Positions 1-64,000 of a stretch of DNA of 64,000 nt are shown here, in pieces. A program made the position numbers and the translations under genes. The first letter of the stretch is position 1. The number at the start of each line of letters is the position of its first letter. Source of the stretch: Nitrospira japonica (lineage in GTDB: Bacteria; Nitrospirota; Thermodesulfovibrionia; UBA6902); the NCBI GenBank assembly GCA_020723105.1, contig DYJL01000002.1, positions 124,001 to 188,000 of the forward strand. The letters run 5' to 3'. The notes under the pieces are model-generated. The model worked only from the letters and a program-made list of their open reading frames with translations. It was not told the DNA's origin and made no database searches.

Positions 1-1318
1 TATGGAGCTTTGAAACACCGTTGACAGAATGGCTTCCCACAATAGCAAGATTTGCCATTCTTATAAGTTTTTCATCACCGTCTTCTATGAGCGACATCCT
101 TTGCCTTTTTTCAAAATCTCCCGGGAATTGCCAGCTTACTTCTTCAAGGAACCTCCTGTTAATTTCATAGATTATCTGTAAGTGTCTTGGCAGTAAATTT
201 TCAAACATTGAGACCGGCCATTTTTCAAGCGCCTCGGGCATGACCGTGTGATTTGTATACCCAAAGGTCCCAACTGTAATATCCCAGGCATTTTCCCAGG
301 AAAGCCCTTCAATATCTACCAGGATTCTCATAAGCTCTGGAATCGCAATGGCAGGATGCGTATCGTTGAGCTGCACCGCCACCCTCTTTGTAAAATTATC
401 AAAGCAAAGCTCCTCCTTCTTATATCTCCTTATGATGTCCTGAAAGGTTGCAGAGACAAAGAAATACTGTTGCTTCAGTCTCAGGAACCGGCCTTCCATA
501 ATGTGGTCTGCGGGATAGAGAACTTTTGAAATGCTTTCTGACTTGGCCTTGTTCTCAACTGCATTGATATAATTGCCGCCGTTAAAAAAATGCAAATCAA
601 AATCCCTCGAAGATTTTGCGGTCCAGAGTCTCATATTGATCACCTTGTCGTTCATGTAGCCAGGGATAGGCGTGTCGCAGGCCATGGCCATGACTTCTTC
701 CGTATCCACCCATTCATTTCTCAATATTCCCTTTGAGTCAGTATGCTGGTTTACCTTTCCGCAAAAGTGGACTGAGAAAAAATGTCCGTGCCTTGCTATT
801 TCCCACGGATTGCCATATCTCAGCCAGTTATCCGGAGTTTCAACCTGATGTCCGTCTTTGATCTTCTGGTAGAAAAGGCCGTATTCATATCTTATGCCAT
901 ATCCGTAAGCAGGGATTCCCAATGTGGCAAAGGAATCAAGGAAACAGGCCGCAAGACGTCCCAGTCCCCCGTTGCCAAGTCCGGCATCCCACTCTGATTC
1001 CCTTATATCTTCCATTTTACAGCCGAGCGCTTCCATGGCCCGGGTGCATTCATCCTCCATCCCAAGATTGACCATGCTGTTACCGAGGGTCCTGCCCACA
1101 AGGAATTCAAGGGAAAGATAGTAAACCCGTTTGGCCTTTGTCTTATAGTAAGACCTCTGCGTAGCAAGCCATTCCTCAATAAGCCTGTCCCGAATGGCAT
1201 ATGCCAGACCGACGTAAAAGTCAAATGTGTGAGACCTCTCGCAGTCCTTGCCGAGATGATGCTCTATGTAGCCTTTGACAGTTGATTCCAGCTTTTCAAT
1301 TCTCTTAGTGCTTTGCAT
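1..1318 (-). CDS. glgP: Glycogen/alpha-glucan phosphorylase, N-terminal part (cut by window edge)
   Basis: The reverse strand reads open from an ATG at 1318 to the window edge, about 439 codons, so only the N-terminal half is present. The translation carries features of the glycogen phosphorylase family: an early helical region (YVGLAYAIRDRLIEEWLA), YYLSLEFLVGRTLGN, then NGGLGRLAACFLDSFATL, GYGIRYEYGLF and QLNDTHPAIAIPELMR. The enzyme releases glucose-1-phosphate from stored glucan in the cytoplasm. The PLP lysine lies in the missing C-terminal half. It is transcribed divergently from pyk, with 156 bases between, so storage-glucan breakdown sits next to lower glycolysis. No frameshift was seen in the part read. 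Family assignment is firm; preference for glycogen or maltodextrin cannot be judged. Confidence 0.93.
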   Translation of the reverse strand, partial: MQSTKRIEKLESTVKGYIEHHLGKDCERSHTFDFYVGLAYAIRDRLIEEWLATQRSYYKTKAKRVYYLSLEFLVGRTLGNSMVNLGMEDECTRAMEALGCKMEDIRESEWDAGLGNGGLGRLAACFLDSFATLGIPAYGYGIRYEYGLFYQKIKDGHQVETPDNWLRYGNPWEIARHGHFFSVHFCGKVNQHTDSKGILRNEWVDTEEVMAMACDTPIPGYMNDKVINMRLWTAKSSRDFDLHFFNGGNYINAVENKAKSESISKVLYPADHIMEGRFLRLKQQYFFVSATFQDIIRRYKKEELCFDNFTKRVAVQLNDTHPAIAIPELMRILVDIEGLSWENAWDITVGTFGYTNHTVMPEALEKWPVSMFENLLPRHLQIIYEINRRFLEEVSWQFPGDFEKRQRMSLIEDGDEKLIRMANLAIVGSHSVNGVSKLH

Positions 1319-1474
1319 GGTTGTATCCTTATGTTAAAATTTTAATATGTGAAAATGTCTTAAGCATATATCGTCATTATCTCATAGAAACTTAATTTAT
1401 TCAGGAAGAAAGCCGAAACTAAGGCTACAACGAGTGAGTACTATCAAATATATACAGTTAAGAAAGGACAACAC

Positions 1475-2911
1475 ATGCCGCTGCCTTTAAATAAGACAAA
1501 AATTGTTTGCACCATAGGACCGTCATCTGAATCGCCTGACATCATGCAGCAAATGATACAGGCCGGGATGGATGTGGCGCGCCTGAACTTTTCTCACGGA
1601 GACTTTGACCGTCACGCAAAGGTAATCGAGGACCTCAAACAGGCTTCGCTGAAGGCTGGAAAACGCATCGCTATTATGGCAGACCTTTCAGGGCCCAAGA
1701 TGCGGATAGGCCGTCTCCTGAAAGAGCCCATTGAATTAAGGCCTGGCGATTCTTTTATTCTTACAACCGAGGAAGGCATAAGCAGCGACAATAAGGTTTC
1801 GGTAACCTTCCCCCGTTTCACACAATCAGTCAAAAAGGGAGATACTATTTTTCTTAATGACGGACTTATCCAGATGAAGGTTGTTGAGGTAGAGGGAGAT
1901 AATGTGCATTGCAAGGTAACTGTAGGGGGCGAACTCCGTTCAAAGAAGGGGATCAACATTCCGGGGATTAACCTCGGCATCAGCGCCTTTACTGATTATG
2001 ATTATCAGTGCCTGAAATTCGCACTTGAGCATGGAGTAGATGCGATAAGCCAGTCCTTTGTGGAAAAGGCGTCGGATATTGATGCTGTCAGAAAGGCGGC
2101 TGCCGGTCTTGGTTATAATCCATTCATCATCGCAAAGATCGAACGCTCCCGGGCGCTTGATTATATACATGAGATCCTCAATGCATCAGACGGCATTATG
2201 ATTGCCAGGGGAGATCTCGGCGTAGAGCTGCCGATAGAGCAGATGGCCATAGTGCAAAAACGCCTTATGCATCTGGCAAATATGTATGCCAAACCTGTGA
2301 TAACCGCAACACAAATGCTTGAATCAATGACAAACAGCCCGAGGCCTACCCGCGCAGAGGCTACTGATGTATCAAACGCAATACTGGACGGTACAGACTG
2401 CGTAATGCTTTCCGGCGAATCAGCCATGGGCGCATATCCAATTGAATCAGTGCAGATGCTTGCAAAGATTGCTGCAGCAGTCGAGCCTCACCGCCGTCCT
2501 GTAACAGTTAAAGACATGTTTCAGGGGATTGCAAGCGAAGGACTGATGGGGCCGGCGCATCTCATAGCAGTGGGTGTTGAGGCCAGTCTTGAATACGTCT
2601 CGCCTGCAGTCGTGTTTGTCCCCTCACGCAGCGGTGACACAGCAAGGAGCATCTCCCGCTTCCGCTTGCCTGTATGGATCGTTGCTGTAAGTTCACAGGA
2701 AACAATGTGCCGGGCGCTCCAGTTCTCCTATGGAGTTTTCCCTGTGTACGAGGCTGAAAATCCGGACAACTGGAATGACTATGTGAAAACCTGGCTGCAG
2801 CGCAATGGTGTTGAAGGCAATCTCGTGGTCCTTACAATGGGGCCGTCTGCCAAGCATCCGGATGCCAATCACAGAATAGAAATTCTGGATATTAAATCTA
2901 AGAAGAGTTGA
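1475..2911 (+). CDS. pyk: Pyruvate kinase
   Basis: Converts PEP and ADP to pyruvate and ATP, the last step of glycolysis, in the cytoplasm. At 478 residues it has the usual bacterial length. It opens with TKIVCTIGPSS, followed by the substrate-loop motif MADLSGPKMRIG (68-79), the signature IIAKIE with catalytic Lys221 and metal ligand Glu223, ARGDLGVELP (244-253) and TATQMLESM with the following PTRAE-DVSNAILDGTD block. A C-terminal allosteric-type domain is present. An AAAGGA ribosome site lies about 8 bases before the ATG. The gene ends 10 bases before pta, so pyk-pta-ackA look co-transcribed, coupling PEP-derived pyruvate to acetate formation. No unusual residues were noticed. Confidence 0.97.
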   Translation: MPLPLNKTKIVCTIGPSSESPDIMQQMIQAGMDVARLNFSHGDFDRHAKVIEDLKQASLKAGKRIAIMADLSGPKMRIGRLLKEPIELRPGDSFILTTEEGISSDNKVSVTFPRFTQSVKKGDTIFLNDGLIQMKVVEVEGDNVHCKVTVGGELRSKKGINIPGINLGISAFTDYDYQCLKFALEHGVDAISQSFVEKASDIDAVRKAAAGLGYNPFIIAKIERSRALDYIHEILNASDGIMIARGDLGVELPIEQMAIVQKRLMHLANMYAKPVITATQMLESMTNSPRPTRAEATDVSNAILDGTDCVMLSGESAMGAYPIESVQMLAKIAAAVEPHRRPVTVKDMFQGIASEGLMGPAHLIAVGVEASLEYVSPAVVFVPSRSGDTARSISRFRLPVWIVAVSSQETMCRALQFSYGVFPVYEAENPDNWNDYVKTWLQRNGVEGNLVVLTMGPSAKHPDANHRIEILDIKSKKS

Positions 2912-2921
2912 GAGAGTCTGA

Positions 2922-5009
2922 ATGCCGAAGGGATTATACATAACAGGAACTGTGCCCAGAAGCGGAAAATCCGTGGTTGTGCTTGGAATAATGGAAATGC
3001 TTTCCGGCCATGGACGAAAGACCGGTTTCTTCAGGCCTGTGAGTTATCCCGGAGAAAACGGCGACAGCCTCATTCGCCTTCTGTCAACACGATACGCCAT
3101 TGAAGGCTCGGCAGATGAAATGTACGGCCGTTCCCTTGAGGAAGTGCGGAAATTCATTGCTGAAGAGCGTCTCAATGAGCTCTACAGTTATATCCTTGAG
3201 AAATATAAAAAGCTTGAAAGCCGATGTGACTTTGTCGTATGCGCTGGAACGGATTTTACTGCCGTGACAAATGTCTTTGAATTCAAATTTAATATTGAGA
3301 TGGCCAACCATCTTGGAATCCCGCTGGTCCCTATCGTAAAAGGCGATGGAAGGGGCATAAGGGATATAGTTGAATCTGTCAGTGAATTGGAAAAGTCTAT
3401 CAAAGATAAAAACGGAGAACTCCTTGCTGTTGTTGTCAACCGTGTTTCTGCTAAAGAACGGGATAAAATTGAAGCGGAGTTGAGGCAGGAGTTTATGAGC
3501 ACATTTCCTGTTTATGCGCTTCCTGATCACACGCTTTTGAACAAGCCGACTGTCGGAGAGATAGCAAGACGCCTGAAGGCAGAACTGATCAGCGGCGACG
3601 TTGAGGGGCTTGACCGGGAAATCAGCAATTATAAAGTGGCTGCAATGGAACTGCCTAATTTCCTCGAGCATGTTGAAGACGGAAGCCTCATAATAACGCC
3701 CGGCGACCGTTCCGACATTATTCTGGGCTCGATCCTTGCTGACGTCTCTCAATCGTATCCTCCAATTGCCGGAATTATCCTGACAGGCAATCTTAAACCT
3801 GCAAGTCCGATAGTCCGTCTGCTTTCAGGACTCAGGAGGTCGCCTGTGCCTATATTGTCTATTCCGACTGATACATTTACAACTGCAATGAATATTAATG
3901 CTATTGAGGGCACGATGGCGCCGGAAAACAAGAGGAAGACTGCAGCGGCTCTCGGCATAGTAGAGGCATATATCAACTTTGGCGAAATAGAGCAGCGAAT
4001 TGCCGTAAGCCATTCCAGCCGTATTACACCCCTTATGTTTGAATATGAACTGATCCAACGCGCCAAGAAAGAGCGCAAGCATATGGTCCTTCCTGAGGCG
4101 ACCGATGAACGGATCCTCAGGGCCTGTGAAATCCTGGTCCTGCGCAACGTTGCAGATATCACATTGCTTGGCAACCCTGATGAAGTAGGCCAGAAAATTA
4201 CTGATTTGGGACTTTCTCTGAGTCAGATACCTGTTATAGACTCTGCAACTTCTGAACTGCGAAAAACTTTTGCAGACACATACTATGAATTGAGAAAACA
4301 CAAAGGTATTTCATATCAGATGGCTTTTGACATCATGGCAGATGTCAGCTACTTTGGAACCATGATGGTCCATATTGGTCATGCAGACGGCATGGTTTCC
4401 GGGGCGCTTCATACGACCCAGCAAACCATCCGCCCGGCCTTTGAGACCATCAAAACTAAACCGGGGTGTTCTATTGTCTCAAGCGTATTCTTAATGTGCT
4501 TTGCAGATCAGATTTTTGTTTTTGGCGACTGTGCAGTAAATCCAAAACCCACGGCCCGGCAGCTTGCTGATATTGCCATAAGTTCTGCAGAGACAGCGAA
4601 AATGTTTTCTATTGAACCCCTCATCGCCATGCTTTCCTATTCCACAGGGGAATCCGGAAAAGGAGAAGAAGTGGAACGCGTCAGAGAGGCCACAGCTATA
4701 GTCCGGAAGCTGAGACCGGACCTTCAGGTTGAGGGGCCGATTCAGTATGATGCCGCTGTTGACGCAAGTGTTGCCAGGACAAAAATGCCTGACAGTAAAG
4801 TGGCCGGCAAGGCTACGGTCTTTATTTTTCCGGACCTTAATACAGGCAACAATACATATAAGGCAGTGCAGCGTTCTGCAAATGCTGTGGCAATAGGGCC
4901 TGTGTTACAGGGGCTTAATAAACCTGTAAATGACCTCAGCCGGGGCTGCACGGTTGCAGACATCGTCAACACAGTTGCAATTACAGCAATCCAGGCACAG
5001 TCAATATGA
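2922..5009 (+). CDS. pta: Phosphate acetyltransferase (long form)
   Basis: Transfers the acetyl group of acetyl-CoA to phosphate, giving acetyl phosphate. The 695-residue protein is the long, three-part form: an N-terminal P-loop-like domain similar to dethiobiotin synthetase (GTVPRSGKSVVVLGI near residue 10), a DRTGG-type middle domain (about 215-330), and the C-terminal catalytic PTA/PTB domain starting near KHMVLPEATDERILRACEIL, with GMVSGALHTT and YSTGESGKGEEVERVREAT. The N-terminal domains are regulatory in characterised long-form enzymes. The stop overlaps the ackA start (ATGA), indicating translational coupling. Together with AckA it makes ATP from acetyl-CoA, or works in reverse to activate acetate. 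Confidence 0.96.
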   Translation: MPKGLYITGTVPRSGKSVVVLGIMEMLSGHGRKTGFFRPVSYPGENGDSLIRLLSTRYAIEGSADEMYGRSLEEVRKFIAEERLNELYSYILEKYKKLESRCDFVVCAGTDFTAVTNVFEFKFNIEMANHLGIPLVPIVKGDGRGIRDIVESVSELEKSIKDKNGELLAVVVNRVSAKERDKIEAELRQEFMSTFPVYALPDHTLLNKPTVGEIARRLKAELISGDVEGLDREISNYKVAAMELPNFLEHVEDGSLIITPGDRSDIILGSILADVSQSYPPIAGIILTGNLKPASPIVRLLSGLRRSPVPILSIPTDTFTTAMNINAIEGTMAPENKRKTAAALGIVEAYINFGEIEQRIAVSHSSRITPLMFEYELIQRAKKERKHMVLPEATDERILRACEILVLRNVADITLLGNPDEVGQKITDLGLSLSQIPVIDSATSELRKTFADTYYELRKHKGISYQMAFDIMADVSYFGTMMVHIGHADGMVSGALHTTQQTIRPAFETIKTKPGCSIVSSVFLMCFADQIFVFGDCAVNPKPTARQLADIAISSAETAKMFSIEPLIAMLSYSTGESGKGEEVERVREATAIVRKLRPDLQVEGPIQYDAAVDASVARTKMPDSKVAGKATVFIFPDLNTGNNTYKAVQRSANAVAIGPVLQGLNKPVNDLSRGCTVADIVNTVAITAIQAQSI

Positions 5010-6214
5010 ATATCCTTGTAATTAACTCCGGCAGTTCATCCATTAAATATCAAATCGTTAATATGTCGAGTAACAACGTGCTTGCCTCTGGCGTGATTGA
5101 GCGCATCGGAGAACCACAAAGCAGCTTAAAGCATAAATGGTTGAAGGCTGACGGCAGCTATGAAGAAATTTCTCTGACACGAGAAGTTGCGGACCACAGA
5201 GAGGGCCTTCAGTGGATTACCAAAGTTGCAGATGATACTGGTTTAACGCAGCAGTTGAAGGGGTTGTTCGGCATAGGCCACCGCGTTGTGCACGGGGGAG
5301 AGGTTTTTCAGGAGCCTGTTATCATTAACGATAAGGTAATTGACGCCATACGAAAAATGATTCCTTTGGCCCCGCTGCATAATCCTGCGAATCTTGTTGC
5401 CATCGAGGCTGCGCTTGCCGACTATCCGGAGGTCCCGCAGGTTGCTGTGTTTGACACGGCGTTTCATCAGGAAATGCCGCCCTACGCATTTCATTATGCA
5501 GTGCCGTACGAACTCTATAAGAACTATCATGTCAGGCGTTACGGCTTTCACGGCACCTCCCATCAGTTTGTCTCAAAGCAGGCGGCTGCTTATTTTGGAA
5601 GGCCGCTGAAAGAGCTGAATCTGATTACACTCCACCTTGGAAACGGCGCCAGCGCTTCGGCTGTCAGGGGAGGCAAAAGCATAGATACATCTATGGGGCT
5701 GACGCCCCTTGAAGGCCTTATTATGGGAACGCGGTGCGGCGATATTGATCCGTCCCTGCCGTTTTATATTGCACAGAGAAGCGGGTTGTCTTTTAATGAG
5801 ATAGACTGCATGCTCAATAAACAAAGCGGGCTTAAAGGCATCTGCGGCGCAAACGACATGAGGGAAATTATCAGCCGTGCAGATGGAAATGATGCATTGG
5901 CGCTGCTGTCTCTTGATATGTTCTGCTACCGGATAAAGAAATACATCGGCGCATACTATGCGGTCCTCGGCGGCATTGATGCAGTCATATTTACAGGAGG
6001 CATCGGAGAAAACTCAGCAGTTATCAGAAGCAGGTCCTGTGAAGGTCTTCAGAGACTCGGCATCAGCATTGACGCTGAAAAAAACAATTCTCCATCAAAA
6101 GAGGTTCGTGAAATAAATCAGAACGCTGCGCCCGTAAAAGCGCTTGTCATTCCCACAAATGAAGAACTTGAGATAGCCGTCCAGACCGTAGAGACAATTT
6201 CCGCCGGGAAATAG
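5006..6214 (+). CDS. ackA: Acetate kinase
   Basis: Interconverts acetyl phosphate + ADP and acetate + ATP. At 402 residues it has full family length and the ASKHA fold motifs: NSGSSSIKYQ at the N-terminus, GHRVVHGG near 90, DTAFHQEMP, RRYGFHGTSH, LHLGNGAS, GLIMGTRCGDIDP and the C-terminal TGGIGENS. The start overlaps the pta stop by 4 bases. Only 6 bases separate its stop from the convergent res relic of the defence island, so the island begins directly at the end of this operon with no visible terminator hairpin between them. Confidence 0.97.
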   Translation: MNILVINSGSSSIKYQIVNMSSNNVLASGVIERIGEPQSSLKHKWLKADGSYEEISLTREVADHREGLQWITKVADDTGLTQQLKGLFGIGHRVVHGGEVFQEPVIINDKVIDAIRKMIPLAPLHNPANLVAIEAALADYPEVPQVAVFDTAFHQEMPPYAFHYAVPYELYKNYHVRRYGFHGTSHQFVSKQAAAYFGRPLKELNLITLHLGNGASASAVRGGKSIDTSMGLTPLEGLIMGTRCGDIDPSLPFYIAQRSGLSFNEIDCMLNKQSGLKGICGANDMREIISRADGNDALALLSLDMFCYRIKKYIGAYYAVLGGIDAVIFTGGIGENSAVIRSRSCEGLQRLGISIDAEKNNSPSKEVREINQNAAPVKALVIPTNEELEIAVQTVETISAGK

Positions 6215-6220
6215 GCCGTC

Positions 6221-6553
6221 CTACTTTATCACCTCATACTTCTTCATCAACGTATCAAAGCTCATATTAGCCGAAACTGCATTATGCGGGATAAGGACAT
6301 ATCGCCACGGTTTGCCGCCGCTTGTGGAGGTAAATTCGGAAGCATGTTTACAGTATTGCAATGCGGCTTGAGCTTTTTCCTGAACGTCTGTTGTTTCAAT
6401 ATCGCCTTCTTTTTTAGTCTCTATCATATAAATGGCATATGGCGTCTCAGCGACAAAATCCGGGTGGTACTGCTTTGGGTTGTGGTCCCAGTAAATTTTA
6501 AATTGTCTGCATGGATAGGGTCCATGTCGCAGTAAAATGTCACAGTATGTCAC
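6221..6553 (-). pseudogene. Relic of a second type III Res subunit (C-terminal nuclease segment)
   Basis: An open frame of 110 codons. From residue 16 to the end it aligns without gaps to the last 95 residues of the intact Res protein encoded at 7721-10444, with about 80% identity by eye (shared PDFVAETPYAIYMIETKKEG and RYVLIPHNAV). The PD-(D/E)xK-type residues (PDF...ETK) are kept. The first 15 residues are unrelated to Res and come from the TGTCACAGTA repeat block, so the rest of the gene (helicase domain) is gone. It is best read as the 3' remnant of an older res gene, though a short product could still be made. It is separated from the intact res copy by fic. Confidence 0.85.
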
Positions 6554-6570
6554 AGTAACTTGTCACAGTA
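6525..6570. repeat. Four near-tandem copies of TGTCACAGTA
   Basis: The decamer TGTCACAGTA occurs at 6538-6547, 6548-6557 and 6561-6570, with a one-mismatch copy TGTCGCAGTA at 6525-6534. The block spans the junction between the stop of fic and the novel first codons of the res relic, so it marks the breakpoint where the older res gene was cut. Confidence 0.8.
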
Positions 6571-7612
6571 AAACATAGTGCTTTGTCGGATCTGTTTGAC
6601 TCTTGGCCCTTGCTTTAATGATACCTTTTTCAACCATATCTTCTAAATCTCTCTGAGCAGTGCGGCGTATACATGAGGCCGCAGCCTGATACTCACCTGC
6701 AGATATTGCGCCTGTTTTCAACAGAAATTTGATAGCCTTTTCCTGGCGGGCATTCAGGCCCAATCTCTTAATCTTTTGCAGCGCCGTATCCTGTTTTATT
6801 ATTTGCTCTCCCTTGTCCCTGATTTCCTTCATCTGCAACCGTAACCCGGCCACGAAATATTCAAGCCAGCCGGTCATGTCCATAGCGTTGTTTCGGACCG
6901 ATTGAATGGCCTTATAGTAACCCGGCCTGTCTTTGTCGTAATACTCTGAAATAGTAAACAGCCTTTTAAAGTCGTAGCCTGTCTTGTAAAGAATCAGCGT
7001 GGATAAAAGCCGCGCTGTTCTCCCGTTGCCGTCTATAAAAGGATGAATATGAACGAACTGAAATTGTGAGATGCCCGCGATAAGAACAGGCGACAGGTCT
7101 TCAGCCTTATTGAGCCAATTCACAAACTCCCGCATGAGATGAGGCACTTCAAGCGGCTCCGGCGGGGTATAAATGATCTCGTGGGTCAGAAAATTTACAA
7201 CGTAGTTCTGAATCTTGCGATAATTGCCGGGGTCTGCTTTCTCACCGCGCACGCCTTTAACCGTAACCTTGTGAAGCTCCCTGATAATGCCCTCTGTAAT
7301 CGGGTCATCTTTGCCGAGATATTTTGAGATGAAAGCCATTGCCTTTTTATAATTCAAAAGCTCTTTTTCATCATCACGATTAACGCCCTTGAGCTTTTTG
7401 CCTTCAAGAATGCTTCGGGCCTGTTCAAGGTTCAATGCCGTGCCTTCAATATGCGTTGAATGATGCGATTCAAGGATAAGCGCCTTTTTCTGCATGTCTG
7501 TAATCCAGTCGTCCTTGAGCTTGACAGCATCGAGAAAACCGCGAACACGTTCGATTTCGATTAAGGACTTATTAATTTTAGGCGTTATGGTGAATTTGGG
7601 TTTAAACGGCAT
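6563..7612 (-). CDS. Fic family protein (class II type, winged-helix C-terminus)
   Basis: Fic proteins usually transfer AMP from ATP onto target proteins. The active-site motif HPFIDGNGRTAR is complete, near residues 190-201 counted from the preferred start. An N-terminal inhibitory-helix motif of the (S/T)xxxE(G/N) type is visible as STHIEG near residue 52, meaning autoinhibition in cis. The last 75 residues (ARQEKAIKFLLKTGAISAGEY onwards) resemble a winged helix-turn-helix, as in many Fic/DUF4172-like regulators. I chose the ATG at 7612 (MPFKPKFTITPKINKS) because GGGAG precedes it; an upstream ATG at 7633 is also in frame. It is the last complete gene of the minus-strand island, 87 bases after res. 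Target unknown. Confidence 0.92.
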   Translation of the reverse strand: MPFKPKFTITPKINKSLIEIERVRGFLDAVKLKDDWITDMQKKALILESHHSTHIEGTALNLEQARSILEGKKLKGVNRDDEKELLNYKKAMAFISKYLGKDDPITEGIIRELHKVTVKGVRGEKADPGNYRKIQNYVVNFLTHEIIYTPPEPLEVPHLMREFVNWLNKAEDLSPVLIAGISQFQFVHIHPFIDGNGRTARLLSTLILYKTGYDFKRLFTISEYYDKDRPGYYKAIQSVRNNAMDMTGWLEYFVAGLRLQMKEIRDKGEQIIKQDTALQKIKRLGLNARQEKAIKFLLKTGAISAGEYQAAASCIRRTAQRDLEDMVEKGIIKARAKSQTDPTKHYVLL

Positions 7613-7720
7613 TATGATTTCTCCCGCTTTCATATCTCCATTTGGATTTGTACTCTGTGTTTTGATTTGCCATGGTTTTCATGCCAGTTTAAATATATCC
7701 TATATCTACTTTCCTTACCG

Positions 7721-10444
7721 CTATGATCTTTGTTCGTGCTTCCTTACTAATGTATCAAAACTCATATTAGCCAAAACCGCATTATGCGGGATAAGGACAT
7801 AACGCCAGGACTTACCGCCGCTTGCGGCGGTGAATTCAGAGGCATATCTACAGTATTGCAGCGCGGCTTGAGCTTTTTCCCGCACGTCAGTGGTTTCAAT
7901 GTCGCCTTCTTTTTTAGTCTCTATCATATAAATGGCATATGGCGTCTCAGCGACAAAATCAGGAGTATATTGTTTTGATTTACGGTCCCAGTAGATATTA
8001 AATTGTCTACTTGATGGTTTCAGCCATTTCAGGACTGCTTTATCATTCTCTAAAATAATCGTAAAGTCTTTCTCCGTCTTGGAGTCAAATTTATACAGAT
8101 TATGACATGCCTTTCTGAAGCCGCTGAATACCTTTCCGGGGATTGCGCTTGTCGGTGTAATAGTTACGGTAAAGTGGCGGATGTCGTCCTTCGTATATTT
8201 TGACAGATTATGTTCTTCAATTCGTGTAAACGGCCTGACAACAGGCTTCTCGAAGCTTGGCGCTTCACAGTAGAAATGCTCCATCATTTGTGAAAAGATA
8301 TAGCTGCCGATCTCTTTCTTATGCGATTGAACAACATTAATCGTCTGATCTTCGGTGAGATATGTCATAAATTTTTCGAGCGCCTGCCGTCCAAGCTTAA
8401 AAAGCAAGTCTGAATAAGCATCGTAGTCAATCTCGGAGAAATTAATCAACTCATTCACGATCATGTTCTCAACGCTTTCATATCTGACCTTTACCCCTGA
8501 GGCATCAATTATTTCAATCTTCCCAGCGCCAAGTCCTACGATAATAATTTGTTCTGCGCCCGGCTGATAATTCAGACTCCTTACATCAAGATCAAAGTCC
8601 AAGAATCCTGAAACAATATTGTCTGACTGCTGTATTGTGGCCCTGGGTATCTCAATGATATTCTTTTTGAATTCATCGATAAGGATTTCATAAGCCTCCT
8701 TTGCTTCTTTTACTATCTCTGCGGAAAACATAGCCTGTTGCAGGGAGCTTTCGATTTTCTGTTTGATTTTGTCGACAACAAGCTCTCTGATCTCCTCTTT
8801 CTTAAGATCGTTAATACTTGTTACTTTGACACCTAAATCAGGCAGCGCTGAAAACACAGCTTTGCGTACATCGAGACTAATCTGTGCCTTATGCTTTTCT
8901 TCCGGATCGGAGATAGAATTAATCTGTATCTGCCGGTCTTCGATTGACTTATCAATAGTAGATACCGCTGTGACGACCTCTTTTGGTTGACACAGCTCCT
9001 CTGCATCAATCGTGATAATGTTTTCCTTTCTGATGATCGAATCAGGTTTATTGGCTTCGTCAATGATTTCCTGAAATTTATCATGCGCCACAATCGTCAG
9101 TTTATCCGCCTTGTCATTCCCTGTACGCTTTCCATACGGCAGGCGCAGTCCCCTGCCGATTGTCTGCTCCCTGAGGGTGGTTGATGCAGCAGTCCGCAAA
9201 GGGATTATCGTATAGAGATTAGTAACGTCCCATCCCTCTTTGAGCATATTTACATGAATAACAATTTCAATCCTGTTGTCATGGCTTTCCAATGAAAGCA
9301 GTTGGGCGATATTTTCGTCCTTCTCCTCTCCGGTCTGATTGGAATGGATTTCCGTAACCTTATCGGCATATCGTCCTTCAAAGAATGCGTTTGAGACTAT
9401 TAACTCCTTCAGCTTGCGGGCGTGGTCCGTATCTTTTGCAACAACCAGAACAAATGGCTTCACAAGGTCCATTTTGTTGTCACGTGAAAATATGTCCAGA
9501 GCAACTTTTGTGTCTTCATGAATCCGGATGCCGTCTTCGAGCTTTATCCTGTCCAGATCGTCAAGACTATATTGAGCCGGGTCAAAATCCCTGCGCGTAG
9601 CTACGGCAGGTTCCTTTACAAAGCCGTCCTGAATCGCCCTGGACAGCGAATATTCATACACGACATTCTTGAATTTGATCGGGCCTCCGCTTCGTTCAAC
9701 CTTAGGCGTTGCGGTCAGCTCCAGTCCCAATACAGGATTCAATTCATTGATGACTTCCATGCCCCTGTCAGCACGGTAATGATGTGATTCATCCATGAGT
9801 AAGACCAGGTCGTCAAGATTGGAAAGGTAGTTGAAATATGAATCGCCCAAGTATTCCGACAGCCTCTTGATCCGGGGGAGCTTGCCTCCCCGCATTTCCG
9901 AGTTGATCTTGGATATGTTAAAGACGTTTATCCTGATCTCCTGCTCTTTATAAAGGTCCCCGACGGAATTATAATTATCTCCAGTTATTATCACGGGATT
10001 GTTATGGACGAATTCCCCGATGCCCTTAAATACATATTTCGGATGAGTGGTATTTGAAAAATCCTCAATGAGCTTGTTGTAAATAGTAAGGTTCGGGGCC
10101 AGGACAAAAAAGTTCCTGATGCCTTTTGACAAATACAGATAAGCTGCGAAAGCGCCCATCAAGCGGGTTTTCCCAACGCCGGTTGCCAGTGCAAAGCAGA
10201 TAGAAGGGAAGCTGCGTTCAAAGTCCGTGCACGTAGGGTATGCGTTATTGACGATTTCAAGCTGCTCTTTTAGATCATTCTTCTCTTGAGATGTTCCCGC
10301 CTCTTTAGTCCCCTCTTGAGAGGGGTCAGGGGGGTGTTTCTTTAAATCCAGTTTCTCTATTAACTCTGCCAGTATATTCAGGCTGTCAGTCTGCGGAGGA
10401 CGGAGGCTTAAACGGTTCTTAATCGAGACGGCTATTTTATCCAT
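7721..10444 (-). CDS. res: Type III restriction enzyme Res subunit (helicase-nuclease)
   Basis: A 907-residue SF2 translocase/helicase with a C-terminal nuclease, the restriction subunit paired with the adjacent Mod. Visible motifs: Walker A ATGVGKT (86-92), DESH at 218-221, LTATP near 243-247, TIGRGLRLPYG (motif VI, about 428-438), and near the end PDF...IETK (about 828-844), a PD-(D/E)xK-type site. It cuts unmodified DNA in complex with Mod in characterised type III systems. The start codon overlaps the mod stop (TAATG). Residues around 37-50 (HPPDPSQEGTKE) are encoded by a palindromic repeat inserted in frame at 10309-10337. A second, partial copy of its C-terminus lies at 6221-6553. Confidence 0.92.
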   Translation of the reverse strand: MDKIAVSIKNRLSLRPPQTDSLNILAELIEKLDLKKHPPDPSQEGTKEAGTSQEKNDLKEQLEIVNNAYPTCTDFERSFPSICFALATGVGKTRLMGAFAAYLYLSKGIRNFFVLAPNLTIYNKLIEDFSNTTHPKYVFKGIGEFVHNNPVIITGDNYNSVGDLYKEQEIRINVFNISKINSEMRGGKLPRIKRLSEYLGDSYFNYLSNLDDLVLLMDESHHYRADRGMEVINELNPVLGLELTATPKVERSGGPIKFKNVVYEYSLSRAIQDGFVKEPAVATRRDFDPAQYSLDDLDRIKLEDGIRIHEDTKVALDIFSRDNKMDLVKPFVLVVAKDTDHARKLKELIVSNAFFEGRYADKVTEIHSNQTGEEKDENIAQLLSLESHDNRIEIVIHVNMLKEGWDVTNLYTIIPLRTAASTTLREQTIGRGLRLPYGKRTGNDKADKLTIVAHDKFQEIIDEANKPDSIIRKENIITIDAEELCQPKEVVTAVSTIDKSIEDRQIQINSISDPEEKHKAQISLDVRKAVFSALPDLGVKVTSINDLKKEEIRELVVDKIKQKIESSLQQAMFSAEIVKEAKEAYEILIDEFKKNIIEIPRATIQQSDNIVSGFLDFDLDVRSLNYQPGAEQIIIVGLGAGKIEIIDASGVKVRYESVENMIVNELINFSEIDYDAYSDLLFKLGRQALEKFMTYLTEDQTINVVQSHKKEIGSYIFSQMMEHFYCEAPSFEKPVVRPFTRIEEHNLSKYTKDDIRHFTVTITPTSAIPGKVFSGFRKACHNLYKFDSKTEKDFTIILENDKAVLKWLKPSSRQFNIYWDRKSKQYTPDFVAETPYAIYMIETKKEGDIETTDVREKAQAALQYCRYASEFTAASGGKSWRYVLIPHNAVLANMSFDTLVRKHEQRS
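10309..10337. repeat. Palindromic repeat inserted in frame in res
   Basis: The segment contains the inverted pair CCCCTCTTGAGAGGGG followed by a G-rich tail (TCAGGGGGGTGT). This is the look of a short interspersed palindromic repeat normally found between genes. Here it is translated as part of the Res N-terminus (HPPDPSQEGTKE), in a poorly conserved linker before the helicase motifs, and keeps the frame. Confidence 0.6.
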
Positions 10445-12222
10445 TACTCTTCCTCAGTATCAAATAATGCCGGTTCTGCTTGTTGTGATTTCTTTTTAGA
10501 CTTCTTCTTTTCTTTTTCCAATGTCGCCGGCCCACGCGGAATAAATTCCGGTTCTTCAGGATTCACCGGCATATTCACAATATTCAGGCTGTAATCCTCT
10601 CTGCCGAACTCACATCTTCCTAAAAGCATGTTCGGTATCTTCTTTACAGTAATATTTGGATAACGGTCCTTACAGGCTTTTGAAAAAGACTTGCAGCATA
10701 TCAACAAGCTTTCGTCATACTGCATTTCCTCATGTATCTTGTCCAGAAACTCAACCGTAATAAATTTGGTTGTGGTAAAGATATAGTCCTTCTCAGTAGA
10801 CTTGCCCTGCTTCCAATAAACAGCCTCATCCGGGCTGTATTTAAAACCTTCATGCTTTGCCATAGCCGCAGCAAGCATATCGGCGTTGTACCGCTCATCT
10901 ATAATCCAGTTGCCGTACTTATCTCCCTTTAACAGGCTCGGCGCAAGGTAGTAATATTTGAATCCACCGCCGCCTTGCCAGTTTACAGCCTTTGAGATTC
11001 CGCCCTGATCCATGCCGTCAATAACTTTTTTCAATCGTGGCAGACAATGGGTGTTACAATGGTCACCAAGCTCAATGCCAATCCATCTTCTCTTCATCTT
11101 GTGAGCAACAGCAGCAGTTGTGCCTGAGCCAAGGAAAGAGTCGAGAACCAAGTCACCGGGGTTAGTAGCGAGATCAAAACAACGCTTAACCAATGTCTCC
11201 GGCTTCTTTCCTTTGGGAAACTCAACACCACCTTCATTGTGAAGATTATTTGATAATACATCGTCCCATATACTCGTTAGCGGCTCGCCTGCTACGTAAT
11301 CCCCATCAATCAGCTTTAACTTATCTGAGTAAAAAAGAATACGCTCTCCTCCAACAAAATACATATCGGAATAACCTTCACGCTTGAGAAGCATAACCTC
11401 CTTTTTATTTGTACGTGAAACATCAATAATGCGTCGAGCATCACTACTTACCGCATTATAATCAGGACGTGCAAGACGAACAATGCGTTTCGCATGTTCT
11501 GCAACAAACTCAGACAGTCTTTTCTCGTATTCGTCACCTAACACCTTCTTGATGCCACGTTCAGGGAGTCTAAGGCTATCTGCAAAAGCATTAGTTAAAG
11601 TTATAAAACGCCATCTCATAAAATTGTCGTTATAATTTTCAATATACTGCCCATAACGCTTATCACGTTCACCTCTTGCAGTAAATACTCGGTTCGGGGT
11701 CCAGAACGCCTTGTTTTTTGCAAAAATTACAATAAAATTTGATGTGCTAACAACGCCTGGATTAATAGCCTTGTGACCAGTGGCTGAACCTTGTTTAAAG
11801 GTTACTATCGATATCCTATTCGCTCGTCCGAATATTTCATCGAGCAAAACAATTAAATAGCCAAGTTCGTTATCGTCGATATGAACAAATAGTGTTCCGT
11901 CATTCGATAACAGCCGTCTAATGATACTCAAACGATCTCGAATCAATCGAAGCCAAATAGAATGCTCAAGGCCGTCATCATAGTGCTCAAATGCTTGCTG
12001 TGTGTTAAAAGGCAGATCGATATATACACACTTCACACTCCCTGCAAAATCCTGCTCAAGCGCCTTAAGCGCAAGAAGATTGTCGCCGTGGATAAGCATG
12101 TTGCCGCTGTTCTTGTCACCGTAAGACCTCTCCGGGTCTTCAATCAATATCCTCGGCTCCAGCCTCGGCTGCTCATCCTTGCCAATCCATGTGAGTTCGA
12201 GTTTTTGGGGTTTGTTGGTCAT
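10444..12222 (-). CDS. mod: Type III-like site-specific DNA methyltransferase (Mod)
   Basis: A 592-residue beta-class amino-methyltransferase, expected to transfer methyl from SAM to adenine (or cytosine N4) in the recognition site and to guide Res. The order is catalytic motif IV at residues 69-72, target-recognition region (about 140-330), then the SAM-binding motif FLGSGTT at 363-369 followed by WIGIELG. Motif IV reads DLPF instead of the usual DPPY/DPPF; the flanking CVYID and NTQQAFEHYDDGLEHS are typical. The C-terminus is Lys-rich. Its stop overlaps the res start (TAATG), so Mod and Res are coupled. There is no clear Shine-Dalgarno; a perfect palindrome lies just upstream of the ATG. 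Confidence 0.93.
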   Translation of the reverse strand: MTNKPQKLELTWIGKDEQPRLEPRILIEDPERSYGDKNSGNMLIHGDNLLALKALEQDFAGSVKCVYIDLPFNTQQAFEHYDDGLEHSIWLRLIRDRLSIIRRLLSNDGTLFVHIDDNELGYLIVLLDEIFGRANRISIVTFKQGSATGHKAINPGVVSTSNFIVIFAKNKAFWTPNRVFTARGERDKRYGQYIENYNDNFMRWRFITLTNAFADSLRLPERGIKKVLGDEYEKRLSEFVAEHAKRIVRLARPDYNAVSSDARRIIDVSRTNKKEVMLLKREGYSDMYFVGGERILFYSDKLKLIDGDYVAGEPLTSIWDDVLSNNLHNEGGVEFPKGKKPETLVKRCFDLATNPGDLVLDSFLGSGTTAAVAHKMKRRWIGIELGDHCNTHCLPRLKKVIDGMDQGGISKAVNWQGGGGFKYYYLAPSLLKGDKYGNWIIDERYNADMLAAAMAKHEGFKYSPDEAVYWKQGKSTEKDYIFTTTKFITVEFLDKIHEEMQYDESLLICCKSFSKACKDRYPNITVKKIPNMLLGRCEFGREDYSLNIVNMPVNPEEPEFIPRGPATLEKEKKKSKKKSQQAEPALFDTEEE

Positions 12223-12229
12223 AGTATTT

Positions 12230-12257
12230 GTAGGGGCAATTCATGAATTGCCCCTAC
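12230..12257. repeat. 28-bp perfect palindrome in the dinD-mod gap
   Basis: GTAGGGGCAATTCA is followed at once by its exact reverse complement TGAATTGCCCCTAC. It fills most of the 44-base gap between the dinD stop and the mod ATG, ending 7 bases before the start codon in the sense of transcription. A half copy (TGAATTGCCCCTA) occurs after rmuC near 46927-46939. It can form a hairpin in the mRNA near the mod start; a role in limiting translation is possible but unproven. Confidence 0.85.
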
Positions 12258-12266
12258 TATTCGCCT

Positions 12267-13112
12267 TTATTTACGTTTTGGCAATTCCTTTTTTGAAGAC
12301 GGTGGAAGGAAGCTCTCCCCGGTGACAACCTTTCTGCCTGTCTTCGTTTCCAGTTCACGTCTTGCCTTTTTAGCAATACCGCCGCCCTTTTTACCCGCAA
12401 CTTTGTTTTCGTCCATGCCGACCGCATTTATGGTCTCTGCTATCTGCCGGGTGGACAGTTCGGCAAGGGCAGTAAATATCAGTTCCGCTTCGGTCATATG
12501 GTCTCTCAGATTTTGCGTCTTCAGCCCTTTCATTTCCTTATGCTTTGTTACGGAGACATCCGCCCATTCCTGATGAATGATATTGGTCAGGATGGAGTAT
12601 TCCTCTTTCTTTTTAACCTCATGATCTTTCCAGTAATCAGTCAGCTTGTTGCGGGTCTCCTGCCCCATCATCCGCTGCTGAATCCACTTCTCGCTTCTCC
12701 CATGCTGCTGCCAATATTCCCGCGCCCTGTCAAGAGAACGCGCTGGATCTGCCATGTCCTGCATCCGTTCATAGCCAACTTTCGCCAGCCACAGCTTGAT
12801 CGGCTCAGCCTTGGGGCTGGGAACGCTTTGGACGAGGCGCAGCAGGGTTTCGGCTGTCGCAGTATCGGTGAGGCGTTGTTTGCCGTCATTAGCAGTCATT
12901 TTCAACTGGTAACAAATTGTTACCAGTTCGCTTCCCTCCTTAGCCAATCGCCCTTTCAGGACTTTCCAATATTTCCGTGCCGCCTGATAATCCGGCTGCT
13001 GAATCAGCGCTGCGATTACATCCACCACAGAGAAATACCAGGTCTCCTTTTCCTCATCATATACCCTACGGATTTTGATATCTTCAAATACAGCCAACGA
13101 GTTCTCTTTCAT
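12267..13112 (-). CDS. DinD-like protein with BRO-N domain
   Basis: The 281-residue protein starts with a BRO-N-type domain (FEDIKIRRVYDEEKETWYFS, then VVDVIAAL and YWKVLKGRL), continues through LIFTALAELSTRQIAE and ends in a basic tail (KKGGGIAKKARRELETKTGR). This is the layout of DinD/DNA-damage-inducible protein D; E. coli DinD inhibits RecA filaments, but function in this family is otherwise unclear. A GAGGGGGGA ribosome site lies 7 bases upstream, and its ATG overlaps the stop of the 41-codon mod relic (ATGA). Such genes are common beside restriction-modification operons. Family call is good; the role here is unknown. Confidence 0.85.
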   Translation of the reverse strand: MKENSLAVFEDIKIRRVYDEEKETWYFSVVDVIAALIQQPDYQAARKYWKVLKGRLAKEGSELVTICYQLKMTANDGKQRLTDTATAETLLRLVQSVPSPKAEPIKLWLAKVGYERMQDMADPARSLDRAREYWQQHGRSEKWIQQRMMGQETRNKLTDYWKDHEVKKKEEYSILTNIIHQEWADVSVTKHKEMKGLKTQNLRDHMTEAELIFTALAELSTRQIAETINAVGMDENKVAGKKGGGIAKKARRELETKTGRKVVTGESFLPPSSKKELPKRK

Positions 13113-13234
13113 TTCTTGTCCCCCCTCTTAAATAAAATTATTCCTGAAAAACATTCAATCAATATCATCGGCTCCAGCTTCGGCTGAGCATCCTTGCCTA
13201 TCCAGGTAAGTTCGAGTTTTTGAGGTTTGTTCAA
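13109..13234 (-). pseudogene. Relic of the 5' end of a second mod gene
   Basis: Directly after the OLD-nuclease stop, a 41-codon frame opens with TTG and reads NKPQKLELTWIGKDAQPKLE and then PMILIE. This is nearly identical to the first 28 residues of the intact Mod (NKPQKLELTWIGKDEQPRLE, PRILIE). After that the similarity stops and the frame runs through unrelated sequence to a TGA overlapping the dinD ATG. It is the 5' stump of an older mod gene and now may serve only as a coupling cistron between the OLD gene and dinD. Confidence 0.85.
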
Positions 13235-13235
13235 T

Positions 13236-15098
13236 TCAACATCCTTGCAATGCTGCGCCTATTACGCGAAGCCAAGTTCTGATCTCATTATCAGTATCAA
13301 TAGACGAAAGTAAATCCGGCGTCATTTTCAACACATAATCGGTACAAAGTCGCCGTTTAGCGCTCGACTCTTTCTTGGAAAGTTTTTCGACGTTTGCTGA
13401 TACATCTATCCACGATTGCTTACTTTCACTTGCTTCATGAACAGCTTGGGCAAAAAGAACAGGAACGTCTTCAAAAGCTTCGCCTGCCCCTGCATAATGA
13501 GCATAATCTTTTTTAATGACGTCAGGATGAATATAGTTCTCAAGTTCTTTTCTGTTAGTCGTCCAAACCGTACAGTTAGCACGCTTACCAAACTCTTCTG
13601 CTATAGCATGATATTTCGGTTTTTCGGGTGGTTTGTTATCCCTATCCATGAGATAGAATTCTGGGCGATTAAATTTTTCAAGCCTCGACACCCACAAATC
13701 AAGACTACTTCCACCTAACGGAACAAATACGAGGTGACCATCGTCCTCAGATTTCTTCAAGTTCGGCACATCTTCACCGGCATTATTTAATATCTCAGAA
13801 ATAGTAGAGAGAAATATTATATCGTTTCTGCCTTCAATACCCAAAAAAACCCTGATATTATGGTCCGGTAAAACACCCAGCGAGGTCATGATTTCATTTA
13901 GAGTCTCATCCGTATGTCCATCATGAATAACCGTCCGGTCATTTTCCTGCGTAAGATAACGTAATGAAGCCTGTCCAAACCTTCTTGCCAGCATAGGAGT
14001 ATGTGTTGTAAGAAGTACTTGACAACCATCCTGATTTGCCAAGTCTTCAAAAGCCTCAATGAGCATTTTTTGATTATTAGGGTGTTGACTTGTTTCAGGT
14101 TCCTCAATGGCATAGATAATGCCAGTGTCTTTCCCTTCTGCGTCTTTCTCTGCCCTTGCACGAAAGAAATTCAACAGGACTAAACGTCTTGTGCCACTTC
14201 CGCGCTTGTTAATAGGTATATCATGCTCACCGGTAAGACTGACAGAAAAAAGGCTGTCCCAGTTCTTATTTGAGACCCTTGGTTTCAATTGCTTTGCCAA
14301 CTCAGGGCTCATCTCTCGGATTTTTTCAACCGTTCTGTCTGCTATTGTCTGAACTTCTTGCTTTACTCTCTCTGCAATTGCGTTGAGTGTTGTTTCTTGA
14401 GCTTTAATGGCTTCCTTTATGGCCGACTTCATAGGATCTTGTGCTTCTTCATCTTGATCCGTGCTGGAACGGTCGGATTTAAATAAAGCAAAAACAGGTA
14501 GACTCTTTTTCAATTGCTCCCAAATCTTTTCTGCCGCCTCAGACTTGAGTTCAATATCGATTGCCTGACAGTGTAAATCGTCAGCATGAGACCAAATAGC
14601 GCACCTAAGCTCAGTATTGATTGTCTGGTTAACATTTGACAGATCAACTCCTAATTCTTTTGCCCGCTGCTTTAATTTAGTGTTTGTTAAAGTTAAAAGG
14701 TCGTTGTACTTATCAGCAGTTGGATGAATTGCTCTTGCATAGACATTTGCGGCTTTTACTTTGCCGGAACCAGAACAGTTGAATATCTTTACGATCTCCA
14801 ACAATCCATTTTGATCCAGCAAATATTCTGCTATTAAATTTGTTGGGTGTTGTTCATCAATTACAATATCCGCCGGAAGATTATCAAATACACATGCTAT
14901 TTTGATTGTTGATTCATCGCCGTGAACACATACATCATCTTGCTCAGGAACACGATTGAAAAATAAGTCACATGCATCAAAAAGGGATGATTTCCCTGAA
15001 TCGTTTTTACCAATAAAGACGGTTAGATCATTGATATCAATAACGACCTCATCTTTATAACATCGGAAATTTGTTATTTTCAGCTTTCGCAATCTCAT
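13236..15098 (-). CDS. OLD-family ATPase with TOPRIM nuclease domain
   Basis: A 620-residue protein with an N-terminal ABC/SMC-like ATPase: NFRCYKDEV, Walker A GKNDSGKSS (about 30-38), Walker B-type AIEEPETSQHP (about 328) and LLTTHTPMLAR. The C-terminal half has a TOPRIM-like core with IEGRNDIIFL (about 418) and YLMDRDN (about 480), the acidic residues expected for metal-dependent cleavage. OLD proteins are ATP-regulated endonucleases with roles in phage exclusion (P2 Old, Gabija GajA). No GajB-type UvrD helicase follows, so it is not a standard Gabija pair. It lies 23 bases after the DUF2130 gene and immediately before the mod relic, within the same co-directional set. Confidence 0.88.
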   Translation of the reverse strand: MRLRKLKITNFRCYKDEVVIDINDLTVFIGKNDSGKSSLFDACDLFFNRVPEQDDVCVHGDESTIKIACVFDNLPADIVIDEQHPTNLIAEYLLDQNGLLEIVKIFNCSGSGKVKAANVYARAIHPTADKYNDLLTLTNTKLKQRAKELGVDLSNVNQTINTELRCAIWSHADDLHCQAIDIELKSEAAEKIWEQLKKSLPVFALFKSDRSSTDQDEEAQDPMKSAIKEAIKAQETTLNAIAERVKQEVQTIADRTVEKIREMSPELAKQLKPRVSNKNWDSLFSVSLTGEHDIPINKRGSGTRRLVLLNFFRARAEKDAEGKDTGIIYAIEEPETSQHPNNQKMLIEAFEDLANQDGCQVLLTTHTPMLARRFGQASLRYLTQENDRTVIHDGHTDETLNEIMTSLGVLPDHNIRVFLGIEGRNDIIFLSTISEILNNAGEDVPNLKKSEDDGHLVFVPLGGSSLDLWVSRLEKFNRPEFYLMDRDNKPPEKPKYHAIAEEFGKRANCTVWTTNRKELENYIHPDVIKKDYAHYAGAGEAFEDVPVLFAQAVHEASESKQSWIDVSANVEKLSKKESSAKRRLCTDYVLKMTPDLLSSIDTDNEIRTWLRVIGAALQGC

Positions 15099-15121
15099 TT
15101 TATTAATAACAACTCATCAAG

Positions 15122-16399
15122 TTAACTTTTTCCTTCACCTCTCGGAGTGTCCAACGCTTTCATCTCCAAACCTTCAATCTCCTGCAGCGTCTTTCCCGCA
15201 ATACCCTGCAAATCTCCGTACATGCCTACTGTCGCCTGCATGACACGTCCAATCTGCTCCTCTCGCTTGGCCCACTGTTTTGTTATCACTTTCTTTTCCT
15301 TATCAAGGTCTTCCTGCATAGAAGAGAACGCTTCAACGATAGCCTGAACACGCTGCCGAAAACGCGGACCAGTCAGATACTGATAAACCATTTCCATTTT
15401 GGTCTGCTGTCCTTCAGAGGCCTGCCGCGCCGACGAAACTTCAATCAGCGTATGACGAAGTGAAACAGCCACGGGAACAAGAGCTTTTGGGTGTGTAACC
15501 CAAACACCATCTATTAATTCGAATGTCTCCACGCCCTTCGGAAGAGTTTGGCTGACAATCACGGCAATTTCAGCCTTAGCAGCTCGCTGGTCTTCCCGGA
15601 GTTTTGACAGCCAGTTGTCGCTCCAGTTCTTTGTTCGTTTTGACTCCCATAAGATTGTGCCGCAACATTGGCCGAGCGAACTGGTAACGCGATGCAATAA
15701 ATCACCTCCATGTTCGCCCTTTGGAACAGGTTCGATTATATCGCGGGGGAATTTTGTGCTCAGGAGTGCTTCAAGTTCAAGCTCCTGGACCTCGCCCTGA
15801 AGTTGCTGCGATCCCTGCTCAGCTTTTCGTTTAAGCTCCTCAATCTGTTTTTGCATTGCAGTAATAGTCTGTTCCTTTTCCATCACTTTGAGTTTCATAT
15901 TATCTTCAGCTTCTTTATGGGCCTGTTCACGGACAGCGGTCAGCCCATTCTGAATTCCCTTTTCAACTGTTAAATCCACTTCACGTTTCGCGTCATCGAG
16001 TTCGCGTTGTTTTCGGATAAGATCAGCCTGTGCTTTCTGTGCCTCGGCAAGTTTCTCGTCACGCTGCCTGAGAACATCTTGAAGATCTGTAATTTCTTTT
16101 GTCTTTTGCTCAAGATCGGTCGCCAGAACAAGTTTGGCCTTTTTCGCTTCATCGGCAGCAATTTTGATGCGCTCCTGTTTCAATTTATCACTGACTTGCT
16201 TATCTATAGACAGTTTTTCTTTTTCAATCTCTTTTTCACGCTCACAAAGCGACGTCTCGCGCTTGGAAATTTCGATATCTTTTTGTGCTAATCGCCGCTC
16301 ATACTCGCGGCGGGTTGACTCAATCAATGGAGCTGCCAGTGATTCCGTCAGTTTGATCACTGTCTTGCATTTAGGACATGTTATTATCGGCTCTGTCAT
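15122..16399 (-). CDS. DUF2130 coiled-coil protein
   Basis: The 425-residue protein begins with a CPKC pair (CPKCKTVIKL), like a short zinc-ribbon half. It continues with a long charged coiled coil (about 25-200: repeated E/K-rich heptads such as ERRLAQKDIEISKRETSL) and ends in the DUF2130 core (LEALLSTKFPRDIIEPVPKG, ILWESKRTKNWSDNWLSKL, GVWVTHPKAL). The WESKRTKNW stretch has a nuclease-like E-x-K pattern, and distant links of DUF2130 to restriction-type folds have been suggested, but I cannot test this. It is co-directional with its neighbours, 33 bases after the AlbA_2 gene and 23 before OLD. Biochemical function is unknown. Confidence 0.85.
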   Translation of the reverse strand: MTEPIITCPKCKTVIKLTESLAAPLIESTRREYERRLAQKDIEISKRETSLCEREKEIEKEKLSIDKQVSDKLKQERIKIAADEAKKAKLVLATDLEQKTKEITDLQDVLRQRDEKLAEAQKAQADLIRKQRELDDAKREVDLTVEKGIQNGLTAVREQAHKEAEDNMKLKVMEKEQTITAMQKQIEELKRKAEQGSQQLQGEVQELELEALLSTKFPRDIIEPVPKGEHGGDLLHRVTSSLGQCCGTILWESKRTKNWSDNWLSKLREDQRAAKAEIAVIVSQTLPKGVETFELIDGVWVTHPKALVPVAVSLRHTLIEVSSARQASEGQQTKMEMVYQYLTGPRFRQRVQAIVEAFSSMQEDLDKEKKVITKQWAKREEQIGRVMQATVGMYGDLQGIAGKTLQEIEGLEMKALDTPRGEGKS

Positions 16400-16432
16400 A
16401 ATTTTCTCCTTGCAACCTCACATGCTGATTGG

Positions 16433-17839
16433 TCAGCCCTTCACTATCTCCCAATGCCCGCCTTTGTCCGGGCCGATACGTTTTAATAAGCCTCGCTTTT
16501 TTAATTTCTCTAAATTATATTCAACCGTTTTTTTTGTTATGTTACCTTGAGAAATCATTTCATTTTTGCTTATATATGGATTATTTTCAATCAAAGCATA
16601 TATGATTGCTTCATTAGCTGATACCCTTTCTACCCCCCTTTCTACCCCCCTTTCTACCCCCCTTTTCTGGGAACCTTTCTGGATAGTATCTTCTGTTTCT
16701 CCCGCTTTAAGAGAATACCGTGGATCGCGATAAAAAATAGCACTGAAGAATGAATCCATCTCAAAGACAGGTTCTTTCAGACCGGCTTCAATCATCAGCG
16801 TCCTCATGCGATTGATGCCTGTGCCCATGCGCTCAACTTTATCCATGCGATGAAACAAATCAGCAATGATCGGATTCCGTCTTACAGAAGACTTGCCGAA
16901 ATCCCGCTTTGCCATACCTTCAACCAATCCTCCGGGGTTTTCTATCTCCACCCTATCGTCGAAAACTCTGACATAAATACTTGTGCCCTTTATAGAATAA
17001 TCCCTGTGTACTATTGCATTAACAACAGCCTCCCTTAACGCGTTCAGTGGGATCTCATAAATATCAAACCGGTTAAATTCACGAATTTCACTTCTTACAT
17101 TCAGATGTTTCTTAAGGAAAGCAACTGCTTCATTGAACTGTATTAGAAGATCGTCTCTCACATCCTTCCGGTCATAAATATTAATTCTTTCTGATCCCTT
17201 AAAAGATGCAAAGATGCTTTCTGCATGAGGGACAAATTTATCAACCCTGGATGCAAACATTAACGCACCGGCATTATTGATTTTACCTTTCGCGTAAATA
17301 CTCAGACTTGCAAGAAAAGGAGCAAGATTTGCCTTGCTGATCTTATAGGTCAGATTCGCTTCTCGTAAAAAGGATTTAACCTTCTTGAGTGAAATATCCT
17401 TAAGGCCTAAATCCTTGCGAGCGATATCCTCAAAGGAAATATCCTCCGTCTCGCGAAAAATAGCCCGCACCTCCCTTTGCGTCATCTTCTGTGTTACTGC
17501 GTCAAGTCGTCTGAAATAACCGGATGACGAACTGTAGGGCTTTTCATCTCCCTCTGCGACCTCAATAACAACAATCTTTTCCACCTGACGGATATTCTTA
17601 AGGTGGATTGATGGATCACAGTTCCGTGCGATAGCATTTATTTCTGCCTTCATTTTGTTGGTCAGCTTCTCACCGATAACCTTTCCTGTGTCATCAACTC
17701 CGAGAAGCAACAGCCCGCCTTTTGAATTGGCAAAAGCGACGATATCACGGTCAATCCTGGGAGTGTACCTTTCCTTATACTCCACAGTAAGCCCTTCGCC
17801 CTCTTTGATAAGAATATTTATTTTGCCAGTTTCAGTCAT
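16433..17839 (-). CDS. AlbA_2/Schlafen-type putative DNA-binding ATPase regulator
   Basis: A 468-residue protein whose N-terminal domain (about 10-130; EGLTVEYKERYTPRIDRDI, FANSKGGLLLLGVDDTGKVI) is the AlbA_2 / Schlafen-like domain. A GHKL-like ATP-binding region follows (REAVVNAIVHRDYSIKGT near 265, VRVFDDRVEIENPGGL), then a C-terminal winged helix. Between them lies a linker of three or four ERGV units (about 389-404) encoded by a 12-base tandem repeat. Such proteins are usually called transcriptional regulators, and some act in phage defence. It starts 19 bases after the helicase stop, so it is probably the second gene of the island operon. Ligand and target are unknown. Confidence 0.85.
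   Translation of the reverse strand: MTETGKINILIKEGEGLTVEYKERYTPRIDRDIVAFANSKGGLLLLGVDDTGKVIGEKLTNKMKAEINAIARNCDPSIHLKNIRQVEKIVVIEVAEGDEKPYSSSSGYFRRLDAVTQKMTQREVRAIFRETEDISFEDIARKDLGLKDISLKKVKSFLREANLTYKISKANLAPFLASLSIYAKGKINNAGALMFASRVDKFVPHAESIFASFKGSERINIYDRKDVRDDLLIQFNEAVAFLKKHLNVRSEIREFNRFDIYEIPLNALREAVVNAIVHRDYSIKGTSIYVRVFDDRVEIENPGGLVEGMAKRDFGKSSVRRNPIIADLFHRMDKVERMGTGINRMRTLMIEAGLKEPVFEMDSFFSAIFYRDPRYSLKAGETEDTIQKGSQKRGVERGVERGVERVSANEAIIYALIENNPYISKNEMISQGNITKKTVEYNLEKLKKRGLLKRIGPDKGGHWEIVKG
16627..16672. repeat. 12-bp tandem repeat coding for ERGV units
   Basis: TTTCTACCCCCC is repeated head-to-tail about three times on the plus strand; on the coding strand it gives repeated ERGV. 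The unit is a multiple of three, so slippage would change linker length without breaking the reading frame. Confidence 0.85.
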
Positions 17840-17858
17840 TTAATCAAAATATACCCTT

Positions 17859-20801
17859 TTAAATTACCTTCCATTTTATAGTAAACAACTCATAAGTTTC
17901 TATCTGCTGCATCATCCGCGACTCTATATCATTAATCAAGTTTTCTTTTTTTAGGTCAATCTCGTCCTGCGCCTGATAAAGATTTTGTCTCAACTCATTC
18001 CGCTTCTTTTCCATATCTTTTATCTGCCTCTGGGCCTTGACCTTATCCTCAAGATTCAATATCTTTTTTGTCTCGGTCTTTCCCGCCTTTATTTCACGGT
18101 CAAGTTCCTTCAACTCCAGTTCAATGCTGTTTTTTACATCCTCAGCCCACTTGTCCAGTTTTCCAATTTCGGTATCAAAAAAGCCACCATTGCGCTCAGT
18201 ATTTACTTGAAGAATCGCAGACTGCTGTTTATTTGCAATCTGTTCGATGTCATTCCGGACTTGATCCGGAATCCATGGTTCGACAGGCTCACCATGACGA
18301 GTCGTGTCACCCTGAGCTTGTCGAAGGGCTGGATTCCCGTTTTCACGGGAATGACTAACAACAGCGGGTAAAGAAAAAAGCCTTTGACATTGTTCTATAT
18401 CGAGTTCAGAACCATTATCAGACATCCCGCAAAATAAAATATGGTCCTCTGCTTCAAACGAATTTATAGTAAGAGTTTTCACAGACAGCCATCCTGATTT
18501 ACCGACAAACTGTTCTATCACACTAATTTTCTTACGGGTATTTGTGTAATCAAAAACCACGTCACTGGCATCGGATGGTATGGATTTGCACTTCTCTATA
18601 ATGAGCTGGGCAAGAGGGTGGCCAATTCTGTAAATATTAGCATCCTCAATATTCTTGCCTATCTTATAAGGCCCCGGATGTATTGTTTCATTCCCAAAGG
18701 GATTTGTCCTCAATATAAAAGAATATCCATCTTCCGCAAAGTCGGCATATGGCTCAAGGTAATATTTAGTAACCTGCCACAGCCAGTTTTCATATTTTGA
18801 AAGATAATCCCTGCTTTTCTGCAGGTTGATTCTCAATTTCTCATGAACCTCTTCATCAAAGTTCTCAAGAAGTCTCTGCCGGGTCAGATTTATCGTTTCA
18901 TCAATCTGCGGCTCCATCTCTTTCTGCAGAGCGTCAAAAGCGGATTGTATTTCTTCTTCCGATCTGCATTGCTGGTAAATCTGCGCGATGCGTTTTTCAA
19001 AGTCCACTCCTGATTCAATACTGCCGAGCACTTCATCACTTGCGCCGAATACCCCTTCAAAAAGCTTAAATTTCTCTGACAAAAGCTGATAGACTCTCAG
19101 GTCAGCGGCATTTTTTTTATTGAGGAAATTGACCACAACAACATCATGCTTTTGTCCATAACGGTGGCATCTGCCGATCCGCTGCTCAATTCTCTGCGGA
19201 TTCCACGGTAAATCATAATTAACTACTAAAGAACAGAACTGCAGATTAATTCCTTCTGCGCCTGCCTCGGTTGCGATCATGATAACTGCTTCATCTCTGA
19301 AGTATTCAACCAGTGCAGCACGCATGTCTGCGCTCTTTGATCCGCTGATCCTGTCAGTCCCCTGATGTTTCTCAATCCACCTTTTATAAATCTCCTGTGA
19401 TTTAGGGTCGGTATTTGAGCCGTTGAATAAGACAATCTTCCCGCTGTACTCAGTACCATCTAAAATATTCTCAAGATACTTCTGTGTTCTTGTTGATTCA
19501 GTGAAGATAACCGCCTTTTTGTTCCCGCCCCGTTTTCCCGTTTCTGCAAATCCTGCTTTCAGCGCAGTCATTAAGACTTCACCTTTAGAGTTCCTCTGGA
19601 TTGACTTTGCCAGGACATGAAATTCTTTCAAGGTATTGCTTTCTTCTTTGATGGATTTGATTTGTTCAGGAGTGAAGGTTTTTCTTTCTTCTGTCTCCTC
19701 GTCATCTTCTATCCACTCGTCCTTCATTTCGTCAAGAATTTCAAAATCCTCAGAAATAGCTTCTTCAAACACCGGCCCTGTTTCCTGACTCTCAACAATC
19801 AAATCCAATTTTTTTGACAAGGCTTCTAAAGTGCCCGAGATTGCATAAGTGGACGATGCGAGCAGTTTACGTAAAATCAGCGTCATTAGTTGCCTTTGGC
19901 TTGCAGGCAAGGCATAAAGGTTTGTCCGTTGCAAATATTCCGACACCAGATCATAAAGCTTCTGCTCATTCTCGGTCGGATAAAATTCCTGTGTAATGGG
20001 AATGCGGTTAGTGTATTTCACATACTCCAAAACCTGGCGCCTCAATGTCCTTTTGCAAATCGGTTTTAACCGTTCTTTTAAATCGTCAAAATTATCATTG
20101 TTGGTCAAACGGGCAAACCGGCTTTTAAAGCTCATCAGGTCCCCAAATGTATAATCGTCAATGATGCTTACCAGCCCATAAAGCTCCATGAGGGTATTTT
20201 GAAGTGGTGTTGCTGTCAAAAGAAGTTTTGGCGCATTAGCTACAGCAGCCTTTATTGCGTTTGCGATCTTATTGGTACTCTTGTAGACATTCCGTAAATG
20301 ATGTGCTTCATCAATTACTATCAGATCCCATTCAACTTGTTTGATATAGACATCCTTTGTCCTTGCAAAGTGATAAGAGCATATTACAATTTCGTTTTGT
20401 TTAAACGGGTTCAGATTACCGTTTTTGATTTCAAGATTAAAAGACTTTGTTTCGAGGATAACAGAGGACAGAAAAAACTTATCCATCAATTCCTGATTCC
20501 ACTGTTTACGAAGACTTGAGGGGACGATAATAAGAATCTTTCTCTTGCGTTCAGCCCATTTCTGAGAAATAACAATGGCTGCTTCAATGGTTTTCCCAAG
20601 TCCGACCTCATCCGCCAAAATAGCGCCTTTTGAAAGCGGAGAACGGAAAGCAAAAAGGGCAGCTTCTACCTGGTGGGGATTTAAATCTACCTGTGCATCG
20701 GATAATGAGGCTGCAAACTTTTGTAGACTGTCAGATGAATATCGGCGGGTAAGTTCATAAGCAAAATATTTGGCATGGTAATGAGAAATATTCATAGTCA
20801 A
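17859..20801 (-). CDS. SNF2/RapA-type DEAD/DEAH helicase
   Basis: A 980-residue SF2 helicase, first gene of the minus-strand island. Motifs: LADEVGLGKT (Walker A, about 62-71), VIDEAHHLRN (DEAH at 164-167), LLTATPLQNT, and in the second RecA lobe EGINLQFCSLVVNYDLPWNP and QRIGRCHRYGQ (about 537-548). These are hallmarks of SNF2/RapA-like translocases. The C-terminal third is coiled-coil rich (about 870-960), with charged segments such as KAQRQIKDMEKKRNELRQNL. Residues about 816-851 are encoded by a palindromic intergenic-type repeat inserted in frame. Related helicases sit beside methyltransferases in several defence loci; here it precedes AlbA_2, DUF2130 and OLD genes. DNA-translocating activity is expected, biological role inferred only. 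Confidence 0.88.
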   Translation of the reverse strand: MTMNISHYHAKYFAYELTRRYSSDSLQKFAASLSDAQVDLNPHQVEAALFAFRSPLSKGAILADEVGLGKTIEAAIVISQKWAERKRKILIIVPSSLRKQWNQELMDKFFLSSVILETKSFNLEIKNGNLNPFKQNEIVICSYHFARTKDVYIKQVEWDLIVIDEAHHLRNVYKSTNKIANAIKAAVANAPKLLLTATPLQNTLMELYGLVSIIDDYTFGDLMSFKSRFARLTNNDNFDDLKERLKPICKRTLRRQVLEYVKYTNRIPITQEFYPTENEQKLYDLVSEYLQRTNLYALPASQRQLMTLILRKLLASSTYAISGTLEALSKKLDLIVESQETGPVFEEAISEDFEILDEMKDEWIEDDEETEERKTFTPEQIKSIKEESNTLKEFHVLAKSIQRNSKGEVLMTALKAGFAETGKRGGNKKAVIFTESTRTQKYLENILDGTEYSGKIVLFNGSNTDPKSQEIYKRWIEKHQGTDRISGSKSADMRAALVEYFRDEAVIMIATEAGAEGINLQFCSLVVNYDLPWNPQRIEQRIGRCHRYGQKHDVVVVNFLNKKNAADLRVYQLLSEKFKLFEGVFGASDEVLGSIESGVDFEKRIAQIYQQCRSEEEIQSAFDALQKEMEPQIDETINLTRQRLLENFDEEVHEKLRINLQKSRDYLSKYENWLWQVTKYYLEPYADFAEDGYSFILRTNPFGNETIHPGPYKIGKNIEDANIYRIGHPLAQLIIEKCKSIPSDASDVVFDYTNTRKKISVIEQFVGKSGWLSVKTLTINSFEAEDHILFCGMSDNGSELDIEQCQRLFSLPAVVSHSRENGNPALRQAQGDTTRHGEPVEPWIPDQVRNDIEQIANKQQSAILQVNTERNGGFFDTEIGKLDKWAEDVKNSIELELKELDREIKAGKTETKKILNLEDKVKAQRQIKDMEKKRNELRQNLYQAQDEIDLKKENLINDIESRMMQQIETYELFTIKWKVI
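18250..18355. repeat. Palindromic GTCATTCC...GGAATGAC element inside the helicase gene
   Basis: A 106-bp segment starting GTCATTCCGGACTTGATCC and ending CCGTTTTCACGGGAATGAC, with an inner inverted pair around the GACAGGCTCA / CCTGAGCTTGTC region. It has the form of the interspersed palindromic repeats usually found between genes. It is read through in frame, giving a low-complexity insert with no stop (SHSRENGNPALRQAQGD and following). Related pieces lie at 28347-28371 and 39201-39258, both between genes. Confidence 0.85.
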
Positions 20802-20809
20802 GGACTTAA

Positions 20810-20853
20810 AATATTAAAACTCCCAACGGCAAGCCGTTGGGAGTTTTAATATT
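20810..20853 (-). terminator. Perfect 21-bp hairpin between the PFK gene and the island
   Basis: AATATTAAAACTCCCAACGGC and its exact reverse complement flank a 2-base loop. The stem is GC-rich at its tip, and on the minus strand it is followed by GTTTTAATATTTT. This fits a rho-independent terminator ending the phosphofructokinase transcript just before the helicase start at 20801, and suggests the island has its own promoter. Because it is symmetric it could also stop transcription from the other side. Confidence 0.75.
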
Positions 20854-20879
20854 TACAATTATTCATTATTTTTTATCTG

Positions 20880-22091
20880 TTACACGTGTCTCTCTATGGG
20901 CATAGCTGCCTGTTCACATTCAAATTCGTACTTCTGCGGTTTTCTGCCGAAACACACGCCAAGGCTTTCAAAGAGCGCAACCTCGCTTATATCAACCTCT
21001 CTCCGCTTTATCGCCTCTGATGTTGGAAGGTAGAATATTTTTTTGCCGTCTACGTCAACTACAGTATTGCCGGTCTTGCCCTGCATAAGCAGCAGCACTC
21101 CGGCTGCCCCTGTGCGATAACCGAAATTTACGTCGTAGGCAGAGGTTTGCCCGCAGCGCACAAGGTGGCTTGGAGTTATTTCCCGCACTTCCGGTATTTC
21201 ATAAACACCCGGAGCATACATCCCGACCTTTTTCATAAAGTCCTTCATCTCCGGGTCTGCCTTCATCTTTTTCTCAACCTGCTGTCTGATATATTTTCCG
21301 GCTCCGGCGAGCTTTTTATGCCCGAAGGCATCTACGCCTGCAGAGTCGTCATAAAGCAATTCGCCCGATGCTGTCTTGATTCCCTCTGCAACCACCAGCA
21401 TATATGTGCCTGACTTGACATCGCTTCTTTCAATTCTGTTGAAATAAGTGGTCTTGATATGCTCGTAGACAACGTCAAAGTCAACAGGAATTTCAGGAAT
21501 CAGAATACAGTCAGCTTCTGCGCCTATGCCGCCGCGAAATGCGGTGTGCCCGACGTAGCGTCCAAACACTTCAATTACCATGACTCGGTTATGGCTCATG
21601 CCGGTTGTCTTCAGGTCGCGCACCATGACTGCTATCCGGTTGATTGCTGAATCGCCGCCGACACTGTAAGGCTGCAAGTCGAGGTCCATAGTCTTTGGGA
21701 CATGCACACAGGGAATGCCCTGTCCGCCCAGATCCACAACAACACTTCCTGTATCATCTCCGCCGCTTATTACCAGTGCGTCAATGCCGAACTTCTTCAG
21801 CCCCTCTTTTATCCTTGCGTATGTGTTTGGGTCTTTTATCTTGCTTATTTTTACCCTTGAGTGACCTGCCTCTGAGCCTGCCAGAGAGGCCTCTATACGG
21901 CTTACCCGGTCTGCATTGAGCACGACAACCTGCTCCAGCTCCACGAGGTTATAAAGACCTGCATATCCGTTGGGGATAACAACAGATTCAATTCCATGCG
22001 CATACGCCTCACGTGCTACACCTTTAATTACTGCATTTAATCCGCCGGCGTCCCCGCCGCTTGTGATGATTCCTATCCTCTTGATGTTCAT
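20880..22091 (-). CDS. 6-phosphofructokinase, probably PPi-dependent
   Basis: Phosphorylates fructose-6-phosphate to fructose-1,6-bisphosphate. The 403-residue protein starts GIITSGGDAGGLNAVIKG and has GGDD (110-113), PKTMDLD (132-138, catalytic Asp136 and Asp138), the substrate loop VEVFGRYVGHTA-like segment (MVIEVFGRYVGHTAF) and a late EITPSHLVRCGQTSAYD. Asp113 in GGDD and Lys133 in PKT are the residues that mark pyrophosphate-using enzymes; ATP enzymes normally have Gly at both places. TMDLD replaces the usual TIDND. The gene sits after hisB in the same direction, separated by a strong hairpin. Donor specificity is inferred from these residues only. Confidence 0.92.
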   Translation of the reverse strand: MNIKRIGIITSGGDAGGLNAVIKGVAREAYAHGIESVVIPNGYAGLYNLVELEQVVVLNADRVSRIEASLAGSEAGHSRVKISKIKDPNTYARIKEGLKKFGIDALVISGGDDTGSVVVDLGGQGIPCVHVPKTMDLDLQPYSVGGDSAINRIAVMVRDLKTTGMSHNRVMVIEVFGRYVGHTAFRGGIGAEADCILIPEIPVDFDVVYEHIKTTYFNRIERSDVKSGTYMLVVAEGIKTASGELLYDDSAGVDAFGHKKLAGAGKYIRQQVEKKMKADPEMKDFMKKVGMYAPGVYEIPEVREITPSHLVRCGQTSAYDVNFGYRTGAAGVLLLMQGKTGNTVVDVDGKKIFYLPTSEAIKRREVDISEVALFESLGVCFGRKPQKYEFECEQAAMPIERHV

Positions 22092-22111
22092 AATGATACC
22101 CCTTTCTTAAT

Positions 22112-22180
22112 TAAGTTATTAGATATTAGTTTTTTACTGATAACTAATATCTAATAACTGGTCTATAACTGGTCTATTAA
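22112..22180. repeat. Intergenic hairpin with 18-bp perfect arms, plus short direct repeat
   Basis: AGTTATTAGATATTAGTT (22114-22131) pairs exactly with AACTAATATCTAATAACT (22142-22159). It is followed by two direct copies of CTGGTCTATAA-like sequence. It lies between hisB and the phosphofructokinase gene. It is one of several AT-rich hairpins in this window built of short AGTTNNT-like units; it may end the hisB transcript, but lacks a GC-rich stem and a clean T-run. Confidence 0.75.
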
Positions 22181-22770
22181 AGCACCCCTTTTGTTGACGG
22201 CACACCCTTACCCTTTGGGTGAAGCTCTGCTGCTGTGCGAAGCGCCCTTCCGAAACCTTTAAAGATCGCCTCGAATATATGGTGCGGGTCGCGTCCGTAG
22301 TGAAGTAGGATGTGCAGGTTCATGCTTGCGTGATTCGACAGTGCCCTGAAAAAATCCTCGAACAGTGAGATGCCGAGACTCTGTATCTGTACATCTCCTT
22401 TGGGAGACTTAACCTTATAAACAAGGTATGGACGTCCGCTGAGATCTATCACCACCTGCGCAAGGCTTTCATCCATGGGAGTCAGCGCTTCACCGTATCT
22501 TCTTATCTGTAATTTCTCGCCGAGGGCTTTTTTAATTGCCTCGCCCATAACAATGCCTAAATCTTCCATAAGGTGGTGATAATCAACTTCTATATCTCCC
22601 TTTGCTTCAACATTTAAATCTATGTGCCCGTGTTTTGACATCAGGCTCAGCATGTGGTTGACAAAAGGGATTGAGGTATTGATTTTATAATCCCCCGTGC
22701 CGTCAAGATTAATCGTTATTTTTATATCAGTCTCTTTTGTCTTTCTTGCGACAGTTGCTTTTCTTGGCAT
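22177..22770 (-). CDS. hisB: Imidazoleglycerol-phosphate dehydratase
   Basis: Catalyses the dehydration of imidazole glycerol phosphate in histidine synthesis. The 197-residue protein is the stand-alone dehydratase, without the phosphatase domain found in enteric HisB. It shows the two conserved metal-binding His clusters, VDYHHLMEDLGI and GRDPHHIFEAIFKGFGRAL, plus HMLSLMSKHGHIDL and TPMDESLAQVVIDLSGRPY. It follows hisC by 39 bases in the same direction, so the two likely form an operon. Other his genes are not in the window. Confidence 0.97.
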   Translation of the reverse strand: MPRKATVARKTKETDIKITINLDGTGDYKINTSIPFVNHMLSLMSKHGHIDLNVEAKGDIEVDYHHLMEDLGIVMGEAIKKALGEKLQIRRYGEALTPMDESLAQVVIDLSGRPYLVYKVKSPKGDVQIQSLGISLFEDFFRALSNHASMNLHILLHYGRDPHHIFEAIFKGFGRALRTAAELHPKGKGVPSTKGVL

Positions 22771-22809
22771 GAAATCCTCCTGAACGATAAAAATTCAAAG
22801 GCAATATTA

Positions 22810-23874
22810 TCATAACACTTGTTTAAGCATTTTCAAAAAAACTTTATTCTCCTCCGGGGTTCCGACCGTCACTCTCAGACAGCCCTTTACAACCGAGTTT
22901 AAATTTCTCACAAGCACACCTTTCTTTAGAAGCCCGCCGTAAACTCTGTCAGCATCATTAACTTTGAATAATATGAAATTCGCATCAGACGGATATGGCG
23001 TTATACCGCCAATGGTCTTCATTGCACGAAAAAGCGTTTCCCTTTCAGAAATTATGGAAGCTATATTTGAGCATATCTGATTCTTATTCTTCAGCGCCTC
23101 TGTTGCAATTGCTTGTGAGAGGGCATTGACATTGAACGGAAGCCGGACCTTGTTTACTTCGTTTATCACTTCTGCATTTGCAATCAGAAAACCGAGTCTC
23201 AGACCGGCAAGCCCGATTTTGCTGAGGGTCCTCATGATCACGAGATTCTTGTATTTTCCGACGAGAGGCAAAAATTTGCTTTTGCCTGTAAATGGCTGGT
23301 ACGCCTCGTCAACCACCACAAGGGATAAGGGATAAGGATTATGGGATAAGGTAAATTTTATGATTCTTGAAATCCTTTCACTGGAAAAATAATTTCCTGT
23401 CGGATTGTTTGGAGAGCTTAAGAATATCAGCTTCGGTTTGTGTTTCTTTATCGCCGCAAGCATTTTATCAATATCAAGGTCAAATTTTTTATCCAGCGGG
23501 ATTTCAATCTTCTTTTCATCAAGGGCCTGTGCAATAATTCCATACATTGAGAACGTAGGTGTTGGATACAGAACTGGCCCGCCGAATGTTGTTATCAAAT
23601 AATAAATCAGCTCATCAGAGCCGTTTCCATGAAGGATGTTTTCAGACTTTACTCCCAGTGTCCCTGCAAGAATTTTTTTCAGCGCCTTGGCCTCAGGGTC
23701 AGGATACCGGTTTAGTGTTTGGAGGATTTTCTTAACCCTGCTCCCCGACCCCTCATCCCTGCCCCCTGAGTATGGGCTTTCATTTGCGTCAAGCTTTACC
23801 TTGCAGGGAATTTCTTCTGCATGATAAGCCCGAAGGGAACGTATGTTGGGTTTTACGAGTTTTTGGATATCCAT
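22810..23874 (-). CDS. hisC: Histidinol-phosphate aminotransferase
   Basis: PLP-dependent class I/II aminotransferase of 354 residues that converts imidazole acetol phosphate and glutamate to histidinol phosphate. Motifs seen: LDANESPY near the N-terminus, NRYPDPEAKALKK, HGNGSDELI, SSPNNPTGNYFS, VVDEAYQPF and the PLP-lysine segment RTLSKIGLAGLRLGF. The C-terminal VRNLNSVVKGCLRVTVGTPEEN is typical of HisC. Its proximity to hisB supports the histidine role over a general aromatic aminotransferase. An AT-rich hairpin lies upstream. Confidence 0.95.
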   Translation of the reverse strand: MDIQKLVKPNIRSLRAYHAEEIPCKVKLDANESPYSGGRDEGSGSRVKKILQTLNRYPDPEAKALKKILAGTLGVKSENILHGNGSDELIYYLITTFGGPVLYPTPTFSMYGIIAQALDEKKIEIPLDKKFDLDIDKMLAAIKKHKPKLIFLSSPNNPTGNYFSSERISRIIKFTLSHNPYPLSLVVVDEAYQPFTGKSKFLPLVGKYKNLVIMRTLSKIGLAGLRLGFLIANAEVINEVNKVRLPFNVNALSQAIATEALKNKNQICSNIASIISERETLFRAMKTIGGITPYPSDANFILFKVNDADRVYGGLLKKGVLVRNLNSVVKGCLRVTVGTPEENKVFLKMLKQVL

Positions 23875-23958
23875 TTCGGGAAATTATAACACAAGTAGTT
23901 TGCACTTCACTTGGTTAATAAATATTTATCTGGAGCAAGCCATGGTTCAAAAAATAGT

Positions 23959-24013
23959 TTTCAGTTATTAGTTTTTAGTCTAACAACTAACAACCAACAA
24001 CTAAAAACTGAAA
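23959..24013. repeat. AT-rich intergenic hairpin of AGTTNNT-type units
   Basis: The left arm TTTCAGTTATTAGTTTTTAG contains one 7-base unit more than the right arm ACTAAAAACTGAAA, so arm length differs by exactly one unit. Loop sequence repeats CAACTAACAAC. It sits between the AmpG-like gene and hisC, both on the minus strand. Confidence 0.7.
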
Positions 24014-24025
24014 GCATAGCGTGAG

Positions 24026-25234
24026 TTAATCTTTTTTTGGTGCAAGTTTCAGCAGAAGCAGCATACCTGGAATTGCAATCAGGGTGCAAATGATAAAAAA
24101 ATTGGCCCATCCAAGATGCTTGGCAAAATAACCGGTTGGGGCCGATGCCAGTACCCTTGGGAGTCCCATCAGGCTGCTCAGGAGGGCATATTGCGTTGCA
24201 GTGAATTTCTTGTTTGTTATACTTGCCATGAATGCAACATATGCCGCAGTCCCCATACCGCCGCTTAAATTTTCGAATGCAATTACTCCGGCAAGGGCCG
24301 GAACACTGGGCCCAATTTTTGCCAGCAGTGCAAAACCGGCTGTAGATATTGCTTGCAGAAAACCGAATATCCAGAGAGAACGGTTAATCCCAAGGTTCAG
24401 CATCATCACACCGCCTGCCAGACTTCCGATAATAGTGGCCCAGAAACCGAATAGTTTAACTACCGTACCAATCTCTGTTTTGGAAAAACCTATATCAAGA
24501 TAAAAGGGAGTTGTCATGGCGCTTGCCATGGTATCGCCTATTTTATATAGGAGGATAAAAGCGAGGACACACAAAGCTCCTCGTCGGGAAAAATATTCAA
24601 GAAGCGGGTTGAGGACAGCTTCTTTCAGGCTTGTTGGCGTGTTAATCAGAATTATAGGTTCAGGTGTCAGCAAAGTGGTTACGACACCTGTAAGCATGCA
24701 GGCTGCCATAATCAGATAAACTGTTGAAAAAGACATATGGTCTGCCATAATAAGACCGCCTCCTGACGCAAGGAGCATTCCAACACGATACCCGTTCACA
24801 TATAGAGAAGAACCCAATCCCAGTTCATTGTCTGCAAGGTCTTCACGTCTATAGGCGTCTACTACAATATCCTGCGAGGCGCTGAAAAAAGTTACAAGAA
24901 ATGCAGCGACCGCAATCATCCATGGGTTTTTCGGGTTTGTAAGCCCGAGTCCGGCAATTGCACAGATCAATGTAATCTGTGCGGTCAGCATCCATCCCCT
25001 TCTGCGTCCCAGAAAGGGCAGTGTGAAGCGGTCCATAACAGGTGCCCAGAGAAATTTCAAAGTATAGGGGAGTCCGACGAGGGATATGAGTCCGATGACC
25101 GTCAGATCCACACCCTCTTCCTTCATCCAGGCCTGTAGAACGGTCAGGGTCAAAAGAAGCGGCAGTCCACAGGCAAAGCCCATTATGAAGGAAACGAGCA
25201 TCCGGCGGCTGAAGATGGTTTTAAGCATGTTCAT
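24026..25234 (-). CDS. ampG: AmpG-family muropeptide permease (MFS)
   Basis: A major-facilitator membrane protein of about 402 residues with roughly 12 hydrophobic helices. The N-terminal block (SFIMGFACGLPLLLTLTVLQ, WMKEEGVDLTVIGLISLVGL, FLWAPVMDRF) and SASQDIVVDAYRRE are diagnostic for AmpG-like importers, which carry GlcNAc-anhydroMurNAc peptides from periplasm to cytoplasm for cell-wall recycling. I start at the ATG at 25234 (MNMLKTIF) because GGAG stands 6 bases upstream; a longer frame begins at 25276. Neighbours DUF1460, NagA and a lytic transglycosylase further on support the recycling role. Confidence 0.9.
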   Translation of the reverse strand: MNMLKTIFSRRMLVSFIMGFACGLPLLLTLTVLQAWMKEEGVDLTVIGLISLVGLPYTLKFLWAPVMDRFTLPFLGRRRGWMLTAQITLICAIAGLGLTNPKNPWMIAVAAFLVTFFSASQDIVVDAYRREDLADNELGLGSSLYVNGYRVGMLLASGGGLIMADHMSFSTVYLIMAACMLTGVVTTLLTPEPIILINTPTSLKEAVLNPLLEYFSRRGALCVLAFILLYKIGDTMASAMTTPFYLDIGFSKTEIGTVVKLFGFWATIIGSLAGGVMMLNLGINRSLWIFGFLQAISTAGFALLAKIGPSVPALAGVIAFENLSGGMGTAAYVAFMASITNKKFTATQYALLSSLMGLPRVLASAPTGYFAKHLGWANFFIICTLIAIPGMLLLLKLAPKKD

Positions 25235-25368
25235 AAGGAACTCCGTTGCAATGAAGGCGGGAGGAAACAGATCCAAAAATCCATAATTCGACAGATCTTT
25301 CTAAAACTGCCTCAGAATTTCTTGAATCATTCTTCATAATCAAAATCCTTATGCTTACGAGATTTACA

Positions 25369-26127
25369 CTAATGGTGTCGAGATGCATTCTTGAATCTGT
25401 TTCCTCCCGCTTTAGCTCTCAATACGATAATACCCGGCTTACCAGTTATATAACTTCTGAAATCCTCATCAACAACTCTCATTCTGCTCTTTGAGGCGTG
25501 TCTGAAAAAAACGCCATTTTTATTCTTAATTAGAATTCCAACATGAGATACATCCAGCCCGGTTTTTTCAGAATATATTCCAACGTAATCCCCTGTTTTC
25601 AGGTTTTCAATAACAGCATCGTTTATTGTTTCAGAAGGAATATAGGTAATTGTTCTTTTTCTGCATGGCAGGCCGGGGAGGAAACAGGTTCCATCATCTT
25701 TCTGGTTTAGTATTTTTATTGTCTGTGAGGTTTCTCCCCCGCTGATGTTTTCTGTTATATCTTTGACCAGGTCTGAATTATGTTCTCTCCAGTCTGTGAA
25801 GAAGTGGTTCCTGTTTTCATAAGCAACCTTGCCTGATTGATATCTTATGTTTCTGAGATTTTCTATGAATTCAGCAAAGGTTTTTGATACATGCATTGCC
25901 GCAATGTAATCAATAAATGTAAAGCAGTCAACGCCTTCAAGATTGATGACAAAAATTTCCGGTGTATTTATATCTCCGGTTAATGTTGCTTCTTTGTATT
26001 CGATGCCAAGGAATTTTCCGGAAATCAAATCTATCTTTTTGCCAGTATCATCAATAGCAGAGGAGTCTCTCAGGATCTTGTTTATTTTATCTGCTGTCCA
26101 TTTGCCTAAGATTATCTGCTCTCTCAT
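25369..26127 (-). CDS. DUF1460 amidase-like protein (NlpC/P60-type fold)
   Basis: The 252-residue protein matches the DUF1460 family, whose structures are permuted NlpC/P60-like amidases acting on muropeptides. Candidate catalytic Cys lies in LEGVDCFTFIDYIAAM (about residue 88) and His in LDVSHVGILIKN (about 209); PCRKRTITYIPS and KPGIIVLRAK are also family-like. No signal peptide is obvious at the given ATG, though most homologues are secreted, so the start may be mis-set or the protein may be cytoplasmic. It is co-directional with the AmpG-like gene, in line with cell-wall recycling. Confidence 0.82.
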   Translation of the reverse strand: MREQIILGKWTADKINKILRDSSAIDDTGKKIDLISGKFLGIEYKEATLTGDINTPEIFVINLEGVDCFTFIDYIAAMHVSKTFAEFIENLRNIRYQSGKVAYENRNHFFTDWREHNSDLVKDITENISGGETSQTIKILNQKDDGTCFLPGLPCRKRTITYIPSETINDAVIENLKTGDYVGIYSEKTGLDVSHVGILIKNKNGVFFRHASKSRMRVVDEDFRSYITGKPGIIVLRAKAGGNRFKNASRHH

Positions 26128-26298
26128 TTTATTGTTATGATTTTAACATTTTTAATTTTGTTGTGAATGGGTTATTAGATAGTGTTTACAATCTCCGTTT
26201 GCAGTTAATATAATTAAACAGATTTGATTGATATTCCCACGAGGGAGGAATATTTCCTTAGACTTACTTGAAAATACACTAAAAGAAAGGCTGCGCAA

Positions 26299-26433
26299 AT
26301 GATAAAGAGGATTGTCTTAACCGTTTTAATTTTTGCAGTTATAGTTGCATTGACAGGCTGCAACACCCTGAAAGGAATGGGCAAGGACATTAAGAGTGTT
26401 GGAGAGTCAATCGAGAAAGCCGCTGATAAATAG
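26299..26433 (+). CDS. Entericidin-like small lipoprotein
   Basis: A 44-residue frame with a basic start (MIKRIV), a hydrophobic stretch, the lipobox LTGC with Cys21, and a mature part CNTLKGMGKDIKSVGESIEK that closely resembles entericidin A/B. Entericidins are tiny outer-membrane lipoproteins linked to stress-induced lysis in enterobacteria; the function elsewhere is unknown. AAAGG lies about 8 bases upstream of the ATG. It is read toward nagA, 22 bases before the preferred nagA start. Too short for most automated gene lists. Confidence 0.88.
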   Translation: MIKRIVLTVLIFAVIVALTGCNTLKGMGKDIKSVGESIEKAADK

Positions 26434-26455
26434 TTTGAGCTTAGCCTGTATCACC

Positions 26456-27349
26456 ATGAAAGTTTTGGACCTTCATACCCACGGGATAGGCGGGTTTGAT
26501 ACGCAAACTGCCTCGGAAAAGGACATCCTGAGAATTGCGGAGCTGCACGGCAATTACAGATCCTCCGAAATTGTATTAACAGTGTATCCCTCTGCAATTG
26601 AGACGATGCGTGAAAATATGTTTGCCATTAAAAAGGCGATGGAGATTCAGGCCGCAGCCGGCAGGCCGGAGTCAGCAGTTGCGCAGCAGGGAAATAAATC
26701 AGGCGCAAAGATCGCCGGCGTTCACCTTGAGGGCCCGTTTTTGAATCCGTCAAAATGTGGCGCACTTGATGCGTATTCATTTCTTACGCCTGATGAGTAT
26801 CACCTGAAAAAGCTAACCGAAGGTTTTGAAGAAGTAATAAAAATAATAACCATTGCACCTGAAATTTCAGGTGCAATAAACGCAATAAAAATAATGTCTG
26901 ATATGGGAATTGTTGTGAGCATGGGGCATTCAGATGCCACATATTCAGAAGCTGAATCAGGTTTTCATGCAGGGGCCAGAGGAATTACTCACATTTTTAA
27001 TGCAATGAGAGGGATCCATCACAGAGAACCGGGAATTGCAGGGTTCGGGCTTATGAGTAAAGATATTTACATTGAAGTCATTGCGGATACATTTCATCTG
27101 TCCCCCGATATGCTTAAATTTATTTTTTCAGTGAAAAATCCTGAAAGGATTATCGTTGTTTCTGATACAGTAAAAAATGCAAAGACAGAGACTCATCCAG
27201 TCGGAATAAAAAATAGAGAAGGCCGTCTTCTTGGCGGATGCAAAACCCTTGCAGAGATATCAGAAAACTTAATACAGATGGGCTTGAACAGGAAAGTGGT
27301 CCTGCAGGCAATATCTGAAAATCCTGCGAGGTATTTACAGGCAGGTTAA
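26456..27349 (+). CDS. nagA: N-acetylglucosamine-6-phosphate deacetylase-like amidohydrolase (short form)
   Basis: Amidohydrolase removing acetate from GlcNAc-6-phosphate, feeding amino sugars from wall or chitin turnover into glycolysis. From the ATG at 26456 it has 297 residues. It shows [13 protein letters not shown] at the very start, the metal Glu segment [18 protein letters not shown], the His ligands in [11 protein letters not shown] and [18 protein letters not shown], and a catalytic Asp in IVVSDTVKN. Typical NagA is about 380 residues and has an N-terminal beta-domain before the HxH motif; that domain is absent here. A longer frame from 26396 would overlap the entericidin gene. Ends 4 bases into the convergent accA. 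Confidence 0.85.
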
Positions 27350-28329
27350 TTATCCAGTTCTTCTGCTACTGCGCCCATCATCCTGAATTTATTGTGACGT
27401 TCTTCAAGAAGAGTATCAACTGGTTTTTTCATTAATTCCGTAAGGTGAGCTTTGAGGACTTTTTCTACAGCTCTTGCAGTTTCCTGATAATCTCTGTGAG
27501 CGCCTCCAACAGGTTCTGGTATTATTTCATCAATGATCCCGAGGGTGTACAGGTCCTGAGCGGTTAATTTTAGTGTTTCAGAGGCCTTCTCAAATTCTTC
27601 CTGCTTGACTTCGGTGCCATTTTTTTTCCATAAGATTGCTGCACAACCTTCCGGTGAGATAACTGAGTACACTGAATGCTCAAGCATTAGAACCGAGTCT
27701 CCGATGGCAAGCGCAAGTGCTCCTCCGCTTCCTCCTTCGCCTATAACGGTTGCAATTACCGGCGTTTTGATCATGAACATCTCCTGAAGATTTTCTGCGA
27801 TGGCCTCGGCCTGCCCTCGTTCTTCTGCGCCGATACCAGGGTAGGCGCCTGGTGTGTCAATAAAAGTAAGGATGGGATTGCCAAATTTCTCAGCAAGCTT
27901 CATGACCCTCAGGGCTTTTCTGTAGCCTTCAGGATGCGGCTGGCCGAAATTCCTCTCTATTCTGCCTTTTGTGGTCTTGCCTTTCTGGTGTCCGATGACT
28001 GCAACATTTATTCCCTGAAATTTTGCAAATCCTGTGACAATTGAGATATCATCTGCAAACCTCCGGTCTCCGTGCAGTTCAATAAAGTCTTCTGTCAGGA
28101 GTTTTATATAATCAAGGGTATAAGGCCTTTCAGGATGACGCGCTATAAGGGTTTTCTGCCAGGGAGTTATCTTTGAGAATATATCAGCACGCAGATCCCG
28201 GGCCTTTTTTTCAAGCTTTTTCAGTTCGGTAGTTATATTCATATCCTTGCCGTCAGCAAGGCGTTTTAACTCCTCTATTTTATTTTCCAGTTCTGCGACC
28301 GGACGTTCAAAATCCAGATAGTAGTGCAT
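27346..28329 (-). CDS. accA: Acetyl-CoA carboxylase carboxyltransferase subunit alpha
   Basis: The 327-residue alpha subunit transfers the carboxyl group from biotin-BCCP to acetyl-CoA with AccD, the first step of fatty-acid synthesis. Motifs: [20 protein letters not shown] at the start, [79 protein letters not shown] and [11 protein letters not shown]. It lies downstream of dnaE on the same strand, with a small palindromic repeat between. Full length and no anomalies. Confidence 0.97.
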
Positions 28330-28346
28330 GTATGCTCCGTAAAATT

Positions 28347-28371
28347 GTCATTCCCGCTTGTCCGGAATGAC
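28347..28371. repeat. Short GTCATTCC...GGAATGAC palindromic repeat
   Basis: GTCATTCCCG-CTTGT-CCGGAATGAC, a 25-bp inverted repeat in the dnaE-accA gap. Its ends match those of the 106-bp element inside the helicase gene and the element before lysS, so it is a minimal member of the same family. Confidence 0.75.
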
Positions 28372-28397
28372 ATCATTATATTTTTAATTCATAACTC

Positions 28398-31300
28398 TCA
28401 ATTTAAAGTTGTTGTTCCTTCTCCCAGAAGGTTTTCCATTTCTGAAATCAATTCTTCTGACGGTATTACGTGTCTTTCTGTTTTTAGAATAGTCTCCCAG
28501 TTTTTTGGAGATATTATTTTCAGATAAACAGGGCAGTCACCTGTATATCGCGAAAATATTTCATTGAGTTTCGGAAGGGTCTCGGGTTTGGCTGTATTAT
28601 GCATTGTCAGAACAAGTGATTTATATTGAGATGATGTAAGTTTCCGGCCGCCGGATGCTCTGCCGTTCTTCTTCCTGTCATTGTCATGTGGTGTGTTAGA
28701 GATGTTTTTCAATGTGCTGTTCAGGTTGTTATCGTTAATTGAGAGAATTTTTCTGGCGATCACTTTTAATCCTTTGTCAGTTTTGTCTGTATAACCTGAG
28801 ATGATGACAGGGGCCGGCTGTGTGATTATCTCCTGTGCTTCCCTATAAATATCCGGGAAGACAATCACCTCGACGGTTCCGTAGAGGTCTTCTATTGTAA
28901 CGTAGGCCATCAGATCACCTGTGTTTTTGGTTTGAATCTGTTTCAGGTCTCTTACAAGTCCGCCGATATTAACATCACATTTTTCTTCCAGCTCCAGTAA
29001 TTCGTGTGTCGGGGTTATGGAGAGTTCAGTAAATTTTTCCATGTATTTGTTCAGCGGGTGCCCTGTTATGTAAAAGCCGAGAGATTCCTTTTCCATCATA
29101 AGGCGTTTGGATTCATCCCACTCATCAACATCTGTCATGCGGGGAGAAGGAGTTTGGTGCATCATGTTGAACATGCTTTCCTGTCCCGAATCTTTTTCTT
29201 TCTGAAAACGCACAGCGGCCTCCATAATTGAGGCAAGATTAAACATCAACTGGGCCCGCTTTCCTAAAGAATCCATAGCGCCTGCCTTAATAAGGCTCTC
29301 AATAACTTTTTTGTTAACACGTCTTGAATCCATCCTGGAGCAAAAGTCAAAGAATGAATCAAAAGTTTTACTGTTTCTTGCTTCAATGATAGAATCTATG
29401 GCCGAGCTGCCGACTCCTTTCACTGCCTCCAGCCCGAAACGGATTGAGTTGCCGATGACCTTGAATTCTCTCGTGCTTTCATTAAGGTCCGGGGGGAGAA
29501 TTTCGATTGCCATCTCTTTGCATTCCCCTATATATGTCACTACTTTTGCAGTATTATCCATGTCTGCGCTCAAGGATGCAGCCATGAATTCGACAGGATA
29601 ATGCGCCTTCAGGTAGGCAGTTTGATAAGCAATCAGAGCATAGGCCGCAGAATGAGATTTGTTAAAGCCGTATTGTGCGAACTGGAGTATCAGATTGTAG
29701 AGCATATCAGCCTTCTTTGCTGATACTTTGTTTATCTTTAATCCTTCAAGAAAGGTATTTTTCATTTTTTCCATCTCTTCCGGATTTTTGCCGCCCATTG
29801 CCTTTCTCAGGATATCTGCTTGTGCAAGACTGAAATTTGCGAGTTTATGAGCGATCTCCATGACCTGTTCCTGATACAGGATAATCCCGTGTGTTTCCTT
29901 CAGGATGTCATCCAGGTGCGGGATATGAAGCTTGGCTATTGAACCAACGGATTGCTTCTCTGTATTCTGTGACTTGCTGTTTTTGCCATGAATGAATTCA
30001 TCCACCATGCCGCTGCCAAGAGGGCCGGGTCTGTAGAGAGCAACAAGGGCGATCAGGTCCTCAAACACGTCAGGTTTCAGTCGTGTCAGCAGGTCCCTCA
30101 TGCCGGAACTTTCAAGCTGGAATATGCCTGCTGTTTTGCCTGCGCTTAAAAGTTCAAAAGTGGCTTTATCGTCAAGAGGGATATCTTTTATAGAAAAGGC
30201 TTGAGATCTCTTTGCTGCATGCTGCTCAGACTGGTTAATAATTTTTTCGGCCTTATCAATGATGGTCAGGGTTTTTAATCCGAGGAAGTCAAACTTTAAA
30301 AGCCCGAGGTCTTTTATTGCATTCATATCGAACTGGGTGGTTATTGCCTCTTCATTGGGTGTCTTAAACAAAGGCAGGAAGTCAGTCAGCGGATCCGGAG
30401 ATATGACAATGCCTGCTGCATGTGTTGAGGCGTGCCTTGAAAGGCCTTCAAGCGTTTGTGCAATATCAATAAGTTCTTTCATTTCGGGTTTGGACTGATA
30501 GATTTCCTTCAGTTTGGGTTCCATCTCAAGCGCAGTTTTTAAATTGATTTTCGCAATCATTGGAATTAGCTTTGCAACTTTATCCACTTCTGAATAAGGT
30601 ATGTTCATGGCCCGGCCGACATCTCTTATTACTGCGCGCGCCTGCATCGTGCCAAAGGTTATAATCTGTGCCACATGGTCTTTCCCATAGCGGGTTGCCA
30701 CATAATCAATAACTTCAGAGCGCCGGTCCATGCAGAAGTCCACATCAATATCCGGCATGCTGACCCTTTCGGGATTCAAAAATCTCTCAAACAGAAGCCC
30801 GTATTTGATGGGATCTATGTCTGTTATATCAAGCCCGTATGCCACCAGACTGCCAGCAGCAGAACCCCTTCCGGGGCCTACCGGGATATTTTTGCTTTTT
30901 GCATAATTAATAAAATCCCACACAATCAGGAAGTAGGAGGAAAACCCCATTTTCTCAATCATTACAAGCTCGCTGTGCAACCTTTCAGAGTAATTAGTTG
31001 GAATGTTGCAAGTAAGTTTTCTTCTGAGGCCGGTTTCCGCAAGTTTCTGCAGATAACTATTTATCTTCTCACCCTCAGGCACGACGAATTTCGGAAGTTT
31101 AAATTCATTAAATTTAAAATCAAGATTGCATTTTTCCGCTATCCACTTTGTATTCTCAATAGCATCCGGAATGTCTTTAAAGGCATGTTTCATTTCCTCT
31201 GGACTTTTAAAGTAAAACGTATCTTTGGAGAACTTCATCCGGTCTGCGTCGTTCAGTGTTTTTCCGGTCTGGATGCATAAAAGGACCTCATGCGCTTTTG

Positions 31301-31952
31301 CATCTTCCCTGTTTAAGTAGTGGCAGTCATTGGTTGCCACAAGAGGTATATGAAGATCCCTGCTCAATTCTATAAGCAGGGTGTTTACTTTTTCCTGTTC
31401 AGGAAGTTCGTTTGATTGAATTTCAAGATAGAAATTTTCAGAACCAAAGATTTTTTTGTATCCCAGAGCGGCTTCACGCGCCTTGTCAATCTGATCTGCC
31501 ATCAGATAGCGGGGAATTTCGCCTTTCAGGCACGAAGAAAGCCCGATAAAGCCGCCATTATATTGTAACAGGAGGTCTTTGTCTATCCTTGGCTTGTAAT
31601 AAAATCCTTCGAGATAGGCCTTACTGATGAGCCGTGAAAGATTTCTGTAGCCATTAAGGTCTTTACATAAAAGTATAAGGTGAAAGGAAGACTCTGTGGC
31701 TTCGTTTGACGATCCTTTGTCAAAACGGCTTTTGGGGGCAATATATACCTCGCAGCCTATTATAGGTTTTATCCCGGCTTTTGAAACCTTTTTATAAAAT
31801 TCGATAGCGCCAAAAAGACTGCCGTGGTCGGTTATAGCCAGGGCGGCAAGATTATATTCCCGGGCCTTTGCTATCAGGTTATCTATTTTTATGGCTCCAT
31901 CGAGTAAGCTGTACTCGGTGTGGAGGTGAAGCGGGACATACTCGGAATGCAT
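28398..31952 (-). CDS. dnaE: DNA polymerase III alpha subunit
   Basis: The replicative polymerase catalytic subunit, 1184 residues. Domains in order: PHP (LHLHTEYSLLDGAI, about 8-21), the C-family polymerase core with GPGRGSAAGSLVAY and MPDIDVDFCMDRR (catalytic Asp residues near 395-405), later HAAGIVIS and LGLLKFDFLGLKTL, a helix-hairpin-helix region (AVKGVGSSAIDSII, about 855), and a C-terminal OB-fold (VNIGGLVRDLKQIQTKN onwards). Length and order match DnaE1. It is transcribed toward accA. Confidence 0.97.
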   Translation of the reverse strand: MHSEYVPLHLHTEYSLLDGAIKIDNLIAKAREYNLAALAITDHGSLFGAIEFYKKVSKAGIKPIIGCEVYIAPKSRFDKGSSNEATESSFHLILLCKDLNGYRNLSRLISKAYLEGFYYKPRIDKDLLLQYNGGFIGLSSCLKGEIPRYLMADQIDKAREAALGYKKIFGSENFYLEIQSNELPEQEKVNTLLIELSRDLHIPLVATNDCHYLNREDAKAHEVLLCIQTGKTLNDADRMKFSKDTFYFKSPEEMKHAFKDIPDAIENTKWIAEKCNLDFKFNEFKLPKFVVPEGEKINSYLQKLAETGLRRKLTCNIPTNYSERLHSELVMIEKMGFSSYFLIVWDFINYAKSKNIPVGPGRGSAAGSLVAYGLDITDIDPIKYGLLFERFLNPERVSMPDIDVDFCMDRRSEVIDYVATRYGKDHVAQIITFGTMQARAVIRDVGRAMNIPYSEVDKVAKLIPMIAKINLKTALEMEPKLKEIYQSKPEMKELIDIAQTLEGLSRHASTHAAGIVISPDPLTDFLPLFKTPNEEAITTQFDMNAIKDLGLLKFDFLGLKTLTIIDKAEKIINQSEQHAAKRSQAFSIKDIPLDDKATFELLSAGKTAGIFQLESSGMRDLLTRLKPDVFEDLIALVALYRPGPLGSGMVDEFIHGKNSKSQNTEKQSVGSIAKLHIPHLDDILKETHGIILYQEQVMEIAHKLANFSLAQADILRKAMGGKNPEEMEKMKNTFLEGLKINKVSAKKADMLYNLILQFAQYGFNKSHSAAYALIAYQTAYLKAHYPVEFMAASLSADMDNTAKVVTYIGECKEMAIEILPPDLNESTREFKVIGNSIRFGLEAVKGVGSSAIDSIIEARNSKTFDSFFDFCSRMDSRRVNKKVIESLIKAGAMDSLGKRAQLMFNLASIMEAAVRFQKEKDSGQESMFNMMHQTPSPRMTDVDEWDESKRLMMEKESLGFYITGHPLNKYMEKFTELSITPTHELLELEEKCDVNIGGLVRDLKQIQTKNTGDLMAYVTIEDLYGTVEVIVFPDIYREAQEIITQPAPVIISGYTDKTDKGLKVIARKILSINDNNLNSTLKNISNTPHDNDRKKNGRASGGRKLTSSQYKSLVLTMHNTAKPETLPKLNEIFSRYTGDCPVYLKIISPKNWETILKTERHVIPSEELISEMENLLGEGTTTLN

Positions 31953-32039
31953 GACAGAATTTTAGAACATTGCAAAGGGGTTAGTCAAACGTTGAATTAT
32001 TAAAAAATGTATGACTGTTGCAGGCAAAATTTTAAGCGG

Positions 32040-32078
32040 AAAAATAAAAATCCCCTCCGTCAACCAGAGGGGATTTTA
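32040..32078 (-). terminator. Terminator of the cold-shock gene
   Basis: On the minus strand ATCCCCTC and GAGGGGAT form an 8-bp stem with a 9-base loop, followed by a T-rich run (TTTTTATTTT). It lies 6 bases after the csp stop codon. Confidence 0.85.
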
Positions 32079-32083
32079 GTGGA

Positions 32084-32284
32084 TTACAGTTTAACTACAT
32101 TAACTGCTTTGAGACCTTTGGGTCCGTTTTCAGTATTAAAGCTGACTGCATCACCTTCGGCGAGGGATTTAAAACCGTTGCCATCAATTGAAGAGTAATG
32201 GACAAAAACATCGGCACCATCTTCGCTTGATATAAAGCCATAGCCCTTTGTTTCATTGAACCATTTTACTGTTCCTTTAACCAT
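32084..32284 (-). CDS. Cold-shock domain protein
   Basis: A 66-residue single cold-shock domain that binds single-stranded RNA/DNA and can melt RNA structure. [15 protein letters not shown] contains RNP1 and DVFVHYSSI contains RNP2; [20 protein letters not shown] is the usual second half. AAGGAGG lies 8 bases before the ATG. It is bounded by its own terminator downstream and by the trpD terminator upstream, so it is a single-gene unit with about 60 bases of leader. Confidence 0.97.
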
Positions 32285-32337
32285 CTTCGCTACCTCCTTA
32301 CTTATAGACTAAAGCTTCAGAGCGCCATTGCCTTTCA

Positions 32338-32378
32338 CAAAAAAATACCACAAAGTTAAAAGCCGTTGTGGTTTTTTG
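32338..32378 (-). terminator. Terminator at the end of the trp operon
   Basis: ACCACAA (32347-32353) pairs with TTGTGGT (32366-32372). A run of A on the left gives a T-run on the minus strand, and a T-run on the right makes it look bidirectional. It is placed between trpD and the cold-shock gene. Confidence 0.75.
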
Positions 32379-32442
32379 CTCACGTACAAAAACTTCTGAA
32401 ACTCCACGAGCATTATGGCATTATTATCTGAGATAAGTCAAT

Positions 32443-33453
32443 CTACAAATTGTTACTTACAAGTTTTATCTCTTCAAGCTTCTTCAGAGCGGCGCCGGAA
32501 TCAATGGCATCAGTTGTAATCTGAACGGCCTCGAGTAAGCTTTGGGTCCGGTCCCCTGTTATCAATGCTGCGGCTGCGTTCATGATGACAATATCTCTTT
32601 TAGGGCCTTTTTCTCCCTTAAGAATATCAATTGTTATTTGTGCATTGTCCCGGGCATTTCCTCCAACAAGGTCTGACTTTTTTGCTCTCTTAAATCCGAG
32701 CTCCTCAGGGGTAATGTAATAAGTAACAATCCTGCCGTCTTTAAGTTCTGAGATTTTTGTCTTATCTGTGTTAGTTATTTCATCAAGGCCGTCTTCGCCA
32801 TGAACAACAAAGGCATGTTTGACGCTGACATTGGCCAGCACCTGGGCCAGTTTTTCAGTGAGGTCATCACTAAAAACTCCCATTACCTGCCTTTCGGCTC
32901 CGGCTGGATTTGTTAACGGGCCCAGTATGTTGAAAATGGTCCTTATTCCCATTTCCCTCCTAGGCTCAATCGCATATTTCATGGCCGGGTGAAACAGCGG
33001 CGCAAACATAAAGCCAAAACCAGTTGCCTCGATGCACTTTTCAACTTTTTGCGGCTCCAGGTCTATCTTTATCCCAAGCGCTTCAAGCACATCAGCGCTT
33101 CCGCAACTGCTTGATACAGAACGGTTGCCGTGTTTTGAAACCGGCACGCCGCTGGCTGCGACAATGAGGGCCGTAGTAGTAGATATGTTGAAGGTATGGG
33201 ACATGTCTCCGCCTGTGCCGCAGGTATCTACTGTCAAGGCAGGCGCTTTTATTTTGGTTACTTTTTCTCTCATCACTTTTACAGCGCCTGTGATTTCCTC
33301 AACGGTTTCCCCTTTCATTCTGAGGGCTGTCAGAAATGCAGCAATCTGGGCGTTGCTGGCCTGTCCTTCCATGATATCCCTCATGGAATTAATCATTTCT
33401 TTTTCGGTAAGGTTCTTCCCCTGTACCACTATATTTATTGCTTCTTTAATCAT
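32443..33453 (-). CDS. trpD: Anthranilate phosphoribosyltransferase
   Basis: Joins anthranilate to PRPP in tryptophan synthesis. The 336-residue protein has VDTCGTGGDMSHTFNISTTT (PRPP loop), KHGNRSVSSSCGSADVLEAL, and EPRREMGIRTIFNILGPLTNPA. It is not fused to TrpG. Its start overlaps the stop of the preceding membrane-protein gene by 4 bases (ATGA), which ties that gene into the trp transcript. Last gene of the trpE-trpG-membrane-trpD set. Confidence 0.97.
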   Translation of the reverse strand: MIKEAINIVVQGKNLTEKEMINSMRDIMEGQASNAQIAAFLTALRMKGETVEEITGAVKVMREKVTKIKAPALTVDTCGTGGDMSHTFNISTTTALIVAASGVPVSKHGNRSVSSSCGSADVLEALGIKIDLEPQKVEKCIEATGFGFMFAPLFHPAMKYAIEPRREMGIRTIFNILGPLTNPAGAERQVMGVFSDDLTEKLAQVLANVSVKHAFVVHGEDGLDEITNTDKTKISELKDGRIVTYYITPEELGFKRAKKSDLVGGNARDNAQITIDILKGEKGPKRDIVIMNAAAALITGDRTQSLLEAVQITTDAIDSGAALKKLEEIKLVSNNL

Positions 33454-33905
33454 TGATTCTCCACGTTGGCCCTGTATTTGATCAGTCCTGGAAAGGTTGT
33501 TTTAAAATCAAAATTATTTTTCCAGCGGCATATCAGGGAGTAGCTCCACAGATAACCGCCGTTGTTAATATAATCAAGGATCATGTGATGGCCGAGCCCT
33601 ATGAACATCCCGATAAACCATGGGTTCCAGTCTGTTATCCAGGCCAGTACAAACAGGAGTATGATCCATTCCCATGCATGAAAGAAAAGGTATATTTGCT
33701 TGAATTGCAGTTCATGATAAAAGACCTGGAAAAATCTTTTCACGGTAAAGGTCCATCCATATATAATAAAAAAATCCAGTACATGGTCCAGATCAATCAA
33801 TATTCCTGAGATGAAACAGGCTGCAGACATGGCCCATGATTTTGACACCATGTATAGAATTGCTGAAAGTATTGTTGAAAATGCTATGTGATAACCTGGT
33901 TTCAT
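33450..33905 (-). CDS. YdjM/DUF457-like small membrane protein
   Basis: A 151-residue protein with four or more hydrophobic segments (about 5-25, 28-48, 76-96, 97-115). It carries a His/Asp-rich pattern, GILIDLDHVLDF and GLGHHMILDY, like the membrane-bound metal-dependent hydrolase (YdjM/DUF457) family. The Asp and His residues could bind metal, but no activity is known. It lies 40 bases after trpG and overlaps trpD by 4 bases, so it is inside the tryptophan operon although nothing connects it to tryptophan synthesis. Confidence 0.7.
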   Translation of the reverse strand: MKPGYHIAFSTILSAILYMVSKSWAMSAACFISGILIDLDHVLDFFIIYGWTFTVKRFFQVFYHELQFKQIYLFFHAWEWIILLFVLAWITDWNPWFIGMFIGLGHHMILDYINNGGYLWSYSLICRWKNNFDFKTTFPGLIKYRANVENQ

Positions 33906-33945
33906 GAACTTGTTTCTTATCGGATTAGTTCTGGTAAATTTTAAA

Positions 33946-34515
33946 CTAAATTTTCAGGCTGAGAAAATTTCTCAGCAGGTCCTTTCCTGCTTTTGTGAGT
34001 ATGGATTCAGGATGGAACTGCACACCTTCAAGGATAAATTTTTTGTGCCTTACTCCCATAATCTCATCCTGGTCGGTCCAGGCTGTTATTTCAAAAGCAT
34101 CTGACAGCGTATCTTTCCTGATAATCAGTGAATGATATCTTGTGGCCTCAAAGGGATTTGGAAGATTCCTGAAGATGGTCTTTCTGTCATGATAAATCAT
34201 GGAGGTCTTCCCGTGCATTAATCTCGGTGCATTCACTATCTCTGCTCCATATGCGGCGCCTATGGACTGATGACCTAGGCAGACGCCGAGGATTGGAATT
34301 TTGCCGGCAAAATGCTGTATTACTTTTATGGATATGCCGGCTTCTTTTGGAGTGCAGGGGCCTGGAGAGACAACTATTTTCTCAGGGTTTAATTTTTCTA
34401 TTTCCGCTATTGTAATTTTGTTGTTTCTGAATACCCGTATGTCCTCTCCGAGTTCACCAAGATATTGAACGAGGTTATAGGTGAAGGAATCGTAATTGTC
34501 AATCATTAAAAGCAT
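33946..34515 (-). CDS. trpG: Anthranilate synthase component II (glutamine amidotransferase)
   Basis: Supplies ammonia from glutamine to TrpE. The class I amidotransferase of about 189 residues has [20 protein letters not shown], the nucleophile Cys in [14 protein letters not shown], and the His-Glu pair in [11 protein letters not shown] start at the ATG at 34515 ([10 protein letters not shown]), preceded by AGGAG 8 bases upstream; a longer frame begins at 34554 inside trpE. The ribosome site lies in the tail of trpE, so translation is probably linked. In some bacteria the same protein (PabA) also serves folate synthesis. Confidence 0.95.
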
Positions 34516-34525
34516 ATATTTGCTC

Positions 34526-36004
34526 CTAACCCAGTTCTCTCTCCGCCATTTCAATGGCCTTGAACATGCCCTGAGCCTTGTTTACTGTTTCCTTGTATTC
34601 TTTCTCAGGTTCGGAGTCAGCTACTATTCCTGCGCCTGCCTGAATGAAGGCCTTCCTGTCTTTGAAAATTATGGTCCTTATTGTTATACACATATCCATA
34701 TTTCCTGAAAAACCGAAATATCCAACGGAGCCGGCATAAGGTCCCCGCTTTGCGGGTTCTAATTCTTCAATAATTTCCATGGCCCTTATCTTCGGTGCGC
34801 CTGTAACAGTACCTGCAGGAAATGAAGCACGAAGGACATCAAAGGCGTCATATCCGTTTTTTAATTTACCGACTACATTTGATACGAGATGCATCACATG
34901 CGAATATCTCTCTATGGCCATCAACTCTGTAACCTTGACGCTGCCTGTTACTGCAACCCTTCCGACATCGTTCCTGCCGAGATCAACCAGCATTATGTGT
35001 TCTGCTATTTCTTTTGGGTCTGCCTTGAGTTCTTCTTCGAAGAACAGGTCTTCTTCTTTTGTATATCCTCTCCTCCTCGTACCGGCAATCGGCCTCAATT
35101 CAACGGTGTCGCCTTCAAGTCTGACAAGTATTTCAGGGGAGGAGCCGACAAGCGCGCATTTGCCGGTTTCAATATAAAACATATAGGGAGAAGGGTTGAT
35201 GACGCGGAGCGCCCGGTATGCATTTATCGGCAGTATATCGGTTTCTCTCTGGAAATTCTGTGATATGACCGCCTGAATTATATCTCCTGCATGGACATAT
35301 TCCTTTGTCTTTTCCACGGCCTTTAAAAAATCGGCTTTTACGAAGTTTGATGAGAAATCTGCTTGCTGCTGAGATTTATTTTTTGACACACTCTTTGTGA
35401 CCGTTGCCTTTGATTGAAGCTTATTAACCAGGTTTTCAATCTTGCTTATTGCGGTTTCATAGGCTTCTTCTATACTGTTTTCTATATACGCATTTGATAT
35501 TACTTTGATTTTATGCGTGAGATTATCAAAAACCAGCAGTGTGTCGGTGAACATCAGAAACAGGTCAGGAAGATTAAGCCCCGTATGATGCATGTCGGGC
35601 AGCTTCTCAAAATGACGGACTGCATCGTATCCTATGTAACCGACAAAACCGCCGAAGAATCTTGGCAATTCGGGTAAGACCACAGGTTTATATTTCTTTA
35701 GTTCAGCAGCTATGACTTCAAGAGGGTCCGTAACAAACTTAACCTTTTCTCTTTGGTTCCCTTTCTTGATCGTCAGGCTTTTCCCTTTGACCTCGATTAT
35801 CATAGACGGATTGCTGCCGATGAATGAATATCTTGCCCACTTTTCGCCGCCTTCAAGGCTTTCAAGCAGAAAACCGGCTTTGCCTTTTAGTTTGAGAAAT
35901 GCCGATAAAGGGGTATCGAGGTCTGCAAGGATTTCCTTGTAGACTGGTATGAGATTGCCTTCCTCTGCCTTTTTTCTGAACTCGTTATAATCTGGATATA
36001 GCAT
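34526..36004 (-). CDS. trpE: Anthranilate synthase component I
   Basis: Converts chorismate to anthranilate with TrpG, first committed step to tryptophan. The 492-residue protein has the feedback-site motif [18 protein letters not shown] (47-64), the chorismate-binding core with [42 protein letters not shown] and [15 protein letters not shown]. Presence of LLES suggests inhibition by tryptophan. First gene of the operon; an AT-rich hairpin stands between it and the divergent tRNA genes. I saw no leader peptide with tandem Trp codons upstream. Confidence 0.97.
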
Positions 36005-36064
36005 ATTGACAAGATTCTCTTCTTTTCTTTACTATTTAACTTGTCTATTATAAACGATTTAAGT

Positions 36065-36134
36065 GAAGAGTTAAAAGATAAGAGTTAAGTTTCAACTTTT
36101 AACTTTTAATTCATAACTCCTAACTCTTAACTCT
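36065..36134. repeat. AT-rich intergenic hairpin between trpE and tRNA-Gly
   Basis: Units like GAGTTAA and AAGAGTTAAG on the left are mirrored by CTTAACTC and TTAACTTTTAA on the right, giving an imperfect stem-loop. Built on the same plan as the hairpins at 22114, 23959, 36226, 40799 and 49688, with different unit sequence. Confidence 0.65.
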
Positions 36135-36142
36135 ATTGATAT

Positions 36143-36217
36143 GCGGGTGTAGCTCAGTGGTAGAGCACAACCTTGCCAAGGTTGGGGTCGCGGGTTCGAA
36201 TCCCGTCGCCCGCTCCA
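36143..36217 (+). tRNA. tRNA-Gly (anticodon GCC)
   Basis: Cloverleaf: acceptor GCGGGTG/CGCCCGC, D arm with AGCTCAGTGGTAGAGC, anticodon stem CAACC/GGTTG with loop TTGCCAA (anticodon GCC), T arm GCGGGTTCGAATCCCGT. Discriminator T and a genome-encoded CCA end at 36217. 75 bases. Confidence 0.97.
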
Positions 36218-36225
36218 TTAACTGC

Positions 36226-36305
36226 AGTGAATAGTTGTTAGTGAATAGTGGATAGTTCTAAAAACAGTTCTTTGCTGTTCACTGTTCACTACTCACTAAT
36301 CACTG
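36226..36305. repeat. Inverted array of GTGAATA-type units between two tRNAs
   Basis: AGTGAATAGTTGTTAGTGAA and GTGGATAGT on the left are mirrored by GTTCACTGTTCACTACTCAC and TAATCACT on the right. Units are about 7 bases. The array lies entirely between tRNA-Gly and tRNA-Cys. Confidence 0.75.
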
Positions 36306-36313
36306 TTTTTATC

Positions 36314-36388
36314 GGCGACGTACCCAAGTGGCAAGGGAGAGGTCTGCAAAACCTTTATCCAGCGGTTCGAATCCGCTCGTCGCCTCCA
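36314..36388 (+). tRNA. tRNA-Cys (anticodon GCA)
   Basis: Acceptor GGCGACG/CGTCGCC, anticodon stem GAGGT/ACCTT with loop CTGCAAA (anticodon GCA), T arm AGCGGTTCGAATCCGCT, discriminator T and encoded CCA. 75 bases, downstream of tRNA-Gly on the same strand. Confidence 0.96.
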
Positions 36389-36462
36389 TCCCTCTCATGT
36401 CTTGTTTTTTCCATACGGAACTTTCCTGTTGTTTAAGAAAGACATTTGGATTAATATAATTT

Positions 36463-38562
36463 ATGCGCCTGATGTTTTCTGAAAAAATGCTGTCTGTCAT
36501 ATGGGTTCTGATGATGGTCTGTACCTTCTCCTTCAATTGTGAAGCTTCAGAAGACCGGATTAAGGCGGCTTCTGATTTTATCAATGCACATTCATATATA
36601 AAGGCAGAAGACATACTGCTTGACATTATCAAGAGCAATCTTTCCGGAAAGGAAAAGGCATTGTTCTTATTAGGCAGGCTTTACAAGGAAGAAGGCTCTT
36701 TGGATAAGGCTGAAAACTATTTAATAAAAGCTGCTGATACTTATCCACTGCTCAGAGATTATGCCCTCAAACTGTTGCTGGAAACTTATATGGCCGCAGG
36801 GAAATACGAAAAAGCTGTCAGTATTGCACAGCAGATTAACAACAACCTCTTATTGCAGTATGTAAAACAGTTGGAGATAAATGCATTGTTAACTCTGAAG
36901 AAAGAAAAAGAGGCTATGGAGGCGTTATCTCAATATGCTGAAGGTTATCCTTCGGACCGGGATTATAAATTGACCTATGCGGTGCTTCTGAAAAATAGCG
37001 GTAAAGTGGATCTGGCAGTTAATATCCTGAAAGAAATATATATAAGTGCGGCGCCTGCATCTAACAGTGCATTAAATGAGTTGAAGGCCCTAAGGGCGGA
37101 TATTTTTACAAAAGATGAAACTCTGGGGAGGGCTGACAACCTTTTTGAAAAAAATAATTTTCAGAGAGCGGAGATGGAATACCAGAAGGCCCTGACGCTT
37201 GCGGATGAGTCTGAAAAAGGCCGGATCCGGCTGGCGATCGGAATGTGCCAGTTTAAATCAAAACAATATACTAAGGCAGCAAAAAGCTTTGAGGCTATCA
37301 GGACTCCCGAAGCCCTGTACTGGCAGGCATATGCCTTTTACCGGCTGGATAACAGGGAGGGTTTTGAAAAGATCAAGAAAGAATTTGAAAAAAATTATCC
37401 TGCAGATGATAAGGCAGCTCTTTTAGCGCTGATGGAAGCTGAGGATTTCAGGAGACAGGGGCATTTTGACAAAGCAGAAAAAGGCTTTAAGGAAGTCCTG
37501 AACAATTTCCCTGCCAAAGCAGAAGAGGCCTTATGGGGACTCGGATGGCTGAATTATGTATCGGGCCGTTACAAAAGCGCCATGCAATATTTTTCACAAC
37601 TTACTGTCTATGAGAAAAGTGAAAATTTTTACAAATATCTTTACTGGAATGCTATGAGTAATGAAAAAGCAGTTGAGGAGTGCGCAAGACGGAAGATGTC
37701 TCAGCAATACAATGATAATAACGTATGCGCTAATGAAGGCAATGATTTTTTCAGCGGACTCCCCTCTGACAGGAGTTTTTATGGTTATCTTATAAAAATG
37801 CGTTCGTCATCACTTATGATGTCTGACGGGATTGAGCTGGTAAAGCCGATGCGGCCCGGTGGAGAAGTATATGAGAAGATAGAAGACCTGGCTTTGCTTG
37901 GCATGAGAGATGAGGCAGTAAATGAGATAATTGATTTATTGAAACGGAATAAGAATAAAAATGACTTCCCGTATCTCGCCTCTAAGGCCATGCAGTTGGG
38001 CGAGTACAGAAAGATAATCGCTTTTGCCGAAAAAGAAACAGACCGTGAATTCCTCCCTTACTCTTTCCCGTTTGGCTTCGGGGATATTATAGAAGAAGCT
38101 GTTGATTCAAAAAGTGTTGATAAATATCTTGTAGCTGCTGTAATCAGGGAAGAAAGCCGTTTTGATCCAAAGGCTGTTTCCTGGGCTGGCGCTATGGGGC
38201 TGATGCAGCTTATGCCGGCTACTGCTTACCGGCTGAAAAAAGATATAAACCTGCGCCTTAATGAACGTTCAGAAATTCATGATGTTAGAAAGAATATTCT
38301 GCTGGGAACGCATTATTTATCAGGGCTTATAAAGGAATTTAAAGAGCTTCCTTTTGCGATTGCAGCCTATAATGCAGGGGAAAATGCCCTGAAGAAATGG
38401 ATGTCAAAGTATAACAGGAGGGACCTGGTCGAATTTATAGAAGATATACCATATAAAGAGACAAAATCATATGTCAAAAAAGTTTTAAGAAGTTATTGGC
38501 GTTACCGCACGATAAACGGTTTGCCCGTTGAGACTTCTCAAATCATTGCACAGGGAAAATAG
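36463..38562 (+). CDS. Soluble lytic murein transglycosylase (Slt-like) with TPR region
   Basis: Cleaves the glycan strands of peptidoglycan, releasing 1,6-anhydro-muropeptides. The 699-residue protein has an N-terminal signal-like hydrophobic stretch (about 8-28, ending near CEASEDR), a long helical repeat region with TPR-like units (about 30-420), and a C-terminal transglycosylase domain: catalytic Glu in REESRFDPKAVSWAGAMGLM (about 563), QLMPATAYRL, and AIAAYNAGENALKKW. Periplasmic location is expected. Its products are the substrate class of the AmpG-like permease about 11 kb away. It follows the tRNA genes by about 75 bases. Confidence 0.92.
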   Translation: MRLMFSEKMLSVIWVLMMVCTFSFNCEASEDRIKAASDFINAHSYIKAEDILLDIIKSNLSGKEKALFLLGRLYKEEGSLDKAENYLIKAADTYPLLRDYALKLLLETYMAAGKYEKAVSIAQQINNNLLLQYVKQLEINALLTLKKEKEAMEALSQYAEGYPSDRDYKLTYAVLLKNSGKVDLAVNILKEIYISAAPASNSALNELKALRADIFTKDETLGRADNLFEKNNFQRAEMEYQKALTLADESEKGRIRLAIGMCQFKSKQYTKAAKSFEAIRTPEALYWQAYAFYRLDNREGFEKIKKEFEKNYPADDKAALLALMEAEDFRRQGHFDKAEKGFKEVLNNFPAKAEEALWGLGWLNYVSGRYKSAMQYFSQLTVYEKSENFYKYLYWNAMSNEKAVEECARRKMSQQYNDNNVCANEGNDFFSGLPSDRSFYGYLIKMRSSSLMMSDGIELVKPMRPGGEVYEKIEDLALLGMRDEAVNEIIDLLKRNKNKNDFPYLASKAMQLGEYRKIIAFAEKETDREFLPYSFPFGFGDIIEEAVDSKSVDKYLVAAVIREESRFDPKAVSWAGAMGLMQLMPATAYRLKKDINLRLNERSEIHDVRKNILLGTHYLSGLIKEFKELPFAIAAYNAGENALKKWMSKYNRRDLVEFIEDIPYKETKSYVKKVLRSYWRYRTINGLPVETSQIIAQGK

Positions 38563-38644
38563 GGTTTACTTTTTACCCTGATTCTGATAACTTACATTGC
38601 TAATGCAACAGGGTCTGTTTAATAATTTTAAGGAGGGAACATCT

Positions 38645-38914
38645 GTGGAAAAAATACAGATGCTTGAAGAGAAAATAACAAAAGTTATTGAAAAAATTAA
38701 AGTGCTTACAGAAGAAAATGATAAATTAAGTGCCAAGATAAACAAGCTTCAGGATGCGCTCGCTGATAAGGATGAAGAAATAGCTTCACTTAAGCGCGAG
38801 CTGAAAAACGCTGACACACTCAGGACGGATATAGACAGGCTGCACAGCGAACGCGAGACTGTAAAGTCTCAACTGGAAAGTTTGATTCAGGAGCTTGAGT
38901 CTGTGGAGATATGA
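38645..38914 (+). CDS. zapB: ZapB-like coiled-coil division protein
   Basis: About 89 residues, almost entirely coiled coil (MLEEKITKVIEKIKVLTEEN, KINKLQDALADKDEEIASLK), the size and form of the ZapB/FtsB-like helper. I set the start at the GTG at 38645 because AAGGAGGG lies 7 bases upstream; an ATG at 38597 would add 16 residues that cover this ribosome site. It ends 4 bases before zapA, and the pair zapB-zapA fits a role in stabilising FtsZ rings. Identity rests on size, coiled coil and neighbour, not on a conserved motif. Confidence 0.75.
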   Translation: MEKIQMLEEKITKVIEKIKVLTEENDKLSAKINKLQDALADKDEEIASLKRELKNADTLRTDIDRLHSERETVKSQLESLIQELESVEI

Positions 38915-38918
38915 TCTT

Positions 38919-39185
38919 ATGCATTCTGTCGAGATTCAGATACTGGGCCAGAGTTATTCTATAAGGACTGATGAAGATGAGAAATATATTAAATCTCTTG
39001 CCAGGTATATTGATGAAAAGTTAAAAGAGATATACAGCGTGGCCCCAAATATAAACCAGTCCAGGGCCTTGGTCATGGCGGCATTTGGCATAACCGATGA
39101 GCTTTTCAAACACAGGATAGAACTGCAACAGGTGGACCGGTTTATTGAGGAGAAGACGAAGATCCTGTCAGGTTTTCTGGAATGA
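38919..39185 (+). CDS. zapA: Cell division protein ZapA
   Basis: An 88-residue protein starting MHSVEIQILGQSYSIRTDED with the following YIKSLARYIDEKLKEI, the ZapA N-terminal fold, then a helical C-terminus used for dimerisation. ZapA cross-links FtsZ filaments at the division site. The ATG at 38919 is chosen over an in-frame TTG at 38895 because it gives the family N-terminus. Follows zapB by 4 bases. No 6S RNA could be recognised in the gap to lysS; that gap is filled by a palindromic repeat. Confidence 0.88.
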   Translation: MHSVEIQILGQSYSIRTDEDEKYIKSLARYIDEKLKEIYSVAPNINQSRALVMAAFGITDELFKHRIELQQVDRFIEEKTKILSGFLE

Positions 39186-39200
39186 ATTTATATAATTTCT

Positions 39201-39258
39201 GGATTCCCGTTTTCACGGGAATGACCACTGCCTGTCATTCCTGTGAAGGCAGGAATCC
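39201..39258. repeat. Palindromic GGATTCC/GGAATCC repeat before lysS
   Basis: GGATTCCCGTTTTCACGGG and AATGAC, then GTCATTCCTGTGAAGGCAGG and AATCC. The outer GGATTCC/GGAATCC and inner inverted pairs make two stacked hairpins. The first half is identical to the end of the element within the helicase gene (18330-18355). It ends 32 bases before the lysS start. Confidence 0.85.
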
Positions 39259-39290
39259 AATTTTATTTTGAATGTTGTAATAGTCAACCA

Positions 39291-40787
39291 ATGGAAGAAA
39301 CTAACGACCTTATACAGGAAAGACAAAAAAAGCTCAACAGGCTCAGGGAACTGGGCCTTGAGCCTTACGGGATGTCTTTTGCTGAAAGGGACAAGGCAGA
39401 AGACCTTAAAAATAGGTTCAACGGACTGAGCAAGGAAGAGCTTGAATCAAAAGGCGAACAAGGCACACTTGCTGGCAGAATTATTTCATTCAGGGATTTT
39501 GGCAAGACAGCCTTTGCACATATACAGGATGATACGGGAAAGATACAGGTTTATTTCTCCAAGGACATTATCACCAGCCATCAGGATGTTTTTAAAAATC
39601 TCGATATAGGGGATATCGTTGGGGTAAGCGGGCAGTTGTTTCGGACCAAGACAAATGAGCTCACCCTGCATGTCAGTAACGTCACCATGCTTTGCAAGTC
39701 ACTAAGGCCTTTGCCTGAAAAGTGGCACGGACTGAAGGACATTGAGACCCGGTGCAGGCAGAGGTATGTTGACCTTATTGTGAATCCTCACATCAAGGAG
39801 CTTTTCAGTAAGCGCAGCAGGCTGATAAAGGCCTTAAGAAACTATTTTGACGAGAGAGGATTTATAGAGGTTGAGACCCCGATGATGCATCAGATTCCGG
39901 GAGGCGCAACAGCGCGGCCTTTTAAAACTCACCATAATGCATTGGGCCTGGACCTTTATCTGAGAATAGCACCGGAGATTTATCTGAAAAAACTTCTCGT
40001 GGGCGGCTACGAGCGGGTTTATGAAATTAACAAGAATTTCAGGAATGAAGGAATATCTTCAAAACACAATCCAGAGTTTACCATGCTTGAGTTCTATATC
40101 GCCTATGAGGATTATGACTATCTGATGAAATTTACTGAAGTGCTGATTCCGCATCTCTGCAGAGAAATCAACGGCGGCCTTCGTGTGCCTTTTGGTGAGA
40201 ATGCTGAAACAGAAGGGGGCGTGTTTATTGATTTTACCCCGCCGTGGCAGCATTTAAGCATGACAGAGGCCATGGCCCGGGAAGGGGTTGACCCTGATGT
40301 CTTTAAAGATATTGGCAAGGCGAGAGAGTTTGCGCATTCAAATAAGATAGACGTTGATTTAAAGACTTCTCACGGGAAAATACTTGATGAAATATTCAAG
40401 AAAAAAGTTGAGCCCAAGCTTATCCAGCCGACATTTATTACGGATTATCCTGTAGAACTTTCACCTCTTGCAAAGAGGAGAAAGGACCAGCCTGAATTTG
40501 TAGAGAGATTCGAATTGTTTATTGGCGGAAGAGAAGTGGCCAATGCCTTTTCAGAACTGAATGACCCTGCTGATCAGAGAGAAAGATTTCTTGAACAGGT
40601 AGAAGCCCGGAAGCAGGGAGATGAGGAAGCCGGCTTTATGGATGAGGACTTTATCAGGGCGCTTGAATATGGCATGCCTCCTGCTGCCGGAGAGGGGATA
40701 GGTATTGACAGGCTTTTTATGTTGTTAACTAACACGGCTTCAATAAGAGATGTGATACTGTTTCCTCAACTGAAGCCGGAACAGTAG
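39291..40787 (+). CDS. lysS: Lysyl-tRNA synthetase (class II)
   Basis: Charges tRNA-Lys. About 498 residues from the ATG at 39291 (MEETNDLIQERQKKLNRLRE); the longer frame from 39243 runs through the palindromic repeat and is unlikely. N-terminal OB-fold anticodon domain (GRIISFRDFGKTAFAHIQDD), then class II motifs: RYVDLIVNP, IEVETPMMHQIPGGATARPF (motif 1 area), NKNFRNEGISSKHNPEFTML (motif 2) and GIGIDRLFMLLTN (motif 3). Full length. No strong Shine-Dalgarno precedes it. Confidence 0.97.
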   Translation: MEETNDLIQERQKKLNRLRELGLEPYGMSFAERDKAEDLKNRFNGLSKEELESKGEQGTLAGRIISFRDFGKTAFAHIQDDTGKIQVYFSKDIITSHQDVFKNLDIGDIVGVSGQLFRTKTNELTLHVSNVTMLCKSLRPLPEKWHGLKDIETRCRQRYVDLIVNPHIKELFSKRSRLIKALRNYFDERGFIEVETPMMHQIPGGATARPFKTHHNALGLDLYLRIAPEIYLKKLLVGGYERVYEINKNFRNEGISSKHNPEFTMLEFYIAYEDYDYLMKFTEVLIPHLCREINGGLRVPFGENAETEGGVFIDFTPPWQHLSMTEAMAREGVDPDVFKDIGKAREFAHSNKIDVDLKTSHGKILDEIFKKKVEPKLIQPTFITDYPVELSPLAKRRKDQPEFVERFELFIGGREVANAFSELNDPADQRERFLEQVEARKQGDEEAGFMDEDFIRALEYGMPPAAGEGIGIDRLFMLLTNTASIRDVILFPQLKPEQ

Positions 40788-40798
40788 AAGATAAACAG

Positions 40799-40845
40799 AG
40801 TTTTTAGTTGTCAGTTGTTAGACTAAAAACTAAAAACTAACAACT
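40799..40845. repeat. AT-rich hairpin of AGTTNNT units between lysS and lolC
   Basis: AGTTTTTAGTTGTCAGTTGT pairs imperfectly with ACTAAAAACTAACAACT around a GACTA loop. Units AGTTTTT, AGTTGTC, AGTTGTT are each 7 bases, mirrored as AAAAACT, AACAACT. Position fits a lysS terminator but the stem is AT-rich. Confidence 0.75.
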
Positions 40846-40852
40846 TTAAGAA

Positions 40853-42082
40853 ATGAATTTCCCATATCAGTTTTTTATAGCTTTCCGTTATTTCAGATCA
40901 AAAAAGAAACACAGTGGCATATCTATCAACACCTTCATCTCAATTGCCGGAGTAGCCCTTGGCGTAATGACTCTCCTGACAGTGCTTTCAGTCATGAGCG
41001 GTTTTCATGAAGATTTACAGGGGAAGATTCTCGGCGCCAATGCGCATGTCATTGTGCAGAATTACGAAGGGAAAATAAAAGACTATCAGTCTGTAAGGGA
41101 TAGAATAGACAGCCTTGACGGCATTGTCAGTTCTTCACCGGTAATTTATGGACAGGTTATGCTGCGGTCCGGCAGCAGGGCCGCCGGGGCTGTTGTCAGG
41201 GGCATTGATCCTGAGATTGAAAAAGACACAACAGATATTCTCAACAGACTCAGAACAGGCCATATCAACAGCCTTAAAGATTCAGGGGTAGTTCCAGGAA
41301 TAATAATAGGCAGGGAACTGTTAAGAAACCTGGGGTTGTTTGTTGGAGATGAGATTGAGATGATATCGCCGATTGGTGAACTCGGACCCTTGGGCATGAT
41401 TCCCAAAATGAAAAAATTCAGAATTACCGGTTATTTTGAGGCCGGCATGTATGAATATGATTCAACGCTGGCTTTTATAAATCTGCATGTTGCTCAGAAT
41501 TTTTTTGGAATGCATGATGGCATCACAGCAGTTGAGGTAAAAATAGACAACCCATATCGTGCTCAGGAAGTGGCATTGAAAATCGAAAACATCCTCTCTC
41601 TCCCCTACATAGCAAGGGACTGGATGCAGATGAACAGGAATCTTTTCTCAGCCCTTAAACTCGAAAAAATAGTGATGTTTATCATCCTGACCCTTATAAT
41701 CCTTGTAGCATCATTTAATATAGTGAGCAATCTCATCATGATTGTTATTGAGAAGGCCCGGGAAATATCCATCATGAAAGCAATGGGGGCCACAAGCAGG
41801 GGAGTTATGTCTATTTTCATGATACACGGACTGATTATAGGGATTACCGGCACGGCAACGGGTGTTTTCGGAGGGTATATACTCTGTGAACTTCTGAAGA
41901 CATATAAATTCATCAATCTTCCGGCAGACGTATACTATCTGAGTTACCTGCCTGTAAAAATAAATTATTTTGATTTTATCGTTGTGCCTGCCGCTGCAAT
42001 TCTTATCAGTTTCCTTGCAACTCTTTATCCATCATGGCAGGCCGCAAAACTGGACCCTGTAGAGCCGTTGAGATATGAATAA
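40853..42082 (+). CDS. lolC: Lipoprotein-releasing system permease (LolC/LolE type)
   Basis: Inner-membrane permease of 409 residues that with LolD extracts lipoproteins for delivery to the outer membrane. One N-terminal helix (about 24-48, SINTFISIAGVALGVMTLL), a large periplasmic domain (about 50-265), then three helices in the FtsX-like C-terminal part (IVMFIILTLIILVASFNIVS, GLIIGITGTATGVFGGYI, final LISFLATLYPSWQAAKLDPV). The family ending PVEPLRYE is present. Only one permease is present, so it probably works as a homodimer (LolF-like), as in bacteria lacking separate LolC and LolE. Confidence 0.94.
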   Translation: MNFPYQFFIAFRYFRSKKKHSGISINTFISIAGVALGVMTLLTVLSVMSGFHEDLQGKILGANAHVIVQNYEGKIKDYQSVRDRIDSLDGIVSSSPVIYGQVMLRSGSRAAGAVVRGIDPEIEKDTTDILNRLRTGHINSLKDSGVVPGIIIGRELLRNLGLFVGDEIEMISPIGELGPLGMIPKMKKFRITGYFEAGMYEYDSTLAFINLHVAQNFFGMHDGITAVEVKIDNPYRAQEVALKIENILSLPYIARDWMQMNRNLFSALKLEKIVMFIILTLIILVASFNIVSNLIMIVIEKAREISIMKAMGATSRGVMSIFMIHGLIIGITGTATGVFGGYILCELLKTYKFINLPADVYYLSYLPVKINYFDFIVVPAAAILISFLATLYPSWQAAKLDPVEPLRYE

Positions 42083-42099
42083 CTTCAAGAGGCGCATTT

Positions 42100-42357
42100 A
42101 TGTTTAAGTTGATTTTCAGAACGGTAATTATAATCGTTTTTGCAATGTTTATTTCAATGGGGCTTGCTGTGTGGAAGGGGGGAGAACCTTTCAGATGGAT
42201 AGGTGAGAAGACTGTAAATGCAGGCAGGACTATACAGGGATTTGGTGATTATATTGATGGCGTCAGAAACAGGAGCCAGCAAATAAAAAAGACATATGAT
42301 GCAATTAAAGAGACCCTTGCGCCTGAAAAGGGCCCGGCTGAAGATAAGAAACAATGA
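42100..42357 (+). CDS. Small membrane-anchored protein of the Lol cluster, unknown function
   Basis: An 85-residue protein with one N-terminal hydrophobic helix (about 3-25, IFRTVIIIVFAMFISMGLAV), then a soluble, mostly helical tail (GEKTVNAGRTIQGFGDYIDG, RSQQIKKTYDAIKETLAPEK) ending in a charged Pro-containing stretch. I recognise no domain. It starts 17 bases after lolC, and its stop overlaps the lolD start by 4 bases, so it is translated with the ABC transporter. It could be an accessory subunit or assembly factor of the Lol complex, or simply an operon passenger. Confidence 0.75.
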   Translation: MFKLIFRTVIIIVFAMFISMGLAVWKGGEPFRWIGEKTVNAGRTIQGFGDYIDGVRNRSQQIKKTYDAIKETLAPEKGPAEDKKQ

Positions 42358-43025
42358 AACCATTAGTAAGCGTAAGAAATCTGAATAAAATATTTGCCAC
42401 ACCGGTCAGCAGGCTGCATGTATTGAAAGATATTACGTTCGAGGCTTATCAGGGAGAAATGATCGCACTTATGGGCCCTTCGGGAGTTGGCAAGAGCACA
42501 TTGCTTCATATACTCGGCGCCCTTGACAGGCCTACATCAGGGAATGTCTTATATGAGGGGAGAGACGTCTTTGAGCTGAAAGATGATATGCTGGCTGCCT
42601 TCAGGAACCGGGGCGTTGGTTTTGTTTTTCAGTTTCATCATCTCCTTCCGGAATTCAACACAGTAGAAAACACGATAATGCCGGCTCTTATTGCAGGGCT
42701 GACATATAAAGAGGCAAGCGCCAAGGCCGGGCATATATTGGCGGATATCGGGCTTTCTGAAAGACTGCTTCACAAGCCGGGGGAACTGTCTGGCGGTGAG
42801 CAGCAAAGGGTTGCCGTGGCCCGGGCACTTATGCTGGATCCGAAAATAGTGTTAGCTGATGAGCCTACAGGAAATCTTGATACACAGACTGGCGAAGAAT
42901 TATTTGATCTCTTGACGCAATTCAACAGAAAGGGCATGACCTTCATTATCGTGACACATAACGAAAGCATTGCATCAAGGTGTGGAAGGGTTCTGAAGAT
43001 GAAGGACGGAAGGATAACAGAGTAA
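42354..43025 (+). CDS. lolD: Lipoprotein-releasing system ATP-binding protein
   Basis: ABC ATPase of 223 residues. Walker A GPSGVGKST (about 41-49), Q-loop FVFQFHHLLPEFNTVEN, signature LSGGEQQRVAVARAL, Walker B IVLADEPTGNLD and the switch His in IIVTHNES. The FQFHHLLPEF sequence is typical of LolD rather than MacB. Overlaps the preceding small gene by 4 bases; partner of LolC. Confidence 0.95.
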   Translation: MKPLVSVRNLNKIFATPVSRLHVLKDITFEAYQGEMIALMGPSGVGKSTLLHILGALDRPTSGNVLYEGRDVFELKDDMLAAFRNRGVGFVFQFHHLLPEFNTVENTIMPALIAGLTYKEASAKAGHILADIGLSERLLHKPGELSGGEQQRVAVARALMLDPKIVLADEPTGNLDTQTGEELFDLLTQFNRKGMTFIIVTHNESIASRCGRVLKMKDGRITE

Positions 43026-43052
43026 CCAGCCTGTAAAAAAAGGGATAATAAC

Positions 43053-44990
43053 TTGGACGACCTTAAATCAGCCTTCACCATACTGAAGAAAAACTTCCCT
43101 GACTATGAAGACCGGCCGCAGCAGGCGGAGATGGCGGAGGCGGTTCTTTCATGTCTCCAGAACAGGGAGAGACTTCTTGTTGAAGCAGGGACCGGTGTTG
43201 GCAAGTCGTTTGCCTATCTTATTCCAGCGATATTGTCGAATGAAAAGACGATCATCTCGACTGCTTCCATCGCATTACAGGATCAATTGATAAACAAGGA
43301 CCTGGTTTTTCTCCGGAAGGTTTTGCCTCAGAAGTTTTCCTTTGCCATGCTGAAAGGCAAGAACAACTATCTCTGCCTGAAGCGGGAGAGAGAGTTTTCC
43401 GAAATGAGCGAGGCGTACATTGATTTCCGTAACTGGATGTCTGATACCGGGACCGGGGATAAGGATGAAATTAACTTTATTCCGGATTTCTGGAACAGAG
43501 TCTGTGGTGATTCCAATGACTGCGGTGTCAATCAATGTCCTTTTTACAACGATTGTTTTTACTATAAACATTACAGGGCCCTCTATAAAAAAGATATTAT
43601 TGTGGTCAATCACCATCTCCTTGTGTTTGACTTATTATCGGCCTTCAATGTGCTCCCCTTTCACGCACAGCTTGTTATAGACGAAGCGCATCAGATTGAA
43701 AATGTAATTTCCCATGTTTGCGGCAGCACCCTGACTCATTCACATGTAACATGGCTTTTACATCGTTTGAGAAGTTTGAAGATTGAGGTCAGCCGCCTGT
43801 TCGAGGATGTGGAGAGGTTTTTTAAAGATCCCCTCATATCCTCTTTCCCAACGTCTAAAGCAGGGATCCCCGCTGAGATAGTCGGGAAATTAGAAAAATT
43901 GAAAGAACAGCTTGCGTTTGATAAAGTATCTCACAGGTTGAACCTCTATAAAGATTCAGCTGAGAGTGATGAGGTGCGGGACCGGGCTGAAACGACAATT
44001 CTTTATGTCAGATCGCTTGAAGGCCTTATTGATGATTTTATTGCGCAGGACAGTGAAGACAGGGTTTATTATATGACAGAAAACAGGAAGACTCTGGAAT
44101 TAAAAAGCAGTCTTATTGAATGTCAGAAGCCCTTCAGCGAACTGGTGAGTAGCTATGAGAGTGTTACTATGACGTCTGCTACGCTGACGGCGGGAGGGGC
44201 TTTTAATTTTATAAAAGACAGACTTGGAATCACGGATGCAAAGGAACTGATAATTGGTTCGCCGTTTGATTTCAGAAAGCAGGCGCAGCTCTATCTTGAA
44301 AGGCAGTTGCCATCTCCTGTTAAGGGGAACAGCGAACTTTTCCAGAAGGAGAGTCTTAGGATTATTGAAGGCCTTATTAATGCATCAAAAGGCCGGGCAC
44401 TCGCATTGTTTACTTCATATAATCATTTACGTTTTGCAGAAAAGACAATAACAACGGACTATCCTGTTAAAGCACAGGGCGATATGCCGCCTTTAAGACT
44501 CATTGAATGGTTTAAGGATACTCCTAATTCCGTTCTTCTTGCGACCGCTACTTTCTGGCAGGGAATTGATATCAAGGGTGAGGAGTTAAGTCTGGTAATC
44601 ATTGTGAAGATGCCATTTGGCTCTCCGGGCGATCCGGTGTACGACAAACGGTGCAGAAGACTCGGTGACAGATGGTTTGGCGACCTTGCGCTTCCATCGG
44701 CAATACTTCAACTGAGGCAGGGGGTGGGGCGTCTCATCAGAAGCATTGACGACAGAGGGGTAGTTGCAATACTTGATACACGGCTGGTGAACAGTTCATA
44801 CGGCAGAATAGTAGTTTCATCCCTGCCGGAGATGGAGATCGTTCATAAGGTTGAGGACGTGAAGAGGTTTTTCGAGTCTGTGCCGCAAGACGGCAATATT
44901 TTACCAACACTCAGGGGAGCCTCTACAAAAAAGGGGGGAAATGAATATAATGTAAAACCGGAGGGCAGGAAGGCTAAGACCGTATGCTGA
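43053..44990 (+). CDS. dinG: DinG-family Fe-S DNA helicase
   Basis: A 645-residue SF2 helicase of the XPD/DinG group. Walker A EAGTGVGKSFAYL (about 41-53), then four Cys around an Fe-S cluster (NNYLCLKRE ... VCGDSNDCGVNQCPFYNDCF), DEAH in VIDEAHQIENV, TSATLTAGG, and the late LRQGVGRLIRSIDDRGVVAI motif VI. DinG unwinds DNA with 5'-3' polarity and can resolve R-loops. The frame starts at a TTG (43053) with AGGG upstream. Its end overlaps the DUF1284 gene by 7 bases, making a dinG-DUF1284-rmuC operon with a DNA-repair flavour. Confidence 0.92.
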   Translation: MDDLKSAFTILKKNFPDYEDRPQQAEMAEAVLSCLQNRERLLVEAGTGVGKSFAYLIPAILSNEKTIISTASIALQDQLINKDLVFLRKVLPQKFSFAMLKGKNNYLCLKREREFSEMSEAYIDFRNWMSDTGTGDKDEINFIPDFWNRVCGDSNDCGVNQCPFYNDCFYYKHYRALYKKDIIVVNHHLLVFDLLSAFNVLPFHAQLVIDEAHQIENVISHVCGSTLTHSHVTWLLHRLRSLKIEVSRLFEDVERFFKDPLISSFPTSKAGIPAEIVGKLEKLKEQLAFDKVSHRLNLYKDSAESDEVRDRAETTILYVRSLEGLIDDFIAQDSEDRVYYMTENRKTLELKSSLIECQKPFSELVSSYESVTMTSATLTAGGAFNFIKDRLGITDAKELIIGSPFDFRKQAQLYLERQLPSPVKGNSELFQKESLRIIEGLINASKGRALALFTSYNHLRFAEKTITTDYPVKAQGDMPPLRLIEWFKDTPNSVLLATATFWQGIDIKGEELSLVIIVKMPFGSPGDPVYDKRCRRLGDRWFGDLALPSAILQLRQGVGRLIRSIDDRGVVAILDTRLVNSSYGRIVVSSLPEMEIVHKVEDVKRFFESVPQDGNILPTLRGASTKKGGNEYNVKPEGRKAKTVC

Positions 44991-45388
44991 AACTGAGAGG
45001 CCACCATCTTATATGTCTGTATTTTTTCAGCGGAGAGGGGTATGACAGCGTCTTTACTGAAAACTTAACAGATGTCCTCCGAAGGACTGTTGGTGAAGAC
45101 ATTAAAGTATGTGGGGACGTAGACGATGTCTGTGTAAGATGCCCTTATTGCAACGGATCCAGATGTGAATATGCCGAAGACGCTGATGAAGGTATAAAAA
45201 TGATGGATGACATGGCACTGTCTCTTCTTGGTATGGAAAAAGGTTCAATCATTAGATGGGAAAGGATTAAAGAAAGACTGCCGGAAATATTCCATGAATG
45301 GCACAAACATCAATGCAGGGGATGCGAGTGGCACAAGGTGTGTGAGAAGTCAGAGGAGTGGATGATAAAGAGTGAGGCCCTTAAATGA
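44984..45388 (+). CDS. DUF1284 cysteine-rich protein
   Basis: A 134-residue protein beginning LKLRGHHLICLYFFSGEGYD, the DUF1284 signature, with eight further Cys in pairs (VCVRCPYC, RCEYA, HQCRGCEWHKVCEK) suggesting an iron-sulfur or zinc centre. Biochemical role unknown. It overlaps dinG upstream by 7 bases and rmuC downstream by 4, so it is translationally coupled to two DNA-processing proteins. Confidence 0.85.
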   Translation: MLKLRGHHLICLYFFSGEGYDSVFTENLTDVLRRTVGEDIKVCGDVDDVCVRCPYCNGSRCEYAEDADEGIKMMDDMALSLLGMEKGSIIRWERIKERLPEIFHEWHKHQCRGCEWHKVCEKSEEWMIKSEALK

Positions 45389-46920
45389 CGGCTATATTAA
45401 TAATATTAACAGCTCTGGTTTCGGTTGCAATTATTTTGCTGCTTGTATTACTGACACGGAATTCAAATGCAAAATTACTGCAGATAGAAACTCAATTGTC
45501 AGCTTTTGAGAAGAACCAGGAAAGGACGGAGAGGTCTTTAAAGGAAGAAATAGCACAGAACAGGGAAGAAACCACTCATAATTCAAGACAGTTGCGTGAA
45601 GAGATAATTAACAGCATGGCTAATATTGCCAATTTGCAGAAAGACCAGCTGGATATTTTTTCAAAACAGCTTACTGCTCTGACGTCTTCCAATGAAGATA
45701 AGCTTGGCAGAATGACTCAGATGGTTGAAGAAAAATTAAGACTTCTGCAGGAACAGATTAATTTAAATGACAAAGACAACAGAGACGCATTGAGTAAGTC
45801 TTTAAAATCTTTTGAAGACAGGTTTGCTGTAAATGTTAAAGAGTTTAATGAGCTTCAAAGGCAGAAATTCGATAATATGGCAAACAAACAGACAGAACTG
45901 ATTCAATCTACCGAGACAAAGTTGGATAAAATGAGAGAGACCGTAGAAGCAAAATTAAAACAAATCCAGGACGACAGCAGTGAAAAACTCGAAAAGATGA
46001 GAGCGACAGTAGATGAAAAACTTCATAAAACCCTCGAAGAGCGCCTCAGCCAGTCCTTCAAGATAGTCAGCGAAAAACTGGAGTTGGTTCATAAAGGATT
46101 AGGAGACATGCAAAATCTTGCTGTCGGCGTTGGGGATCTTAAGAAAGTTTTGTCAAATGTGAAGACGCGCGGGATAATCGGAGAAATCATGCTTGGCAAT
46201 ATTCTGGAGCAGATCCTGACACCGGAGCAATATGCAAAAAATGTAGCTACTAAAAAAGGCAGCCGGGATAATGTGGAGTTTGCAATCAGGCTTCCCGGTA
46301 AAGACGATTCAGGTGAAATTGTTTATTTGCCTCTTGATTCTAAATTTCCGAGGGAGAACTATGAGGCATTGGTTGATGCTTATGAACACGGAAGCCCGGC
46401 AGCGATTGAAGAGGCCGGGAAACTTCTTGAAGGTAATATTAAAAAATTTGCCAAGGATATAAGAGATAAATATATTGACCCTCCAAACACAACGGATTTT
46501 GGGATTATGTTTCTGCCGATTGAGGGGCTTTACGCTGAAGTTGTTCGAAGACCTGCACTGCTTGAGGTTTTGCAGATAGAATATAAAATAATGATTGCCG
46601 GGCCCACAACACTATCTGCATTCCTGAATAGTCTGCAGATGGGATTCAGAACCCTGGCAATTGAAAAACGCTCCAGCGAAGTATGGAAGATTTTAGGAGC
46701 CGTTAAAACAGAATTTGAGAGGTTTGGAACTGTTTTAAAGAAAGCACAGGAAAAGATAAAGGAAGCGGATGATGAAATAGACAAACTTGTCGGCGTGAGA
46801 ACAAGACAGATCCAGCGAAAACTTAAAAACGTACAGGAATTGCCGTCACAGGAGTCCTTGTTGTATATATCTGATGAGACTTCTGAAAATGATGAAACAG
46901 AAAATGAGGGCAGCAATTAA
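45385..46920 (+). CDS. rmuC: DNA recombination protein RmuC
   Basis: A 511-residue protein with an N-terminal membrane helix (about 3-24), a long coiled coil (about 28-235; repeated MVEEKLRLLQEQINLNDKDN-like heptads), and the RmuC nuclease-like domain (LSNVKTRGIIGEIMLGNILE, VYLPLDSKFPRENYEALVDA, GIMFLPIEGLYAEVVRRP). E. coli RmuC limits inversions at short inverted repeats; here the genome is rich in such repeats. Overlaps DUF1284 by 4 bases. Ends in an acidic tail. Confidence 0.93.
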   Translation: MTAILIILTALVSVAIILLLVLLTRNSNAKLLQIETQLSAFEKNQERTERSLKEEIAQNREETTHNSRQLREEIINSMANIANLQKDQLDIFSKQLTALTSSNEDKLGRMTQMVEEKLRLLQEQINLNDKDNRDALSKSLKSFEDRFAVNVKEFNELQRQKFDNMANKQTELIQSTETKLDKMRETVEAKLKQIQDDSSEKLEKMRATVDEKLHKTLEERLSQSFKIVSEKLELVHKGLGDMQNLAVGVGDLKKVLSNVKTRGIIGEIMLGNILEQILTPEQYAKNVATKKGSRDNVEFAIRLPGKDDSGEIVYLPLDSKFPRENYEALVDAYEHGSPAAIEEAGKLLEGNIKKFAKDIRDKYIDPPNTTDFGIMFLPIEGLYAEVVRRPALLEVLQIEYKIMIAGPTTLSAFLNSLQMGFRTLAIEKRSSEVWKILGAVKTEFERFGTVLKKAQEKIKEADDEIDKLVGVRTRQIQRKLKNVQELPSQESLLYISDETSENDETENEGSN

Positions 46921-46953
46921 CAATGTTGAATTGCCCCTATTTGGAGAGAAATT

Positions 46954-47910
46954 ATGGCAAACATTCTTGAACAGGCAGTGAAAATCAGAAGAATATGGTG
47001 GGCCTTCAGGCAGGCGAGGGTACTTCTTACAGCCAACAATTACAGGGTATTTGATTGTCTGAAGAAACCGTCATCTGCAATGGCAGTTGCAAAAAAAATA
47101 AATACAGATTTGAGAGCAACTAGGATATTGCTTGATGCGCTTACCGGACTTGGTTTTATTAAAAAGCAAGATGACAGATATCAGAATACAAACATTGCCA
47201 CCAGGTTTCTCGTCTTAGACAGCCCGCATTATCAGGGCCATATAATCAGACATGCAGAGACTTTGTGGCAGAACTGGTCAGGGCTTGATGAAATTGTAAA
47301 GACAGGAAAGCCGTATCGCAGGGCGCATAACCATGAGGCATTTATTCTTGGCATGCACGATCTGGCATCTCTGAAAGTTGGAAAAGTCATCAGGGCAATT
47401 GGTTTAAAAGGGGTTCATACTGCGCTTGATCTTGGAGGAGGCCCCGGTACGTATTCAATAGAAATGGCAAGAAAGGGCGTAAAGGTAACGCTCTTTGACA
47501 GGCCCGAGACTGTCAAGATTGCAAAGAGGGTTATCAAAAATTCAAAGTCAGCCAATATCAACTTCATTCAAGGCGATTTTATCCATGATGATATAGGCAA
47601 AGGATATGATTTAATCTTTGCCAGTCAGATATTACACGCAAATTCGAAAAAAGATAATATCATGCTTTTGAAAAAATGCAAAAAAGTGCTTAATAAAAAC
47701 GGCAGGATGGTTATTCAGGAATTCAAAATATCAAAAGATCTGACACAGCCGCCAAACGGCGCACTCTTTTCAGTGAATATGCTCGTTAACACAGAGGGTG
47801 GTAGATGTTATTCCCCTGATGAGATGAAGAAGTGGTTAAAGAAAATAGGCCTGAAAGATATAAAAGAAAAATCAATTGATGACTCGGCGCTGATCAGCGC
47901 GATAAAGTAA
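46954..47910 (+). CDS. SAM-dependent O-methyltransferase-like protein
   Basis: A 318-residue class I methyltransferase of the plant/bacterial O-methyltransferase (Methyltransf_2) type. The N-terminal part (about 10-100) looks like the winged-helix dimerisation domain (LLTANNYRVFDCLKKPSSAM, RILLDALTGLGFI). SAM-binding motif ALDLGGGPGTYSIEMARKG (about 155-173) is followed by VTLFDRPETVKIAKRVI and a late LFASQILHANSKKDN-like region with His as possible base. Substrate unknown; lies 4 bases before the dGTPase gene. Confidence 0.85.
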   Translation: MANILEQAVKIRRIWWAFRQARVLLTANNYRVFDCLKKPSSAMAVAKKINTDLRATRILLDALTGLGFIKKQDDRYQNTNIATRFLVLDSPHYQGHIIRHAETLWQNWSGLDEIVKTGKPYRRAHNHEAFILGMHDLASLKVGKVIRAIGLKGVHTALDLGGGPGTYSIEMARKGVKVTLFDRPETVKIAKRVIKNSKSANINFIQGDFIHDDIGKGYDLIFASQILHANSKKDNIMLLKKCKKVLNKNGRMVIQEFKISKDLTQPPNGALFSVNMLVNTEGGRCYSPDEMKKWLKKIGLKDIKEKSIDDSALISAIK

Positions 47911-47913
47911 TTC

Positions 47914-48942
47914 ATGAACATCCGGGAGCAGACAGAAGAAATAGAAAGACAAGTCCTTCATTCAAGAGCCTGTTTGAGTTCGCAAAGCAAGGGCAGAATA
48001 AAAAAAGAGAAGGAAGATGACTTGCGGACGTGCTTTCAGCGCGATAGGGACAGGATTATCCATTCAAAGGCCTTCAGAAGACTGAAGCATAAGACACAGG
48101 TTTTTCTTGCGCCAAAGGGCGATCACTACAGGACGAGGCTGACTCATACGCTTGAAGTTTCGCAGATTGCAAGGACCCTTGCCCGTGCGCTCAGGCTGAA
48201 TGAAGATTTAACAGAAGCGATTGCGCTTGGACACGATCTGGGACATACCCCTTTTGGTCATGCTGGAGAAGATGTTCTGCGAGAGATTTATCCCGGCGGT
48301 TTTAAGCATTATGAACAGAGCCTCAGGGTCGTTGACGTTCTTGAGAGGGATGGACAAGGGCTTAATTTAACCTATGAGGTGAGAGACGGGATAGTAAAAC
48401 ATTCAAAAGGCAAGGGCGCAATATTTTCCTCCCGTGACAAAAGCGAAACTCTGGAAGGACAGATAGTGAGGGTTTCAGATGTAATTGCATATGTGAATCA
48501 TGACCTCGATGACTCTTTACGCGCAGGCGTTCTGAAGCGTTCAGGCATCCCTCCAGAGTTTTTCAGGACAGGAGAGACCCATGCAAAGAGAATTGATGCA
48601 ATGGTTAGGGACGTGATAGATAATTCCCTGTCAGTAGGATTAAAAGAAGTCATGATGAGTGAGCCGATGAAAGAGATTACCCATTTCCTGCGGGATTTCC
48701 TCTATAAAAATGTATATGAAAGTGAGGCTTCAAAAAAAGAATTTAAGAAGGCGCGTAAGATTCTTTTTGATTTATATAATTACTATATGGAACATGCGGA
48801 TGAAGTATTTAAGGAGTTTACAAAGGAGCCTGTTGATGGTAAAAACCGGATGGTTTGCGATTTTATAGCAGGAATGACTGACAGGTTTGCCCTTATTATG
48901 TATGAAAAACTTTTTCTCCCACAACCCTGGCTGGTGCTTTAG
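47914..48942 (+). CDS. dgt: dGTP triphosphohydrolase-like HD protein
   Basis: Hydrolyses dNTPs (classically dGTP to deoxyguanosine and triphosphate). The 342-residue protein has the HD-domain signature: [40 protein letters not shown], then [19 protein letters not shown] with the metal-binding HD pair, and a later [12 protein letters not shown]. Size matches the short Dgt subgroup. May be co-transcribed with the methyltransferase gene (4-base gap). An ATTTTATT/AATAAAAT inverted pair follows the stop and may end the transcript. Confidence 0.93.
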
Positions 48943-49006
48943 CTTTAAAGATTTTATTTGCATAAATTGCCCGAATAAAATATAATTTTTATTAAACCAG
49001 ATTGTC

Positions 49007-49035
49007 TTGACAACAAGGATATGTCCTTTTATAAT
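49007..49035 (+). promoter_or_regulatory. Consensus sigma-70 promoter of ihfA
   Basis: TTGACA at 49007-49012 and TATAAT at 49030-49035 with a 17-base spacer: an exact match to the consensus. It sits 26 bases before the ihfA ATG. Confidence 0.85.
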
Positions 49036-49061
49036 TTATAAAAAATCAACAGGGGGTTATC

Positions 49062-49340
49062 ATGACAAAGGCGGATCTATCCGATAAACTTTATGAAAAA
49101 ATCGGTCTTCCTAAAAAAGAAGCTACAGCAATCGTTGAGACGATTTTTGAATCAATGAAGGGTATTCTTTCAGAAGGGGAATCTATAAAGATAACTGGAT
49201 TTGGAACCTTCCTTGTCAGGAAAAAGGGATCCCGCAGGGGAAGAAATCCGAAGACTGGAACTGAGCTTGAAATAGAGCAGAGAAGAGTTGTTACTTTTAA
49301 ACCAAGCTTGCAATTTAAAGATCTCGTTGAGAAGGTATAA
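49062..49340 (+). CDS. ihfA: Integration host factor alpha / HU-family DNA-bending protein
   Basis: A 92-residue HU/IHF-fold protein: MTKADLSDKLYEKIGLPKKE, GFGTFLVRKKGSRRGRNPKT (the DNA-inserting beta arm with Pro), and VVTFKPSLQFKDLVEKV. It bends DNA and assists regulation and recombination. IHF-alpha is preferred over HU because of the R-N-P-K-T arm and the following merR-type gene, an arrangement known for ihfA. Preceded by an exact consensus promoter, so likely abundant. AGGGGG lies upstream of the ATG. Confidence 0.9.
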   Translation: MTKADLSDKLYEKIGLPKKEATAIVETIFESMKGILSEGESIKITGFGTFLVRKKGSRRGRNPKTGTELEIEQRRVVTFKPSLQFKDLVEKV

Positions 49341-49346
49341 TTCCTA

Positions 49347-49688
49347 ATGGGAGCTTCATCCCGAAAGAATGTCAGTTCAGACAGACTCTTTTATAAAATC
49401 GGGGAAATCAGTGAGATAACGGAATTAGAGCCCTATGTTTTAAGATATTGGGAAACAGAATTCCCTTTTCTTAACCCCCGAAAAAATAAAACAGGTCAGA
49501 GAGTGTATACACGAAAAGACCTGGAAATTGTCCTCCAGATAAAGAATCTTCTTTATAAGGAAAAATATACAATTGCAGGCGTCAGAAAAAAATTTGGCGA
49601 GAGTGTGCCAAAGAAAAACAGTATCTCTATACAGACAATTAAGGAGATCAGACGGAAATTAAAGGAGATACTGAATATTTTAAAGTAA
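49347..49688 (+). CDS. MerR-family transcriptional regulator
   Basis: A 113-residue protein with a MerR-type winged helix: YKIGEISEITELEPYVLRYW, then PFLNPRKNKTGQRVYTRKDL and a helix with LLYKEKYTIAGVRKK. It is short, lacking the C-terminal effector domain of metal sensors, as in the small MerR proteins found next to ihfA. It starts 6 bases after ihfA and probably shares its promoter. Effector unknown. Confidence 0.92.
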   Translation: MGASSRKNVSSDRLFYKIGEISEITELEPYVLRYWETEFPFLNPRKNKTGQRVYTRKDLEIVLQIKNLLYKEKYTIAGVRKKFGESVPKKNSISIQTIKEIRRKLKEILNILK

Positions 49689-49738
49689 GTTGTTAATTGT
49701 TTTTTAGTCTGACAGCTAACAACTAATAACTAACAACT
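49688..49738. repeat. AT-rich hairpin of AGTTGTTA units before tRNA-Pro
   Basis: AGTTGTTA at the left pairs with TAACAACT at the right; between them lie TTTTTTAGTC and repeated CTAACAACTAATAA units of about 7 bases. Starts at the stop of the MerR gene and ends 7 bases before tRNA-Pro. Confidence 0.7.
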
Positions 49739-49745
49739 AAATGTA

Positions 49746-49821
49746 CGGGGCGTAGCGCAGCCTGGTTTAGCGCACTCGCTTGGGGTGCGAGAGGTCGGCC
49801 GTTCGAATCGGCTCGCCCCGA
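49746..49821 (+). tRNA. tRNA-Pro (anticodon GGG)
   Basis: Acceptor CGGGGCG/CGCCCCG, D arm AGCGCAGCCTGGTTTAGCGC, anticodon stem CTCGC/GCGAG with loop TTGGGGT (anticodon GGG), T arm GGCCGTTCGAATCGGCT, discriminator A. CCA is not encoded, in contrast to the other two tRNAs in the window. Confidence 0.96.
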
Positions 49822-49849
49822 TTATTTCTTTTGTTTTTGGGGAGGATCA

Positions 49850-50011
49850 ATGAGAAGAAAGTTATTTTTTGGTCTTGTTATGCTGCTTGTCAGCCTTATG
49901 TTAACCGCAGGTTGTAACAAAACAGAGAAACATGTACATTCTAAAGAAGATACCTCTCAGACAACGCCAACAGAGCCGGCCCCTGTTCCTGAAGGAACGC
50001 CGAAATATTAA
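49850..50011 (+). CDS. Small lipoprotein, unknown function
   Basis: A 53-residue frame with a basic start (MRRK), a hydrophobic core (LFFGLVMLLVSLML) and a lipobox TAGC with Cys22, then a short hydrophilic tail rich in Thr, Pro and Glu (CNKTEKHVHSKEDTSQTTPT and following). GGAGG lies 4-5 bases before the ATG. The mature part is only about 32 residues and looks disordered. No family recognised; a membrane-anchored small lipoprotein is all that can be said. Confidence 0.8.
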   Translation: MRRKLFFGLVMLLVSLMLTAGCNKTEKHVHSKEDTSQTTPTEPAPVPEGTPKY

Positions 50012-50077
50012 CCCGGGCAAGGCGAAGTTTATTCTTTTTAGTAAAATTCAGCAGATTAACTATAAGATAAATAATAT

Positions 50078-50106
50078 TTGAACTTAGTGAATGTTTTGGT
50101 TATTAT
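50078..50106 (+). promoter_or_regulatory. Probable promoter of the sugar-nucleotide cluster, near-leaderless
   Basis: TTGAAC (50078-50083) and TATTAT (50101-50106) with a 17-base spacer. Transcription would begin around 50112-50116, at or just before the ATG at 50116, and there is no Shine-Dalgarno in front of that ATG. Confidence 0.5.
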
Positions 50107-50115
50107 AAAAACTCT

Positions 50116-51183
50116 ATGAAAGCCATCATCCTTAGCGGAGGCAAAGGCACACGCTTAAGGCCGTTGACTTACTCCGGCGCTAAACAGCTTGTCCCGATAG
50201 CAAATAAACCCATCCTTTTTTACTGTATAGAAAATATTGTAGATGCCGGGATTAAAGATGTAGGCATGATTATCTCGCCCGAAACAGGGCAGGAAATTAA
50301 AGACATCACGGGAGACGGAAGCCGTTGGGGGATTAATATACACTATATCACACAGGATGTTCCAGGCGGGCTTGCGCATGCTATTAAAACGGCTCGGGAT
50401 TTTCTGGCTGATTCGGCATTTGTAATGTATTTAGGGGACAATCTTATCGGCACGGGTATAGATAAATTTGTTGATGAATTCAAAAAGAACTCGCCCGAAG
50501 CGCTTATTCTCCTTAAAGAAGTGGACAATCCGAAACAATTTGGTGTTGCAGATGTTTCACCAGAGGGAAAGGTGCTTAGACTCATTGAGAAACCCGATGT
50601 TCCTCCTTCAAATCTGGCCCTTGTAGGTATATATATGTTTTCACCAAAAATACACGAGGCTATAGATAGGATAACGCCTTCAAAGAGGGGAGAACTTGAA
50701 ATAACAGATGCTATTCAGGAATTGATCAATATGGGATGCAATGTTGAGAGTTTTGTACTTGATATGTGGTGGCTAGATACAGGTAAGAAGGATGATATGC
50801 TGACGGCAAATGCCATTGTTCTGGATGAATGGCTGAAAGGCAATATTAATGGCAACGTAAACAGTACGAGCAAGATTCTTGGACGAGTCTCTGTCGGCAA
50901 GGGAACGATTATCAGGAACAGCACCATCAGGGGGCCGGTGGTGATTGGCGAAAATGCAACCATAGAGAATTCTTTTATTGGTCCACATACAAGCATTGGC
51001 AATAATGTAAGTATCATAAAATCTTCAGTTGAGCATTCAGTTATTATGGATAATAGTGAATTGAAAAATATTGAGCGGCTTGAAGAAAGTCTCGTAGGAC
51101 GGAGGGTGAGAATTACTGAAAACAGGGTAACGCATAAAGCCTTGAGACTAATGCTTGGTGATGATTCTGTAGTGGAGGTGTAA
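50116..51183 (+). CDS. rfbA: Glucose-1-phosphate thymidylyltransferase (long form)
   Basis: Makes dTDP-glucose from dTTP and glucose-1-phosphate. The 355-residue protein has the nucleotidyltransferase signature LSGGKGTRLRPLTYSGAKQL (6-25), LGDNLIGTG, and a C-terminal left-handed beta-helix with hexad repeats (KGTIIRNSTIRGPVVIGEN, IGNNVSIIKSSVEHSVIMD). This is the long, StrD-like form of about 355 residues rather than the 290-residue RmlA. It heads the cluster rfbA-rfbC-like-rfbB-rfbD. No ribosome site is visible; a promoter lies almost on the ATG. Confidence 0.93.
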   Translation: MKAIILSGGKGTRLRPLTYSGAKQLVPIANKPILFYCIENIVDAGIKDVGMIISPETGQEIKDITGDGSRWGINIHYITQDVPGGLAHAIKTARDFLADSAFVMYLGDNLIGTGIDKFVDEFKKNSPEALILLKEVDNPKQFGVADVSPEGKVLRLIEKPDVPPSNLALVGIYMFSPKIHEAIDRITPSKRGELEITDAIQELINMGCNVESFVLDMWWLDTGKKDDMLTANAIVLDEWLKGNINGNVNSTSKILGRVSVGKGTIIRNSTIRGPVVIGENATIENSFIGPHTSIGNNVSIIKSSVEHSVIMDNSELKNIERLEESLVGRRVRITENRVTHKALRLMLGDDSVVEV

Positions 51184-51184
51184 T

Positions 51185-51628
51185 ATGGAAGGACTCCAGA
51201 TAAAACAGGTGCTGCTTTACAAAGATCAGAGGGGCTGGCTTGGAGAGATAATAAGAGAAGATGAATCGGAAATTACGCCGGCCATGATGTATTTGTCAAT
51301 GACAAGACCGGGACTTATCAGGGGCCCGCATGAACACAGAAAACAGACAGACTGTTTCTGTTTTGTCGGCAAATTCAGAATTTATTTATGGGACAATAGG
51401 AAAAAATCTTCTACCTACCTGGAGAAAAAAATTGTGGATACGTCTGACGTCCCTACAATAGCAATTGTGCCGCCAGGAATAGTGCATGCTTATAAAAATA
51501 TCGGCAGTACCGATGGGTTAGTAATAAATTTACCGGATAAGCTTTATAAAGGTTGGGGCAAAACCGAAACGATAGATGAAATAAGATATGAAGATGAACA
51601 AAAAAGCCCTTTTCGGATAGAAGATTAA
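51185..51628 (+). CDS. RmlC-like cupin, possible dTDP-sugar 3,5-epimerase
   Basis: A 147-residue cupin-type protein (LYKDQRGWLGEIIREDE, RGPHEHRKQTDCFCFVGKFR, IAIVPPGIVHAYKNIG). Position between rfbA and rfbB suggests it does the 3,5-epimerase step to dTDP-4-keto-rhamnose. It is shorter than standard RmlC (about 180) and carries RGPHEH where RmlC usually has RGLHYQ, so another epimerase or isomerase in the dTDP-sugar family is possible. GGAGGTG precedes the ATG by 5 bases. Starts 1 base after the rfbA stop. Confidence 0.8.
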   Translation: MEGLQIKQVLLYKDQRGWLGEIIREDESEITPAMMYLSMTRPGLIRGPHEHRKQTDCFCFVGKFRIYLWDNRKKSSTYLEKKIVDTSDVPTIAIVPPGIVHAYKNIGSTDGLVINLPDKLYKGWGKTETIDEIRYEDEQKSPFRIED

Positions 51629-51836
51629 TAAAATGTTTAATTGGTTTTATTAGTTAAGGAAATGTTTTATTGGTTCTATTGGTTGCATTAGTTAAGAATA
51701 AAACTGGTCAAATTGATAGGGTTGGTTTTAACTAATAAAACCAATTAAACAAATAAAACTTTTTTTGTTAACCAATAAAACAAATAGAACTAATCGGACT
51801 AATAAAACCATTACTAATTATGTGGATTGAAATTAA
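51629..51836. repeat. Large imperfect inverted repeat of TTATTGGTT-type units
   Basis: A 23-base arm beginning GTTTAATTGGTTTTATTAGT at 51634-51656 has its exact reverse complement at 51728-51750. Outside and between, further units (TTTTATTGGTTCTATTGGTT, AACCAATAAAACAAATAGAA) pair imperfectly. The whole 208-base gap between the rfbC-like gene and rfbB is made of such units, and no ORF, terminator T-run or clear promoter could be separated from it. Confidence 0.85.
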
Positions 51837-52862
51837 ATGAGACTATTGGTAACAGGCGGTGCGGGGTTTATAGGCGCTAATTATATCAGATATGTGCTGT
51901 CTGCACATCCTGAACACCACATAATTAATTTAGATAAGATTACCTATTCGGGCAACCTTGAAAATCTTAAGGACATAGAAGAGCACCCAAATTATACTTT
52001 TATCAGGGCGGACATTTGCGACAGAAAATCGCTGGAAGGCGTAGAATTTGATGCAATAGTAAATTTTGCAGCGGAGAGTCACGTTGATAGAAGCATTCTT
52101 GATGCCTCTCCATTTCTTCAGACAAATATCATTGGCACTCACAATTTACTTGAGATAGCAAGGCAAAGAGACTGCATTTTTTTACATGTTTCAACTGATG
52201 AAGTATATGGCTCAATCGAAAAAGGCTCCTTTAATGAAAAATCCCCATTGATGCCGAATAGCCCTTATGCAGCAAGTAAGGCATCTTCCGACATGCTGGT
52301 CAGGGCCTATGTTGAAACGCATAATATAAGGGCCATGATAACCAGATGTTCAAATAATTACGGTCCCTACCAGTTTCCTGAGAAACTAATCCCGCTTGTG
52401 ATTATCAATGCGCTTAATAAGAAACTAATACCGGTTTATGGAGACGGTATGAATGTACGGGAGTGGATCTATGTTGAGGATCACTGCAAGGCAATCAATA
52501 CGGTCCTGCATAAAGGTACGCATGGAGAAATTTACAACATAGGTTCAGGCGATGAACAGGCCAACATTGACCTTGTCAAATTGCTTCTTGTAAAGATAGC
52601 AGAAAGGCTCGGACTGAAGGAGAACGGACTTGCCAGGCTGATTAATTTTGTAAAAGACAGACAAGGCCATGACAGGAGATATGCCATTGATTCGTCAAAG
52701 ATAGAGCAGCAGCTCGGCTGGAAATCGGAGGTCCGTTTTGATGAAGGAATTTCCAGAACCGTTGATTGGTATATTTCAAATAAACAGTGGTGGCAAAGGA
52801 TAATGTCAGGAGAATATATACAGTATTATAATGTTCAGTATGCTGAGAGGCTGAACAAATGA
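51837..52862 (+). CDS. rfbB: dTDP-glucose 4,6-dehydratase
   Basis: NAD-dependent short-chain dehydrogenase/reductase that forms dTDP-4-keto-6-deoxyglucose. 341 residues with the Rossmann motif VTGGAGFIGANYIRYVL (5-21), FAAESHVDRSILDASPFLQT, STDEVYGSI and active-site YAASKASSD (YxxxK). NYGPYQFPEKLIPLVI and VREWIYVEDHCKAI are family hallmarks. Preceded by a long repeat-filled gap, so it may have a separate promoter from rfbA. No clear Shine-Dalgarno. Overlaps rfbD by 4 bases. Confidence 0.96.
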   Translation: MRLLVTGGAGFIGANYIRYVLSAHPEHHIINLDKITYSGNLENLKDIEEHPNYTFIRADICDRKSLEGVEFDAIVNFAAESHVDRSILDASPFLQTNIIGTHNLLEIARQRDCIFLHVSTDEVYGSIEKGSFNEKSPLMPNSPYAASKASSDMLVRAYVETHNIRAMITRCSNNYGPYQFPEKLIPLVIINALNKKLIPVYGDGMNVREWIYVEDHCKAINTVLHKGTHGEIYNIGSGDEQANIDLVKLLLVKIAERLGLKENGLARLINFVKDRQGHDRRYAIDSSKIEQQLGWKSEVRFDEGISRTVDWYISNKQWWQRIMSGEYIQYYNVQYAERLNK

Positions 52863-53689
52863 AGATTGCTGTAACTGGTTCAGACGGGATGCTTGGTTCC
52901 GATATAAGAAAAGTTTTCTCAGATGTTGATCTTGTAAATTTTACACTCCATGATTTTGATATCGCTGATCTTGATAAATCTCTTAAAGCAATAAAGGAAA
53001 CAAAACCGGATTATCTGATACATGTTGCAGCTTATACAGATGTTGACGGTTGCGAGAGTAATCCTGAAACGGCGTTTCATGTAAATGGGGTTGGCACAAG
53101 AAACATTACCATGGCATGTGATGAAACCAAATGCCCAATAATTTATATCAGCACTGATTATGTATTTGACGGCACTAAGAACGAACTTTATGATGAATGG
53201 GATAAGCCAAATCCTATAAACAAATATGGCCTTTCAAAATTACTCGGAGAGCAGTTTGTAAAATCACTGACAAACAGATTTTATATTGTCAGGACTTCAT
53301 GGCTCTATGGGAAAAATGGCAAAAATTTTGTTGATACAATAATAAGGCTCTTGTCGGAGAAGAAAGAAATAGATGTTGTTAATGATCAGACGGGCTCCCC
53401 AACATGCACTTATGATCTCGCGACAAAACTGAGGGAGTTAATCGGGAGAGGCTATGGTACATATCATGTAACCAACTCATCACATTGTTCATGGTATGAG
53501 TTTGCTGTTGAGATAGCAAAGATAAAGGGGATTGACAAGAAGATCAACCCGATAACTTCCGACAAATTAAACAGACCTGCCAAAAGACCTGCCTTTTCCG
53601 TGCTTAATAACACCATGCTGAAACTTGAGGGGATAAAACCCGCCCGGCACTGGAAAGAAGCGCTGAAGGATTACCTGAAATTACTGTAA
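52859..53689 (+). CDS. rfbD: dTDP-4-dehydrorhamnose reductase
   Basis: Reduces dTDP-4-keto-rhamnose to dTDP-rhamnose, the last step of the pathway. The 276-residue SDR protein has AVTGSDGMLGSDIRKVF, VAAYTDVDGCESNPETAFHV, ISTDYVFDG and YGLSKLLGEQFV (YxxxK), then RTSWLYGKNGKNFV. Start overlaps the rfbB stop (ATGA). dTDP-rhamnose would feed O-antigen or other surface glycan made elsewhere in the genome. Confidence 0.95.
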   Translation: MKIAVTGSDGMLGSDIRKVFSDVDLVNFTLHDFDIADLDKSLKAIKETKPDYLIHVAAYTDVDGCESNPETAFHVNGVGTRNITMACDETKCPIIYISTDYVFDGTKNELYDEWDKPNPINKYGLSKLLGEQFVKSLTNRFYIVRTSWLYGKNGKNFVDTIIRLLSEKKEIDVVNDQTGSPTCTYDLATKLRELIGRGYGTYHVTNSSHCSWYEFAVEIAKIKGIDKKINPITSDKLNRPAKRPAFSVLNNTMLKLEGIKPARHWKEALKDYLKLL

Positions 53690-53717
53690 CGTTCTCCGTG
53701 ATGATGGGATGAGATAG

Positions 53718-54080
53718 ATGTTCTACCGAATCGCTGCAGATATCATTGTCATTCTTCATTTCTTCTGGATAATATTTCTCATCTTTGGCGCCTTCATCGG
53801 AAGAAAGTATAGATGGGTTAGAAGAATCCATATCGGCGGTATCATATTTGCACTCGTCATACAATTTTTCGGCTGGTATTGTCCCTTCACACATCTTGAA
53901 ATATGGTTGAGACAAATGCATGAGCCATCACAAAGTTACTCCGGCTCATTTATAATTCATTATGTTGAGAAAATTGTATATATCAATCTTTCTCCCGAAA
54001 TAATTTTAATATCAACAATCATTCTTGCTGCCGTCTCATTATGGTTATATTCTCCACGTCATAAAAAGTCTTATATGTGA
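53718..54080 (+). CDS. DUF2784 membrane protein
   Basis: A 120-residue protein with about three hydrophobic helices (about 5-27, 38-55, 92-112), beginning FYRIAADIIVILHFFWIIFL, with IQFFGWYCPFTHLEIWLR and a following YSGSFIIHYVEKIVY; this is the DUF2784 pattern. Function unknown. It stands 28 bases after rfbD and could be the last gene of that transcript. The 160 bases after it hold a small GCAGGA/TCCTGC hairpin (54165-54179) and the rpsO promoter. Confidence 0.85.
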   Translation: MFYRIAADIIVILHFFWIIFLIFGAFIGRKYRWVRRIHIGGIIFALVIQFFGWYCPFTHLEIWLRQMHEPSQSYSGSFIIHYVEKIVYINLSPEIILISTIILAAVSLWLYSPRHKKSYM

Positions 54081-54184
54081 AGACGTAAGATCAATGAATT
54101 GAATTAGGGACATTATCTCTCATTGTGATTTTTCTGTATAATCATTTATAATTATCTAACCGATGCAGGATTTTCCTGCCTGGG

Positions 54185-54214
54185 TTTACTTACAGAATCT
54201 ATTTATGGTAGAAT
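54185..54214 (+). promoter_or_regulatory. Probable rpsO-pnp promoter
   Basis: TTTACT (54185-54190) and TAGAAT (54209-54214), 18-base spacer, 26 bases before the rpsO ATG. A small GCAGGA/TCCTGC hairpin lies just upstream. Confidence 0.55.
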
Positions 54215-54240
54215 TTTTTTCTTAGAAGAAAGGTGATGTC

Positions 54241-54510
54241 ATGTCATTAGCAAGAGAACAGAAAGAAACAATTATTAAAGATTACAAGTTGCATGAAGGT
54301 GATACAGGTTCGCCGGAGGTTCAGATAGCACTGATAAGTGAGCGGCTGAACAGCCTTACGACGCACTTTCAGGCCCACAAAAAAGACCACCACTCTCGGA
54401 GAGGTCTTTTAAAACTTGTAGGGCAAAGACGCAGACTATTAATTTATCTAAAGACAACCGACAAAGAAAGATATGAGCAACTTATCAAAAAACTCGGATT
54501 GAGAAAGTGA
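54241..54510 (+). CDS. rpsO: 30S ribosomal protein S15
   Basis: An 89-residue ribosomal protein that binds 16S rRNA in the platform of the small subunit. Motifs [40 protein letters not shown] and [20 protein letters not shown] are standard. AAAGGTG lies 7 bases upstream. It is followed after 5 bases by pnp, the classical rpsO-pnp pair. Confidence 0.98.
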
Positions 54511-54515
54511 ACTGA

Positions 54516-56609
54516 ATGACACATGTTGAAATTGAAGTCAAAGGAAAACCCCTTTATCTTGAAACAGGACGTTTTGCCAGGCAGGCTGACGGATCTGTTA
54601 TTGCCAGATACGGCGACACTGTTATATTAGCAACGGCTGTAGCTGCCAAAGAACCCAAAAAAAATATAGATTTTTTCCCCCTCACCATTGATTATCAGGA
54701 AAAGGCTTATGCTGCGGGTAAGATCCCAGGAGGCTTTTTTAAAAGAGAGGGTCGCCCGAGTGAAAAGGAAGTCCTTACTTCCCGCCTTATTGACAGGCCT
54801 ATCAGACCTCTTTTCCCCCATGGATTTTATTCAGAGACTCAGGGGATTGTTTCGGTGCTCTCCTTCGGCAATGAAAACATATCTGATATCCTTGGCATAA
54901 TAGGAATGTCTGCGGCGCTTGGTATTTCAGATATTCCTTTTGAAAAGCCTGTAGGCGCTGCAAGAATAGGCATTCTCAAAGATTCTTTTGTTGTGAATCC
55001 CGATCTTCAGGAAGTGGAAGAATGCGATTTCATTATGGTCGTTGCCGGCAGCGAAGATGCAGTCGGCATGGTAGAGGGCGGAGGACTTGAAATTACGGAA
55101 GCAGTCCTGCTCGAAGCGCTTGATATTGCGCATGAGGAAATAAAAAAAGTCATTGCCCTGCAGAAGCAGTTAATATCTATGGTGGGTAGACCTAAAAGAC
55201 AGGTTAATCCTCCAAAGATGGATGACACATTAACATCTGCAATTTCAGGACTTTCACTGGAAAAGATAAAACAGGCAATTATTATCCCTGATAAATTAAG
55301 AAGACAGGATACTCTTAATGATATATTGAAAGATGTTATTACTGCTCTCAATACCGGTGAAGAAGATATTTCAAAGGATATCATGTACTTTTTTAATAAA
55401 TTAGAAAAAGATCTCGTGCGCAACATGATTCTGCAGCAGGGAATCCGGGCTGACGGACGCCGGCCGGATGAAATAAGGAAGATAAGCTGTGACGTAGGAA
55501 TTCTTCCGAGGACGCACGGCTCGGCTCTTTTTGTGCGAGGCGAGACTCAGTGCCTTGCTGCGGTTACACTCGGCACTGCAGAAGACGAGCAAAGAATTGA
55601 TGCGCTTGAAGGCGAGTCAAAAAAGACCTTCATGCTTCATTATAATTTCCCTCCTTTCAGTGTGGGCGAAGTAAAGCCGCTTCGTTCTCCAGGCCGGAGA
55701 GAAATTGGCCACGGCATGCTCGCAGAAAAGGCCCTGAAAGTTGTGTTGCCGGAAAGAAACAAGTTCCCTTATACAATACGCATTGTAGCTGATATACTCG
55801 AATCAAATGGTTCATCCTCCATGGCCACAGTATGTGGCGGTACTCTGGCGCTCATGGATGCCGGAGTGCCGATAAGAACTCCGGTTGCCGGCATTGCGAT
55901 GGGACTTATTCAGGAAGGCGAACAGACAGTAATTCTCAAAGATATACTCGGTCTTGAAGATCATCTTGGAGATATGGATTTTAAGGTTACTGGTACAGAG
56001 GAAGGTATTACAGCATTTCAAATGGATGTAAAGATTGGCGGAGTAAGCCGTGAAATAATGGCCGGAGCATTAGAAAAGGCCAAAGAGGGAAGGCTTTATA
56101 TTCTTCAGAGAATGAAGGAGATACTTGCAAGTCCCAGAGAGAGTCTCGCAACTCATGCCCCAAGGATTTTTACAATACAGATTAACCCTGAAAAGATAAG
56201 AGAAGTAATCGGGTCCGGAGGTAAGGTTATCCGTGGTATTGTTGAACAGACGGGCGTAAAGATAGACATTGAAGATACTGGTATTGTAAATATTGCAGCA
56301 GTAGACGAAGGTTCTGCACAGAAGGCGATAGATATTATAAAGGGAATAGTCGCTGAAGCTGAAGTTGGAAAGCTTTACATGGGAAAGGTCAAGAGAATAG
56401 TGGATTTTGGCGCCTTTGTAGAAATATTCCCTGGAACAGAAGGCCTGCTTCACATCTCGCAAATTTCTGATAAGAGGATTGCAAAAGTTACAGACGTACT
56501 TAAGGAAGGGGAAGAAGTTCTTGTCAAGGTTATAGAAGTTGACAAGATGGGAAGAGTGCGTCTAAGCAAAAGAGAAGCAGTCAAAGAACAGCCTTCTGGA
56601 AATGGTTAA
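54516..56609 (+). CDS. pnp: Polyribonucleotide nucleotidyltransferase (PNPase)
   Basis: Phosphorolytic 3'-5' exoribonuclease of 697 residues, core of the RNA degradosome. Two RNase PH domains (ETGRFARQADGSVIARYGDT; second starting near ILQQGIRADGRRPDEIRKIS), a linking helical domain, then KH (REVIGSGGKVIRGIVEQTG, about 567-585) and S1 (GKVKRIVDFGAFVEIFPGTE, about 627). Ends in a short tail. Overlaps the M16 peptidase start by 8 bases, so all three genes form one unit. Confidence 0.98.
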   Translation: MTHVEIEVKGKPLYLETGRFARQADGSVIARYGDTVILATAVAAKEPKKNIDFFPLTIDYQEKAYAAGKIPGGFFKREGRPSEKEVLTSRLIDRPIRPLFPHGFYSETQGIVSVLSFGNENISDILGIIGMSAALGISDIPFEKPVGAARIGILKDSFVVNPDLQEVEECDFIMVVAGSEDAVGMVEGGGLEITEAVLLEALDIAHEEIKKVIALQKQLISMVGRPKRQVNPPKMDDTLTSAISGLSLEKIKQAIIIPDKLRRQDTLNDILKDVITALNTGEEDISKDIMYFFNKLEKDLVRNMILQQGIRADGRRPDEIRKISCDVGILPRTHGSALFVRGETQCLAAVTLGTAEDEQRIDALEGESKKTFMLHYNFPPFSVGEVKPLRSPGRREIGHGMLAEKALKVVLPERNKFPYTIRIVADILESNGSSSMATVCGGTLALMDAGVPIRTPVAGIAMGLIQEGEQTVILKDILGLEDHLGDMDFKVTGTEEGITAFQMDVKIGGVSREIMAGALEKAKEGRLYILQRMKEILASPRESLATHAPRIFTIQINPEKIREVIGSGGKVIRGIVEQTGVKIDIEDTGIVNIAAVDEGSAQKAIDIIKGIVAEAEVGKLYMGKVKRIVDFGAFVEIFPGTEGLLHISQISDKRIAKVTDVLKEGEEVLVKVIEVDKMGRVRLSKREAVKEQPSGNG

Positions 56610-57855
56610 GAAAGTACTCCTCAACAATCAAATACCTGTTCTCCTGGAAACAGTAAAAGAAACGCGCTCCCTGTGCATGGGTATATGGGTCAAGACCGGC
56701 GCGCGATATGAGCAGCCGGATCATAATGGTATGTCCCATTTCCTGGAACATATGTTTTTTAAGGGGACGGAGCGGCGTACCGCAGAAGATATTGCAATGG
56801 AGACAGACTCTCTAGGTGGAGAATTAAATGCTCTCACATCCTCAGAATACACCCTTTTTTATATAAAAGTCCTGGACGAATATATTGAGAAAGCTGTAGA
56901 CCTTCTGACAGACATATTCCTTTTTTCAACCCTTCCCGAAACTGGCATAGAAAAGGAAAAGAACATCATCAATGAGGAAATAAAAATGGTTGAGGATTCG
57001 CCTGCCGATTATGTTCACGAATTATTCAGCAGAAATGTCTGGGGAACAGAGGGGCTGGGGCAACCAGTGCTCGGAAGAGAGGAGATCATTAAGACCTTCA
57101 CAAGAGAAGATCTTTTGAAATATATAAGCAGACATTATGGAAGAGAAAATATTATCGTTGCCTGTAGCGGCAATTTCGTGGAAGAGCAATTCATTGGATA
57201 TCTGAATAAAAGTCTTGGCAAATTGCATCGGAGCTGTGAGACAAGAGGTGAATTACCTCCTGAATATATCAGTGGGTTAAATGTAGTACCCAAAGATTTA
57301 TCAGAAGCACATGTATGCCTTGGACTTAAAGGCATTCCATATGGGAGTGAAAACAGATACTCAATGCATTTGCTTAATACAATTTTTGGTTCTGGTTACA
57401 GCTCCAGGCTTTTTCAGAATATCAGGGAAAAAAGGGGGCTGGTGTATTCTATATATTCTTTCCATATGTCATATTCAGATACCGGGCTCTGGGCTGTCTA
57501 TGCCGGCACTGATAGAAAACATCTCAGAGAGGTTGTTGACATTACTGTTGATGAGATGAGAAACCTGTCAAAAACGGTTACCTCTGATGAACTGCAGCGG
57601 GCCAAGGCACAGCTCAAGGGAAATCTTATCCTCGCACTTGAATCAACAAGCAATAAGATGACAAATATTGCCAAACAGGAAATATATTATGGAAGATATT
57701 TTTCTCCTGAAGAGGTTATCAGGATAGTGGAATCAGTAACTCTTGAGAATATAAAAGACCTCGCCTGGAAGCTCACGGGAGACAATCCGTTAGCTGTGAC
57801 CGTATACGGCCCTGTGAAGGAAGAGGACATTAGAGACTTTGGCAGGCTTTTATAA
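56602..57855 (+). CDS. M16 family zinc peptidase
   Basis: A 417-residue inverzincin: zinc motif HFLEH (46-50) with the distal Glu at about 126 (INEEIKMVED), the HxxEHx76E arrangement. The second half (SEAHVCLGLKGIPYGSENRY, GSGYSSRLFQNIREKRGLVY) is the inactive partner domain with the R/Y motif. This type of gene often follows pnp in bacteria; substrates are not known. Overlaps pnp by 8 bases and, at its 3' end, runs 26 bases into the convergent cysteine desulfurase gene. Confidence 0.92.
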   Translation: MVKKVLLNNQIPVLLETVKETRSLCMGIWVKTGARYEQPDHNGMSHFLEHMFFKGTERRTAEDIAMETDSLGGELNALTSSEYTLFYIKVLDEYIEKAVDLLTDIFLFSTLPETGIEKEKNIINEEIKMVEDSPADYVHELFSRNVWGTEGLGQPVLGREEIIKTFTREDLLKYISRHYGRENIIVACSGNFVEEQFIGYLNKSLGKLHRSCETRGELPPEYISGLNVVPKDLSEAHVCLGLKGIPYGSENRYSMHLLNTIFGSGYSSRLFQNIREKRGLVYSIYSFHMSYSDTGLWAVYAGTDRKHLREVVDITVDEMRNLSKTVTSDELQRAKAQLKGNLILALESTSNKMTNIAKQEIYYGRYFSPEEVIRIVESVTLENIKDLAWKLTGDNPLAVTVYGPVKEEDIRDFGRLL

Positions 57856-58948
57856 TAGCCTTTACAGCAATCTTTATCTGTCTCTCAGTCGTATCCCTGC
57901 CAAGACTTAATCTTACTGCTGAAAGTGCACGTTCATCGCTCAGTCCCATTGCTTTGAGAACTGGCGACGGGGTGTGTCTGCCTTCATGACATGCGGAGCC
58001 GGTTGAGGCGGCAACTTCATTCTTTAATCTCTCCAGGAGTACAGAACCCATTATGTTTGGAAAAGAGATATTTAGTGTATTAGGCAGTTTTTTTGAAGGG
58101 TGTCCGTTTAACTTTAAACCTGGAATTTGTGTGCGCAATTCATTGAACAATATTTTTGAGAGATATTTCATATTCTGAACTCTGCTCTTTAATTCCTTTT
58201 TTGCAATTTCTGCAGCCTTGCCAAGCCCGGCAAGGGAACATACATTTTCTGTTCCAGGGCGTAATCCTTTTTCATGAGAGGCCCCTAACATAAGAGGTTT
58301 CAGTTTAACGCCGTTTCTAATATAGAGTGCACCGACGCCCTTGGGGCCATAGAATTTGTGTGAGACAATAGTCAGAAGATCTGTACTGAATTTTTTGACG
58401 TTAACAGGCACCTTTCCGACAGATTGTGCTGCATCGGTATGAAATATTATCCCTCTGTCCTTTACGAGTTTCCCGATTTCAGCTATAGGCTGAATAACGC
58501 CGGTTTCATTATTTGAATGCATGATGGTTATGAGAATGGTGTCTTTTCTTAAATTTTTCACTAAAGCATCAGGATTGATAATTCCATACTTGTTTACAGG
58601 AAGATATGTTATTTTGAAATTTTGCTGTTCGAGATATTTTAGAGGCTTCAATACAGCAGGATGCTCAATGCAGGATGTAATGATATGGCCCGATTTAAAC
58701 CTTCTTGCAGTTCCTAAGATTGCCATATTGTTTGCCTCTGTGCCTCCTGATGTGAAGATGATCTCATTCGGGGTTGCACCTATTAGGTCTGCCAGATGGT
58801 TACGGGCTTTATCAACGGCTTGCCTTGCGCAATGCCCGTAAGAATGAGCGCTTGAAGGATTGCCGAAGTTTTCTTTCAGGCACTGTTTGATAACATCAAT
58901 AACTTCGGGCAGCAAAGGGGTGGTGGCATTGTTATCGAGGTATATCAT
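57830..58948 (-). CDS. Cysteine desulfurase (NifS/IscS type)
   Basis: PLP enzyme of 372 residues that takes sulfur from cysteine for Fe-S clusters and other sulfur uses. MIYLDNNATTPLLPEVIDVI at the start, FTSGGTEANNMAI, HSNNETGVIQPI, PLP lysine in SHKFYGPKGVGALYIR, and active Cys in GSACHEGRHTPSPVLKAMG. Active Cys lies in a loop typical of group I (NifS/IscS). No iscU or regulator sits next to it. Its 3' end overlaps the M16 gene on the opposite strand. Confidence 0.94.
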   Translation of the reverse strand: MIYLDNNATTPLLPEVIDVIKQCLKENFGNPSSAHSYGHCARQAVDKARNHLADLIGATPNEIIFTSGGTEANNMAILGTARRFKSGHIITSCIEHPAVLKPLKYLEQQNFKITYLPVNKYGIINPDALVKNLRKDTILITIMHSNNETGVIQPIAEIGKLVKDRGIIFHTDAAQSVGKVPVNVKKFSTDLLTIVSHKFYGPKGVGALYIRNGVKLKPLMLGASHEKGLRPGTENVCSLAGLGKAAEIAKKELKSRVQNMKYLSKILFNELRTQIPGLKLNGHPSKKLPNTLNISFPNIMGSVLLERLKNEVAASTGSACHEGRHTPSPVLKAMGLSDERALSAVRLSLGRDTTERQIKIAVKAIIKACQSL

Positions 58949-58976
58949 TTCCAGTTAAAAAATTAAAACATTTACA

Positions 58977-59115
58977 TTAGAGGAGGCATGAAAAAAAACA
59001 TCTTTAAAGCGATAAGATTTTGGATGTTGAATTATAAATCTTAGATTTACAGAGTGCATTTTTTCTGTATTCGCCAGGGTATCGCAAAATATGTGTTTTC
59101 TCATGCTCCTCTAAA
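58977..59115. repeat. Segment bounded by inverted TTAGAGGAG-CATGA ends
   Basis: TTAGAGGAGGCATGAAAA at the left is mirrored by TTTTCTCATGCTCCTCTAA at the right, one base of difference in spacing, 139 bases end to end. The interior has no clear gene, only a weak 49-codon frame on the minus strand. It lies in the gap between rapZ and the cysteine desulfurase gene, where the promoter of the latter must be. Confidence 0.7.
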
Positions 59116-59130
59116 TTCATTGCTTATTGA

Positions 59131-59997
59131 TTATTTATAATGAATATCCCTGTGGGTTAGCGATACGTTTATTTTGTTTTTTTCGAACCGCTTTCTGATT
59201 TCTTCAGAGATAACAGGGGATCTGTGTCTGCCACCGGTACAACCAATACCTATGGTGAGGTAACTTTTCCCTTCGTTTTTGTAAAGAGGTATGATGTGGT
59301 CCAGAAGCGGATTTAGTTTATTAAGAAAATGGTTGGTCTCATTCAGAGAAAGAACATACTTTCTGACTTTTGCCGAGGTCCCTGGAAAATGTTTGAGTTT
59401 CGGTATGAAATATGGATTCGGCAAAAATCGCACATCAAACAGCAGGTCAGCTTCTTTTGGCACCCCATATTTATAGCCGAAAGAAATAAGGTTAACGGAC
59501 ATTTCACGGCGGCCTTTCTTGAGATAAGAGTCTGTTATCAGTTTGCGCAATTGATGGGGAGTTAAAGCAGATGAGTCTATGATTTTATCAGCTTCTTTGC
59601 GTATAGGGGCAAGCAGCGCTGCTTCCCTGTGCAGGGCTTTCTTGAGATCTTTGTATCCAAGCGGATGTGGTCTTCTGGTCTCTTTGAATCTTGTGATAAG
59701 CACCTCGTCGAGCGCTTCAAGAAATATGATTTCCACCTTATGCTTTTTTCTGAGAGCTGAGACTGTCTCTGAAAAATCAGAAAGAAATTTTCTCTCTCTT
59801 ATATCAATCCCGACAGCAATCTTCGATATTGAAGGGGTCTTGCCGATAAGTTCTACAAGCTTCCTTATAAGGGAGGAGGGCATATTGTCCACACAAAAAA
59901 AGCCGCTGTCCTCAAAGGCACGCAGCGCTATTGTTTTTCCGGCTCCGGATAATCCGGTGAGGATAACAATTAACAAACTGCTCTTGTGCTTGTTCAC
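59131..59997 (-). CDS. rapZ: RNase adapter / nucleotide-binding protein RapZ (YvcJ)
   Basis: A 288-residue P-loop protein: Walker A LTGLSGAGKTIALRAFEDSG (14-33), CVDNMPSSLI, VRFLPNPYFIPKL and the C-terminal GIGCTGGRHRSPVISEEI. In E. coli RapZ guides RNase E to the GlmZ RNA and so sets glucosamine-6-phosphate synthesis. The start overlaps the hpf stop by 4 bases, and the order lptCAB-rpoN-hpf-rapZ matches the conserved rpoN operon. Confidence 0.94.
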   Translation of the reverse strand: MNKHKSSLLIVILTGLSGAGKTIALRAFEDSGFFCVDNMPSSLIRKLVELIGKTPSISKIAVGIDIRERKFLSDFSETVSALRKKHKVEIIFLEALDEVLITRFKETRRPHPLGYKDLKKALHREAALLAPIRKEADKIIDSSALTPHQLRKLITDSYLKKGRREMSVNLISFGYKYGVPKEADLLFDVRFLPNPYFIPKLKHFPGTSAKVRKYVLSLNETNHFLNKLNPLLDHIIPLYKNEGKSYLTIGIGCTGGRHRSPVISEEIRKRFEKNKINVSLTHRDIHYK

Positions 59998-60509
59998 TTT
60001 ACCGGTTCTATCAGTCCGAAGTTTCCGTCTTTTCTTTTATACAAGACATTAATATCCCCTGATGAGGCATTTGTAAAAACAAAGAAATTTTTATCCAGAA
60101 GGTCCATCTGCATGGCCGCTTCCTCTACTCCCATTGGCTTTATGTCAAAGGCTTTCTTCTTTATGATCAGGGGCGTTGACTTTACTGCTTCTTCCGGAGC
60201 AACTGATTTGTTTTTACCCTTCCTCTGTGAAACAATTTTCTCTTTATATTTTTTTATCTGGCGTTCGAGTTTATCAACGACTTCATCAATGGATGAGTAC
60301 ATCTCGCCGGTTATGCTCTCAGCCTGTATAAGCAACCCATTGACTTTCAAAAGCACCTCAGCCCGGTGCCTGTATTTTTCAACACTAAGGGTAACGATGG
60401 CTTCTGTAATATTGCTGATATATTTTTCAAATTTACCAATCTTTTCCTCTGCATAGTCTTTCAGTGTTTTTGTGAGATCCATGTGTTTGCAATTAATGAT
60501 AATGTTCAT
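59994..60509 (-). CDS. hpf: Ribosome hibernation promoting factor (long form)
   Basis: A 171-residue protein with the S30AE/RaiA domain (MNIIINCKHMDLTKTLKDYA to about 95), a variable linker, and a C-terminal dimerisation domain (PMGVEEAAMQMDLLDKNFFV, NASSGDINVLYKRKDGNFGL). The long form joins 70S ribosomes into 100S dimers in resting cells. AGGAGGAAGATC precedes the ATG. Overlaps rapZ by 4 bases and follows rpoN by 34. Confidence 0.95.
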   Translation of the reverse strand: MNIIINCKHMDLTKTLKDYAEEKIGKFEKYISNITEAIVTLSVEKYRHRAEVLLKVNGLLIQAESITGEMYSSIDEVVDKLERQIKKYKEKIVSQRKGKNKSVAPEEAVKSTPLIIKKKAFDIKPMGVEEAAMQMDLLDKNFFVFTNASSGDINVLYKRKDGNFGLIEPVK

Positions 60510-60543
60510 GATCTTCCTCCTTTAGATAGTAGCTAATGGCCAA

Positions 60544-61989
60544 TTAGAACCATTTCTTGCGCTTATTATGAGATGGGATCTTCATTTCTTCCCTATATTT
60601 TGCCGCGGTCCTGCGGGCCACGGTTATACCTTTGTCTTTTAACATATCAACTATTTTTTTATCGTTAAGCGGTTTATGAGAATCTTCTTCAGAGACTATC
60701 TTTTTAATGAGGTCTTTAACAGTTGATGATGATATATCTCCTTTTTCTGAAGAGACTGCGTTACTGAAAAAAAATCTGAAACTCAGAAGTCCATGGGGAC
60801 ATTGAACATATTTGTTTGAAGTAACCCTGCTTATCGTACTTTCATGCATGCCCATATCTTCTGCTATATCTTTCAGATTGAGAGGTTTCAGGTATTTGTG
60901 ACCTTTCCTGAAAAAATCTTCCTGAAACTTCAAAATGCTCTCCGTCACCCTGTAAATTGTCTTGTTTCTTTGATCAAGGCTTTTGAGCAGCCATATGGCT
61001 GAACGCATTTTTTCTTCCAGGAACTGCTTCTCCTCCGGCCCCAGGGTTTTCTTGTTTGCCAGGAGTTTCTTGTAGTAATTTGATAATCTTAATCTGGGAA
61101 TACCTTCATCGTTTAAGGTTATGATAAATTTCCCGTCAGATTCTTCTATATAAACATCAGGAATAATATGAACCGGCTCGTCGCTTGAGTAATTCCTGCC
61201 CGGTCTTGGCTCAAGGGCCTCAATAATTTTAACAGCAGCAAGAACCTCGTCAATTGATGCCTTAAGTTTAAGTGCAAGCTGTTTGTATTTTTTCCCTTCA
61301 AGCTCTGGAAACCCATTTAAAAGTATGTTTTCTACCAGACTTCCTTCCAGTTTTAAGGGTGTAAGCTGTAGAAGCAGGCACTCCTGAAGACTGCGGGCGC
61401 CTACACCTTGAGGATCCAGCTTCTGGACAAAAGCGAGTGCTTCTTCAACAGTTTTCATGTCGCACTCCGTAAATTCTGCGATTTCCTCAAGGGAGGCTTG
61501 AAGGTATCCGTCTTCATTGAGATTATTGATAATAATCTCAGCCGGTTTCCCGACAACTGAAGATATATGGGAAAGTCTTAATTGCCAGAGCAGGTGTTCA
61601 TACAGGTCTATCTTCTTCCTGTTGCGTTCGAAAAATGTTTGAACGTCTTCAGAGCTTTCCTGAAAATAGCCTAAATCCCTGCCGTCGCTTTCCCTTTCTT
61701 CAAAATAACTGTCAGTGGTAAAGCCAAATATTTTTTCAAGTGGTGACTCACTATCATCTAACGGTTCATGAAAGGATTCTTCTTCGGAGGTTGTGTTAAG
61801 AGATTCAACTTTTTCTTCAGGCTCTCTCTCAACGACTTCTTCAAGAAGAGGATTGCTCATTAATTCCTGTGTTAGATCCTGTGAAAGTTCCAATAGGGGT
61901 AGTTGCAGGAGTTTAATGGACTGCTGCAATTGAGGCGTAAGGATTAACTTCTGTGAAAGTCTAAGTTCGAGTCTTTGTTCCTGTGCCAT
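60544..61989 (-). CDS. rpoN: RNA polymerase sigma-54 factor
   Basis: A 481-residue sigma factor of the sigma-54 type, needing an AAA+ activator for open-complex formation. N-terminal activator-interacting region LRLSQKLILTPQLQQSIKLL, acidic region II, core-binding domain (about 110-300), helix-turn-helix (MGMHESTISRVTSNKYV) and the RpoN box ARRTAAKYREEMKIP near the end. Its start overlaps the lptB stop (TAATG). Indicates that sigma-54 promoters exist in this genome; I did not find a convincing one in the window. Confidence 0.97.
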   Translation of the reverse strand: MAQEQRLELRLSQKLILTPQLQQSIKLLQLPLLELSQDLTQELMSNPLLEEVVEREPEEKVESLNTTSEEESFHEPLDDSESPLEKIFGFTTDSYFEERESDGRDLGYFQESSEDVQTFFERNRKKIDLYEHLLWQLRLSHISSVVGKPAEIIINNLNEDGYLQASLEEIAEFTECDMKTVEEALAFVQKLDPQGVGARSLQECLLLQLTPLKLEGSLVENILLNGFPELEGKKYKQLALKLKASIDEVLAAVKIIEALEPRPGRNYSSDEPVHIIPDVYIEESDGKFIITLNDEGIPRLRLSNYYKKLLANKKTLGPEEKQFLEEKMRSAIWLLKSLDQRNKTIYRVTESILKFQEDFFRKGHKYLKPLNLKDIAEDMGMHESTISRVTSNKYVQCPHGLLSFRFFFSNAVSSEKGDISSSTVKDLIKKIVSEEDSHKPLNDKKIVDMLKDKGITVARRTAAKYREEMKIPSHNKRKKWF

Positions 61990-62711
61990 TACAACCTGAA
62001 TTCCTCTCCGAGATAATTTTTCTTGACCAGTTCGTTTGAAACGAGTTCATCCGGCACCCCATGTGCCAGGATTTGTCCACCACTTATTATATAGGCACGG
62101 TCAGTTATTGACAGGGTCTCGCGAACATTGTGATCTGTAATTATCAGTCCAATTCCTTTATCAGCAAGCTGCCTGAGAGTTTTTTTTAATTCATTGACAG
62201 CAAGCGGGTCTATCCCTGCAAACGGTTCATCAAGGAGCATAAAAACCGGGTCTATAGATATGGCCCTGGCTATTTCTACCTTGCGGCGTTCCCCCCCGGA
62301 TAACTGATAGCCAAAACTGCCGGCTATATGTGAGAGATTGAATTCACTGATAATCTTTCTAAGCTTTTCCTCTTTTGATTCTTTATCGGCATCTCTTATT
62401 TCTAAAATAGCTTTAATGTTGTCCTCTACCTTCAATTTCCTGAAGATAGAAGCCTCCTGGGGAAGATAGCCAATTCCTTTTTGGGCCCGCTTATACATAG
62501 GGGAATTATTCAGGTCTTCACCGTCAAGCCGTATTCTCCCTGCATCAGGAATTATCAGTCCGAGTATCATATAAAACGTTGTAGTCTTCCCTGCGCCATT
62601 TGGGCCAAGAAGCCCCACAACTTCTCCGGAATTGATATTCAGACTGATATCAGAAACAATAGATTTACCATTATAACTTTTTTTCAGTCCGGTAATTTCA
62701 AGGGAATGCAT
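61989..62711 (-). CDS. lptB: LPS export ABC transporter ATPase
   Basis: ATPase of 240 residues that powers LPS extraction through LptFG. Walker A GLLGPNGAGKTTTFYMI (34-50), Q-loop IGYLPQEASIFRKL, signature QLSGGERRKVEIARAI, Walker B FMLLDEPFAGIDPLAV and the LptB-typical ITDHNVRETL. Coupled to lptA (TAATG) and rpoN (TAATG). Confidence 0.96.
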   Translation of the reverse strand: MHSLEITGLKKSYNGKSIVSDISLNINSGEVVGLLGPNGAGKTTTFYMILGLIIPDAGRIRLDGEDLNNSPMYKRAQKGIGYLPQEASIFRKLKVEDNIKAILEIRDADKESKEEKLRKIISEFNLSHIAGSFGYQLSGGERRKVEIARAISIDPVFMLLDEPFAGIDPLAVNELKKTLRQLADKGIGLIITDHNVRETLSITDRAYIISGGQILAHGVPDELVSNELVKKNYLGEEFRL

Positions 62712-63190
62712 TATTTCAGCCCCTTCTGGTTTTGCAGAATTACCTTGCTGCCTTCCACAACAGCCCGATCATCTTGCAGAAAAAATATTATCTGGGTCCC
62801 GGTGATTACATTCTCTCCTTCAACGGCCTTTGGATGTCCTGTGAAGATAATTTTATTTTCATGTTCCTTGTAGATCGCTTCATCTGAAAATATCGCTCTT
62901 TCCTTTTTATGAACTTTTACATTTCCAAAGGCTTTTATTTCTCTAATCTTGCTTTCTGAATTATCATAAAATACAGTCATTTTATCTGAATAAATTGTCA
63001 AATCATCTGTTGTTGCAACTACTGAACCTTCAAAAATAGCTGTATTGTTTTTACTATCAGCGGTGAGAGTTTGTGATGTTATAACAACGGGTTTTCTTTC
63101 GGTTTTTTCGGCAACTGTGGCTGCAGATGCTATGGAATATAAGGTTAAGATTATTAAGAAATTATGAAAGATAAAAAGTGGCTTTGACAT
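62711..63190 (-). CDS. lptA: LPS transport periplasmic protein LptA
   Basis: A 159-residue protein with an N-terminal signal-like helix (LFIFHNFLIILTLYSIASAA, 5-24) and an OstA-type beta-jellyroll (SQTLTADSKNNTAIFEGSVV, MTVFYDNSESKIREIKAFGN, AIFSDEAIYKEHENKIIFTG). It forms the periplasmic bridge for LPS. The start overlaps the lptC end by 29 bases. Confidence 0.92.
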   Translation of the reverse strand: MSKPLFIFHNFLIILTLYSIASAATVAEKTERKPVVITSQTLTADSKNNTAIFEGSVVATTDDLTIYSDKMTVFYDNSESKIREIKAFGNVKVHKKERAIFSDEAIYKEHENKIIFTGHPKAVEGENVITGTQIIFFLQDDRAVVEGSKVILQNQKGLK

Positions 63191-63686
63191 TCTTTAGTAT
63201 CCGTATCTTCTGCTGTTTCATTGAAGCGGCAAGCCCTGTTCCCTCAATCAGAAAATCTTTACCGCTAAAGCTGACTCGGTCCTCAGTAGTTAACAATCCG
63301 GATGCGTTATCCCATTTTATTGTATTAACTGTAAATGTTGCATTTCTTATATTCATTTCAACAGATTCGTTGAGGGTGATATTGCCTTTTTCAGCTTCAT
63401 AGACACCATTTCCGCTGGTAAGATAGATTTCGGGAGACTGCTTTATTTTCAGTTCTAATGACTTAAGAAAGATTTCCTCCTTGCCTTTTGGGAAGATTGC
63501 TTCTCTGGCTAACAGCTCCCATTTGATTTTGTCGTTTTCCCTGTGAATAAGATGCAGATTTTGCATAGACGAAGTCTGGTATGACGGCTGTATTTTTATA
63601 CCCTGCTCTTTGTAGTAACTTAATAATATTAAAGTGATAATTGCAAGAAATAATAACAAGAAACCAAAATATTTGTTCTTAATCAT
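63162..63686 (-). CDS. lptC: LPS export protein LptC
   Basis: From the ATG at 63686 it has 174 residues: one N-terminal membrane helix (KYFGFLLLFLAIITLILLS) and a periplasmic jellyroll (IKWELLAREAIFPKGKEEIF, GNGVYEAEKGNITLNESVEM). A longer frame from 63794 adds 36 residues without family similarity and covers part of the upstream gap, so I reject it. First gene of the lptCAB-rpoN-hpf-rapZ operon. No strong ribosome site. Confidence 0.88.
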   Translation of the reverse strand: MIKNKYFGFLLLFLAIITLILLSYYKEQGIKIQPSYQTSSMQNLHLIHRENDKIKWELLAREAIFPKGKEEIFLKSLELKIKQSPEIYLTSGNGVYEAEKGNITLNESVEMNIRNATFTVNTIKWDNASGLLTTEDRVSFSGKDFLIEGTGLAASMKQQKIRILKNVKATFYLS

Positions 63687-63812
63687 GTAATAGTCTATCA
63701 CACATGGTATACCTTGTAAAGACACTGGCAAGAAAAATGCTAAGCAATATGTCATATCACCAATAATCAATATGCTACTATCAAAAAAACTCAAAAAGAA
63801 GAACCGGTAACC

Positions 63813-63841
63813 TTGACATTAAAATAAACAAATGTTAATAA
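63813..63841 (+). promoter_or_regulatory. Possible promoter facing the rnfC-like gene
   Basis: TTGACA (63813-63818) and TAATAA (63836-63841), 17-base spacer, about 110 bases before the ATG at 63951. The 63687-63950 gap holds no other gene. Confidence 0.4.
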
Positions 63842-63950
63842 TATTCGCTCTGCTTAAAAATTGACTAACAAGGTTAACTTATAAGCATATAAATTAAACT
63901 TAAACTCTTCTTTCAGATTCATTGTTGAATAATATTGAAGGGGCGGTAGA

Positions 63951-64000
63951 ATGAGTAAAGTTGCGACGTTTGAAAGAGGCATTCACCCAAAGTATAACAA
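63951..64000 (+). CDS. Probable RnfC-type electron transport subunit, first codons only
   Basis: The last 50 bases code MSKVATFERGIHPKYN, preceded by GGGGCGGT. A start with T-F-x-x-G-(I/V)-H-P-x-x-x-K is typical of RnfC, the NADH-binding subunit of the Rnf ion-pumping complex. Only 16 codons are visible, so the call is tentative. Confidence 0.45.
   Translation, partial: MSKVATFERGIHPKYN

Follow-up and report, generated by a model that had tools for sequence, protein, structure and literature searches.

A CGTC-REP-like composite palindrome in frame within a helicase gene of Nitrospirota

Background

Palindromic repeats with a CGTC tag (CGTC REPs) comprise the families CGTC-1 to -4 and include the Rickettsia palindromic elements (RPEs) RPE-4 and RPE-6 (Di Nocera et al. 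2013, PMC3733652). They are listed from five phyla, Nitrospirota not among them, and no dedicated transposase has been found for them (PMC3733652). Intragenic REPs are known in other bacteria, including two Xanthomonas recB genes that carry them at about one site (PMC3733652). A 2024 review (PMC10969869) regards in-frame fusion as most extreme in Rickettsia and calls its counterpart in other prokaryotes no more than conceivable; in-frame palindromic insertions have so far been treated mainly as a Rickettsia speciality. Here such an insertion is described from Nitrospirota. The window is the whole stretch of DNA that was analysed, 64,000 nucleotides of one contig.

Structure and classification of the element

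An earlier note on this DNA had proposed a palindromic repeat of 106 bp inserted in frame within a helicase gene. The location and the open frame agree with the present analysis, while the length is 107 bp, one base above that given before. The element is read as ...S-HSRENGNPALRQAQGDTTRHGEPVEPWIPDQVRND... with zero stops, and four of its six reading frames are stop-free. Its four units form hairpin pairs that face each other head to head, A> <B and B'> <A'. The outer units A and A' are 27 nt long and the inner units B and B' 23 nt, with B and A' reversed and a centre of 7 nt between the inner two. The RNA fold is predicted at about -51 kcal/mol, a raw value with no shuffled baseline.

Table 1. 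Positions in the window of the helicase gene, the composite element with its units, and two intergenic A-type repeats
Feature	Position	Strand	Source
SNF2-family helicase ORF, DrmD-like, 980 aa, host of the element	17859..20801	-	ORF list, Pfam, PADLOC
Composite palindromic element, 107 bp, encoding helicase residues 816-851	18249..18355	.	
Outer hairpin A, GTCATTCCGGACTTGATCCGGAATCCA; tag GTCA, 8-bp stem, 5-nt loop, CCA tail; same in L064	18249..18275	+	
Inner unit B, GTCATGGTGAGCCTGTCGAACCA on the minus strand	18276..18298	-	
Centre of 7 nt separating inner units B and B'	18299..18305	.	
Inner unit B', GTCACCCTGAGCTTGTCGAAGGG	18306..18328	+	
Outer hairpin A', GTCATTCCCGTGAAAACGGGAATCCAG on the minus strand; 8-bp stem, 4-nt loop; same in L064	18329..18355	-	
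Single intergenic A-type palindrome, 25 bp, same arm, GTCATTCCCGCTTGTCCGGAATGAC	28347..28371	.	
Intergenic tail-to-tail pair of A hairpins, without the inner B pair	39199..39259	.	

The A arms match CGTC REPs (PMC3733652) in the GTC tag, the ATTCC..GGAAT stem of 8 bp, the loop of 4-5 nt and the CCA tail. Both A, ATTCCGGA-CTTGA-TCCGGAAT-CCA, and A', ATTCCCGT-GAAA-ACGGGAAT-CCA, agree with the class pattern of a stem of 8-9 bp from A-T pairs, a 4-5 nt loop and a CCA tail. Of the tags CGTC, TGTC and CCTC, TGTC is found at A, CGTC at B and TGTC at B'; A' has AGTC, and three of the four units fit. The stems of B and B' (TGGT/ACCA and CCCT/AGGG) are not of the 8-9 bp kind with an A-T start, and the B units are treated here as partners of the A arms. 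The element further shares with CGTC REPs the head-to-head pairs, the multicopy and mostly intergenic dispersal, the presence of some copies inside ORFs and the lack of a known dedicated transposase. It differs from them in its phylum, in being a composite of four units, in the other kind of B stem and in an inner pair that is nested relative to a shorter version found in L064 (see below).

As with the RPEs, a palindromic repeat here enters functionally unrelated genes and leaves their frames intact. The likeness to gene-inserting RPEs drawn in the earlier note is borne out by helicase homologues without the element and by two more in-frame copies, in HisH and MnmE. The sequence of the arms supports a family link that would be closer than analogy, as RPE-4 and RPE-6 are classed as CGTC REPs and the A arms fit that class. 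The translated frames of the element gave no RPE match in NCBIfam, a library in which the presence of RPE models is unconfirmed. Unlike the RPEs, which belong to an obligate intracellular bacterium, the present repeats are found in a 3-Mb Nitrospirota genome and several unrelated families share the same loops. Neisseria dRS3 (CGTC-1) has the same type of arm but forms large clusters and mosaic intergenic regions (PMC3733652), whereas the repeats described here are mostly scattered singles or pairs, some of them in genes.

GTAG-REPs with their RAYT transposases, and MITEs such as QMITE and ERIC, are likewise short palindromes without a transposase of their own and with occasional in-frame fusions (PMC10969869, PMC5896051). 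The present tag is, however, not GTAG, and no A hairpin was found within 1.5 kb of the four Y1_Tnp matches, or up to the contig end. Repeats adjoining Y1 transposases were discarded as a candidate; one B-like match is separated by over 1 kb from the truncated copy that L108 carries. Nor is the helicase element flanked by a direct repeat of the kind that a target-site duplication, as in MITEs, would leave; native residues are missing instead.

Copies in the genome and among relatives

Genome-wide copy numbers were obtained by pattern searches. The repeat is far beyond chance, since in this genome of 3.13 Mb the A hairpin pattern GTCATTCCN{4,16}GGAATCC gave 29 exact matches, with none for the reversed control, and the 107-bp query matched 16 genomic places at E<=0.01. 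Our own count of genomic and intragenic copies, a check proposed in the earlier note, places the 29 hairpins at about 25 sites; three are clearly within genes (the helicase, HisH and MnmE), and most copies are intergenic. One copy close to the beginning of a 523-aa ORF (L093/L015) was left uncounted, because in our judgement the cobyrinate-synthase-like gene probably starts downstream of it.

The inner B/B' pair recurs at three further places (L002, L003 and L004), where no ORF of at least 120 aa spans the composite. Exact matches to the inner-unit pattern are confined to the B/B' pairs of three composites; the fourth, at L002, is more diverged. Repeats at 28347 and 39201 had been said to share the ends and inner symmetry of the element; the likeness is partial, the first having the same arm and the second a pair of A hairpins, but neither has the B/B' pair. 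Among the 61 relatives searched, 53 contain the A hairpin, with up to 380 per genome.

In-frame repeats in HisH, MnmE and sister species

In HisH (L072/L129) an in-frame CGTC-REP pair is found between VKKFEF and LKVPHMGWNEI, at a point where the alignment with HisH structures is split in two. In MnmE (L075/L117) such a pair lies between the NKTD and SAK motifs, and gaps are found there in the best PDB homologue. The frame in which the repeat is read differs among the helicase, HisH and MnmE genes of this genome, so what is kept is not one particular encoded peptide.

Other repeats occupy the same loops in sister species, several of them as imperfect copies and the heptads being recognised by eye. 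The HisH loop carries a GTAGGGGC-type repeat in G008 and G001, a CCCCCTT-type repeat in G005 and heptads in G002, G009 and G006. The MnmE loop carries the GTAGGGGC type in G004, G005, G006 and G008, four cases that may represent one ancestral event, and the CCCCCTT type in G007; no repeat was found in that loop in G002. Both palindrome families, GTAGGGGC..GCCCCTAC and CCCCCTT..AAGGGGG, are dispersed across the genus (controls 0 to 2). Heptad-type repeats in the style of AGTTTTTAGTTGTTAG, resembling the HisH-loop heptads of G002 and G009, also occur in the window at 23956-24009 and 40799-40845.

A sample of 376 kb from G008, non-random in that some contigs were picked for carrying HisH or MnmE, contained 63 repeat clusters. 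By our own reading, seven genes in it have at least one in-frame repeat: CbiD, CbiE/T-type, CbiG/H-type, a 432-aa protein, HisH, QueA and RsmE. Pfam backs the identities of CbiD, CbiE/T-type, QueA and RsmE, and the CbiG/H-type gene was named by eye. The alignment of QueA with its PDB homologues falls into three segments, interrupted at both inserts. The tally leaves out matches in DnaJ, a response regulator and a 192-aa ORF, which we took to be chance or spurious. In one stretch of G008 (L150, G008:C41:40001-60000) four adjacent genes, several of cobalamin type, each contain an in-frame GTAGGGGCAATTCATGAATTGCCCCTAC, giving the peptide AIHELPL.

The helicase gene and its linker

The host protein has the domains SNF2-rel_dom (E=8.7e-36) and Helicase_C (E=6e-20) in Pfam and a DrmD match in PADLOC (E=1.1e-213). 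Outside the linker dN/dS is 0.047-0.061, at a dS of 1.1-2.0 that is near saturation; a ratio of about 0.05 indicates that the gene apart from its linker is under purifying selection. The AlphaFold2 model is weak overall (mean pLDDT 62, pTM 0.36). Residues 816-840 form one of its ten stretches below 50, and the sole one beyond residue 661, flanked by a strand at 811-814 and a long helix at 844-911. This low confidence fits a disordered linker but is no proof of one. DISARM DrmD is the best PADLOC match of the protein, and the upstream neighbours, named by eye, are a phosphofructokinase-like gene and HisB/HisC look-alikes. A 37-nt inverted repeat (window 20794-20869) lies at the start of the gene.

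The linker was measured between RLFSL and QIANKQ in an alignment with 25 other helicase sequences. It is 18-21 residues long in 24 of these 25, 27 in L064 (Nitrospirae nzgw271) and 42 in the window helicase, a net gain of 21-22 residues over near relatives. With an insert of about 35 residues, this length implies that about 14 native residues have been replaced, which excludes a clean 35-residue insertion. The earlier expectation of a gap in homologues exactly at residues 816-851 thus held for the absence of the element, but the homologues are not 35 residues shorter.

The L064 helicase has a 62-bp version, GTCATTCCCGTGAAAACGGGAATCCAG-aagaata-CTGGATTCCGGATCAAGTCCGGAATGAC, at the same nucleotide position and with the same junctions. 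Both 27-nt arms are identical letter for letter to those of the window, while the gene flanks are about 70-77% identical, and the L064 version lacks the inner pair. At the same site the closer relatives L047-L050 have a different palindrome, CCTTGATAAGG; it is CCCTCCTTGATAAGGAGGGG in L047, L048 and L050, with one change in L049. The CCCTCCTT..AAGGAGGG palindrome occurs five times in G006 and twice in G042, and its status as a repeat family is weaker because there are no copies in five other genomes.

Origin of the insert

The preferred reading, given a probability of about 0.85, is that a composite CGTC-type REP was inserted into the helicase linker, partly replacing it, and was tolerated there, as one case of a genus-wide pattern of repeats in loops. 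That the segment is ordinary native protein sequence, resembling a repeat by chance or composition, has practically no probability left. The linker is variable in every homologue, as such an account would have it, yet against it stand hairpins paired over 107 bp whose arms recur exactly in the genome, controls of 0, and an L064 version with identical arms and no inner pair; given the copy counts and the homologue alignment it is already refuted. Scarcely more credible is a repeat-driven misjoin in a draft, probably metagenome-assembled, genome. Although the genome is an assembly of 94 contigs and the named relatives are mostly metagenome assemblies, the element is short, the helicase coding sequence is unbroken on both sides of it, the same junctions appear in the separate assembly of L064, and the copies in HisH and MnmE likewise keep the frame. 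Selection for a new helicase function or for regulation through mRNA structure is improbable: strong RNA hairpins are predicted and the arms are the same in L064, but most relatives lack the repeat, the linker varies freely, and the filling of the same loops in other proteins by unrelated repeats better suits tolerance.

A further alternative deals with the insert's history and could hold alongside the preferred reading of its identity. The window and L064 helicases could descend from an ancestor that had received a single insertion of the A-arm pair, since kept or homogenised, the palindrome of L047, L049 and L050 having replaced it later. The identical arms and the junctions identical at the nucleotide level argue for this, but the gene tree rejects the window and L064 as one clade (p-AU 4.1e-5) and groups the window with L047 and L049 (support 99/99), and synonymous divergence between window and L064 is about 2 despite the identical arms. 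A single insertion is rather unlikely. Local recombination between the window and L064 was discarded, as no tract of raised identity was found near the linker along the gene. For the helicase site, the tree favours more than one event and the identical junctions favour one.

Under the preferred reading of a tolerated REP insertion, the composite would have entered a variable linker joining the beta region to the C-terminal coiled coil, replacing part of it. Its persistence in the helicase would be due to a length and sequence that leave the frame open and to a linker that tolerates extra disordered residues; the insert is presumably translated as part of the helicase protein. Across the genus CGTC REPs, GTAGGGGC..GCCCCTAC and CCCCCTT..AAGGGGG palindromes and heptad tandem repeats would have entered the same exposed loops of conserved proteins in different species. 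The repeats are most likely copied or moved in trans, whether by an enzyme acting in trans or as copies made during repair or replication, and would be retained only in loops that tolerate the insert and in frames that it leaves open; we infer that tolerance rather than benefit underlies retention. It is conceivable, though doubtful, that the loops are recurrent landing slots, with unrelated families replacing one another and the CGTC REP reaching the same helicase nucleotide twice; this would point to a directed or homology-guided mechanism of replacement.

In-frame insertion of repeats is a known kind of event, and its occurrence in this phylum and the recurrence of several families at the same loops appear to be new. 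The Nitrospirota cases span HisH, MnmE, cobalamin enzymes, QueA and RsmE, and the sister species form a natural series in which the conversion of repeat to protein and the acceptance of repeats by loops become measurable.

Other features of the window

A 620-aa protein encoded at 13236-15098 on the minus strand matches AriA over residues 1-370 (E=2.9e-66); its C-terminal half is TOPRIM-like by eye, and it is possibly a fused PARIS protein. A 12-bp tandem repeat at about 16630-16670, in a predicted ATP-binding protein, encodes RGVE three times. The window also contains a direct repeat of 280 bp (84%) at 6234-6513 and 7734-8013, and one of 78 bp (90%) at 12139-12216 and 13154-13231 that has relatives in L049, L047 and L064.
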